From contig CANFSY010000012.1 of the NCBI GenBank assembly GCA_947449875.1, forward strand, positions 1-37,531: a DNA stretch of 37,531 nt. Direction: 5' to 3'. Both the position numbers and the translations under genes were made by a program. A model generated the notes under the pieces. The model had not been told where the DNA came from. It saw nothing but the letters and a program-made list of their open reading frames with translations, and searched no databases. This stretch comes from Paracoccaceae bacterium. GTDB lineage: Bacteria > Pseudomonadota > Alphaproteobacteria > Rhodobacterales > Rhodobacteraceae. Positions 1 to 37,531 of the stretch are shown here, in pieces (position 1 is the first letter of the stretch; each line of letters opens with the position of its first letter).

Positions 1-1
1 G

Positions 2-484
2 GCCGATTCTGCGCGGTTGGACCGGCTGTTTGCCCAATTGCAAAGCGCCAATGATGCGGATGCCGCCACGATCACGCAAGACATCTGGCTGGAATGGTCC
101 AAATCCGGCTCGCCTGCGATGGATTTCCTGCTTAAGCGCGGCCAAGACGCTTTGGCCGCAGGCGACCCGCACACTGCCATCGACCATCTGTCAGCCCTGA
201 TCGACCACGCGCCCGATTTTGCGGAAGCCTATAACACCCGCGCCACTGCCTATTTCCAGATCGGCCAGCTGGGCTTGTCCTTGGCTGATGTGGCCAAGAC
301 CCTTGCGCTAAACCCGCGCCACTTTGGCGCTTTGTCGGGGCTTGGCATGATCTTTGAAGAGCTCAACGAGCCTGACAAGGCGCTTGAGGTGTACCGCGAA
401 GCGCTCAAACTCAATCCGCATCTCAAAGACGTGCACGCTGCCGTCACACGGCTAGACGCGCAACTTGGCGGACAGGAGCTGTAA
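2..484 (+). CDS. TPR-repeat protein, 5' end cut by the window
   Basis: The reading frame is open from base 2, so the true start lies outside the window; a TTG at 17 is an internal codon of this frame, not a convincing start. The visible 160 residues contain two to three tetratricopeptide-like helical repeats, with the pattern AxxxxAxAxxxxGxxxxAxxDxxxALxLxPxxxxA around residues 50-125 and the typical ends 'LALNPRHFGAL' and 'LKLNPHLKDVH'. TPR proteins mediate protein-protein contacts; the partner cannot be told from here. The stop codon (482-484) directly abuts the GTG start of the helicase gene, so the two are probably one operon. No signal peptide can be judged because the N-terminus is missing. 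Confidence 0.85.
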   Translation, partial: ADSARLDRLFAQLQSANDADAATITQDIWLEWSKSGSPAMDFLLKRGQDALAAGDPHTAIDHLSALIDHAPDFAEAYNTRATAYFQIGQLGLSLADVAKTLALNPRHFGALSGLGMIFEELNEPDKALEVYREALKLNPHLKDVHAAVTRLDAQLGGQEL

Positions 485-3400
485 GTGCACGAACCTTCAC
501 GGGTGACGGCGGTCCTTGGGCCGACCAACACCGGCAAAACCTATTACGCCATCGAAAAGATGCTGTCGCACCGCACCGGCGTGATCGGCCTGCCGCTGCG
601 GCTTTTGGCGCGTGAGGTTTATGAGCGCATCGTCAAGCTGCGCGGGCCTTCGGTGGTGGCGCTGATCACGGGCGAAGAGCGTATTGTGCCCGACCGCCCG
701 CTGTACTGGGTGGCCACGACCGAAGCGATGCCGCTTGAGATTGGCGCAGATATCGTGGTCGTCGATGAAATCCAGCTCTGCGCCGACCCCGAACGTGGCC
801 ATGTCTTTACCAACCGCTTGCTGCATGCGCGCGGATTGCTGGAAACGCTGTTCTTGGGGTCAGACACCATGCGCCCGGCCATTGCGGGCCTGATCCCGGG
901 GGTGCAGTTTCTGCGCAAAGAGCGCATGTCGACCCTGACATTCGCAGGGTCAAAAAAGATCAGCCGCATGCCCGAACGCTCGGCCATCGTGGGATTTTCG
1001 GTGGAAAACGTCTATGCCATCGCCGAACTGATCCGCCGCACCAAGGGCGGCTGTGCGGTGGTGATGGGGGCCCTTAGCCCGCGCACGCGCAACGCGCAGG
1101 TCGCCATGTATCAAAACGGCGAGGTCGATTATCTGGTGGCGACCGATGCCATCGGCATGGGTCTGAACCTTGATATCAAACACGTCGCCTTTGCCTCGAC
1201 CGCCAAGTTTGACGGGCGCAGGATGCGGATGCTGACCGTGCAAGAGATCGGCCAGATCGCAGGGCGTGCGGGGCGGCATACCGAAAACGGCACCTTCGGG
1301 GTGACAGGCGAAGCGCGGCCTTTTGATGAAGAAGAGATCGAGGCCATCGAAGCGCACAAGTTTGACCCCGTGCGCAAACTGATGTGGCGCAATGCAGAAC
1401 TTGATTTTGCCTCGGCCGAGCGGTTGATCCGCTCGCTGGAAAAGCCGACCTTTGACCCGTGGCTGTCGCGCGCGCGCGATGCCGATGATGTCTTGGCGCT
1501 GAAATATCTGTCGGGCTTGCCCGAGGTGATCGAAAAACTCACCGGCCCGCAGCGGGTGCGGCTGTTGTGGGATGTCTGCCGTGTGCCCGATTTTCGCGGC
1601 GCATCCGATAACGAACACTTCACCCTTTTGACCCGCCTGTTCGAATTTCTGACCGGTCGCGGCCTGTCGCAAACGCGAATCCCCTCGGATTGGTTGAAAA
1701 AAGCCATCGAACGCATCGACAAACCGGGCGGTGACATTGACACCATCTCAAAACGTCTGGCCTATATCCGCACTTGGACATATGTAGCCCAGCGTAAAGG
1801 GTGGCTTGAAGATGAAAGCCATTGGCGCGACGAAACGCGTGCAGTAGAAGATCGTTTGTCAGATGGCCTACACGTGGCGCTGACGCAAAGATTTGTTGAC
1901 CGGCGCACCAGCGTGTTGCTGCGGCGGTTGAAGCAGAAGGAGACCCTCGTGGCCGAGGTGAATGACAAAGGCGAAGTCACGGTAAGTGGCGAATTTGTGG
2001 GCAAGCTGGACGGGTTCCGGTTCCGGCAGGACGCGACCAAGTCGCCCGAAGAGGCGCAGACCCTGCGTCAGGCGGCACTTGGGGCGCTTAAGCCCGAGTT
2101 TCACCTGCGGGCGGACCGGTTTTATAACGCGCCAGACACCGAGATGGATTATTCCACCCAAGGTGGCCTGATGTGGGGCAGCTCTGCCGTGGGCAAGCTG
2201 GTCAAAGGGGCCGAGGCCCTGCGCCCGCAGGTTGAAGTCTTTGTCGATGAAGAGGCCGGCCCCGATGTGGCCGACAAGGTGCGCCGCCGTGCGCAGCATT
2301 TCATTGACCGTAAGGTGGCGGCCCTGTTTGAACCCCTCGCCGCCATGTCGCGCGATGAGGGGCTGACGGGCCTTGCCCGCGGCTTTGCTTTCCGCCTTGT
2401 CGAAGCGATGGGGGTGATCCCGCGCGAAGATGTGGCCGAAGACGTGAAAGCCTTGGACCAAGACTCCCGTGCTGCCTTGCGCAAGCACGGTGTGCGCTTT
2501 GGTCAGTTCACCATCTTCTTGCCCTTGTTGTTAAAACCCGCCGCCACGCGCCTGCGCCTTGTGCTGTGGAGCTTGTGGTCAGGCCTGCAAGAATTCCCCG
2601 AAAGCCCCCCGCCCGGTTTGGTGACTATTCCGAATCTGGCCGAAGTGCCGCGCACCCATTACACGCTGTCGGGCTATCACCCCTCGGGCACGCGAGCGAT
2701 CCGCATTGATATGCTGGAACGTCTGGCCGATATCTTGCGCACCAAAGACAGCCGCGCAGGCTTTGAAGCCACGCCGGAAATGCTGTCGATTACGGGCATG
2801 ACGCTGGACCAATTCGTCGATCTGATGGCCGGTTTGGGCTATAAGGGCGAAAAGGGCGAAAGGGCCAAGGCCAAAGCCGCGCCAGTGGTTGAGGTGAAGG
2901 TCGAAGAGCCGGTGTCGATGAATCCGGTGCCCGAAGAAGTGTCGCTGATCAACCCCGTGGTGGAAGACCCCGTGGGAGAGGTTGAGGCCGAAGCCGCGCC
3001 CGAGATGGAGATCTATTTCACCTTCACTTGGGCCCCCAAACCCCGCCCGCGCCCCGAACGCCCGGCCCGCCCCGAACGCCCGGCCCGCCCCGAGCGTGCC
3101 CCGCGCCCCGAGCGTAGCGCCGAACCACGCCCCGAGCGTGCGCCCCGCCCCGATCGTGGCCCCCGCCCCGAGCGCGGTGCCAGCAAAGACCCCGCCCCCG
3201 TGATTGACGGCGAAGGTGCGGTTGTTGATGCCGCCGCAACACCCGCCGCCGAACCGCGCCCGCGCCGCGACGGCGAACGTGGTGGTTACAAGGGCAACAA
3301 GCCCCGCGATGGCCAAGGCGAAACCCGCTCTGACCGCAAACCGCGCCCCAAGGATGGCGCGCGCGACGGCACAAAGCCCGATGCCAAACCCCAGCGCAGT

Positions 3401-3487
3401 TTTGAGGCCCGCCCGCCGCGCGTGGAAAAGCCCATAGATCCGGACAATCCCTTCGCTGTTCTGGCAGCACTTAAGCTGCAAAAGTGA
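485..3487 (+). CDS. SUV3-like ATP-dependent RNA helicase with Arg/Pro-rich C-terminal tail
   Basis: The 1000-residue protein opens with a superfamily 2 helicase core: Walker A 'GPTNTGKT' at residues 12-19, DEIQ box at 94-97, motif V region 'ATDAIGMGLNLD' near 219-230, and motif VI 'QIAGRAGR' at 257-264. The DEIQ variant and the order of motifs match the SUV3 family, the RNA helicase of the mitochondrial degradosome, which alphaproteobacteria also carry. Residues from about 850 to 985 are a low-complexity Arg/Pro/Glu tail that probably binds RNA, ending in 'NPFAVLAALKL', a conserved-looking terminus. The start is GTG at 485, immediately after the upstream stop (no gap), so translation is probably coupled. 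An ATP-dependent role in RNA turnover is family knowledge; the substrate is not visible. Confidence 0.88.
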   Translation: MHEPSRVTAVLGPTNTGKTYYAIEKMLSHRTGVIGLPLRLLAREVYERIVKLRGPSVVALITGEERIVPDRPLYWVATTEAMPLEIGADIVVVDEIQLCADPERGHVFTNRLLHARGLLETLFLGSDTMRPAIAGLIPGVQFLRKERMSTLTFAGSKKISRMPERSAIVGFSVENVYAIAELIRRTKGGCAVVMGALSPRTRNAQVAMYQNGEVDYLVATDAIGMGLNLDIKHVAFASTAKFDGRRMRMLTVQEIGQIAGRAGRHTENGTFGVTGEARPFDEEEIEAIEAHKFDPVRKLMWRNAELDFASAERLIRSLEKPTFDPWLSRARDADDVLALKYLSGLPEVIEKLTGPQRVRLLWDVCRVPDFRGASDNEHFTLLTRLFEFLTGRGLSQTRIPSDWLKKAIERIDKPGGDIDTISKRLAYIRTWTYVAQRKGWLEDESHWRDETRAVEDRLSDGLHVALTQRFVDRRTSVLLRRLKQKETLVAEVNDKGEVTVSGEFVGKLDGFRFRQDATKSPEEAQTLRQAALGALKPEFHLRADRFYNAPDTEMDYSTQGGLMWGSSAVGKLVKGAEALRPQVEVFVDEEAGPDVADKVRRRAQHFIDRKVAALFEPLAAMSRDEGLTGLARGFAFRLVEAMGVIPREDVAEDVKALDQDSRAALRKHGVRFGQFTIFLPLLLKPAATRLRLVLWSLWSGLQEFPESPPPGLVTIPNLAEVPRTHYTLSGYHPSGTRAIRIDMLERLADILRTKDSRAGFEATPEMLSITGMTLDQFVDLMAGLGYKGEKGERAKAKAAPVVEVKVEEPVSMNPVPEEVSLINPVVEDPVGEVEAEAAPEMEIYFTFTWAPKPRPRPERPARPERPARPERAPRPERSAEPRPERAPRPDRGPRPERGASKDPAPVIDGEGAVVDAAATPAAEPRPRRDGERGGYKGNKPRDGQGETRSDRKPRPKDGARDGTKPDAKPQRSFEARPPRVEKPIDPDNPFAVLAALKLQK
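3042..3177 (+). repeat. In-frame RPER/ARP short tandem repeat in helicase tail
   Basis: A run of imperfect 12-15-base units of the type cgccccgaacgcccggcc encodes repeated 'RPERPA' and 'RPERAP' blocks. Copies differ at third positions, so the repeat is maintained at protein level and is likely to vary in length between strains. It lies wholly within the helicase gene. Confidence 0.8.
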
Positions 3488-3554
3488 ATTTTCGCTAAGA
3501 ACTCTAACGCAGACAGGACCTGTATCACAAAGCCAGCCCCGTGGGAGCATCGCG

Positions 3555-3854
3555 ATGGACACACCTCAAAGGAGAATTACGCCAAAGGAAGCTGTAGCAC
3601 TGGGATTTTCTGAATTCGAAAATCTCTTTGATAGAAAATCCTTAAAGCATGTTTTGCTGGAAGGGTTGGAACTTGTCGAAGAAACAGATCAGTGGCGCGT
3701 GACGATCGGTTTTGATTCAGGGAGCTTCAAGGAACACAGCGACCCCTTTGTCGTTCGTGGTTTGGGCGAAAAAATCAAAGAACCGATCCGCGCGTTTCGC
3801 TCTGTTTATATCCGCGCCGATGATGGCCGGTTTGTTCGGATGGAGCGCGATTGA
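3555..3854 (+). CDS. Uncharacterised 99-residue protein paired with a PIN-domain gene
   Basis: I do not recognise this family. The protein is 99 residues, soluble and acidic, with no membrane segment. Its central part ('DQWRVTIGFDSGSF', followed by 'FRSVYIRADDGRFVRMER') reads as a small beta-rich domain. The start is ATG at 3555 with GGGA eight bases upstream. Its stop TGA overlaps the TTG start of the PIN-domain gene by four bases (TTGA), so the two are translationally coupled. Both are visibly richer in A and T (gaaaat, ttaaag, gaattc) than the genes on either side, which suggests acquisition by transfer. By position it could be an antitoxin or a companion protein for the PIN nuclease, but no DNA-binding motif is visible, so this is only inference. 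Confidence 0.75.
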   Translation: MDTPQRRITPKEAVALGFSEFENLFDRKSLKHVLLEGLELVEETDQWRVTIGFDSGSFKEHSDPFVVRGLGEKIKEPIRAFRSVYIRADDGRFVRMERD

Positions 3855-4315
3855 AGAGGGTTCTGCTCGACACCAACCTTTTGCTACTTTACTTGGTCGG
3901 CATATGCATCCCGACCAAACTTGACTGGAAACGCCTTCAAGCTTTTGATCTGGAAGACTTTAATGTCCTAAGTCGAAAGATCGTAAACCACGCGCATGTG
4001 ACCCTGCCGAACGTATTGACCGAGGCGTCAAACCATCTTGGGTCAGGCTATCAAGAAGCGTTCGGTGGGGCGAGTAGACTTCTTGGGTGGTACATGAAAA
4101 CCACCCAAGAGGTTTATGTGCCGTCGACGGCCGTTGTGACAGGGCGCGACTATGCGAAATTGGGGCTGACGGACGGCGCGATCATCCAAAGATGTCTTAT
4201 GGATAAGGTTGACGTCTGGACCGTTGATCATGACCTGTATGGGACACTTACCAGCAAGGGCGTGGTTGTGCATAATCTGCGGCACGAAAAGACCCCAAAG
4301 ACGCGACGCAAATGA
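3851..4315 (+). CDS. PIN-domain protein, putative ribonuclease
   Basis: The 154-residue protein has the features of a PIN nuclease: an N-terminal 'VLLDTNLLLLYLVG' strand with Asp7, a mid-protein Glu58 in 'LPNVLTEASN', Asp108 in 'LGLTDGAII', and Asp126/Asp128 in 'VWTVDHDLYG'. This is the usual acidic quartet that holds divalent metal. The start is TTG at 3851, overlapping the upstream stop by four bases; its own stop overlaps the ATG of the S4 gene (ATGA). PIN proteins are commonly toxins of VapBC-type modules that cleave RNA, but the partner here does not look like a classical VapB, and this protein is slightly longer than a typical VapC. It may instead be a stand-alone RNase. Base composition is AT-richer than the flanks. 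Confidence 0.75.
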   Translation: MKRVLLDTNLLLLYLVGICIPTKLDWKRLQAFDLEDFNVLSRKIVNHAHVTLPNVLTEASNHLGSGYQEAFGGASRLLGWYMKTTQEVYVPSTAVVTGRDYAKLGLTDGAIIQRCLMDKVDVWTVDHDLYGTLTSKGVVVHNLRHEKTPKTRRK

Positions 4316-4623
4316 CACTAGCGGCAAACCGTCCCAAACTGCGGCTGGACAAATGGCTATGGCAGGCGCGCTTCTTCAAGGGGCGCGACCTGGCCGCCGA
4401 TGTGGTGCTGGGGGGGCATTTGCGGCTGAACGGCCAAAGATGCACAAAGCCCGGGCACGGCGTGGCGGTTGGCGATGTGTTGACCTTTGCCCAAGGTAAC
4501 CAGATCAGGGTCGTGCGGGTCTTGGCCCTTGGCCAGCGGCGCGGCCCTGCGCCCGAAGCTCAAGCGCTTTTTGCCGACCTTGAAGCGCCAAGTGGGGCCA
4601 GCGGTGCATCCTCCCTTGAATGA
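4312..4623 (+). CDS. S4-domain RNA-binding protein, Hsp15/HslR-like
   Basis: The 103-residue protein begins with an S4 RNA-binding domain: 'LRLDKWLWQARFFKGRDLA' (about residues 9-28) and the second part 'GHLRLNGQRCTKPGHGVAVGDVLTF' (about 38-62). This is the arrangement of Hsp15 (HslR), which binds stalled 50S subunits carrying nascent chain in enterobacteria. The ATG overlaps the stop of the PIN gene by four bases, so the start is well set, though the upstream pair may be a recent insertion into an older helicase-S4-fdxA order. In alphaproteobacteria an S4 protein of this kind often lies next to a SUV3-like helicase gene and fdxA, which fits here. Confidence 0.88.
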   Translation: MTLAANRPKLRLDKWLWQARFFKGRDLAADVVLGGHLRLNGQRCTKPGHGVAVGDVLTFAQGNQIRVVRVLALGQRRGPAPEAQALFADLEAPSGASGASSLE

Positions 4624-4677
4624 TGCGGGCACCTCGTTTAGTCAGGCTTTGCTGCGATTTAAGGATGGAATGCCCTC

Positions 4678-5016
4678 ATGACCTATGTGGTGATCGACAA
4701 CTGCATTGCCTGCAAATACACCGACTGCGTGGAAGTCTGTCCGGTGGATTGCTTTTACGAGGGCGAGAATATGCTCGTCATCCATCCTGACGAATGCATT
4801 GACTGCGGCGTGTGCGAACCTGAATGCCCTGCCGATGCCATCCGCCCCGACACAGAGCCGGATCTGGACCATTGGGTCACCTTTAACCGCAAATATGCCG
4901 AACTTTGGCCGGTGATCGTGACCAAGAAAGACCCGTTGCCCGACGCCACTGAACGGGACGGGGAAAAGGACAAGCTTAAGACCTATTTTTCCGAAGCCGC
5001 AGGCTTGGGCGGCTGA
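4678..5016 (+). CDS. fdxA: Ferredoxin FdxA, 7Fe-8S type
   Basis: This is a 112-residue ferredoxin with two clusters. Cys9, Cys17 and Cys21, spaced C-x7-C-x3-CP, would ligate a 3Fe-4S cluster. The C-x2-C-x2-C-x3-CP motif at Cys40, 43, 46 and 50 would ligate a 4Fe-4S cluster, with Cys25 completing it. The length and the C-terminal extension '[15 protein letters not shown]' match the seven-iron FdxA family of alphaproteobacteria, cytosolic electron carriers. The ATG at 4678 is preceded by AAGGATGGAA, a weak ribosome site. It is followed by carD, as in many Rhodobacteraceae genomes. The electron partner is not visible here. Confidence 0.95.
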
Positions 5017-5106
5017 TTCGCGCCGAAAAATCGGTGATATTCGGTCAGATTGACGAAAACTTTAACACGATTGCCCCAAAGGCCGCATTTCCACCGCATG
5101 CGGTTC

Positions 5107-5135
5107 TTGGAAATTCGCAAATTTTGTGTTATAGA
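5107..5135 (+). promoter_or_regulatory. Candidate sigma70-type promoter ahead of the carD leader
   Basis: TTGGAA at 5107-5112 and TATAGA at 5130-5135 are separated by 17 bases, a good match to a housekeeping promoter. It would start RNA near 5142, giving a leader of about 147 bases before carD. Seen by eye only. Confidence 0.5.
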
Positions 5136-5141
5136 TTGGTT

Positions 5142-5253
5142 ACAATCAATGAAGGAAGCCTGCAGCCCTGTCGCAGCCTTTGGCTGAGGGACGGTTTTTC
5201 CGACGAGCAAGAGAGTGTATGACAGCGGGACTTCGGTTCCGCTTCTCTCTTTT
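5142..5253 (+). ncRNA. Structured leader or small RNA upstream of carD
   Basis: The stretch between the candidate promoter and carD has no convincing gene but is rich in hairpins. CAGCC-ttt-GGCTG is extended by CCCT/AGGG around 5165-5190. CGG-ttttt-CCG lies near 5192-5202. A strong stem AGCGGGAC-ttcg-GTTCCGCT spans 5224-5243, capped by a UUCG tetraloop, and can be lengthened by GAGAG (5211-5215) pairing with CTCTC (5245-5249), followed by TTTT. The last hairpin resembles an intrinsic terminator, so this could be a separate small RNA or an attenuated leader of carD. I cannot assign it to a known RNA family. Confidence 0.4.
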
Positions 5254-5288
5254 CGTCGGGTCAGGCTATGCCGCATAGGAATGACACC

Positions 5289-5798
5289 ATGACCAAAAGC
5301 AAGAAGCCAGACTTTCACCCCAACGACTTTGTGGTCTACCCCTCGCACGGGGTGGGCAAGATCGTGTCGATCGAAGAGCAAGACATCGCCGGCATGCGGC
5401 TTGAGCTGTTTGTTATCTCGTTTGAAAAAGACAAAATGACCCTGCGCGTGCCCACGCACAAAGCGACCGACATCGGGATGCGCTCGCTGTCGTCGCCGGA
5501 TCTGGTGTCAAAAGCGTTGGATACGCTAAAGGGCAAAGCCCGTGTCAAACGCGCCATGTGGTCGCGCCGCGCGCAGGAATATGAACAAAAGATCAACTCG
5601 GGCGATCTGATGGCCATCGCCGAAGTGGTGCGTGACCTGCACCGCACCGATGACCAGCGCGAGCAATCTTATTCCGAACGCCAGCTGTACGAAGCAGCCC
5701 TTGAACGTCTGACCCGCGAAGTGGCGGCGGTGGCGGGGGTTGATGAAGCGGGCGCGCAAAAGAAAGTCGGCGACGTGCTGGTCGGGCGCGCCGCCTGA
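5289..5798 (+). CDS. carD: CarD family transcriptional regulator
   Basis: The 169-residue protein has the CarD/CdnL pattern. An N-terminal RNA-polymerase-interacting domain begins '[18 protein letters not shown]' (residues 9-26, 'VYPSHGVG' is the family hallmark). It is followed by a helical C-terminal domain with '[18 protein letters not shown]' and '[15 protein letters not shown]'. CarD binds the beta subunit of RNA polymerase and stabilises open complexes, notably at rRNA promoters. I chose ATG 5289 over the in-frame ATG at 5268 because AGGA at 5277-5280 is at the right distance. An intrinsic terminator follows. The structured leader upstream suggests regulated expression. Confidence 0.93.
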
Positions 5799-5810
5799 CC
5801 TGTACCGCAC

Positions 5811-5837
5811 AAAGGCGGCCTGTCGGGGCCGCCTTTT
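5811..5837 (+). terminator. Intrinsic terminator of carD
   Basis: A perfect 10-base-pair stem, AAAGGCGGCC (5811-5820) with GGCCGCCTTT (5827-5836), and a six-base loop; the stem ends in a T run. It lies 12 bases after the carD stop. Confidence 0.85.
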
Positions 5838-5928
5838 GCATGTCGGGAAAGCCCCCCAAAGCGTCTGCTGCATCTGGCCAATCTTGCGCGATCAAGCTAC
5901 CCCTTGCCCACCTGCACAGGAGGCAAGA

Positions 5929-6939
5929 TTGACCCACCGGCCCGCCACACTCACCGATATTCGCGCCCTTTTGGCCGACTTGCCCGTGGCAGATGCCACC
6001 GCAACCCAAGCGGCTTTGGCGCGCAACGGGCAGTTGACCAAGCCACCCGGCGCTTTGGGCAGGCTAGAGGATTTGGCGATCTGGCTGGCGGGTTGGCAAG
6101 GCACCGACACCCCGCACATCAACGCGCCGCAGATTGCGATTTTTGCTGGCAATCATGGGGTTGTCGCGCAGGGCGTATCAGCCTTTCCGCCCGAAGTGAC
6201 GGTGCAGATGGTGGCCAATTTCACCCACGGCGGGGCGGCGATCAACCAACTGGCCAAGACCTTTGGCGCGTCGATGACCGTCAACGCCATTGACCTTGAC
6301 CGCCCCACCGCCGATTTCACCCAAGCCGATGCGATGACCGAGGCTGATCTGATGGCGGCCCTTCTGGTCGGATGGGATGCCGTTGACCCCAAAGCCGACC
6401 TGTTGGTGCCCGGTGAAATGGGGATCGGCAACACCACCGCCGCTGCCGCCATCGCCTGCGCCTTGTTCGGCGGTACGGCGCAAGATTGGGTCGGGCGCGG
6501 TACGGGGGTTGATGACGCAGGCTTGGGCCGCAAGGCCAAAGCCGTTCAGGCGGGCGTGGCGCGGTTGACTGCGCGCGATCCGCTGTCGATCCTCGCCGCC
6601 TTGGGCGGGCGCGAGATTGCCGCCATGGCAGGTGCCATGCTGCACGCGCGCATCTTGCGCATTCCGGTCATTCTGGATGGTTTCATCGCCTGCTCTGCCG
6701 CAGCTATTTTGCACGCATCCGCCCCAACGGCGCTCGATCATTGCGTGGCTGGCCATGCGAGTGCTGAAGCCGCCCACAGCCGTTTGTTGAGCGCCCTTGG
6801 CAAGCAACCCCTGCTGTCGCTGGGCCTGCGTTTGGGCGAAGGCTCGGGTGCGGCTTTGGCGATTGGCCTTGTGAAAGCGGCGGCGGCTTGCCATTCGGGC
6901 ATGGCGACCTTTGCCGAGGCGGGCGTGGCCGCCGGATAA
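5929..6939 (+). CDS. cobT: Nicotinate-nucleotide--dimethylbenzimidazole phosphoribosyltransferase
   Basis: CobT makes alpha-ribazole phosphate for the lower ligand of cobalamin. The 336-residue protein shows family motifs: '[15 protein letters not shown]', '[21 protein letters not shown]', '[13 protein letters not shown]' (phosphoribosyl binding) and a late 'LGEGSGAAL' whose Glu is the catalytic base in the family. The start is TTG at 5929, chosen because CAGGAGG lies at 5917-5923 right in front, while the longer open frame runs back into carD. No cobS or other cobalamin gene is adjacent, and I see no convincing cobalamin riboswitch in the short gap after the carD terminator. A hairpin follows the stop. 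Confidence 0.93.
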
Positions 6940-6967
6940 AGGCTTGGCCCCCAAGGGGCCAGCTTTG
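6938..6967. terminator. Hairpin between convergent cobT and the leftward gene
   Basis: The stem GGCCCC/GGGGCC with loop CAA is extended, with a small bulge, by GCTT/AGC. It sits between two genes that face each other and may terminate both. There is no long T run. Confidence 0.4.
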
Positions 6968-6969
6968 CC

Positions 6970-9369
6970 TTACCCTTGCGGCAAAGTCAGGGTGACTATT
7001 CTGCCGCCCTTTTGGTACTGCACGGCGTCTGCCGTCATGCCCGCGATCCGCCCGCCGTCGATCATATCGCCCACTTTCACCTTCTTCACCCGCCCCCCAG
7101 CCAGCCGGATCATGGCAAAGCGGCTGGTGGGCGTGCCAAACACCGCCAAAAGCGCGAGGCGGTTGGCGTGAAGGGCGGCTTTCTCGGTGGCTTGCTTGGC
7201 GACCGAGGCGCTGGTGGGCAGCGTCGGCGCGGGCGCTTCGGCCTTTGGCTGGTCGGCGGGCGCCTGATTCAGCGCTATGGTCACGGCACCGTCTAAGCCC
7301 GTCTTGATATCTGTCGGGCGCGGTTGCGGTTTGGGCGAGGTGCCCAGAAGCGTGGTATTTGGCTGTGCCGGTTGCGCTAGGGCGGGCGCATTCAAATCCT
7401 CCGGGCGGGGCTGCGGCTTTAGGCGGGCATAGCGGCTGTCCGGGGCCAGCGCATTCGCCCCAGAGGGCACGGCGATGACAGGCACCAGATCGGTCGGACG
7501 GATGAGAGGGCGTTTGCTCGCAAGCGTCAGATCCTGCGCCAAGAGAGGCGCACCCTTGGGGGCGGCTGGGGTCTGAAAGGCGGCGTCTGCCGGCGGGCTT
7601 GGCGCAAAACTCTGGGGCGGCTGGATCGGCGCAATTGGGGTGGGTTGCGCCATCACCAAAGCGCCGTCTGACAGGGGGGCACCTTCGGGCGCGGGCATCA
7701 AAGCTGCGGGCGGGCTTTCAAGCGGCAGATAGGGCGGCGGAGACTCGGGCAGAAATGGCGCAGCATCCGCCCCCACCTCAAGGGCGGGCAGGGCGATCGG
7801 GTCTAAACTTACGGGTGGGGTGTCGGCACTGGCGAGAAAGATTTCATCTTGGCCTGCGGTGTCTTGCATCGCGGCCGCGATGTTCTGGGTTGTGACCTCG
7901 GGGGGGGGCACGGGGTTTGGCGCGGCGGTTGGGGTCGTAGCCGGACCAACCGCCTGCGTCGGTGCCAAGGCTGCACTTTGGGCTGGCGACCCGGTGGCAT
8001 TGCTTGTGACGCCAGATGGGGTTGATCCTGTGTGCGTGCTGCTCTCAGCTTGGGCCACCACAGCGGCGGGGCCCGCCGCACGGTTTTTCGCCTCTTTGGT
8101 GCCAAGGCTGAGGGCGACCCAAAGCGCCATCATGCCCAACAACAAGACCAAAACGGCTGTCAAGATCAGGATAATATACCGACGTTGTTGGGCTGGCGTG
8201 ATGCGTTTTGGCTTGCCCGCGCGGTCAAGCGTGGCGCTGGTCTTGGCAAGATCGGCCTCGGTCTGCCCGGGCTGTGCAGCCTTTGGCCGACCCGCAGCCA
8301 CCAGCACGGGCGGCGGTTTGGCCCCTGCCGGGCGCGGCACGGGGGCGCGTAGGGGCGGCGTCGGTCCGACTGCAGGCACGTCACGGGGCAGATATGCGGC
8401 CGCCACCGTCCTGTCGGGTGCTGTCGGCTCTGGCATGCGGATCTTTGGGACGATCGGCGGGGCCGCAGGCACGACGTCTTGTTCGACATCGACCACCATA
8501 GGTGCCTCTGGCACCTCGGGGCGCGGTGCTGCAGGAACCTTGGCTGTCGTGGCGCTGTGCGGCAAAGCCGCTGGCTTTGGCGGGGACTTTGTGGAATTTT
8601 CCGGCTGCGGCTCACGGGGGGGCGGTTTTGGGGCGTCGCGCGGCGCGGGTGGATATGAAATCTCTTGCGCTGGCGCAACGAGGTTGGACGGCGGCGGCGG
8701 TGTGGCGCTTGCGGGCGTCGATTGGGCGTCTTGCGGCGGGGGGGTGGGTTGGGCTTTTTGCGGTGTGATGGCGTCTGGTGTGGCGATGGGTGCTGCCGGA
8801 ACGGGCGGGGATTGCGCCGGATCCCGCGCGACCACTTGCACCATTTCCGTGTCGCGTTCGACAGTCTCGTCCTTGGCCAACAGCGACTTTGACAGATTTG
8901 AGAGCCCAAAGAACGGTTCGCCCGCAAAGGTGGCCCCCTCTGGCACGGCGACAAAGCAGACGGGGTTGAACCTGTGCTCGCGGGCGAATGTTTCGGCTTC
9001 TTCCAGCGTTTCTTTGGCGACCACGGCGACTTGCAGGCCAGATTGGCTGTTGCACCAATCGTAGGCCAGCTCATCCAAACGGTAGGGGGTCAGGTCGGCC
9101 AAGGCCGCATCAATCAGATGTCTGGGAGACGCGGCGGCACCCGCGGGGGCTGCGACGCGGGTGTAAAGAATATGCGCATTGGGCAAGATCACCTTGGTGG
9201 TGATCCCTTTTGGCGACAAGTCAAGCGCTGTGGCGCGCATGACGCCCAAAGCCTCGACAAAATCGGGCGCGCCCATCGCCGCTTCGCCCACTTTGATCCA
9301 GCCCTGCGCCGTGCGGTGCAGCAAGGCGATAACGCTAAAGCGCAGATCAAGGGCGAAAGATGTTTTCAT
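6970..9369 (-). CDS. Pro/Ala-rich membrane protein, PilM/GspL-like head and PilP/GspC-like tail
   Basis: The 799-residue protein has four parts. Residues 1-170 look like a globular, actin-fold-like domain ('FALDLRFSVIALLHRT', later 'VVAKETLEEAETFA'), resembling PilM/GspL cytoplasmic domains. Residues 175-390 are a Pro/Ala/Gln-rich linker. A single membrane helix lies at about 398-424 ('YIILILTAVLVLLLGMMALWV'). Then a second long Pro/Ala-rich stretch precedes a C-terminal domain of about 70 residues ('FGTPTSRFAMIRLAGGRVKKVKVGDMI...'), which reads as the PilP/GspC-type homology region found in type II secretion and type IV pilus systems. That would place the tail in the periplasm. No secretin or other pilus gene is nearby. 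The ATG at 9369 is reasonable. Function unknown. Confidence 0.8.
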   Translation of the reverse strand: MKTSFALDLRFSVIALLHRTAQGWIKVGEAAMGAPDFVEALGVMRATALDLSPKGITTKVILPNAHILYTRVAAPAGAAASPRHLIDAALADLTPYRLDELAYDWCNSQSGLQVAVVAKETLEEAETFAREHRFNPVCFVAVPEGATFAGEPFFGLSNLSKSLLAKDETVERDTEMVQVVARDPAQSPPVPAAPIATPDAITPQKAQPTPPPQDAQSTPASATPPPPSNLVAPAQEISYPPAPRDAPKPPPREPQPENSTKSPPKPAALPHSATTAKVPAAPRPEVPEAPMVVDVEQDVVPAAPPIVPKIRMPEPTAPDRTVAAAYLPRDVPAVGPTPPLRAPVPRPAGAKPPPVLVAAGRPKAAQPGQTEADLAKTSATLDRAGKPKRITPAQQRRYIILILTAVLVLLLGMMALWVALSLGTKEAKNRAAGPAAVVAQAESSTHTGSTPSGVTSNATGSPAQSAALAPTQAVGPATTPTAAPNPVPPPEVTTQNIAAAMQDTAGQDEIFLASADTPPVSLDPIALPALEVGADAAPFLPESPPPYLPLESPPAALMPAPEGAPLSDGALVMAQPTPIAPIQPPQSFAPSPPADAAFQTPAAPKGAPLLAQDLTLASKRPLIRPTDLVPVIAVPSGANALAPDSRYARLKPQPRPEDLNAPALAQPAQPNTTLLGTSPKPQPRPTDIKTGLDGAVTIALNQAPADQPKAEAPAPTLPTSASVAKQATEKAALHANRLALLAVFGTPTSRFAMIRLAGGRVKKVKVGDMIDGGRIAGMTADAVQYQKGGRIVTLTLPQG

Positions 9370-9397
9370 GCGATGTGTCTATAACAGCCATCAGACA

Positions 9398-9441
9398 GGC
9401 AGGAATGCTGCCAAGGGTTCCTGCCCCTCCTATAGCAGGAA
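9398..9441. promoter_or_regulatory. Overlapping inverted repeats in the divergent intergenic region
   Basis: GGCAGGAA (9398-9405), TTCCTGCC (9418-9425) and GCAGGAA (9435-9441) are three copies of one word in alternating orientation between the leftward Pro/Ala-rich gene and the rightward SIMPL gene. This could be an operator or an RNA that can pair two ways. Weakly supported. Confidence 0.25.
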
Positions 9442-9534
9442 ATCGCCGATTGAAAGGCAAAGCCCAAAAGCCCACCTGCAAAAGCTTGGGCGAAGGGCCA
9501 AGGTTGGACAACATTTCCCGAAAAGGAGGACCCG

Positions 9535-10221
9535 ATGCGCCTTTTGATCCCGTGCGCCCTTTTGGCGACGATGCTGTGGCCCTTGGCGGCAGGGGCCGAA
9601 GCCGCCGGCACCTTGACCGTGACGGGGGCTGCGACTGTCACCGCCGTGCCCGATCAGGCCACCTTGTCGCTGGGTGTCACCACCACGGATGCCACGGCAG
9701 CGGCGGCGATGGCGGCAAATAATGAAGCGATCTCTGCCGTGATCGCGCGGCTGATTGCCGCCAAAGTGGCCGACCGCGATATGCAAACCACGGGTCTGTC
9801 GGTTAACCCCAACTGGGGCAATAATGCCGCAGGCACGGCGCAAGAGATCCAAGGCTACACCGCCAGCACCACCCTGACGGTGCGCATCGCAGCACTTGAT
9901 ACCGCAGGCGCGGTGCTGGATGCCGCTATTGCCGAAGGGGCCAATACGCTTAACGGGTTGACCTTTGATCTGTCTGATCCCCGCCCGGTCGAGGATGCAG
10001 CCCGCAAAGCCGCGGTCGCCGATGCTTTGGCGCGCGCGCAAATCTTGGCCGAAGCTGCGGGGGAACATCTGGGGGCGATTCTGTCTATCACCGAAGGCGG
10101 GGGTGGCCAGCAGCCCATGCCAATGCTGTACAAGGCCGCCGCCGACAGGGCCGTACCTTTGGCGGCGGGCGAGGTCGGGGTTTCGGCCGAGGTGACGATT
10201 GTCTGGCAGTTGCTGCCGTAA
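9535..10221 (+). CDS. SIMPL-domain (DUF541) periplasmic protein
   Basis: The 228-residue protein has a clear N-terminal signal peptide ('MRLLIPCALLATMLWPLAAGAEA', cleavage near residue 22). The mature domain carries DUF541/SIMPL features: 'LTVTGAATVTAVPDQATLSLGV' at the start, the central 'GYTASTTLTVRI', and 'VSAEVTIVWQL' at the end. Members are periplasmic or outer-membrane-associated, and some have been linked to oxidative stress or to secretion. The molecular role is unsettled. AAGGAGG at 9523-9529 fixes the ATG. It is divergent from the PilM/PilP-like gene and ends at a GC-rich terminator. Confidence 0.9.
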   Translation: MRLLIPCALLATMLWPLAAGAEAAGTLTVTGAATVTAVPDQATLSLGVTTTDATAAAAMAANNEAISAVIARLIAAKVADRDMQTTGLSVNPNWGNNAAGTAQEIQGYTASTTLTVRIAALDTAGAVLDAAIAEGANTLNGLTFDLSDPRPVEDAARKAAVADALARAQILAEAAGEHLGAILSITEGGGGQQPMPMLYKAAADRAVPLAAGEVGVSAEVTIVWQLLP

Positions 10222-10227
10222 TGAAAC

Positions 10228-10250
10228 GGGGCCGCCTGACCGGCGGCCCC
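10228..10250. terminator. Hairpin between convergent SIMPL gene and metY
   Basis: A perfect nine-base-pair stem, GGGGCCGCC (10228-10236) with GGCGGCCCC (10242-10250), and a five-base loop, placed between two stop codons that face each other. It probably works in both directions, though T runs are short. Confidence 0.6.
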
Positions 10251-10260
10251 AAGCCCAATT

Positions 10261-11541
10261 TTACGCCGTCGCAGCCGTCAAAGCCTGATCCAGATCGGCA
10301 ATGATGTCGCGTACATCTTCAATCCCGATCGACAGGCGCACCACGTTCGACGAAGCTCCCGCCGCCGCGCGTTGCTCGTCGCTGAGCTGGCGGTGCGTGG
10401 TTGAGGCCGAGTGGATCACCAAGCTGCGCGTGTCGCCCAGATTGGCGACATGGCTGAACAGTTTCAGATGGTCGACCAGCTTGACGCAAGCGTCATACCC
10501 GCCCTTGACGGCAAAGGTGAACAAAGCCCCCGCCCCACCCGGCACGATCATCTTGGCCAGATTGTGGTAGGGCGACGATTTCAGGCCCGGATATGTCACA
10601 AAATCTACGCGCGGATCGGACTCTAGCCATTCGGCCACGGCTTGGGCGTTTTGCACATGACGCTCCATCCGCAGGGGAAGGGTTTCGATGCCCATCAGCG
10701 TGTAATGCGCCCCTTGCGGGTTCATCGTCATGCCCAGATCGCGCAGACCCACGGCGATAGAGTGGAAGGTAAAGGCCATGGCCCCCAAAGCGGCATGGAA
10801 ATTCAGGCCGTGATAGGCCGGTTCGGGCGCGGCGAGCGAGGGGAACTTGCCCGAGGCCGACCAGTCAAACTTGCCGCTGTCCACAACCACACCGCCTGTG
10901 ACCGTGCCATTGCCGGTCAGGTATTTGGTGGCCGAATGCACGACCAAAGTCGCGCCGTGTTCGATGGGGCGGCACAGGAACGGCGTGGCGGTGGTGTTGT
11001 CTACAATCAGCGGCAGGCCGTGGTGATTGGCCACGCGGGCTACGGCGTCAAGGTCTGACACAGCGCCGCCGGGGTTGCAGATGGTTTCGCAGAACAAGGC
11101 GCGGGTGTTGTCGTCGATGGCCGCAGCGATGGCTTTGGGATCGTCAAAATTCACCAGCTTGGCCGACCAGCCGAATTTGCGGATGGTGTTGTTGAACTGC
11201 TGGATCGTGCCGCCGTAAAGCTTGGTCGAGGCGACCACATTCGTGCCCGGCTGCATCAGCGGAAACAGCGCCATGATCTGGGCTGCGTGCCCCGAAGAAC
11301 AGCACACCGCCCCCGCCCCCCCTTCTAACGCCGCCACGCGGTTGGCCAAGGCGGCCACGGTCGGGTTGGTCAGGCGCGAGTAGATATAGCCGACCTCTTG
11401 CAGGTTGAACAATTTGGCCGCGTGATCGGCATCGCGAAACACATAGGCCGTGGTTTGATAAATCGGCACCTGCCGCGCGCCGGTGGCGGGATCAGGCTCT
11501 GCGCCGGCGTGGATGGCGAGGGTGTTGAAGCCAAGGGTCAT
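10261..11541 (-). CDS. metY: O-acetylhomoserine sulfhydrylase (aminocarboxypropyltransferase)
   Basis: A PLP enzyme of the Cys/Met metabolism family; it makes homocysteine from O-acetylhomoserine and sulfide in the cytosol. The 426-residue chain starts '[18 protein letters not shown]', typical for MetY, and shows '[11 protein letters not shown]', 'YSRLTNPT', 'CSSGHAAQ' and the PLP lysine in '[18 protein letters not shown]'. Its length and the insertion after the PLP lysine suit MetY better than MetB or MetZ. I chose ATG 11541 because GGGAGG lies just upstream; the longer open frame to 11664 adds an unlikely leader that runs into the next gene. An Lrp/AsnC regulator lies 85 bases upstream on the same strand. 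Confidence 0.88.
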
Positions 11542-11626
11542 GGTGTCCTCCCTAGAATGACACCCGAACGCTATGGCAGGAGGGCCGATCGGGCAACTGG
11601 CAAAGGGGCGGTGCGCGGAAAAAGGG

Positions 11627-12079
11627 TCAAGCCCGATCGTCCTTGGGGCTGCCCATAACGACAAATGTGGTGATCGCCTGCACCTGCGGCAAAATGCCCA
11701 GCACTTCGGTGTGCCAGTGTTTGTAATGGGCCAGATCGGCGGTTTCGACCCGCAGCAGATATTCCACCGTGCCGGTCACATTGTGACATTCGCGCACCTC
11801 TACCGCGCGTGATATGGCGCGCTCAAACGCCTCTTGCGCGGTTTTTGTGTGGCTGTTCAGCCCGACCGTCACGTAAGCCAAAAAGCCGATGCCCGTCTTG
11901 GCCGGATCCAGAACAGCACGGTAAGACTTGATCACACCGCTGCGTTCCAATTCTTGAACGCGGCGCAGGCAGGCGGACGGCGATAGGCCGACCCGCTCGG
12001 CAAGATCAAGATTGGAGATGCGACCGTCCGTGGAAAGGACGCGCAATATTCGGGTGCTTATGTCGTCTATTTTCGTCAT
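11627..12079 (-). CDS. Lrp/AsnC family transcriptional regulator
   Basis: The 150-residue protein has an N-terminal winged helix-turn-helix ('IDDISTRILRVLSTDGRISNLDLAERVGLSPSACLRRV' begins at residue 4, shown in part) and a C-terminal RAM domain ('AYVTVGLNSH', 'VRECHNVTGTVEYLLRV'). The family senses amino acids as an octamer. It is divergent from a LysE-type exporter with 98 bases between the starts, the classic arrangement in which the regulator controls the exporter. It also lies directly upstream of metY on the same strand, so it may influence that gene too. The ligand is not known. Confidence 0.93.
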   Translation of the reverse strand: MTKIDDISTRILRVLSTDGRISNLDLAERVGLSPSACLRRVQELERSGVIKSYRAVLDPAKTGIGFLAYVTVGLNSHTKTAQEAFERAISRAVEVRECHNVTGTVEYLLRVETADLAHYKHWHTEVLGILPQVQAITTFVVMGSPKDDRA

Positions 12080-12122
12080 TTGTTGCAGAATAACTCTGAA
12101 AATTAGCGCATTTGCAATCCAT

Positions 12123-12152
12123 CATCACAGTATTTGGTCAATAAATGTGATG
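12123..12152. promoter_or_regulatory. Inverted repeat in the Lrp-LysE divergent promoter region
   Basis: CATCACA (12123-12129) and TGTGATG (12146-12152) form a seven-base inverted repeat with a 16-base AT-rich centre. It lies in the 98-base gap between the divergent regulator and exporter, so it is a plausible binding site for the Lrp protein. Confidence 0.4.
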
Positions 12153-12177
12153 ACCTCTTCACGCTGAAAGCCATCTC

Positions 12178-12768
12178 ATGACTTATGATATCTTCCTTGC
12201 CCTTCTTTCCTTTGCCTTTGTCACCTCGATCACGCCGGGGCCGAACAATTTGATGTTGATGGCCTCGGGGGCCAATTTCGGCTTTCGCCGCAGCTTGGCG
12301 CATATGTTTGGCATCAGTTTGGGGCATGGGCTGATGGTGTTCTTGGTGGGGCTAGGGCTGGCAGGGATATTTGAGGCTTATCCCCCCGCCAAGCTGGTGC
12401 TCAAGGGCTTGTCGGTCGCTTATATGCTGTGGCTGGCGTGGAAAATCGCCCATGCGGCGGCTCCGGGGGCGGGGAAGGCTGGGGGCAAGCCCATGACCTT
12501 TGTGCAGGCGGCGGCGTTTCAGTGGGTGAACCCAAAGGCTTGGGCCATGGCTTTGGGGGCGATCAGTGCTTATGCCACGGGCGGGATCGGGTCGGTGCTG
12601 ATCGTCTGCGTCGCCTTTGCCTGCGTCAACCTGCCGTCGATTTCGGTCTGGGTGCTGGCGGGCGAGCAGATGCGCCATCTTCTGACCGATCCGCGCCGTT
12701 TGGCGGTTTTCAACTGGACGATGGCGGGGCTACTGGTCGCCTCGCTTTGGCCGGTTTTGTATATGTGA
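12178..12768 (+). CDS. LysE/RhtB family amino-acid exporter
   Basis: The 196-residue membrane protein has about six hydrophobic helices. The N-terminal signature 'FAFVTSITPGPNNLMLMASG' matches the LysE/RhtB family with its 'TPGPN' motif, and 'FVQAAAFQWVNPKAW' is the second family signature. It is an inner-membrane exporter of amino acids or derivatives. Its ATG at 12178 is preceded by a weak ribosome site. The divergent Lrp/AsnC gene is the likely regulator. Substrate cannot be inferred from sequence; homologues export homoserine, threonine, lysine or leucine. Confidence 0.92.
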   Translation: MTYDIFLALLSFAFVTSITPGPNNLMLMASGANFGFRRSLAHMFGISLGHGLMVFLVGLGLAGIFEAYPPAKLVLKGLSVAYMLWLAWKIAHAAAPGAGKAGGKPMTFVQAAAFQWVNPKAWAMALGAISAYATGGIGSVLIVCVAFACVNLPSISVWVLAGEQMRHLLTDPRRLAVFNWTMAGLLVASLWPVLYM

Positions 12769-12785
12769 CAGCGTGCCGGAGAGGG

Positions 12786-14003
12786 TTAAAGCGAAAAGGG
12801 CAGGGCCTGATAGGCCGCGCGCCCTGCGCAAAGGGTCAGGCGCACGGCGGGGGCCTCGCCCTCGGGCCAATCAAGCAGAACAAGGTCGGCGCGCTGGCCC
12901 ACGCTGATCTGCCCACGGTCCGTCAGGCCAAGCGCGCGCGCGGGGTTGGAAGAAATCAGCGGCCAAAGCTGGGCCAAACTGCCGCGCCCTTGGGACAAAA
13001 GCCGCGCCATGGCGGTCAACATCGCGGGATAAAAATAGTCCGAGGCCAGAATGTCGCACAGCCCGCGTTCGATCATATCGCCTGCCCCGGGCGAGCCAAG
13101 GTGGCTTCCCCCCCGCGCGGCATTGGGGGCGCCAAAGATGATCCAATCGCCTAAATCGCGGGCGGTTTGGGCGGCGGCGATGTTCATCGGAAATTCACTG
13201 ATCTTTGCCCCCAGATGATGATAAAAGCGGCGCGTTTGCGCTTGGCTGTCATCGTGGCTGAGCATGGGCGCCCCCGCAGCGCGGCCCAAAGCGGCGACTT
13301 GGTCCATCACGGCGGGCACTTGGGGTCGGCGCTGCCAGATGGATTGGATCAGCGCCACATAGTCGCTTTGCGCCAGACCCGACCGCTTGGCGCGGTCGGC
13401 CATTTTGGCGGCAAAGCCCGCGCTGGTCATATCGACCACGGGAAAGGCCGGGTCATGGTCAAAGGGGCGGTCTTGCAGGGCTGTGGCGGGGTGCAGCACG
13501 GCCATCGAGGTGTGGTCGTTAAACGCGATTGAGGGCAAAAGCGGGCCAGACAGCGCCTGTTCGATCAGGGCAAGCGCCTCAAAGCAAAAGGTTTCCCAGC
13601 GCAGTTGCAACCGGTTTTCGACCGTCAGGCGCGGGGCTAGGGCCAAAAGCCCGTCCAGCACCGCTTGGCCCATCGCAACAGAGCGCAGGCCCGGTTCCCA
13701 CGACAGGGTCAGCGCGTGATAGGCGGTGGAAATGCCATTGGCGGCCAGTTGGCGGTCGGTTTCCAACAGGGCGGCGTGCAGGGGGAAATCAACCCCCGGG
13801 CGCGGCATCAGCTGCCGCTCAAACGCGTCGCCGTGGATGTCGACAAGGGCGGGGGCAAGGATCTTGCCGCGCCCGTCAATGATGCGCGCTTCGTCACGCG
13901 GGGTGTCTAGGCCGCTGATCTGGCCATCCTCGACCCGTACCGAAACCTGTTCCACGCCGTGCGGCAGAATGACGCGGGCACCTTCGATGACATAGGGTTG
14001 CAT
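12786..14003 (-). CDS. phnM: PhnM-like alpha-D-ribose 1-methylphosphonate 5-triphosphate diphosphatase
   Basis: The 405-residue amidohydrolase-fold enzyme shows PhnM-type motifs: 'PALVDIHGDAFERQLMPRPGV' beginning near residue 51 (shown in part, metal-binding His), 'AYHALTLSWEPGLRS', 'FNDHTSM', 'LSHDDSQAQT' and 'LASDYFYPAML'. In C-P lyase pathways PhnM removes pyrophosphate from the ribosyl-phosphonate triphosphate. Here there are no other phn genes in the window, which is unusual, so the enzyme may be a stand-alone relative or serve a distant phn operon. It faces the LysE gene tail to tail. Start ATG 14003 is the only sensible one. Confidence 0.8.
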   Translation of the reverse strand: MQPYVIEGARVILPHGVEQVSVRVEDGQISGLDTPRDEARIIDGRGKILAPALVDIHGDAFERQLMPRPGVDFPLHAALLETDRQLAANGISTAYHALTLSWEPGLRSVAMGQAVLDGLLALAPRLTVENRLQLRWETFCFEALALIEQALSGPLLPSIAFNDHTSMAVLHPATALQDRPFDHDPAFPVVDMTSAGFAAKMADRAKRSGLAQSDYVALIQSIWQRRPQVPAVMDQVAALGRAAGAPMLSHDDSQAQTRRFYHHLGAKISEFPMNIAAAQTARDLGDWIIFGAPNAARGGSHLGSPGAGDMIERGLCDILASDYFYPAMLTAMARLLSQGRGSLAQLWPLISSNPARALGLTDRGQISVGQRADLVLLDWPEGEAPAVRLTLCAGRAAYQALPFSL

Positions 14004-14086
14004 GCGGGCCTCGGGCGTTGAACGGTGCCTTACCTCTGACGAAAGCCTGTGACGGGCTTATGACACAGCGGGGGCAGGGCCTCAGG

Positions 14087-14251
14087 TTAGTCGGCTTTCT
14101 TGTCAGCCTTGGCCAAGGCTGCGGCTTTCATACGGGCCAAAAGCTGGTCCTTGGCTGCGCGACCTTTGTCGTCAGCATCCTTGGCACCTTTTTCCAGATG
14201 GCGCGGGATGCCCTTGCCGAATTTCGCGTTGCCGGATTTGCTGTAATCCAT
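14087..14251 (-). CDS. Small basic Lys/Ala-rich protein of 54 residues
   Basis: The reverse strand encodes 54 residues beginning 'MDYSKSGNAKFGKGIPRHLE' and ending in an Ala/Lys-rich helix ('AAALAKADKKAD'). Codon third positions are GC-rich as in its neighbours, and an AAAGG ribosome site lies about ten bases upstream of ATG 14251. The N-terminal 'DYSKSGN-K-GKG-PRH' pattern is familiar from small proteins of unknown function in Rhodobacteraceae. It is highly charged, without a membrane segment, and probably cytosolic. Function unknown. It sits alone between phnM and an MFS gene, all on the same strand. Confidence 0.75.
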   Translation of the reverse strand: MDYSKSGNAKFGKGIPRHLEKGAKDADDKGRAAKDQLLARMKAAALAKADKKAD

Positions 14252-14326
14252 GATCTTGGCCTTTCACGTGGCGTTTGAGGCGCGCTTTTGCCTGAAGACA
14301 GCGCAGGCCACAAGGTGCAGTGCTTT

Positions 14327-15469
14327 TCAGCGCCGTTTGCCCAAAGCCCCCGCTGTCAACAGGCTGACCAGCACAAAGGGCAGGGCGATGCCATAAGCCG
14401 CCCTGATCCCCCAGCCGTGGGCGACATAGCCCAAGATCGGCGGGGCAAGCAGGAAGATCATGAACGAAAACTGCGCCAATGCCGCGATATTCAGCGCCGA
14501 GGCGCGGTCACTGCGCTGCGCTGCCGCTGACATGGCCAAAGGAAAGATGGCCGAGGTGCCAAGCCCCATCGCCGCAAACCCCACCAGCGACAAGATCGGC
14601 CAAGGCGACAGCACCACCGTCACGCAGCCCAGCCCAAGGGCCACAAACAACACCCGCGCCAAAGCGGCGGGCGAAAAGCGTTCCACCACGCCGTCGGCAT
14701 AAAACCGCATCAAGCCTTGCAGCACCGCAAAGCTGGCCACGGCGATGCCTTGCCAAAACTCGTCCGCGCCAAAGGCGTCGCGCATGTAGATGGCCGACCA
14801 ATCCATGCTGGCCCCCTCGAGCAGCATGGCGGGGATGGTGACGGCGACCAAAAGCAAGATCGCCAAGGTGGGGGCCACGAACAGGGGCGCTTTGCCCTCT
14901 GAAACCACCCCGCGTGGCGGCGAGGGGGTATAATCGTGCAAGGCCAGATAACTGCCCATGGCCACCAGCGGCACCACCAAGGCCAAATGCAGTTGCGGGC
15001 TGATGCCGAAACTTGCGATTTGTGCGCCAAACAGGCCGGCAGAAAAGAACCCGATGCTCCAAAACGCATGGGAGCGGTTCATGATGCGGCGGCCCAGAAG
15101 AAACTCTGTCCGGTCGGCTTCGGCGTTCAGCATGATCTCGACACAGCCGATCACCGCGCCCACGGGCAGCAGCATAACAAACAAGATCAGGGGCGAGGGC
15201 GCATGAACGGCCAGCGCATACAGGGCCGCCAACAACGGCAGCGCCCATGGCAGCAGCCGCCCGTAGCCGATTTTGTCCAGATAGGGGCTGGCGAAGGTAA
15301 ACGACACCATCGTGCCCACCGGCGCGCCGATCAACCCCAAGCCCAAGGCCGCCGTCGTCACCCCCATGCCCGATTGCACATCGGCCAAGCGCGGAAAGAT
15401 GTTGCCCATGGCAAAAGAATAGCAGGCAAAGCCCGCAAAGACGCGGTGGATGGGCGAAAGCGAGATCAT
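14327..15469 (-). CDS. MFS transporter, YbjJ-like
   Basis: The 380-residue protein has about twelve hydrophobic helices and the general look of the major facilitator superfamily ('YSFAMGNIFPRLADVQ', 'LGLIGAPVGTM', 'GRRIMNRSHAFWSIGFF', 'FAAMGLGTSAIFPLAM'), nearest in my judgement to the YbjJ/fucose-permease-like group. Substrate unknown. I prefer ATG 15469 over the GTG at 15535 because the extra 22 residues are polar and AAAAGG lies in front of 15469; the longer form cannot be excluded. It is divergent from tmm, so the roughly 200-base gap holds both promoters. Confidence 0.85.
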   Translation of the reverse strand: MISLSPIHRVFAGFACYSFAMGNIFPRLADVQSGMGVTTAALGLGLIGAPVGTMVSFTFASPYLDKIGYGRLLPWALPLLAALYALAVHAPSPLILFVMLLPVGAVIGCVEIMLNAEADRTEFLLGRRIMNRSHAFWSIGFFSAGLFGAQIASFGISPQLHLALVVPLVAMGSYLALHDYTPSPPRGVVSEGKAPLFVAPTLAILLLVAVTIPAMLLEGASMDWSAIYMRDAFGADEFWQGIAVASFAVLQGLMRFYADGVVERFSPAALARVLFVALGLGCVTVVLSPWPILSLVGFAAMGLGTSAIFPLAMSAAAQRSDRASALNIAALAQFSFMIFLLAPPILGYVAHGWGIRAAYGIALPFVLVSLLTAGALGKRR

Positions 15470-15590
15470 GAACGCAGGCCTTTTGTGAGCGTAGTCCTTT
15501 TCGGTCGCGCCCTTGGTAATCCCTTGGCCTGCCACCGCAAGCCCGAATGGCAGTTTGGTGCGTCGCCGCGTTTCACGTCAGGAAGAAAAA

Positions 15591-15620
15591 TTGACACTCA
15601 GCATAAGGTCTGGATAGGGT
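15591..15620 (+). promoter_or_regulatory. Candidate promoter of tmm
   Basis: TTGACA at 15591-15596 and TAGGGT at 15615-15620, 18 bases apart, lie 47 bases before the tmm start. The -35 box is a consensus match, the -10 box is weak, which would fit an activator-dependent promoter. Confidence 0.45.
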
Positions 15621-15666
15621 TGCGCCCAAGGCCAGATTCGCACGGCCCAAGCTTAGGGAGAGTTCC

Positions 15667-17010
15667 ATGAAAAAAAGAGTTGCCGTCATCGGCGCGGGCC
15701 CATCCGGTCTGGCACAACTGCGCGCCTTCCAGTCGGCACACGCCAAAGGAGAGGATATTCCCGAGGTGGTTTGCTTTGAAAAGCAAGGCAATTGGGGCGG
15801 TCTTTGGAACTACAGCTGGCGCACGGGCTTGGATGAATACGGCGAACCGGTGCACTGCTCGATGTACCGCTATCTGTGGACCAACGGCCCGAAAGAGGGG
15901 CTGGAATTCGCGGATTACTCGTTTGAAGAGCATTTTGGCAAGCAAATCGCCTCTTACCCGCCGCGCGCGGTGATGGTCGATTACATCGAAGGCCGTGTGA
16001 AAAAGGCCGGCGTGCGCCCGTGGATTCGCTTCCGCCATCCGGTGCGACTGGTGAAGTATAACGCGGCCAAGGGCAATTTCACCCTGATGGCCCATGATCT
16101 GGTCGAAGACCGCATGTACGAGGAAGAGTTTGACAATGTGATTGTCGCCTCTGGCCACTTCTCCACCCCAAATGTGCCGGAATATCAGGGCTTTGGCATC
16201 TACGGCGGCCGCGTGCTGCATGCCCATGACTTCCGCGACGCGATGGAGTTTCATGACAAAGACATTCTGCTGCTCGGCTCGTCCTATTCGGCCGAAGATA
16301 TTGGCAGCCAGTGCTGGAAATATGGGGCAAAGTCGGTGACTGTGGCCTATCGCAACGCGCCGATGGGCTATGACTGGCCGTCGAACTTCCACGAAGTGCC
16401 CGCCTTGGACCATGTGGACGAGACGACGGCCTATTTCATCGACGGCACGTCGAAAAAGGTCGATGCGATCATTCTTTGCACTGGCTACAAGCACCACTTC
16501 CCCTTCTTGCCCGACGATCTGCGCCTGAAAACCGCCAACCGCTTGGCCGCAGCTGACCTGTATAAGGGCGTGGTGTGGGTGAATAACCCCAAGCTGTTCT
16601 ATCTGGGCATGCAGGACCAGTGGTTCACCTTCAACATGTTTGACGCCCAAGCGTGGTGGGTGCGCGATGCCATTATGGGCAAGATCGCCCTGCCAACGGA
16701 CAAGGCCGTGATGCTGGACGATGTCAAAGACCGTGTGGCGCGCGAAGATGCGGGCCAAGACGCTCATGACGCCATTCATTATCAAGGCGATTATGTGAAG
16801 GAACTGATCGCCGAGACAGACTATCCGTCTTTCGACGTTGACGGGGCCTGTGAGGCGTTCTTTGAGTGGAAAGACCACAAAAAGGCCGGAATCATGGAGT
16901 TCCGCAACCATGCCTATAAGTCGGTGATCACCGGCACGATGGCCCCTGTGCACCACACGCCGTGGAAAGATGCGCTGGAAGATTCGATGGAAAGCTATCT
17001 GAAGAACTAA
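15667..17010 (+). CDS. tmm: Trimethylamine monooxygenase (bacterial FMO)
   Basis: Tmm is an FAD- and NADPH-dependent flavin monooxygenase that oxidises trimethylamine to trimethylamine N-oxide. The 447-residue length is right for the family. The FAD site is '[17 protein letters not shown]' (residues 5-21), the NADPH site is '[16 protein letters not shown]' (about 201-216), and the FMO region '[18 protein letters not shown]' follows. '[16 protein letters not shown]' is the late FMO motif and '[19 protein letters not shown]' is characteristic of the Tmm group. The locus around it (tdm, dmm, mgd, mgs) makes the assignment firm. The ATG at 15667 is preceded by AGGGAGAG. A strong terminator follows, so tmm is its own transcription unit. 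Dimethylsulfide may be a secondary substrate, as shown for relatives. Confidence 0.95.
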
Positions 17011-17027
17011 GGTTTTCAGCACCTTCC

Positions 17028-17059
17028 ATAAGCCCGGCGCCGCTTGCGCCGGGCTTATT
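17028..17059 (+). terminator. Intrinsic terminator of tmm
   Basis: A perfect 13-base-pair stem, ATAAGCCCGGCGC (17028-17040) with GCGCCGGGCTTAT (17046-17058), and a five-base loop, 18 bases after the tmm stop. Confidence 0.85.
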
Positions 17060-17251
17060 GCTGCGCATTTGGGCAAAACAGGGCGGCGGTTTCGACCATC
17101 GGGTAAACAATTTTTCCGCCAGATAAAATTTTGTAGCGTTGAATCATCCTTCGTGCTTCTAATGCGGCATCTGGGCTGAAGCCCGGTGCGAATGACCCTT
17201 GGCCATCCTCAGGCTATGGGCGAGCAAAAACATGACGGGAGAGGGTTAGAC

Positions 17252-18964
17252 ATGACGATGGAAACGAGCGCAGGTGGCCAAGGCCAACTGGTGCGCGCCT
17301 TGGATTGGAAGGGCGCTTTTTGGGTTGCGGCGGGTGTGCCGCCTTTGGTGTTGTTCTCGATTGGTGGGATCGCGGGCGTGGCGGGCAAGGCTGCCTTCCT
17401 TGTTTGGATCGTGTCGATGATCATGGGCTTTTTGCAAAGCTTCACCTATGCCGAAATGGCGGGGATGTTTGGCAGCAAGTCGGGTGGGGCTTCGGTTTAT
17501 GGGGCGATGGCGTGGCTGCGCTATTCCAAACTGGTGGCACCTTTGTCGGTGTGGTGTAACTGGTTTGCGTGGAGCCCGGTTTTGTCGCTGGGCTGCGTTA
17601 TTGCATCGGGGTATATCCTGAATGCGTTGTTCCCGATCCCTGCGGCAGACAGCCAACTTGTGCTGGATTGGCTGACGGCGAATGCGGGTAAAACCCCCGC
17701 CGATGCTGTTGCGGCCCTGACGCCTGCGATCCGCACGTTTGAGGCCTTTAGCCTGAATATCCCCGGCCTTGGCGCTTTGCACTTCAACTCGACCTTCTGC
17801 ATCGGTGCCGTCTTGATGCTGATTATGTTTGCCATCCAGCACCGCGGCATCGCCTCGACCGCTTCGGCGCAAAAGTGGCTGGCGATCATCGTGCTGGTGC
17901 CGTTGCTTCTGGTGGGTCTGGTGCCGCTGTTCACCGGCGCTATTGACACAACGAACGTCAGCGGCATTTTGCCGCCCTCTGGCCCCTATTCGGGGGTGGA
18001 TGGTGCGTGGAATCTGGGCGGATGGACCCTTATTCTGGGCGGCATGTATATCGCCGCTTGGTCGACCTACGGCTTTGAAACGGCTGTGTGTTACACGTCT
18101 GAGCTTAAGAACCCCAAGACCGACACGTTCAAAGCCATTTTCTTCGCGGGGCTTTTGTGCTGCGTGTTCTATTTCATAATCCCCTTCGCCTTCCAAGGCG
18201 TTCTGGGTCAATCTGGGATGCTCGCCACGCCGATTGTTGATGGCACCGGTGTGGGCGAGGCTTTGGGCAACATGATGGGCGGTGGGAAGGTTATCACGCA
18301 GATCTTCGTGATCTTGATGATCCTTGGCCTGTTCGTGGCGATCATGACCGCCATGGCCGGTTCGTCGCGTACCCTATACCAAGGCTCGAAAGACGGCTGG
18401 TTGCCCAAGTATCTGAGCAACGTCAACCACAACGGCGCCCCGACGGGTGCCATGTGGACAGACTTCTGCTTCAATCTGTTCCTTCTGGCCTTGGCCTCGG
18501 ATGCGGGCGGGTATTTCTACGTTCTGGCGATTTCCAACGTTGGTTACATCTTGTTCAACTTCTTGAACCTGAACGCCGGTTGGATTCACCGCATGGACAG
18601 CGGCAATATCGAACGGCCGTGGAAAGCCCCGGCGATTTTGATCGGGTTCAACACGCTCTTGGCCTTTGTGAACGCGCTGTTTTTGGGCGCGGGTGCCAAG
18701 GTTTGGCAATCGGTCGGTGCCAAGGCCGATGCACCGCCCGCGCTTTGGGCAGGGCTGGTTTTTGCGGCGCTGATCATCCCGGTTTTTGCCTTCCGGCACT
18801 GGTACCAAGACGGTGGCAAGTTCCCGGCGCAAGCCATGGCGGAACTGGGGCTGAAAGACGGCGATATGGGCCAACGCAAGGCGGGGATTCTGCCCTACCT
18901 TGCCCTTCTGGCCGGTGCGGCCGTGGTGCTTTGGGCCAATTGGTTCTTTGTGCTGCCTGCTTAA
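17252..18964 (+). CDS. APC-superfamily permease in the methylated-amine locus
   Basis: A 570-residue inner-membrane protein with about 12 to 14 hydrophobic helices. The amino acid-polyamine-organocation pattern is visible in 'FWVAAGVPPLVLFSIGGIAG' (helix 1 region), 'SFTYAEMAGMFGSKSGGASVYG' in part, 'TYGFETAVCYTSELKNPKTD' and 'MAGSSRTLYQGSKDGWLPKY'. ATG 17252 is chosen because GAGAGGG lies directly before it. It is flanked by strong terminators on both sides, so it is transcribed alone. The usual TMAO transporter tmoXWV is absent from the window, so this permease, set between tmm and dmm, is a candidate for uptake of a methylated amine or related osmolyte. Substrate not determined. Confidence 0.88.
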   Translation: MTMETSAGGQGQLVRALDWKGAFWVAAGVPPLVLFSIGGIAGVAGKAAFLVWIVSMIMGFLQSFTYAEMAGMFGSKSGGASVYGAMAWLRYSKLVAPLSVWCNWFAWSPVLSLGCVIASGYILNALFPIPAADSQLVLDWLTANAGKTPADAVAALTPAIRTFEAFSLNIPGLGALHFNSTFCIGAVLMLIMFAIQHRGIASTASAQKWLAIIVLVPLLLVGLVPLFTGAIDTTNVSGILPPSGPYSGVDGAWNLGGWTLILGGMYIAAWSTYGFETAVCYTSELKNPKTDTFKAIFFAGLLCCVFYFIIPFAFQGVLGQSGMLATPIVDGTGVGEALGNMMGGGKVITQIFVILMILGLFVAIMTAMAGSSRTLYQGSKDGWLPKYLSNVNHNGAPTGAMWTDFCFNLFLLALASDAGGYFYVLAISNVGYILFNFLNLNAGWIHRMDSGNIERPWKAPAILIGFNTLLAFVNALFLGAGAKVWQSVGAKADAPPALWAGLVFAALIIPVFAFRHWYQDGGKFPAQAMAELGLKDGDMGQRKAGILPYLALLAGAAVVLWANWFFVLPA

Positions 18965-18984
18965 GGCCAGAACCCACCCAACCG

Positions 18985-19014
18985 AAAGGGGCGCCCCTTT
19001 GGCGCCCCTTTTTT
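18985..19014 (+). terminator. Intrinsic terminator of the APC permease
   Basis: Stem AAAGGGGCGCC (18985-18995) with GGCGCCCCTTT (19001-19011), loop CCTTT, followed by a T run to 19014. This is a textbook terminator. Confidence 0.9.
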
Positions 19015-19124
19015 CATCTGGCGGTGGCTTTGTTTGCTGACAAGAAAATATGTTGCATTTGAGTATTGCTTTTTGCCCAAGCGCCCTACAAACTTCGCCC
19101 AAATCTGACCGCACGGGGGGAACT

Positions 19125-20261
19125 ATGACGAATTCTTGGCGATTCTCGACTTTGGGCGACCGTCATCGGGCTTTGGGGTCCAATCTGGAAGATTGGTCTG
19201 GCATGGGCACGGCGTGGTCCTATGCGGGCGATCCGGAAGCCGAATACATGGCCATCCGCACCAAGGCGGGCTTGATGGATGTGTCGGGCCTGAAAAAGGT
19301 GCATATCACCGGCGCTGCGGCCAGCCATGTGATCGAGCGTGCCACCACGCGCAACATGGAAAAGCTGATGCCGGGCCGTGCGGTTTATGCCTGCATGCTG
19401 AACGATGCGGGCAAGTTTGTGGACGATTGCGTCATCTACCGCTTTGGGCCTGACAGCTTCACTGTGGTGCACGGATCAGGCCAAGGGCACGAGCAGTTGA
19501 CGATGGCGGCCGCGGGGCGTGATGTCTCGGTGCGCTTTGACGACCAGCTGCACGACCTGTCGCTGCAAGGGCCGCTGGCTGTGGACTATCTGGAAAAGCA
19601 CATCCCCGGCGTGCGCCAGCTGCCCTATTTCGGCCATATGGGCACCAGCCTGTTTGGCAAGCCCATCACGCTGTCGCGCACCGGCTACACCGGCGAGCGC
19701 GGCTATGAAATTTTCTGCCGTGGCCAAGATGCGGGTCTGATCTGGGACCGCATTCTGGAAGAGGGTGCCGCCATGGGGATCATCCCCTGCCGTTTTACCA
19801 CGCTCGATCTGCTGCGCACGGAAAGCTATCTGTTGTTCTTCCCCTTCGACAATTCGGAAATGTATCCGTTTGAAAACGAAGGCCCCGGCGATACGCTGTG
19901 GGAATTGGGGCTGGATTTCACCGTCTCGCCCGGCAAAGTGGGCTTTAGGGGCGCAGAAGAGCATTACCGCCTGAAGGGTCGCGAGCGGTTCAAAATCTCG
20001 GGCCTGAAGCTTGAGGGTAAGAATGCCCCCGGCAACGGCGCGCCTGTCATGCAGGGCGGCAAGCAGGTCGGTGTTGTCACCCAAGCGATGTATTCGCCGC
20101 TGAACCACCACACTGTGGCCATCGCCCGCCTGCCGGTCGATTGCGCCAACAACGGCACCGAACTGGTCGTGAATTGCGGCACGCATGGGGCAATCAAGGC
20201 CGCCAGCCATTCGCTGCCCTTCTACGACATCGACAAAAAGCGCCGGTCCGTTCAGGGCTAA
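19125..20261 (+). CDS. dmmD: Dimethylamine monooxygenase THF-binding subunit, GcvT-like
   Basis: The 378-residue protein belongs to the aminomethyltransferase (GcvT) fold: 'EYMAIRTKAGLMDVSGLKKV', 'LNDAGKFVDDCVIYRF', 'LSLQGPLAVDYLEK', 'SRTGYTGERGYEIFC' and 'VGFRGAEEHYRLK'. In dimethylamine oxidation, the tetrahydrofolate-binding subunit captures the formaldehyde released by the heme subunit. It is first in the order dmmD-A-B-C described in Ruegeria, which fixes the name. ATG 19125 follows a purine-rich GGGGGG site; the longer frame to 19050 has no ribosome site. An inverted repeat separates it from dmmA. It resembles the C-terminal half of Tdm in this window. Confidence 0.88.
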   Translation: MTNSWRFSTLGDRHRALGSNLEDWSGMGTAWSYAGDPEAEYMAIRTKAGLMDVSGLKKVHITGAAASHVIERATTRNMEKLMPGRAVYACMLNDAGKFVDDCVIYRFGPDSFTVVHGSGQGHEQLTMAAAGRDVSVRFDDQLHDLSLQGPLAVDYLEKHIPGVRQLPYFGHMGTSLFGKPITLSRTGYTGERGYEIFCRGQDAGLIWDRILEEGAAMGIIPCRFTTLDLLRTESYLLFFPFDNSEMYPFENEGPGDTLWELGLDFTVSPGKVGFRGAEEHYRLKGRERFKISGLKLEGKNAPGNGAPVMQGGKQVGVVTQAMYSPLNHHTVAIARLPVDCANNGTELVVNCGTHGAIKAASHSLPFYDIDKKRRSVQG

Positions 20262-20275
20262 GGCAAAGGCCCATT

Positions 20276-20336
20276 CCCCGCCGGTGCGCGTTGCGCGGAC
20301 CGTGCCTCCGGCGGGGATATTTGGGCACATATGAAA
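20276..20336. repeat. Intergenic palindromic element of Rhodobacteraceae type
   Basis: CCCCGCCGG (20276-20284) pairs with CCGGCGGGG (20308-20316), enclosing a nested GCGC-gtt-GCGC hairpin, and is followed by GATATTTGGGCACATATGAAAG. The 'CCTCCGGCGGGGATATTT...ATGAAAG' word is, from memory, a frequent intergenic element in this family. It lies between dmmD and dmmA and might attenuate transcription. Confidence 0.55.
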
Positions 20337-20356
20337 GACGTGAAGATAGGCAAGAT

Positions 20357-20974
20357 ATGAGCAAGACGATCTTCCCCCCCTCGATCAAAAGCCGCCCCGT
20401 TTATGCCACGCTCGAACCGCGCCCCGGCAAGGCCCATGTCGTCATTGCCGACGGCGAGGGGGCCGATGCTTTGGGCGAGATGTTGGATAAAGCCCCCGAC
20501 CGCGCGGGGATGTTGGCGGCGATGCATATCCTGTACACGCCCGGCCCGAATGGCACCGACCTGTGGGCCAAGGTGCAGGGGTTTGGCGCGGCTCAAACCT
20601 ACCGCGCGCCGACCATTCCGGCCATGTTGCCGCGCCTTGGCAAGGTGGTGAGCGAGGCGCATATGGGCACGCAGTTCTATGTGACCGGCACCGAAGGCCT
20701 GATGGGTCAGGCCGAGCGCGAGATCATGATGACCGGCTTGCCCTTTGACGCCGTCCAGAAAGAGCACCGCGGATCGACCCTGCGCCGCGTGCAATGCGTG
20801 CATTGCAAGGGCATCACAGAAAACGTCGCGATGGACCCCTTTGTGTGCAGCCATTGTGGCCTAAGCTTGTTTGTGCGCGACCACTACTCACGCCGGATCG
20901 CGGCCTTTCAGGGCGTCAATATTGATGCGGAAGACCCGGGCCTTGTGCCCGCAGCGGTGGAGCGGTTCAAATGA
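20357..20974 (+). CDS. dmmA: Dimethylamine monooxygenase subunit DmmA
   Basis: The 205-residue protein has an N-terminal alpha/beta part (about 1-130) and a C-terminal zinc-ribbon-like part with Cys147, Cys150, Cys164 and Cys167 ('CVHCKG' and 'CSHCGL'), followed by 'SLFVRDHYSRRIAAFQG', which I associate with the DmmA family. It would be the small gamma-type subunit of the heme-dependent N-demethylase complex, probably structural or helping electron transfer. It is preceded by an intergenic palindrome rather than by a tight junction. Its stop overlaps the dmmB start by four bases (ATGA), so the two are coupled. Confidence 0.88.
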   Translation: MSKTIFPPSIKSRPVYATLEPRPGKAHVVIADGEGADALGEMLDKAPDRAGMLAAMHILYTPGPNGTDLWAKVQGFGAAQTYRAPTIPAMLPRLGKVVSEAHMGTQFYVTGTEGLMGQAEREIMMTGLPFDAVQKEHRGSTLRRVQCVHCKGITENVAMDPFVCSHCGLSLFVRDHYSRRIAAFQGVNIDAEDPGLVPAAVERFK

Positions 20975-21933
20975 GCGGCGGGGCAAAGCTGGACGTGAAG
21001 GTGGCCGAAGTGGTCGTGGTCAACGACCTGATCAAGCGCTTTCGCTTTGTGTCGCGCGATGGGTCTGCGCTGCCGTCGTTTTCGGGCGGATCGCATGTCG
21101 TGGTGGAAATGGACGACCACGGCACCCGCCGCCTGAACCCCTATTCGCTGATGTCAGATCCGGCGGATACTTCGGGCTATGAAATCTCGGTCCGGCGCGA
21201 TGATGCGGGGCGGGGCGGGTCTTTGTTCTTGCACACTCATGTGCAGGCGGGAATGGAGATGGTGTTAAGCCATCCGCTGAATTTCTTCGCGCTGGACACG
21301 CGGGCCAGAAAGCACCTGATGATCGCAGGCGGCATCGGGATCACGCCGTTCTTGTCGCAGATCAAGCAGTTGGGCCGTTTTGGGGCCAAGTTCGAACTGC
21401 ATTACGCCGCGCGCAACCGTGCCTTGGGGGCCTATATGGGCGACCTTAAGGCCGCGCATGGCGACAGGGTGCATCTGTACTATGACGACGACGGCATGGT
21501 GATTGACCTTGTGGGCCTTTTGAACCGCCAGCCCATCGGCACGCATCTGTATGTCTGCGGCCCCAAGGGGATGATCGCTTGGGTGCGCAAAACCGCCCAA
21601 GCCGCCGGATGGCCGCCCCATGCGGTGCATTTTGAAGAATTCTTGGCCCCCGGCACGGGGCTTGCCTTTACCGCAGAACTGGCCGCATCGGGCAAGACCA
21701 TCACCGTGGGCACGCACCAATCGTTGCTGGAAGCGATCGAGGCGGCGGGCGTGGATGCGCCCTATATGTGCAGGGGTGGGGCCTGTGGGCAGTGTGAAAC
21801 GGCTGTGCTGGCCTGTCATGGCACGATTCTGCACCGTGACCACTGGCTTAGCCCGCAAGAACAGGCCGAGGGTGCCAAGATCATGCCCTGTGTTTCCCGG
21901 TTCGAGGGCGCGACCCTTGTGCTGGACCGATAG
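20971..21933 (+). CDS. dmmB: Dimethylamine monooxygenase reductase subunit, FMN/2Fe-2S
   Basis: The 320-residue protein belongs to the phthalate-dioxygenase-reductase family. A flavin domain has 'RRLNPYSLMSDP' (flavin phosphate and isoalloxazine contact). A pyridine-nucleotide domain has 'MIAGGIGITPFLSQIK' and the late 'YVCGPKGMI'. A C-terminal plant-type ferredoxin domain has 'CRGGACGQCETAVL' plus a later Cys ('IMPCVSRF') for the 2Fe-2S cluster. It would pass electrons from NADPH or NADH to the heme subunit encoded next. The four-base overlap with dmmA and the nine-base gap to dmmC show one operon. Confidence 0.92.
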   Translation: MSGGAKLDVKVAEVVVVNDLIKRFRFVSRDGSALPSFSGGSHVVVEMDDHGTRRLNPYSLMSDPADTSGYEISVRRDDAGRGGSLFLHTHVQAGMEMVLSHPLNFFALDTRARKHLMIAGGIGITPFLSQIKQLGRFGAKFELHYAARNRALGAYMGDLKAAHGDRVHLYYDDDGMVIDLVGLLNRQPIGTHLYVCGPKGMIAWVRKTAQAAGWPPHAVHFEEFLAPGTGLAFTAELAASGKTITVGTHQSLLEAIEAAGVDAPYMCRGGACGQCETAVLACHGTILHRDHWLSPQEQAEGAKIMPCVSRFEGATLVLDR

Positions 21934-21942
21934 GAGGACCAG

Positions 21943-23013
21943 ATGAGCCTGGATTTCAAACCCGACCTTGGCGATTTCTTCAAGGAAGAAACCTTCCGCG
22001 ACGATTTCACCTTTAAGAACTCGCCCGCCGCCATCGCGCGCTTTCCGTTTCCGTTTGACCGCGACGACTATATGTATTCGGTCAATATGGAGCCGCACGC
22101 GCCCGGTCGCCCCGGATCGGTCTTTGAAAAGACCTTTGATGTCGACGAGCATTACGTGAGCGAAATGATCGACCGCGCCAAGGTTCTGGCCGAAGACCCG
22201 CTGCGCTGCCAAAGCCTGCCGCATATGACCTTGGCAGGCTGGGATTTGCTGGAACTGATCATGGACAGCAATGCCCGCGATTACCCGCAATGGTTTTCGC
22301 TGCATAAGAACGGCAACCAGTGGCACTGGATCAACCGCCCCCTTGGGATTGACCAAAAGTTTACCTTCTTGGACGAATCGACCCTGCCCTATGGGCCGAT
22401 GGAATATATCACCCGCCAGATGCAGGGCGATTTTTCGCTGCAAGACGAACGCGACGGCAACCTGTGGATGGATGCCGGCATGATCACCACGCAGGCCGAC
22501 TGGTCGCTGGATTTTGACGTGGGGATGAATTTCATGGAATGGCACGCGCCCGTGCCCTTGGCCCATGAAAAGCAAATCTTTGACCGCGCTTTGAAATTCT
22601 TGCTCAAGCTGCAAAACGGCGCGCCCGTGCGGCGGTTTAACTGGACGATGACGGTCAACCCGTTACTGGACACCGCGCCCGAGACCTATCCCAAATGGGG
22701 GCCGACCAAGACGACGCTGACGCAAGACAACCTAGGGTCCAAGCAGCACCTGCGCGTGGAATTGCAAGCCTTGTTCCGCCTGCCGCGCTCCAACGCCATC
22801 GCTTTTTCGATCCGCGCCTATCTGGGCAAGTTTGAAGAGCTGGTGACCATGCCCAAATGGGGTCGCCGCCTGCACCGCGTGCTGCGCGATATTCACCCCG
22901 ATATTGCCACCTACAAAGGCTTTATCCGCAACCAACCCGCAATGGTGGAATGGCTGGCCAAACATGACGATGGCAAGCCGACCTCTCCGGGGTGGTGGCC
23001 AACGCCGGAATGA
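21943..23013 (+). CDS. dmmC: Heme-dependent oxidative N-demethylase subunit (DUF3445)
   Basis: The 356-residue protein matches the DUF3445 family, the heme-PAS catalytic subunit of oxidative N-demethylase that converts dimethylamine to methylamine and formaldehyde. Features: 'RFPFPFDRDDYMYSVNM' near residues 34-50, 'DYPQWFSLHKNGNQWHWINR', 'LWMDAGMITTQADWSLDFD', 'FNWTMTVNP', 'LRVELQALFRLPRSNAIAFS' in part, and 'FSIRAYLGKF'. I do not assign the axial heme ligand by eye. AGGAGG stands just before ATG 21943. It closes the dmmDABC operon; a regulator gene begins ten bases later, probably cotranscribed. Confidence 0.9.
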   Translation: MSLDFKPDLGDFFKEETFRDDFTFKNSPAAIARFPFPFDRDDYMYSVNMEPHAPGRPGSVFEKTFDVDEHYVSEMIDRAKVLAEDPLRCQSLPHMTLAGWDLLELIMDSNARDYPQWFSLHKNGNQWHWINRPLGIDQKFTFLDESTLPYGPMEYITRQMQGDFSLQDERDGNLWMDAGMITTQADWSLDFDVGMNFMEWHAPVPLAHEKQIFDRALKFLLKLQNGAPVRRFNWTMTVNPLLDTAPETYPKWGPTKTTLTQDNLGSKQHLRVELQALFRLPRSNAIAFSIRAYLGKFEELVTMPKWGRRLHRVLRDIHPDIATYKGFIRNQPAMVEWLAKHDDGKPTSPGWWPTPE

Positions 23014-23023
23014 TCTGACACAG

Positions 23024-24022
23024 ATGACCAAGCCTTTGAAACTTGGGTTCTTGATGTTCCCGGGCTTTCCGATGGCCTGCCTGACCTCGGCCATCGAACC
23101 CTTGCGCGCGGCCAACGAGATCACCGGCACCCATGCCTTTGCGTGGGTGCTGCTCGGTGAGACGGGGGATCCTGTCCGGTCCTCTGCCGAGGTGCGCTTT
23201 ACCCCTGACGATGTGCTGGATCAGGCACAGGGCTTGGATCAGGTCTATCTGCTCTCTCCCCCCACAGGGGCCTTTAGTGACGCCAAACACAGCCCCGCCG
23301 TGCTCCGCCGGCTGGACCGCGCCGGGGTGACGATGGGGGCGTTTTCGGGCGGGATCTTCCCGCTGGTGCGCGCAGGTTTGATGGAAGGCCACCGCTGTTC
23401 GGTGCATTGGTGCTACGAGACGGCCTTTAAGGCCGAGTTTGCCCATGTCGCCGCCGAAGAAACCGTGATCGTGCGCGACAGGCGGCGCATCACCGCCTCG
23501 GGGGCTGGCGCGGTGTTTGACCTGATGCTGCGCCTGATCGAGGAACGCTTGGGCCGCGAGACGATGACCGAAGTCGCCTGCTGGTTCCAGCACCCCTTTG
23601 TGCGCGATGAAGATGCCCGCCAGAAGGTGCCGGTCCAAGGTGCGGGTGGCACAGCCGACGCCCTGCCCCAGCCCATCCGCGAGGCGATCCGCCTGTTTGA
23701 TGCCCATATCGAAGACCCTTTGCGCATTCCCGATGTGGCCGAAGCGGTTGATATGTCAGAGCGCAACTTTGAACGCCTGTTCAAGCGCGAAACCGGCCAA
23801 AGCCCGCTGCGCTATTACCGTTTGGTGCGCTTGGCCAAGGCGCGGCAAAGGGTGCTGTATTCAGACGATTCGCTGGCAGAGATTGCCGCTTCGGTGGGCT
23901 ATCCGCGCTCTGGCCCGATGGCGCGGCATTATGCGCAGGCCTTTGGCGTCAGCCCGCAGAATGAACGCAAGGCCTTGGCAGGCTTGCGCGGCCTCTCGGG
24001 GGCTTTGCCGCCCGAGAGGTGA
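23024..24022 (+). CDS. GlxA-family AraC-type transcriptional regulator
   Basis: The 332-residue protein has an N-terminal DJ-1/PfpI-like domain ('LGFLMFPGFPMACLTSAIEPL', shown in part; 'GAFSGGIFPLVRAGLMEG') and a C-terminal double helix-turn-helix AraC domain ('RIPDVAEAVDMSERNFERLF', 'LAEIAASVGYPRSGPMARHY' in part). Regulators of this class, such as GbdR in Pseudomonas, activate glycine betaine and dimethylglycine catabolism, so a role in sensing a methylated amine is likely here. ATG 23024 lies ten bases after dmmC; the longer frame overlaps dmmC and lacks support. A double hairpin terminator follows. Confidence 0.9.
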   Translation: MTKPLKLGFLMFPGFPMACLTSAIEPLRAANEITGTHAFAWVLLGETGDPVRSSAEVRFTPDDVLDQAQGLDQVYLLSPPTGAFSDAKHSPAVLRRLDRAGVTMGAFSGGIFPLVRAGLMEGHRCSVHWCYETAFKAEFAHVAAEETVIVRDRRRITASGAGAVFDLMLRLIEERLGRETMTEVACWFQHPFVRDEDARQKVPVQGAGGTADALPQPIREAIRLFDAHIEDPLRIPDVAEAVDMSERNFERLFKRETGQSPLRYYRLVRLAKARQRVLYSDDSLAEIAASVGYPRSGPMARHYAQAFGVSPQNERKALAGLRGLSGALPPER

Positions 24023-24072
24023 TTTTTCGCAGAAAAATCGTTTTGGGGCTTACGATTTTTCTGCGAAAAATC
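23992..24072. terminator. Double hairpin between convergent glxA-type gene and EamA gene
   Basis: A first stem, CCTCTCGGG (23992-24000) with CCCGAGAGG (24011-24019), lies in the end of the regulator gene. Next is a perfect 21-base-pair inverted repeat, 24021-24041 with 24052-24072, and a ten-base loop. Each arm is itself palindromic (GATTTTTC-gca-GAAAAATC). The TGA stop of each gene overlaps an arm. It should terminate in both directions. Confidence 0.8.
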
Positions 24073-24904
24073 AATGCCATGCCAACCGCGCAAGACCTAT
24101 AAAGATCAAAGCAATCCCCGCCCCTTGGGGCAGTTTCACCCGCTCGCCCATGATGGCCCACGCCAGCAAGATCGTCACAACCCCGAACAAAGATGACGCA
24201 ACCGAGGCATAGCTTGCCTGCGCCAAACCGCCTGCGGCGATCACAGACGACAGCGCCAGCCCGTCCAGACACCCCATCGCCAGCAAGACGGGCCACCGCT
24301 TCAGCGCGGCCCCGATGCCCTTGGGCCACATGGCCAGAATGACCAAGGCCAAGACCGCTCCGCCCGCCCGTGCCAAACTCGCCGCCTGCATCGGGTCGAT
24401 GCGGGTGGCGGCCTCTTGTCCAAAGGCAAAGCTGGTGGCCATGCCTAGGCAGGCGGCCAAGGCCAAGGGCAGGGCTGCAGGGTGCGGGCGCTGGCTGTCA
24501 CTTTGCCCCGTGATCGCCACCACTGCCACACCCGCCACAATCAACCCCGCCGCAAGCCATTCAGCGCCGCTGACCGGATGGCCGCGCAGCAGTTCAAACC
24601 CCAAGGCGGGCAGGGGGTAGGCCCCGATCACGGGGGCCACCAGTTTTGCCGGGGCGCGGGCAAAGGCCGCATACAGCGCCAAACTCGCCCCAAAATAGGC
24701 CCAGCCCGAGGTCAGCCCCAAGCCCAGCGTTGCCAGATCAGGCAGCGGTTTGGTCCAGCCAAAGGGCGCTGTCACCAGCGCGGCCACCGCCATCACCACC
24801 GCCAATTGTGGCAGCACCTGTGCGCCCGGCGCAATGCGGCGCACCAAAAGGTCATGCGTGCCCCAACCCAAGGCCGCGATCAATCCAAGTCCTAGGGCGA
24901 GCAT
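24071..24904 (-). CDS. EamA/DMT-family transporter
   Basis: The 277-residue membrane protein has about ten hydrophobic helices in two EamA-like halves ('GLIAALGWGTHDLLVRRIAP' and 'LDGLALSSVIAAGGLAQASY', 'LLAWAIMGERVKLPQGAGIALI' in part), typical of drug/metabolite transporters. It lies on the strand opposite to its neighbours inside the methylated-amine locus, between the GlxA-type regulator and tdm, and its start is divergent from tdm, so the 94-base gap carries both promoters. Substrate unknown; export of an excess metabolite is possible but not shown. Confidence 0.88.
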   Translation of the reverse strand: MLALGLGLIAALGWGTHDLLVRRIAPGAQVLPQLAVVMAVAALVTAPFGWTKPLPDLATLGLGLTSGWAYFGASLALYAAFARAPAKLVAPVIGAYPLPALGFELLRGHPVSGAEWLAAGLIVAGVAVVAITGQSDSQRPHPAALPLALAACLGMATSFAFGQEAATRIDPMQAASLARAGGAVLALVILAMWPKGIGAALKRWPVLLAMGCLDGLALSSVIAAGGLAQASYASVASSLFGVVTILLAWAIMGERVKLPQGAGIALIFIGLARLAWH

Positions 24905-24951
24905 CTCTCTCCTTCCTGCTTGTGCCGGGCGCAGCCCGTGTTATTCTTCAC

Positions 24952-24977
24952 AATGAACAAGTTTTACGACGAATGAA
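24952..24977 (+). promoter_or_regulatory. 20-base-spaced direct repeat upstream of tdm
   Basis: AATGAA occurs at 24952-24957 and 24972-24977, exactly 20 bases apart (two helical turns), within CAATGAACAA and GAATGAAATC. This spacing fits tandem AraC-type binding, and a GlxA/AraC regulator is encoded nearby. Short words, so weak evidence. Confidence 0.3.
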
Positions 24978-24998
24978 ATCGTTCCGGCGAGAGGTCCC

Positions 24999-27368
24999 AT
25001 GCTCGACAGCCCCTATCCCAAGGTCATCCCCGGCCCGCCACGGCCCAGCAGCATCCTGACAACCCGCGATATGCAGCGCAAGTCGGGAATCGAGCGCTAC
25101 GAAGTGCCCGGTGGCGGCGCTTTGATGGTGGCGATGGATGCGGGCGATCAGATCACGATCACCAACCTTGAAGGCGGCCAGATGGCCGAGCTTTTGGCGG
25201 CCGATGCCACGGGGCAGATTGACCCGATGCTGCTGGGTGTTGCGGGCGATTGTACCGGCGAGGGGCTAAAGGCCCTGATCACGGCGGGCGGGTCGGGCAT
25301 GGGCCGTTTGCGGGCGGGTTTGGTCAAACGCGGCATAGATTTGGGCCGCGCCAAAGCGCTGCGGCTGTTTGGCGCTGAAACGCCTGCCAAAGAAGAGGCG
25401 CGCTTTCACGCGCAGCGCGCGGGCCATGTGATCCTTGCCGCACCGGGTGCGCCGATGTCGCCGCAGGACCAATCCACCCTGACGCCGCTGATCTTGACCA
25501 TCCGCCGCGCCAATCCGGCCTGGGCCACGCTGCATGACCTGCCCGAACCCTTGGCCGACTCCACGTTGGATCTGCGCGTCTCTTCGGCCACGGCGCGGGC
25601 GTATCATGTCAAGGCGGGCGACTATATCCAGATCATTGATGTTGATGGCCGCCAATGCACCGACTTTCAGTGCTTTTCGGCCCGCAAGCTGGACAAGGGC
25701 ATCCAGCACGCTTTGGATGTGACGACCTCGCGCACGCTGATGGGCCACGCCTATTCGATGCCCGGCTTGCATGCCAAATACTACGACCAAGATTGGGAAC
25801 CCTTGGTCGAGGTGATCCAAGACACGGTCGGGCGCCATGACGCCTTTGCCATGGCCTGTGCCAGCAAATACTACGACGAAATCGGCTATCCCGGCCATGC
25901 CAACTGCTCGGACAATTTCAACGGCGCGCTTGCCGCGCACGGGATTGACGCGCGCCCCGGTTGGATGGCGGTGAACCTGTTCTTCAACACCGCCATTGAC
26001 GCGCACGGCGTTCTGGTCAGCGACGAACCGTGGAGCCGCCCGGGCGATTATGTCTTGTTCCGCGCTCTGACCGATCTGGTCTGCGTGAACTCTGCCTGCC
26101 CCGACGATACCTCTCCGGCCAATGGCTGGTATCTTTCCGACATCCATGTGCGCACCTATTCGGGCGCTGAATCCTTTTCGCGCGCGGTCGCTTGGCGCGC
26201 CACACCCGAGGCAGAGCCCAAGATGACCAAAGAGACCGCCTTTCACCCCGCCACCGCTGCGCGCACCCGCAACATGATCGACTACCGCGGCTACTGGCTG
26301 CCCAATGCCTATGCCGCCGCCGGCCCGATCGAGGAATACTGGGCCTGTCGTCAGGCGGCGGTGGCCATTGACCTGTCGCCCCTGCGCAAATTTGAAATTA
26401 CCGGCCCCGATGCCGAAGCGTTGATGCAATACACCCTGACCCGCGATGTCAAAAAGCTGGCGGTGGGGCAGGTGGTCTATTCGGCCATGTGCTATGAACA
26501 CGGCGGGATGATTGATGACGGCACGTTGTTCCGTCTTGGGCGCGACAATTTCCGCTGGATCGGTGGTGACGATTTCGGCGGCATCTGGCTGCGCGAGCAG
26601 GCCGAAAAGCTGGGGCTTAAGGTCATGGTGCGATCAAGCACCGACCAGTTGCACAATCTGGCGGTACAAGGCCCCAACAGCCGCGAGATTATGAAGCGCA
26701 TCATCTGGACAGCCCCCGCCCAAGCCACGATCGAAGAGCTGGGCTGGTTCCGCCACACGGTTGCCCGCCTGCACAGCTTTACCGGTGCACCCCTTGTGGT
26801 GTCGCGCACGGGCTATACCGGCGAATTGGGCTATGAAATCTTCTGCCACCCCAAAGATGCCGTGGCGGTTTACGATGCCGTGATGGCGGCCGGTGCCGAT
26901 CTGGGCATTCGCCCGATGGGCCTGCTGGGTCTGGATATGGTGCGAATCGAAGCCGGTCTGATCTTTGCCGGCTACGACTTTTCGGACGAAACCGACCCGT
27001 TCGAAGCGGGCATCGGCTTTACCGTGCCCTTGAAATCCAAGCCCGACGATTTCATTGGCCGCGAGGCCCTGATCCGCCGCAAGGACCACCCCGCGCGCAA
27101 ATTCGTCGGGATCGAGGTGGATGCTGCGACCGATGTTGGCCACGGCGATTGCCTGCACATCGGGCGCGCCCAGATTGGCGTGATCTGCTCGGCCATGCGC
27201 TCGCCTTTGCTGGGCAAGCAGATTGCGCTGGCGCGGGTGGATGTGGCGCATTGCGAGGTGGGCACAGCGGTTGAGGTTGGCAAGCTGGATGGCCACCAAA
27301 AGCGCCTGCCTGCGGTGATCACGGCCCTGTCGGCCTATGACCCCAAGAAAACGCGCCCGCAAAGCTAA
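24999..27368 (+). CDS. tdm: Trimethylamine N-oxide demethylase (TMAO aldolase)
   Basis: Tdm splits TMAO into dimethylamine and formaldehyde. The 789 residues have the known two-part build. The N-terminal DUF1989 region (clearest at about 190-400) carries 'GDYIQIIDVDGRQCTDFQCF' with Cys220 and Cys225, then 'GHANCSDNFNG' (Cys303) and 'VCVNSACPDD' (Cys362, Cys367); zinc-binding candidates lie among these. The GcvT-like tetrahydrofolate-binding domain (about 425-789) has 'GPIEEYWACRQAAVAIDLS', 'RTGYTGELGYEIFC' and 'FIGREALIRRK', and would capture the formaldehyde. Residues 35-150 seem to repeat the DUF1989 fold without the cysteines. ATG 24999 follows GAGAGG. It is divergent from the EamA gene; mgdA begins 128 bases downstream. 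Confidence 0.93.
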   Translation: MLDSPYPKVIPGPPRPSSILTTRDMQRKSGIERYEVPGGGALMVAMDAGDQITITNLEGGQMAELLAADATGQIDPMLLGVAGDCTGEGLKALITAGGSGMGRLRAGLVKRGIDLGRAKALRLFGAETPAKEEARFHAQRAGHVILAAPGAPMSPQDQSTLTPLILTIRRANPAWATLHDLPEPLADSTLDLRVSSATARAYHVKAGDYIQIIDVDGRQCTDFQCFSARKLDKGIQHALDVTTSRTLMGHAYSMPGLHAKYYDQDWEPLVEVIQDTVGRHDAFAMACASKYYDEIGYPGHANCSDNFNGALAAHGIDARPGWMAVNLFFNTAIDAHGVLVSDEPWSRPGDYVLFRALTDLVCVNSACPDDTSPANGWYLSDIHVRTYSGAESFSRAVAWRATPEAEPKMTKETAFHPATAARTRNMIDYRGYWLPNAYAAAGPIEEYWACRQAAVAIDLSPLRKFEITGPDAEALMQYTLTRDVKKLAVGQVVYSAMCYEHGGMIDDGTLFRLGRDNFRWIGGDDFGGIWLREQAEKLGLKVMVRSSTDQLHNLAVQGPNSREIMKRIIWTAPAQATIEELGWFRHTVARLHSFTGAPLVVSRTGYTGELGYEIFCHPKDAVAVYDAVMAAGADLGIRPMGLLGLDMVRIEAGLIFAGYDFSDETDPFEAGIGFTVPLKSKPDDFIGREALIRRKDHPARKFVGIEVDAATDVGHGDCLHIGRAQIGVICSAMRSPLLGKQIALARVDVAHCEVGTAVEVGKLDGHQKRLPAVITALSAYDPKKTRPQS

Positions 27369-27405
27369 GGGGTAGGTGCGGCTCACGTCTGGGTGATGTG
27401 GGCGG

Positions 27406-27439
27406 GATGGCCGGAAATAAGACTCGAATGGCGGAAATT
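27406..27439 (+). promoter_or_regulatory. 20-base-spaced direct repeat upstream of mgdA
   Basis: GATGGCCGGAAATA and GAATGGCGGAAATT place GGAAAT at 27413 and 27433, exactly 20 bases apart, in the 128-base gap before mgdA. A tandem binding site for one of the local regulators is plausible, as with the similar arrangement before tdm. Confidence 0.35.
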
Positions 27440-27496
27440 GCGCTTTGCAGCCGGGCTGCCCGCGCTAACTTCGGCCCAAGCAAACGGAGATCAAGC

Positions 27497-28747
27497 ATGC
27501 GCTATTCCGGGTTTCGGATCCTCAAAGAGGCGCTTACGGGGCACAAGGGCTGGGGCCACGCGTGGCGCGACCCTGAACCGCAGGCGTCTTATGATTACAT
27601 CATCATAGGCGGCGGCGGGCACGGCTTGGCCACGGCCTATTATCTGGCCAAAGAGTTCAAACAGGCCCGCATTGCGGTGCTGGAAAAGGGCTATCTGGGC
27701 GGCGGCAATGTCGGGCGCAACACCACGATCATCCGGTCGAACTATCTGCTCGACGGGAACGAGCCGTTTTACGAATTCTCGCTGAAACTCTGGGAAGGGT
27801 TAGAGCAAGATTTCAACTACAACGCCATGGTCAGCCAGCGCGGGATTATCAACCTGATTCACACCGATGCGGCGCGTGATGCGGCCACTCGGCGCGGCAA
27901 TGCGATGATCTTGAACGGGGCGGATGCCGAACTGCTCAACCGCGATCAGGTGCGGGCGATGTATCCGTTCTTGAACTTTGACAATGCGCGCTTTCCCATC
28001 AAAGGCGCATTGATGCAGCGGCGCGGTGGCACAGTGCGCCATGATGCCGTGGCTTGGGGCTATGCGCGCGGGGCCGATGGGCTGGGTGTCGATCTGATCC
28101 AGAACTGCGAAGTCACGGGGATGCGGATCGAGAATGGCAAGATCTTGGGGGTCGAAACCTCTCGCGGGTTTATCGGGGCCAAGAAGGTCGGCGTTGCGGT
28201 GGCGGGGTCGTCTTCTAAGGTGATGGCCCATGCCGGAATGCGCCTGCCGATGGAAAGCCATGTGTTGCAGGCCTTTGTCTCCGAAGGGTTAAAGCCGCTG
28301 ATTGACGGCGTTATGACCTTTGGCGCGGGGCATTTTTATGTCAGCCAGTCGGACAAGGGCGGTTTGGTCTTTGGCGGCGACATCGACGGCTACAATTCCT
28401 ACGCACAGCGCGGCAACCTGCCCGTCGTGGAGGACGTGATCGAAGGGGGCATGGCCCTGATGCCCATGATCGGCCGCGCCCGTCTGCTGCGCACATGGGG
28501 CGGGATCATGGATATGTCGATGGACGGATCGCCCATCATCGACAAAACCCATATCGACGGGCTCTATTTCAACGGCGGGTGGTGCTATGGCGGCTTTAAA
28601 GCCACGCCCGCCAGCGGGTGGTGCTTTGCCCATCTGCTGGCCAAAGACGAACCGCATGTGACGGCCAAGGCCTATCGCTTCGATCGCTTCCTGAAAGGGT
28701 TGATGATCGACGAAAAAGGCCAAGGCGCGCAACCGAACCTGCACTAG
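27497..28747 (+). CDS. mgdA: N-methylglutamate dehydrogenase subunit A (sarcosine-oxidase beta-like)
   Basis: This 416-residue FAD protein of the DAO/SoxB family has the dinucleotide site 'YDYIIIGGGGHGLATAYYLA' (about 32-51), 'GGNVGRNTTIIRSNYL', and 'RGGTVRHDAVAWGYARGAD', where His182 matches the position that carries covalent FMN in heterotetrameric sarcosine oxidase. The order beta-delta-alpha-gamma is shared by soxBDAG and mgdABCD; the context of tdm and mgsA favours N-methylglutamate dehydrogenase, which oxidises N-methylglutamate to glutamate and methylene-THF. ATG 27497 has GGAG upstream; the frame to 27398 runs into the promoter repeat. A true sarcosine oxidase remains possible. Confidence 0.75.
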   Translation: MRYSGFRILKEALTGHKGWGHAWRDPEPQASYDYIIIGGGGHGLATAYYLAKEFKQARIAVLEKGYLGGGNVGRNTTIIRSNYLLDGNEPFYEFSLKLWEGLEQDFNYNAMVSQRGIINLIHTDAARDAATRRGNAMILNGADAELLNRDQVRAMYPFLNFDNARFPIKGALMQRRGGTVRHDAVAWGYARGADGLGVDLIQNCEVTGMRIENGKILGVETSRGFIGAKKVGVAVAGSSSKVMAHAGMRLPMESHVLQAFVSEGLKPLIDGVMTFGAGHFYVSQSDKGGLVFGGDIDGYNSYAQRGNLPVVEDVIEGGMALMPMIGRARLLRTWGGIMDMSMDGSPIIDKTHIDGLYFNGGWCYGGFKATPASGWCFAHLLAKDEPHVTAKAYRFDRFLKGLMIDEKGQGAQPNLH

Positions 28748-28756
28748 GAACCTGCC

Positions 28757-29041
28757 ATGATCATTCATCATCCAATCCTTGGGCCGCGCGATGCGCAGGA
28801 ATTTGTCTATCTGGGCGACGCCAGCCTGATCGGGCGGCCTGACGGGCTGACAGCCAGCATCGAAGACTTTCACAATTACACCTACCTGCGCGACAACCCC
28901 GCAGGCGCGCACCGCGAACTGTGGTATCACGAACAGGGCGACCGCTCTTGGCTGGTTGTGACGCGCAACACGCTAACGCATGAGATTTTGCAGGTAGAAT
29001 TGGCCCGTGATGTGGCCCGGGCCGAGGGGCGTTCGAAATGA
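28757..29041 (+). CDS. mgdB: N-methylglutamate dehydrogenase subunit B (SoxD-like), zinc site lost
   Basis: This 94-residue delta-type subunit aligns with SoxD in 'LGPRDAQEFVYLGDAS' and 'NPAGAHRELWYHEQGDRSWL', the latter followed by 'RNTLTHEI'. In sarcosine oxidase the delta subunit binds zinc through two Cys in a CPxCG motif and a later His and Cys. Here the CPxCG region reads HPILG (His5, Leu8) and the late pair is His58 with Asp62, so three of four ligands differ. It therefore probably does not bind zinc in the usual way. It lies nine bases after mgdA with AGGA as ribosome site, and overlaps mgdC by four bases (ATGA). Confidence 0.78.
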   Translation: MIIHHPILGPRDAQEFVYLGDASLIGRPDGLTASIEDFHNYTYLRDNPAGAHRELWYHEQGDRSWLVVTRNTLTHEILQVELARDVARAEGRSK

Positions 29042-31983
29042 GCCAATCCAACCGCATATCCGGCGGCCTGATCGACCGCAGCCGAACCCTGCGCTTCCAT
29101 TTTGACGGGCTGCCCTATCTGGGCCATCCGGGCGACACGCTGGCCTCGGCCCTTTTGGCCAACGGCGTGCGCCTGATGGGGCGTAGCTTTAAATATCACC
29201 GCCCGCGCGGGCCGATCTCGGCGGGGTCCGAAGAGCCTAACGCCTTGGTTGAACTGCGCAGCGGGGCGCGGCAAGAACCCAACACCCGCGCCACCGTGGC
29301 CGAGTTGTTTGACGGGCTGACCGCCCAAAGCCAGACCCGCTGGCCCAGCCTGAAGTTTGACGCGCTGGCGATCAATGACCGCTTCAACAGCTTTCTGACG
29401 GCGGGGTTTTATTACAAAACCTTCATGTGGCCGGCGTCTTTTTGGGAAAAGGTCTACGAACCGATCATCCGCCGTGCGGCGGGTCTTGGCAGCCTGACCA
29501 AGCTGGAAGACCCCGATAGCTATGACAAAGGCTTCTTGCACTGCGATATTCTGATCATCGGGGCTGGTCCTGCGGGCTTGTCGGCGGCGCTGACGGCGGG
29601 GCGGTCAGGGGCGCGTGTGATCTTGGCGGATGAAGACTTCCGCATGGGCGGGCGCTTGAACGCCGAAACGTTTGAACTGGGCGATCAGGCGGGCTTTGTT
29701 TGGGCCGATGCGGCTGTGGCCGAACTTTCAAGCCTGCCCAATGTGCGTTTGATGACGCGCACCACTGTGGTGGGGGCCTTTGACCACGGCATTTACGGCG
29801 CGGTCGAGCGGGTGTCAGATCACCTGATCGAACCCGCCCCCGGCAAGCCGCGCCAGACATTCTGGCGGATCTACAGCCAACGCGCGATCTTGACGGGCGG
29901 GGCCACCGAACGCCCGATTGCGTTTGAAAACAACGACCGCCCGGGCATCATGCTCGCCGGATCCCTGCGCGCCTATGCCAACCGCTGGGGCGTGGCCGTG
30001 GGCGAGCGGACGGCGATTTTCACCAACAACGACGACGGCCTGCGCACCGCGCGCGATCTGCAAGCCAAGGGCGTTGACGTGGTGGCCGTGATTGACAGCC
30101 GCGACGGTGGCGAGCTTCTTCCCGGCATCCGCCACCTGCGCGGGGCCGAGGTGATTGACAGCGCGGGCCGTTTGGGCCTGTCGTCCATCACGGTGCGCCA
30201 CGCCAATGGCAAAACCGAGGTGATCAAGGCCACCGCCCTTGGCGTTTCGGGCGGGTGGAACCCCAATGTCAACATCACCTCGCACCACCGCTCGCGCCCG
30301 ATCTGGCGCGACGATATCGCGGCCTTCGTGCCCGGTTCGGGCGAGATTGCCAATCTGTCCGTCGCAGGGGCTGCGGCTGGCACGCTGTCAACCCACGGCG
30401 CTTTGGTGACGGGGGATGAGGTCGCACGCACGGCGCTGGCAAGTCTGGGGCTGACGGCTACAGCCGCCAACCTGCCCAAGGCGGAAGATGCACCCGTGCG
30501 CATCACGCCCATGTGGTACGTAAAGGGGTCAAACCGCGCTTGGATTGACCCGCAAAACGATGTGACCGTCAAAGACATCAAACTGGCGCATCAGGAAAAC
30601 TTCACCTCGGTCGAACATCTTAAACGCTATACCACCCTTGGCATGGCGACCGATCAGGGCAAAACCAGCAACGTGCTGGGGCTGGCCGTGATGGCGGGGC
30701 TGACGGGCAAATCCATTCCCGACACCGGAACCACGGTCTATCGCCCGCCCTATACGCCCGTGGCCTTGGGGGCCTTGGGTGGGCGGGGCAGGGGGCAAGA
30801 GTTCAAGCCGTTCCGCCTGACGCCCTCGCACAAATGGGCGCAAGAACAAGGCGCTGTCTTTGTCGAAGTGGGCTACTGGCTGCGCACACAGTGGCTGCCC
30901 AAAGCCGGTGAGACGACATGGCGGCAGTCTGTCGACCGCGAGGTTTTGGCCACGCGCAAATCGGTCGGCATTTGCGATGTGACCACTTTGGGCAAGATCG
31001 ACATTCAAGGCACCGATGCCGGGGCATTCTTGGATAAGGTCTATGCCAACACCTTTAGCACACTGGCCGTTGGCAAATGCCGCTATGGCCTCATGCTGCG
31101 CGAGGATGGTATGGTGTTTGACGATGGCACCACGGCGCGGATGGGGCAGAATGAATATGTGACGACCACCACCACCGCCAATGCGGTGACGGTCTTCCGC
31201 CATCTGGAATTCTGCCGTCAGGTGCTGTGGCCAGATATGGATGTGCAGCTGATCTCGACCACGGAAGCTTGGGCGCAATTCTCGGTGGCAGGCCCCAATG
31301 CGCGCAAATTGCTGCAAAAGGTGGTTGATCAAGACATCTCGGATGCGGCGTTCCCCTATATGGGGGCGGGCAATATCACTGTGGGCGGCCTGCGGGCGCG
31401 GTTGTTCCGCATCAGCTTCTCGGGCGAATTGGCCTATGAAATCGCCGTGCCCACCCGCTACGGCGATGCGATGATCCGCAAGCTGATGGAAGCGGGGGCA
31501 GAGTTTGATGCCGTGGTCTACGGCACCGAAGCCTTGGGCGTGATGCGCATTGAAAAGGGCCATGTCGCGGGCAACGAGCTGAACGGCACGTCAACCGCGC
31601 TGAACATGGGGCTTGGCAAAATGGTCAGCCGCAAGAAAGATTCCATCGGCATGGTCTTGTCCCAGCGCGAGGGGATGACCCGCGACGATGGCTTGCGGCT
31701 GGTGGGGGTCAAACCCGTCAACCCTGCGGCAGAGCTGAAAGCGGGCAGCCATTTCCTGAAAACCGGTGTGGCAGCGAAAGCGGAAAATGACGACGGCTGG
31801 CTGACATCCTTGGTCTATTCGCCGCATCTGGGCCATTACATCGCACTAGGCTACCTGAAAGACGGGTCCAACCGCATTGGCGAAAAGATGCGCGCCGTCA
31901 ACCTTTTGGCCGGGACTGACACCGAAATCGAAATCGTCAGCCCGCATTTCATCGACCCGGAAGGGGAACGTCTTCGTGCCTGA
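29038..31983 (+). CDS. mgdC: N-methylglutamate dehydrogenase subunit C (sarcosine-oxidase alpha-like)
   Basis: The 981-residue alpha-type subunit has three parts. The N-terminal 2Fe-2S-like fold has no cysteine cluster ('LRFHFDGLPYLGHPGDTLASALLANG' in part, residues 17 on). A pyridine-nucleotide/FAD domain starts with 'CDILIIGAGPAGLSAALTAG' near residue 172. A C-terminal GcvT-like folate domain (about 600-981) has 'LGKIDIQGTDAGAFLDKVY', 'FSFSGELAYEIAVP'-type sequence and 'GTEALGVMRIEKGH'. In this family the alpha subunit binds NAD and THF and receives the methylene group. The length fits SoxA/MgdC. It overlaps mgdB at its start and mgdD at its end. Confidence 0.78.
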   Translation: MSQSNRISGGLIDRSRTLRFHFDGLPYLGHPGDTLASALLANGVRLMGRSFKYHRPRGPISAGSEEPNALVELRSGARQEPNTRATVAELFDGLTAQSQTRWPSLKFDALAINDRFNSFLTAGFYYKTFMWPASFWEKVYEPIIRRAAGLGSLTKLEDPDSYDKGFLHCDILIIGAGPAGLSAALTAGRSGARVILADEDFRMGGRLNAETFELGDQAGFVWADAAVAELSSLPNVRLMTRTTVVGAFDHGIYGAVERVSDHLIEPAPGKPRQTFWRIYSQRAILTGGATERPIAFENNDRPGIMLAGSLRAYANRWGVAVGERTAIFTNNDDGLRTARDLQAKGVDVVAVIDSRDGGELLPGIRHLRGAEVIDSAGRLGLSSITVRHANGKTEVIKATALGVSGGWNPNVNITSHHRSRPIWRDDIAAFVPGSGEIANLSVAGAAAGTLSTHGALVTGDEVARTALASLGLTATAANLPKAEDAPVRITPMWYVKGSNRAWIDPQNDVTVKDIKLAHQENFTSVEHLKRYTTLGMATDQGKTSNVLGLAVMAGLTGKSIPDTGTTVYRPPYTPVALGALGGRGRGQEFKPFRLTPSHKWAQEQGAVFVEVGYWLRTQWLPKAGETTWRQSVDREVLATRKSVGICDVTTLGKIDIQGTDAGAFLDKVYANTFSTLAVGKCRYGLMLREDGMVFDDGTTARMGQNEYVTTTTTANAVTVFRHLEFCRQVLWPDMDVQLISTTEAWAQFSVAGPNARKLLQKVVDQDISDAAFPYMGAGNITVGGLRARLFRISFSGELAYEIAVPTRYGDAMIRKLMEAGAEFDAVVYGTEALGVMRIEKGHVAGNELNGTSTALNMGLGKMVSRKKDSIGMVLSQREGMTRDDGLRLVGVKPVNPAAELKAGSHFLKTGVAAKAENDDGWLTSLVYSPHLGHYIALGYLKDGSNRIGEKMRAVNLLAGTDTEIEIVSPHFIDPEGERLRA

Positions 31984-32542
31984 TTTCATCCTAACCCCCA
32001 TCACCGCCCTTGGCCACGCCACACCCGAGGTTGACATCATCGGCCCGTGGACAATCACCGAACGCGCCGATGTGGCGCTGGCCTCGCTCGCCGTGCGGCG
32101 CGGGCGCTTGGGCGATTTGCAAGCCGCGGCGGCGGGCGCGGGTGTGCCCTTGCCTGCCGCGGGGGCTGCGGCCCAAGGCATGCCCTACAGCTCCTTTTGG
32201 ATGACGCCCGAGATGTGGATGGTCGAAGCGCCCTTTGCCAGCCACGAAGACATCCGCGCCCATCTGCTGCCCGCCTTTGGCGATGCGGCCTCGATCACCG
32301 AACAGACCGACGCTTGGGTGCGCTTTGATCTGGCGGGCGCAGACCTGCCCCGCCTGTTTGAACGCCTGTGCAACTTTGATCTGGCCAAGGCCCCCGCAGG
32401 GGCGGCCACCCGCACAGTGATGGAGCATTTGGGCTGCTATCTGATCAAACGCACCGACTCGCTGGTGACCGTCTATGGCCCGCGCTCGTCAGCGCAAAGC
32501 CTGCACCATGCCTTGGTCGTGGCGGCGCAATCGGTTTTGTGA
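31976..32542 (+). CDS. mgdD: N-methylglutamate dehydrogenase subunit D (sarcosine-oxidase gamma-like)
   Basis: The 188-residue protein is the gamma-type subunit ('VDIIGPWTITERADVALASL', 'YSSFWMTPEMWMVEAPF', 'ITEQTDAWVRFDLAGADL', 'MEHLGCYLIKRTDSLVTVYG', last part). I chose the GTG at 31976, which overlaps the mgdC stop by eight bases and has AAGGGGAA upstream. The longer frame starting at 31877 would lie inside mgdC with no ribosome site. Its role is structural within the heterotetramer. This is the last gene of the mgdABCD unit; a regulator follows after a promoter with a large palindrome. Confidence 0.78.
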   Translation: MPDFILTPITALGHATPEVDIIGPWTITERADVALASLAVRRGRLGDLQAAAAGAGVPLPAAGAAAQGMPYSSFWMTPEMWMVEAPFASHEDIRAHLLPAFGDAASITEQTDAWVRFDLAGADLPRLFERLCNFDLAKAPAGAATRTVMEHLGCYLIKRTDSLVTVYGPRSSAQSLHHALVVAAQSVL

Positions 32543-32558
32543 CGGTTTTTCTTGTCCC

Positions 32559-32598
32559 TTGCGATCTTTTTTCCCTATAGTGAAAAAAGCGATCGCAA
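32559..32598. promoter_or_regulatory. Large palindrome over the XRE-cupin gene promoter region
   Basis: A 22-base core, 32567-32588, reads TTTTTTCCCTA/TAGTGAAAAAA with ten of eleven positions pairing. It is flanked by outer arms TTGCGATC (32559-32566) and GATCGCAA (32591-32598), the right one offset by GC. It lies 11 bases ahead of the regulator ATG and just after mgdD, and is the likely autoregulatory operator. Confidence 0.6.
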
Positions 32599-32609
32599 AG
32601 GACGCACCC

Positions 32610-33266
32610 ATGACCGATGACGCCCAAGCCTTTGTGCCGCGCGGCAAGCCCGCGCTAAGCCAAGACCCCCACAAGGTGCGCGACCTTTCCGAGCGCAACC
32701 TTGAGGCCGCGATTGGCCGCGAGGTGCGCGCCTTTCGCCGCCAACAGGGGCTGACGGTCGCCGATCTGGCGCAGGTGACGGGGCTGTCGATCGGGATGCT
32801 GTCGAAGATTGAAAACGGCATCACCTCGCCGTCGCTGACGACGTTGCAGGTGCTGAGCCATGCCTTTTCCGTACCCGTCACCGCGTTTTTCAAATCTTAC
32901 GAAGAACGCCGCGAGGTGCAGCATGTGCAAGCGGGCGACCATATCGAGGTGGAACGGCGCGGCACACGCTCGGGTCACCAATACAATTTGCTGGGCCATA
33001 TCGGGTCGAATAATTCGGGCGTGGTGGTGGAACCCTATCTGATCACCCTATCCACCGAGGCCGATATTTTCCCGACCTTTCAGCACGAAGGGTTGGAAAT
33101 GCTCTATATGCTGGAAGGTGAAGTAACCTACCGCCACGGCGACAAGTTGTTCCATCTCAAACCCGGTGACAGCCTGTTCTTTGACGCTGACGCCCGCCAT
33201 GGGCCAGAGGTGTTGAACAAACTGCCCGCCCGCTACCTGTCGGTCATCGCTTACCCGCAGGGGTGA
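32610..33266 (+). CDS. XRE-type HTH regulator with cupin sensor domain
   Basis: The 218-residue protein has an N-terminal Cro/C1-type helix-turn-helix at about residues 31-86 ('VRAFRRQQGLTVADLAQVTG', 'GMLSKIENGITSPSLTTLQ') and a C-terminal cupin ('FQHEGLEMLYMLEGEVTYRH', 'LKPGDSLFFDADARHGPEVL'). PuuR-like regulators of this type control amine and amino-acid catabolism. ATG 32610 is preceded by AAAGGA; the longer frame from 32475 lies in mgdD. It directly follows mgdABCD and stands near the permease operon and mgsA, so it is a likely local regulator. Its stop is one base from the stop of the converging gene. Confidence 0.9.
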   Translation: MTDDAQAFVPRGKPALSQDPHKVRDLSERNLEAAIGREVRAFRRQQGLTVADLAQVTGLSIGMLSKIENGITSPSLTTLQVLSHAFSVPVTAFFKSYEERREVQHVQAGDHIEVERRGTRSGHQYNLLGHIGSNNSGVVVEPYLITLSTEADIFPTFQHEGLEMLYMLEGEVTYRHGDKLFHLKPGDSLFFDADARHGPEVLNKLPARYLSVIAYPQG

Positions 33267-33267
33267 C

Positions 33268-33531
33268 TTACACCTTGGCCCAGATCGTCCAGCGCAGGCG
33301 GGCGGTGCGGTAGGCGTCGGGAATTGACAGGGCATAGACAAAAATCCCCCCCGCCAAATGCCCGATCAGCGATGCCGTGGGCGGGGCGGTGATAAAGGTG
33401 ATCGTGCCCAACAGGGCTGTGAAAAACAAAAACATCAACCCGCGCATCGGTTGGCGGTTGAGCACTTGGCCGCAGCCGGGCAGCAGCACAGATACGGCCA
33501 GAACCAGATAGGGATGGGGCGGTTTTTTCAT
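33268..33531 (-). CDS. Small membrane protein, 87 residues
   Basis: This 87-residue protein has two to three hydrophobic segments: residues 8-20 ('YLVLAVSVLLPGCGQVLNRQ', shown with flank), 31-47 ('GLMFLFFTALLGTITFI') and about 53-69. The pattern 'LVLAVSVLLPGCGQVLNRQPMRGLMF' (in part) resembles the 'P-G-G-Q-x-x-N' motif of small TM2-like or DUF5683-type proteins of unknown function. It overlaps its upstream neighbour by four bases (start ATG within ATGA), so they are co-translated. It converges on the XRE gene with a single base between stops. Confidence 0.75.
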   Translation of the reverse strand: MKKPPHPYLVLAVSVLLPGCGQVLNRQPMRGLMFLFFTALLGTITFITAPPTASLIGHLAGGIFVYALSIPDAYRTARLRWTIWAKV

Positions 33532-34199
33532 GGGTGGGCCTTAAGGGCTGTGTGAATGTCGGCCAGCGTGTCCAGCAGGCTTTGCAGGCGGGGCGCGGGC
33601 AGGGGGGTCAGGCCAAGTTCTGCATCGCGAAAGATCAGATAATTGGCGCGGTCGCCCTCTTCCGCCAGCACGACAAGGCGGATGCCTTTGGGCGACAGGA
33701 CGGCTTCTTTCATCTTTGGGTCGCGAAATAAGGGGGCAAGCTGGGCCATGACAGCCGCCGAAGGCAAAGCGGCGGGGTCAGAGCAGCGCAGGGTGCAATC
33801 GGGCGCAAAGCCGTGGGGCAGGGCTACAGCATAGGGCATCTGCGCATGGGTGGAAAAGCTTTCCTGACCATTGGCGCGGGCCATGATACGCGCCTCAGCG
33901 GTCAAGGGCTGGGGTTCGGTGACGGTAACCATCACCCAAAGCGCGGGAAGTTTGCGAAAGCTTAAGGTGTCGGGCAGGGCCTGAAGGTCAAAGCGCAGGC
34001 CTTGATAGGTTCCTGCCATGCGGGCAAAGCCTGTGGCTTGAATTTGGCTTATGGTGCCAGACAAAAGCTGCGTTGCGGCGGCGAAGTAAGTGGCGCGCGC
34101 CCCAGCCCGACCACGGGCCGCGCGCAAAATCTGAACCAAGGTTTGCGCCAGCCACAGCCCCAATCCAAGCGCAATAAGCAGCGTGATCAGCTTGGACAT
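33528..34199 (-). CDS. Uncharacterised membrane-anchored protein, 223 residues
   Basis: An N-terminal membrane helix at about residues 3-24 ('LITLLIALGLGLWLAQTLVQ') anchors a soluble domain with beta-strand character ('YQGLRFDLQALPDTLSFRKL', 'LWVMVTVTEPQPLTAEARI', 'GIRLVVLAEEGDRANYLIF'). I do not recognise the family. The ATG at 34199 has GGAAAGG in front; the frame extends further upstream but through the terminator of the permease operon, so a longer protein is unlikely. Its stop overlaps the next start (ATGA). It may need its own promoter, since the preceding operon ends at a strong terminator. Confidence 0.75.
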   Translation of the reverse strand: MSKLITLLIALGLGLWLAQTLVQILRAARGRAGARATYFAAATQLLSGTISQIQATGFARMAGTYQGLRFDLQALPDTLSFRKLPALWVMVTVTEPQPLTAEARIMARANGQESFSTHAQMPYAVALPHGFAPDCTLRCSDPAALPSAAVMAQLAPLFRDPKMKEAVLSPKGIRLVVLAEEGDRANYLIFRDAELGLTPLPAPRLQSLLDTLADIHTALKAHP

Positions 34200-34214
34200 C
34201 TTGGGCCTTTCCAT

Positions 34215-34246
34215 AAAAAACCGGCCCGCTTTTGCAAGCGGGCCGG
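34215..34246 (-). terminator. Intrinsic terminator of the permease operon
   Basis: Read on the reverse strand: a perfect 11-base-pair stem CCGGCCCGCTT/AAGCGGGCCGG with loop GCAA, followed by six T (34220 to 34215). It begins nine bases past the permease stop. Confidence 0.9.
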
Positions 34247-34254
34247 GGATGCGA

Positions 34255-35694
34255 TTAGTAGCCTTTGGGCCGCGGCCACGGCATGGTGAACTGCGCCGCG
34301 CGGCTGACGAAACGGTAGCGCCAGAAGTGGAACCACAGCGAGGCGACGATGTAAAAGGCAATCATCGCCACAAGCTGCGTGCCGTAGCCCAGAAACACCG
34401 CAAAGAAGGTGATGGCGCACAGCGACAACAGCACGATCGAGGGCAGCGGGTGGAACGGATGTTCATACCCGCGCTTGATCGAGCCCATGGGCCATTTCTT
34501 GCGGAACAAGATCATGTTGAGCGGCATGAACGTATATTCCAACAGTCCTGACAAGATCGAGAAGGTCACCACCTGATCCAGCGGCGCTTTCAGCGCAAAG
34601 GCCAGCGCAATCGGCACCAAGAAGATGATGGACCGATAGGGCGTGCGGAACTTGGGGTGCACCGCGCCAAACCAACCCGGCAGATATTTGTCACGGCCCA
34701 AGGCAAACCAAGCCCGCGAAGCGTCATTGATACAGCCGTTGGCCGAAGCCAGCGTTGCAAACAGCGTGCCCACACCCAAAAGCCAAACCAAGGGCTGCGA
34801 GTTGGTCAGCAAAGCGGCGGTGAAGAGCGGTGCCACCGACCCGTTCAAGCCGTCGCCCAGATATTCCCACGGGATCAGGCCGGTGCAGACATACCATGTC
34901 AGCGTGGCGGCGATCAGCAGGGTCATAATCCCTGCCAGCGTGCCAAAGGGCAGCGCGCGGGCGGGCGAGCGGACCTCTTCTGCCGCTTGGGTCGTGCCTT
35001 CGATGCCCAGATAGTACCACAGGCCAAAGTGCATGGCGGCCAAAACGCCGATCCAGCCATAGGGCAGGGCGGCCGAGCCGGCAAACAGATCGGCGTGGTG
35101 CATCATTGACGGCGCAATGATCCCCGAGGTGGACAAGAACAAGATGATGATGGCCGCAAAGGCGATGGCGGTGATGACCAAGTTAAAGGTCAGTGTCGCC
35201 AGAACCCCGCGGTAGTTCAGCCATGCCAGAAACATGATCGACAAGATGATGAAAGGCCGCTGGTCCAGCGTGCCCGCATAGCCTGTCAGCCGCGCCACTT
35301 CTGAAATCAGATACCCCGCCGTGATGGCGTTTGCGGCCTCTAGCATGGTATAGGCAAAGACCAGATACAGGCCCACGTTAAAGGCCATCAGCGGCCCCAC
35401 GATGTGCTTGGCTTGGGTATATTGCCCACCTGCCGCAGCCACCGTCGAGGTGACTTCTGAATCGATCATCGCCACGCAGGTGTACAAAATGCCCGCAAAC
35501 CAGCAGGCCACCAGTGCAGCGTAAGCCCCGCCTTTGCCCACGGCAAAGTTCCAGCCCATATATTCGCCCACAAGCACAATGCCCACGCCCAAAGCCCACA
35601 CATGGGCCGGCCCCAGCACGCGGAGCAGGCCAACATTGGTGCCATGCGGCCCCATGCCGTCACGCTCTTTCGAGGTGATGTCAAACTCAGCCAT
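34255..35694 (-). CDS. APC permease, ethanolamine/amino-acid type
   Basis: The 479-residue inner-membrane protein has twelve or so hydrophobic helices and the APC look of ethanolamine permeases: 'WALGVGIVLVGEYMGWNFAV', 'MIDSEVTSTVAAAGGQYTQA', 'YYLGIEGTTQAAEEVRSPAR', 'GTLFATLASANGCINDASRA' and 'WFALGRDKYLPGWF'. It is the last gene of a four-gene leftward operon with three small membrane proteins and overlaps the 58-residue gene by eight bases. The start is ATG 35694. Location between mgdABCD and mgsA suggests uptake of methylamine, gamma-glutamylmethylamide, N-methylglutamate or a similar amine; none is proven. A perfect terminator follows. Confidence 0.88.
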   Translation of the reverse strand: MAEFDITSKERDGMGPHGTNVGLLRVLGPAHVWALGVGIVLVGEYMGWNFAVGKGGAYAALVACWFAGILYTCVAMIDSEVTSTVAAAGGQYTQAKHIVGPLMAFNVGLYLVFAYTMLEAANAITAGYLISEVARLTGYAGTLDQRPFIILSIMFLAWLNYRGVLATLTFNLVITAIAFAAIIILFLSTSGIIAPSMMHHADLFAGSAALPYGWIGVLAAMHFGLWYYLGIEGTTQAAEEVRSPARALPFGTLAGIMTLLIAATLTWYVCTGLIPWEYLGDGLNGSVAPLFTAALLTNSQPLVWLLGVGTLFATLASANGCINDASRAWFALGRDKYLPGWFGAVHPKFRTPYRSIIFLVPIALAFALKAPLDQVVTFSILSGLLEYTFMPLNMILFRKKWPMGSIKRGYEHPFHPLPSIVLLSLCAITFFAVFLGYGTQLVAMIAFYIVASLWFHFWRYRFVSRAAQFTMPWPRPKGY

Positions 35695-35863
35695 GATGCC
35701 CCCCTTGCGCTTCGGTCATCGCTTCCAATTCGCCTTCGCGCGACGAGGTGAGAACCTCTTCCGAATAGGTCGAATCCGTTTTCAGCCAGTCGATCACCAT
35801 ATAGGCCGCAAAGGCCGCCGACAGCGCCCAAGCGGCATATTCTGCATAATTCCAGATGCTCAT
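35687..35863 (-). CDS. Small single-helix membrane protein, 58 residues
   Basis: The reverse strand encodes 58 residues, 'MSIWNYAEYAAWALSAAFAA' followed by 'YMVIDWLKTDSTYSEEVLTS' and an acidic, His-ending tail ('EAQGGHHG'). One membrane helix spans about residues 5-25, and the C-terminus is charged. The start lies seven bases after the preceding gene's stop and its stop overlaps the permease start by eight bases, so translation is coupled to both. Codon use is like the neighbours. I know no family. Its position suggests a small accessory subunit of the permease. Confidence 0.72.
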   Translation of the reverse strand: MSIWNYAEYAAWALSAAFAAYMVIDWLKTDSTYSEEVLTSSREGELEAMTEAQGGHHG

Positions 35864-35870
35864 CGCGCCC

Positions 35871-36263
35871 TCACTTGTCGAATTTTTCCGCGATGACTTC
35901 GCGGTATTCGGTTTCAGAGAATTTCAACATCAGCACGTAATAGGCCACGATGATCACCACCATCACCAGCAAAGCGGTGACAGAAAAGCTATAGTCGTAG
36001 CGGGCGTTGATGATGTCAGAAATGGCGGCGGGGTCGGTGAAGCCCGGTTTAGTCAGGCCAAGGGCATTGTATTGTGCGATTTGTGTCGCGTTCTGGCCCA
36101 TGGCTTCCCATGTCTGGCCAGCCCCTTCGGGCACGGTTTTGACCCCTCCGGCCAGACCCATAAACATCGGGATGTAAAGCGCGCCGAAGGTCAGCGCCAT
36201 CAGCACGATCACGTCGAACAACTGGCTGAGCTTGCCCTGTTTGGGCGGTACATAATGGGCCAT
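35871..36263 (-). CDS. Two-helix membrane protein of 130 residues in the permease operon
   Basis: The 130-residue protein has helices at about 16-42 ('LFDVIVLMALTFGALYIPMF') and 93-116 ('FSVTALLVMVVIIVAYYVLM'), with a polar loop of about 50 residues between them ('GAGQTWEAMGQNATQIAQYN'), probably facing the periplasm. Its GGAGG ribosome site overlaps the stop region of the upstream gene, only two bases away, so the genes are tightly coupled. I recognise no family. With the 95- and 58-residue proteins it forms a set of accessory membrane proteins ahead of the APC permease. Confidence 0.78.
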   Translation of the reverse strand: MAHYVPPKQGKLSQLFDVIVLMALTFGALYIPMFMGLAGGVKTVPEGAGQTWEAMGQNATQIAQYNALGLTKPGFTDPAAISDIINARYDYSFSVTALLVMVVIIVAYYVLMLKFSETEYREVIAEKFDK

Positions 36264-36265
36264 GA

Positions 36266-36553
36266 TTACCTCCGCGTCGCGCGGGCTTCATCAAGAAACT
36301 TGATGTCCAGCCCATACATGAAATCGCGGTCTTCGCGGTAATGGCGCAGCATGGCCAAGATGGCGGCCGTGTTGAACACCAAGATCGTCGCCCCCGCGAT
36401 CAGCAGCAGCACGCGCGCTGTGCCGTTGGGCGCAAGGTTCCAAGTGGCGATGGCCACAAAGATCACCGAGAACCACAGACCCAGCACAAAAGCCCAAGCG
36501 ACACGAATGTCACTTTTGTGCATGGCCTGAATCCTTTGACTAAGATCAGACAT
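36266..36553 (-). CDS. Two-helix membrane protein of 95 residues, first gene of the permease operon
   Basis: The 95-residue protein has two membrane helices, about 18-41 ('VAWAFVLGLWFSVIFVAIAT') and 46-69 ('VLLLIAGATILVFNTAAILA'), then a charged C-terminal tail ('HYREDRDFMYGLDIKFLDEA'). Both ends are hydrophilic, which suggests an in-out-in hairpin. In outline it resembles small two-helix partners of other transporters (DUF485 or DUF4212 proteins), but I do not claim homology. ATG 36553 has GGGAGGG in front. The divergent neighbour is mgsA, with 256 bases of shared regulatory region. Confidence 0.78.
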   Translation of the reverse strand: MSDLSQRIQAMHKSDIRVAWAFVLGLWFSVIFVAIATWNLAPNGTARVLLLIAGATILVFNTAAILAMLRHYREDRDFMYGLDIKFLDEARATRR

Positions 36554-36628
36554 TTTTCCCTCCCTTTGGCCTTTCGTCGGACGGGCTGGCCGTGGCGCCC
36601 GTTTCCTTTCCCGACATGTTTTTTTCTT

Positions 36629-36638
36629 TCAGGAAACT
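36629..36638. promoter_or_regulatory. TCAGGAAACT site in the permease-mgsA divergent region
   Basis: TCAGGAAACT is the reverse complement of the AGTTTCCTGA at 36742-36751. It lies where the -10 element of a leftward promoter would be (TTGACA at 36659-36654 on the reverse strand with 17-base spacing). Likely part of a shared operator pair. Confidence 0.4.
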
Positions 36639-36653
36639 CTGCCAAGGCGCTTG

Positions 36654-36659
36654 TGTCAA
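36654..36659 (-). promoter_or_regulatory. Candidate -35 element of the permease operon
   Basis: A consensus TTGACA on the reverse strand, 101 bases upstream of the first start codon of the operon. No consensus -10 is visible at the right distance; TTTCCT lies there, within the operator-like site, which suggests an activated promoter. Confidence 0.35.
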
Positions 36660-36741
36660 GAAAAGTCTTGATTGGCTGAAAAATAGCCGCTTTCGGGCTG
36701 TGGTTGGTGCAAAATCGCCCGCCTTGCATCTTGGTCAAAAA

Positions 36742-36751
36742 AGTTTCCTGA
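36742..36751. promoter_or_regulatory. AGTTTCCTGA site upstream of mgsA promoter
   Basis: The second copy, inverted relative to 36629-36638, ends four bases before the candidate mgsA -35 box, a typical place for an activator. The two copies are about 113 bases apart, allowing one regulator to serve both divergent units. Confidence 0.4.
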
Positions 36752-36754
36752 CAG

Positions 36755-36783
36755 TTGATATGGCGAAATTTCAATGCTAGCGT
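36755..36783 (+). promoter_or_regulatory. Candidate promoter of mgsA
   Basis: TTGATA (36755-36760) and TAGCGT (36778-36783) with 17 bases between, giving RNA start near 36790 and a leader of about 20 bases. The weak -10 resembles that of tmm. Confidence 0.45.
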
Positions 36784-36809
36784 GATCCAAACTTGCAAGG
36801 AGACTCACC

Positions 36810-37531
36810 ATGTGTGGCATCGTTGGGCTGTTCCTAAAGGACGCAAGCCTTGAGCCGAAGTTGGGCGCAATGCTGGCGGATATGCTGGTCACGATGACAG
36901 ATCGTGGGCCAGATTCGGCAGGCATCGCCATTTATTCCGGCGCAGGCGAAGGCCGCGCCAAGCTGACCGTGCAATCCGCCCATCCCGGCCGTGATTTCGC
37001 CAATCTGGACGCCGATCTGAAAGACGCCATCGGCACGCCCGTGCTGATGCTGATCAAAGACACCCATGCCGTGCTGGAAGTGCCCGTGGCCCAGTTGGAA
37101 GCAGCACGCTCGGCCCTGACCCACCTGCGCCCCACCGTAAAGGTGATGAGCGCTGGCGAAGGCATCGAGATTTTCAAGGAAGTCGGCCTGCCCAAGGATG
37201 TGGCGGCACGTTTTGGAATCTCCAAAATGGGCGGCACGCATGGCATCGGCCACACCCGCATGGCAACCGAATCCGCCGTGACCACCATGGGCGCGCACCC
37301 GTTTTCAACCGGCAATGACCAGTGCTTGGTCCACAACGGGTCGCTGTCGAACCACAACGGCGTGCGGCGCGAGCTAAAGCGCCTTGGCATGACGTTTGAG
37401 ACAGAAAACGACACCGAAGTGGGTGCTGCCTTTATCAGCCACAAGCTGCAAAGCGGCGACACGTTGGGCCATGCGCTGGAAGCGACCCTGACCGATCTGG
37501 ATGGGTTCTTTACCTTTGTCGTCGGCACCAA
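36810..37531 (+). CDS. mgsA: N-methylglutamate synthase subunit A, class II amidotransferase-like, 3' end outside
   Basis: The frame opens at ATG 36810 (GGAG nine bases before) and runs off the window after 240 codons. It begins 'MCGIVGLFLKDASLEPKLGA' with Cys2 as the expected catalytic residue of Ntn amidotransferases. Family motifs follow: 'MTDRGPDSAGIAIYSG', 'GTHGIGHTRMATESAV' and 'CLVHNGSLSNHNGVRREL', then 'ENDTEVGAAFI'. In N-methylglutamate synthase this subunit releases methylamine from gamma-glutamylmethylamide; MgsB and MgsC complete the enzyme and should follow beyond the edge, with gmaS. An alternative is the GlxB amidotransferase of a glutamate-synthase-like complex, but the setting favours mgsA. 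Confidence 0.85.
   Translation, partial: MCGIVGLFLKDASLEPKLGAMLADMLVTMTDRGPDSAGIAIYSGAGEGRAKLTVQSAHPGRDFANLDADLKDAIGTPVLMLIKDTHAVLEVPVAQLEAARSALTHLRPTVKVMSAGEGIEIFKEVGLPKDVAARFGISKMGGTHGIGHTRMATESAVTTMGAHPFSTGNDQCLVHNGSLSNHNGVRRELKRLGMTFETENDTEVGAAFISHKLQSGDTLGHALEATLTDLDGFFTFVVGT

Follow-up and report, generated by a model that had tools for sequence, protein, structure and literature searches.

Analysis of a 37,531-nucleotide stretch of DNA from a Paracoccaceae bacterium (contig CANFSY010000012.1; hereafter the window) revealed a six-gene cassette, A-B-C-P-D-E, in which an APC-family permease (P) is encoded with several small membrane proteins and which may specify a multi-subunit APC transporter for methylammonium, a reading to which we assign a probability of about 0.5. 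We propose that P would be a LeuT-fold APC carrier, that A, B and C, encoded in close succession with P, would be its dedicated small membrane subunits, and that D and E, which lie beyond a hairpin, would be accessory membrane proteins with an expression level of their own. The cassette would import methylammonium (CH3NH3+), which GmaS would then trap as gamma-glutamylmethylamide, and would take the part probably played by an Amt-type channel at this slot in some other genomes with the N-methylglutamate (NMG) pathway. Judged from gene content and order, A, B and C probably act with P, and the genomic evidence gives good support to a putative new APC complex.

The window holds a methylated-amine cluster comprising tmm, a TMAO permease gene, dmm genes, tdm, mgdABCD, an XRE regulator gene and mgsA, and the cassette is flanked by mgdABCD and the XRE gene (27398-33266) on one side and by mgsA on the other. 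The features of this region are as follows.

27398..32542, plus strand: mgdABCD, sarcosine-oxidase-like subunits, N-methylglutamate dehydrogenase
32475..33266, plus strand: XRE regulator, longest ORF, convergent with E
33268..33531, minus strand: gene E, 87 residues, small membrane protein
33528..34199, minus strand: gene D, 223 residues, N-terminal TM helix and beta-rich domain
34221..34246, minus strand: P-D hairpin, 11-bp GC-rich stem followed by TTTTTT, terminator- or attenuator-like
34255..35694, minus strand: gene P, APC-family permease, 479 residues
35687..35863, minus strand: gene C, 58 residues, one weakly hydrophobic N-terminal stretch
35871..36263, minus strand: gene B, 130 residues, two predicted TM helices
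36266..36553, minus strand: gene A, 95 residues, two predicted TM helices
36554..36809, no strand assigned: divergent promoter region separating A from mgsA; boxes conserved across an alignment of 52 sequences
36810..37531, plus strand: mgsA, cut by the contig end

A check of the open reading frames agreed with a preliminary description of this DNA in the positions and lengths of A, B, C and P (95, 130, 58 and 479 residues), in the gaps of 2 bases between A and B and 7 bases between B and C, and in the 8-base overlap of C with P. That description had presented a four-gene operon; all four genes are in place, but D and E, which overlap each other by four bases, belong to the unit too, and the four genes are one block within a six-gene cassette.

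Conservation of the cassette was examined from both of its principal components. A profile of B was scanned against one genome per species, and the best 80 of 193 relatives, which were those closest to the window's B, were kept and combined with four plasmid loci to give 84 loci. All 84 carried A-B-C-P in order on one strand, which on comparative grounds identifies A, B and C as real genes with homologues in the same order before P, and 83 of the 84 carried the full order A-B-C-P-D-E, the exception (L030) ending at a contig end; A was partial at a contig end in one locus (L024) and P was split between frames in another (L085). Because these loci were found through B, they show that B travels with the rest of the cassette. 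The reverse search, using P at E<=1e-60 in a phylum draw of 398 genomes, found 14 genomes including the window's own, and the others contained A-C in 13/13 cases and D-E in 12/13 (L155 ends at a contig end), with at least one of these 13 genomes (G610) overlapping the B-found set (as L073). All cassette genes were likewise present in Paraburkholderia (L152) in this test. Among plasmids, B and P (the latter at E<=1e-60, 65-83% identity) each retrieved 22 records with an identical genus tally, the 20 listed B accessions were all among the P records, and the same six genes in the same order were found on plasmids of Paracoccus aminophilus, Aminobacter, Pseudohalocynthiibacter and Pararhizobium. 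Thus, wherever P was found, in the 13 genomes and in the plasmid records shared with B, its partners were co-encoded. The suggestion that the permease has dedicated small partners is strongly supported by this synteny, the neighborhood survey having found the small proteins conserved beside P in 84/84 B-found loci and 13/13 P-found genomes. Pairwise distances of A through E correlated with those of P at 0.74-0.88 (75 loci; no control gene), as expected if the cassette is inherited as a unit.

Comparison of P with curated families placed it, as previously described, among APC permeases, with a match to PF13520 (AA_permease_2) of 110.7 bits against a cut-off of 27. Its best curated match was the ethanolamine permease model TIGR00908, at 181.8 bits and below the equivalog cut-off of 381.75, and a PDB sequence search with P gave GkApcT as the best match (E 7e-20) and SLC7-type light chains at about 3e-11 to 5e-7. 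Among the plasmid matches listed, relatives of P dropped from 65% identity to 26-30%, and the latter, its nearest annotated relatives, were mostly ethanolamine permeases (Eat); by sequence, P is therefore an isolated clade among the matches listed, nearest to the ethanolamine permeases, and none of its members was seen without small neighbors. The two Eat proteins compared share with P the TM1 motif G[DE][YF]xGWN, extended as G[DE][YF]xGWNF, and an EGxxxAAEExxxPAR-like stretch, and the name of this APC family member denotes a small primary amine as cargo, but Eat is only about 28-30% identical to P, and the two Eat loci examined had no annotated small membrane protein neighbor. The TMAO permease TmoP (NF053774; window 17186-18964) is, like P, an APC protein of the same gene cluster, but it is of another subfamily, lacks the TM1 motif and is 592 residues long.

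Two positions in P bear on cargo and coupling. Glu44 in TM1 was conserved in 30/30 aligned P sequences and in 15/15 cassette loci examined for their neighbors, the two ethanolamine permeases compared having Asp at this position. It aligns at or next to Thr43 and Gly44 of GkApcT, with the register uncertain by one residue, and these two residues contact the substrate carboxylate according to sections of the GkApcT report (PMC5803215). A glutamate in this carboxylate-contact region favors an amine without a carboxylate. The equivalent of GkApcT Lys191, a residue proposed for H+ coupling in the same sections (PMC5803215), is Ala178 in P, again in 30/30 aligned sequences and 15/15 of those loci, so P lacks the TM5 lysine and its coupling probably differs from that of GkApcT.

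Genome-wide comparison linked the cassette to the NMG pathway. In the family draw, mgsC was found in 14/16 cassette genomes and in 110/378 others (Fisher p 3.5e-6), and in the phylum draw in 14/14 cassette genomes and 30/384 others (p 5e-15), although these p values overstate independence, given the overlap between sets (e.g. G010 is L044) and the kinship among genomes. The family-draw orthologues of mgsC numbered 124/394, 13 genomes with only a ~54% paralogue having been left out, and the two cassette genomes without mgsC (G021 and G329) were 79% and 76% complete. For the 30 cassette loci with no mgs or gmaS gene in the stretch, 27 were in genomes, and mgsC was present elsewhere in 27/27; the remaining three were plasmid records, with mgsC in one and absent from two. 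The two without it (L008 and L009) likewise had no gmaS at the thresholds used, as judged from those records alone, and the gmaS search of the Paraburkholderia record (L152) gave only a 42% GmaS-like protein. The relation between cassette and pathway was kept even in a genome (G718) whose NMG proteins were only 32-68% identical to the queries. Together, the two draws uphold genome-wide the placement in the NMG pathway that had been suggested from the position of the genes between mgd and mgs, and the pathway seems independent of the cassette, the cassette dependent on the pathway.

Local arrangement was more variable. The cassette was divergent from mgsA in 52/84 loci; elsewhere it ran co-directionally in front of mgsABC-gmaS-mgd, followed gmaS or adjoined dmm. 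An XRE gene lay <=2 kb downstream of E in 34/84. In the intergenic region between A and mgsA, alignment of the window with 51 loci revealed conserved boxes, TCAACTG..AAGAAAC on the mgsA side and CTTGACAGA on the A side, and broader boxes, including a TTGACA-like hexamer, were conserved in the 52 intergenic regions. Since conservation was limited to the broader boxes, co-regulation of the A side and the mgsA side may be regarded as a lead only. A separate element, AGTTTCCTGA, has two exact copies in the window and was rejected as a general operator, its core GTTTCCTG being found in both orientations in only 3/52 intergenic regions.

Analysis of NMG loci that lack the cassette suggested what its cargo might be. 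Among 60 such loci, tblastn identified a full-length Amt within ~530 bases of mgsA in 18, and one further locus (L125), in which an Amt beside mgsA is cut by the contig end, brought the total to 19/60; another (L093) had a 240-base Amt piece only, and two had Amt ~10 kb from mgsA. The other 38/60 had no Amt in the stretch, so the pathway genes do not always have a gene for a dedicated importer next to them. Matches to PF00909 were confirmed for three Amt proteins from cassette-negative loci. Cassette loci with mgsA had Amt beside mgsA in 0/54 cases, versus 18/60 (p 2.6e-6), and three of the 84 cassette loci (L028, L032 and L069) had Amt 6-8 kb from mgsA. Amt therefore resembles the cassette in lying beside mgsA in NMG loci but differs from it as a single gene of PF00909. 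Methylammonium is the cargo suggested by an Amt-type gene in the slot occupied elsewhere by the cassette: it is the NMG substrate that must enter from outside, whereas gamma-glutamylmethylamide and N-methylglutamate arise inside the cell by the NMG pathway. Of the three cargoes put forward in the preliminary description, methylamine fits best, and the other two are disfavored as compounds made inside the cell. In the literature, a figure legend names amtB within a methylated-amine gene cluster (PMC5520151), and sections of a study of Methyloversatilis list amino-acid permeases among methylamine-responsive genes (PMC5023235); in the sections of the literature searched, no methylamine importer was found assigned to bacteria with the NMG pathway.

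The same multi-subunit transporter might carry another cargo, such as dimethylamine, trimethylamine, another small amine, or an intermediate (gamma-glutamylmethylamide, N-methylglutamate or glutamate), perhaps as an exporter, which we consider rather unlikely. Genes for tmm, tdm, tmaoP or dmm were present in the cassette stretch at 36/84 loci, and in Paraburkholderia the cassette precedes dmmD and tmaoP, but the window encodes a separate permease for TMAO (NF053774), and gamma-glutamylmethylamide and N-methylglutamate are, as noted, products of the cell itself. At three loci (L009, L081 and L086) the cassette neighbor is a different, non-GmaS glutamine-synthetase-like protein, which hints at another amine; the location of Glu44 at the carboxylate-contact region and the occurrence of mgsC in all 14 phylum-draw cassette genomes argue for the methylammonium reading.

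The small proteins that would assist P in methylammonium import belong to no named family among those searched. Hydropathy analysis predicted two TM helices in 83/83 homologues of A and 84/84 homologues of B, and one weak helix of C, which also has an acidic tail, passed the TM threshold in 46/84, the window's C falling short. A has a conserved C-terminal stretch, FNTAAIxAMLRHYREDRDFMYGLDIKFLD, and B has a ~58-residue loop between its helices with conserved TWES and RFDYSF; by tblastn, homologues were 42-98% (A), 51-93% (B) and 52-100% (C) identical. The profile searches that had been proposed for each small protein placed A, B and C in no Pfam or NCBIfam family at cut-off, with the same outcome for their Aminobacter homologues, and searches of the PDB with sequence profiles built from A, B and D gave no match below E 0.3. 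An AF2 model of B as a single chain was weak (pLDDT 67, pTM 0.35). The sections of the papers searched (PMC5803215, PMC6794327, PMC5520151, PMC9800807, PMC13390433, PMC5023235, PMC3160333) leave the small proteins of the cassette unnamed. In plasmid records of relatives the small cassette genes are annotated as hypothetical, and in Sinorhizobium meliloti Ak57 B and C are both present and neither is annotated.

Comparison with known transporters that have partner proteins revealed partial parallels. The SLC3/SLC7 heteromeric amino acid transporters pair an APC light chain with one large partner glycoprotein, in contrast to the several small membrane proteins of the cassette. In YjcH-ActP (DUF485) and in the DUF4212 systems a small membrane protein is encoded just before a LeuT-fold SSS carrier, but SSS symporters are a different carrier family from P. 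The parallel to DUF485 and DUF4212 partners drawn in the preliminary description holds as an analogy only: neither DUF485 (PF04341) nor DUF4212 (PF13937) had a match in the window genome at E<=0.001, and hhalign probabilities for A and B were 0.2% against one DUF485 member and 0.9% and 3.4% against one DUF4212 member, single-sequence comparisons that make a weak test. The GkApcT-MgtS structure (PDB 5oqt/6f34) resembles the cassette in having a small membrane protein packed on an APC carrier, but MgtS came from E. coli and bound on heterologous expression, according to sections of PMC5803215, whereas A-C are co-encoded with P.

Gene spacing revealed a two-block structure. With script-chosen starts, gaps were <=30 bases at A-B in 82/83 loci, at B-C in 84/84, at C-P in 79/80 and at D-E in 82/82, D and E overlapped in 64/82, and the median P-D gap was 58 bases. 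The P-D gap of the window contains 11 pairs followed by six T and folds 3.3 standard deviations better than shuffles, the strict hairpin-plus-T rule was matched by 39/70 P-D gaps versus 0.2 expected from mononucleotide shuffles, and a helix of at least 7 pairs was present in 67/68 P-D gaps folded. In 34 aligned gaps, both-sided changes occurred at 5/8 consensus pairs, with a small covariation term (-0.12) and with pairs broken in some sequences. Rfam at gathering scores gave no match over window positions 33000-36900, and a sigma-70 scan found no promoter. We infer that the hairpin may be a leaky terminator or 3' stabilizer that would set D-E apart in level from A-B-C-P.

The products of this second block are also predicted to be membrane proteins. 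D showed one TM helix in 71/82 homologues and E one to three. The AF2 model of D as a single chain contained a confident beta domain (pLDDT 94.3, pTM 0.89) that matched no fold of the PDB (best 0.048) or BFVD (best 0.038) at E<=0.001, and because arginines follow the helix, this beta-rich domain is probably cytoplasmic. E matched DUF5683 over residues 5-29 at 22.3 bits, below the cut-off of 26.7.

The separation of the two blocks would also fit a reading in which P works alone, with A, B and C as assembly or stability factors or regulators and D-E having envelope or sensing functions. We consider this unlikely, even though a single small helix can stabilize an APC carrier and GkApcT purified without MgtS still transports, with a similar initial rate and less total transport, according to sections of PMC5803215; the occurrence of A-C in 13/13 P-found genomes, together with the equal numbers of B and P records among plasmids, favors a constitutive role of the small proteins. 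At the other extreme, P and its partners might form an obligate hetero-oligomeric APC transporter, with up to five dedicated subunits in the membrane, that trades methylammonium from outside for ammonium released by the NMG pathway, Glu44 occupying the carboxylate site and no coupling lysine of the GkApcT type being present. This version is decidedly doubtful; if true, it would represent a third solution to methylamine uptake besides diffusion and Amt.

That the six genes are a neutral passenger block, held together only through joint transfer with the NMG island, is very improbable, for although copies lie on plasmids or chromids, presence is patchy (16/394 family genomes in the B search) and one member of the window's own genus (L090) has no cassette at its NMG locus, where the XRE gene is directly followed by mgsA, the block stays intact and ordered amid rearranged neighbors down to 63-66% identity in P. 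Scans of viral contigs with B and of phages with P at E<=1e-40 found no relatives, and thus no sign of phage origin in those sets.

If the reading of the cassette as a multi-subunit methylammonium transporter is right, the NMG pathway would gain an importer outside the Amt family, and the cassette would provide a compact model of small proteins tuning a LeuT-fold carrier. Among the natural bacterial APC carriers known to us, P would also be the first to have several small subunits encoded alongside it.

Within the cassette, a GC-rich hairpin followed by a T tail lies in the gap between the genes for the APC permease P and protein D (window 34221-34246), and it is conserved in the P-D gaps of loci L006-L089. 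The structural model of D, whose 223 residues form an N-terminal transmembrane helix and a beta-rich domain (window 33528-34199), was very confident, with a pLDDT of 94; comparison with PDB and BFVD revealed no significant fold match. Elsewhere in the window, the TMAO permease (17186-18964) is, at 592 residues, longer than the 520 positions of its NCBIfam model.

Among the cassette-bearing loci, the small membrane protein genes B and C are present in order on pSymB of S. meliloti Ak57 (L153, 7380-7950), yet are unannotated in the public record. Two frames share P in Mesorhizobium loti UFLA 01-765 (L085, 10594-11070), an apparent frameshift.

At L127, an N-methylglutamate pathway locus lacking the cassette, the slot next to mgsA is held by a TMAO-permease-like gene (49%; about 5990). 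In L093 (6483-6722), mgsA is adjoined by an ammonium-transporter-like piece of only 240 bases, perhaps a remnant.

The small (1.9 Mb) genome G718 carries a full cassette together with divergent N-methylglutamate pathway enzymes (L168). Finally, a glutamine-synthetase-like protein other than GmaS adjoins the cassette in L009 (4073-5425) and in L081 and L086 (both about 7985); it might ligate a different amine.
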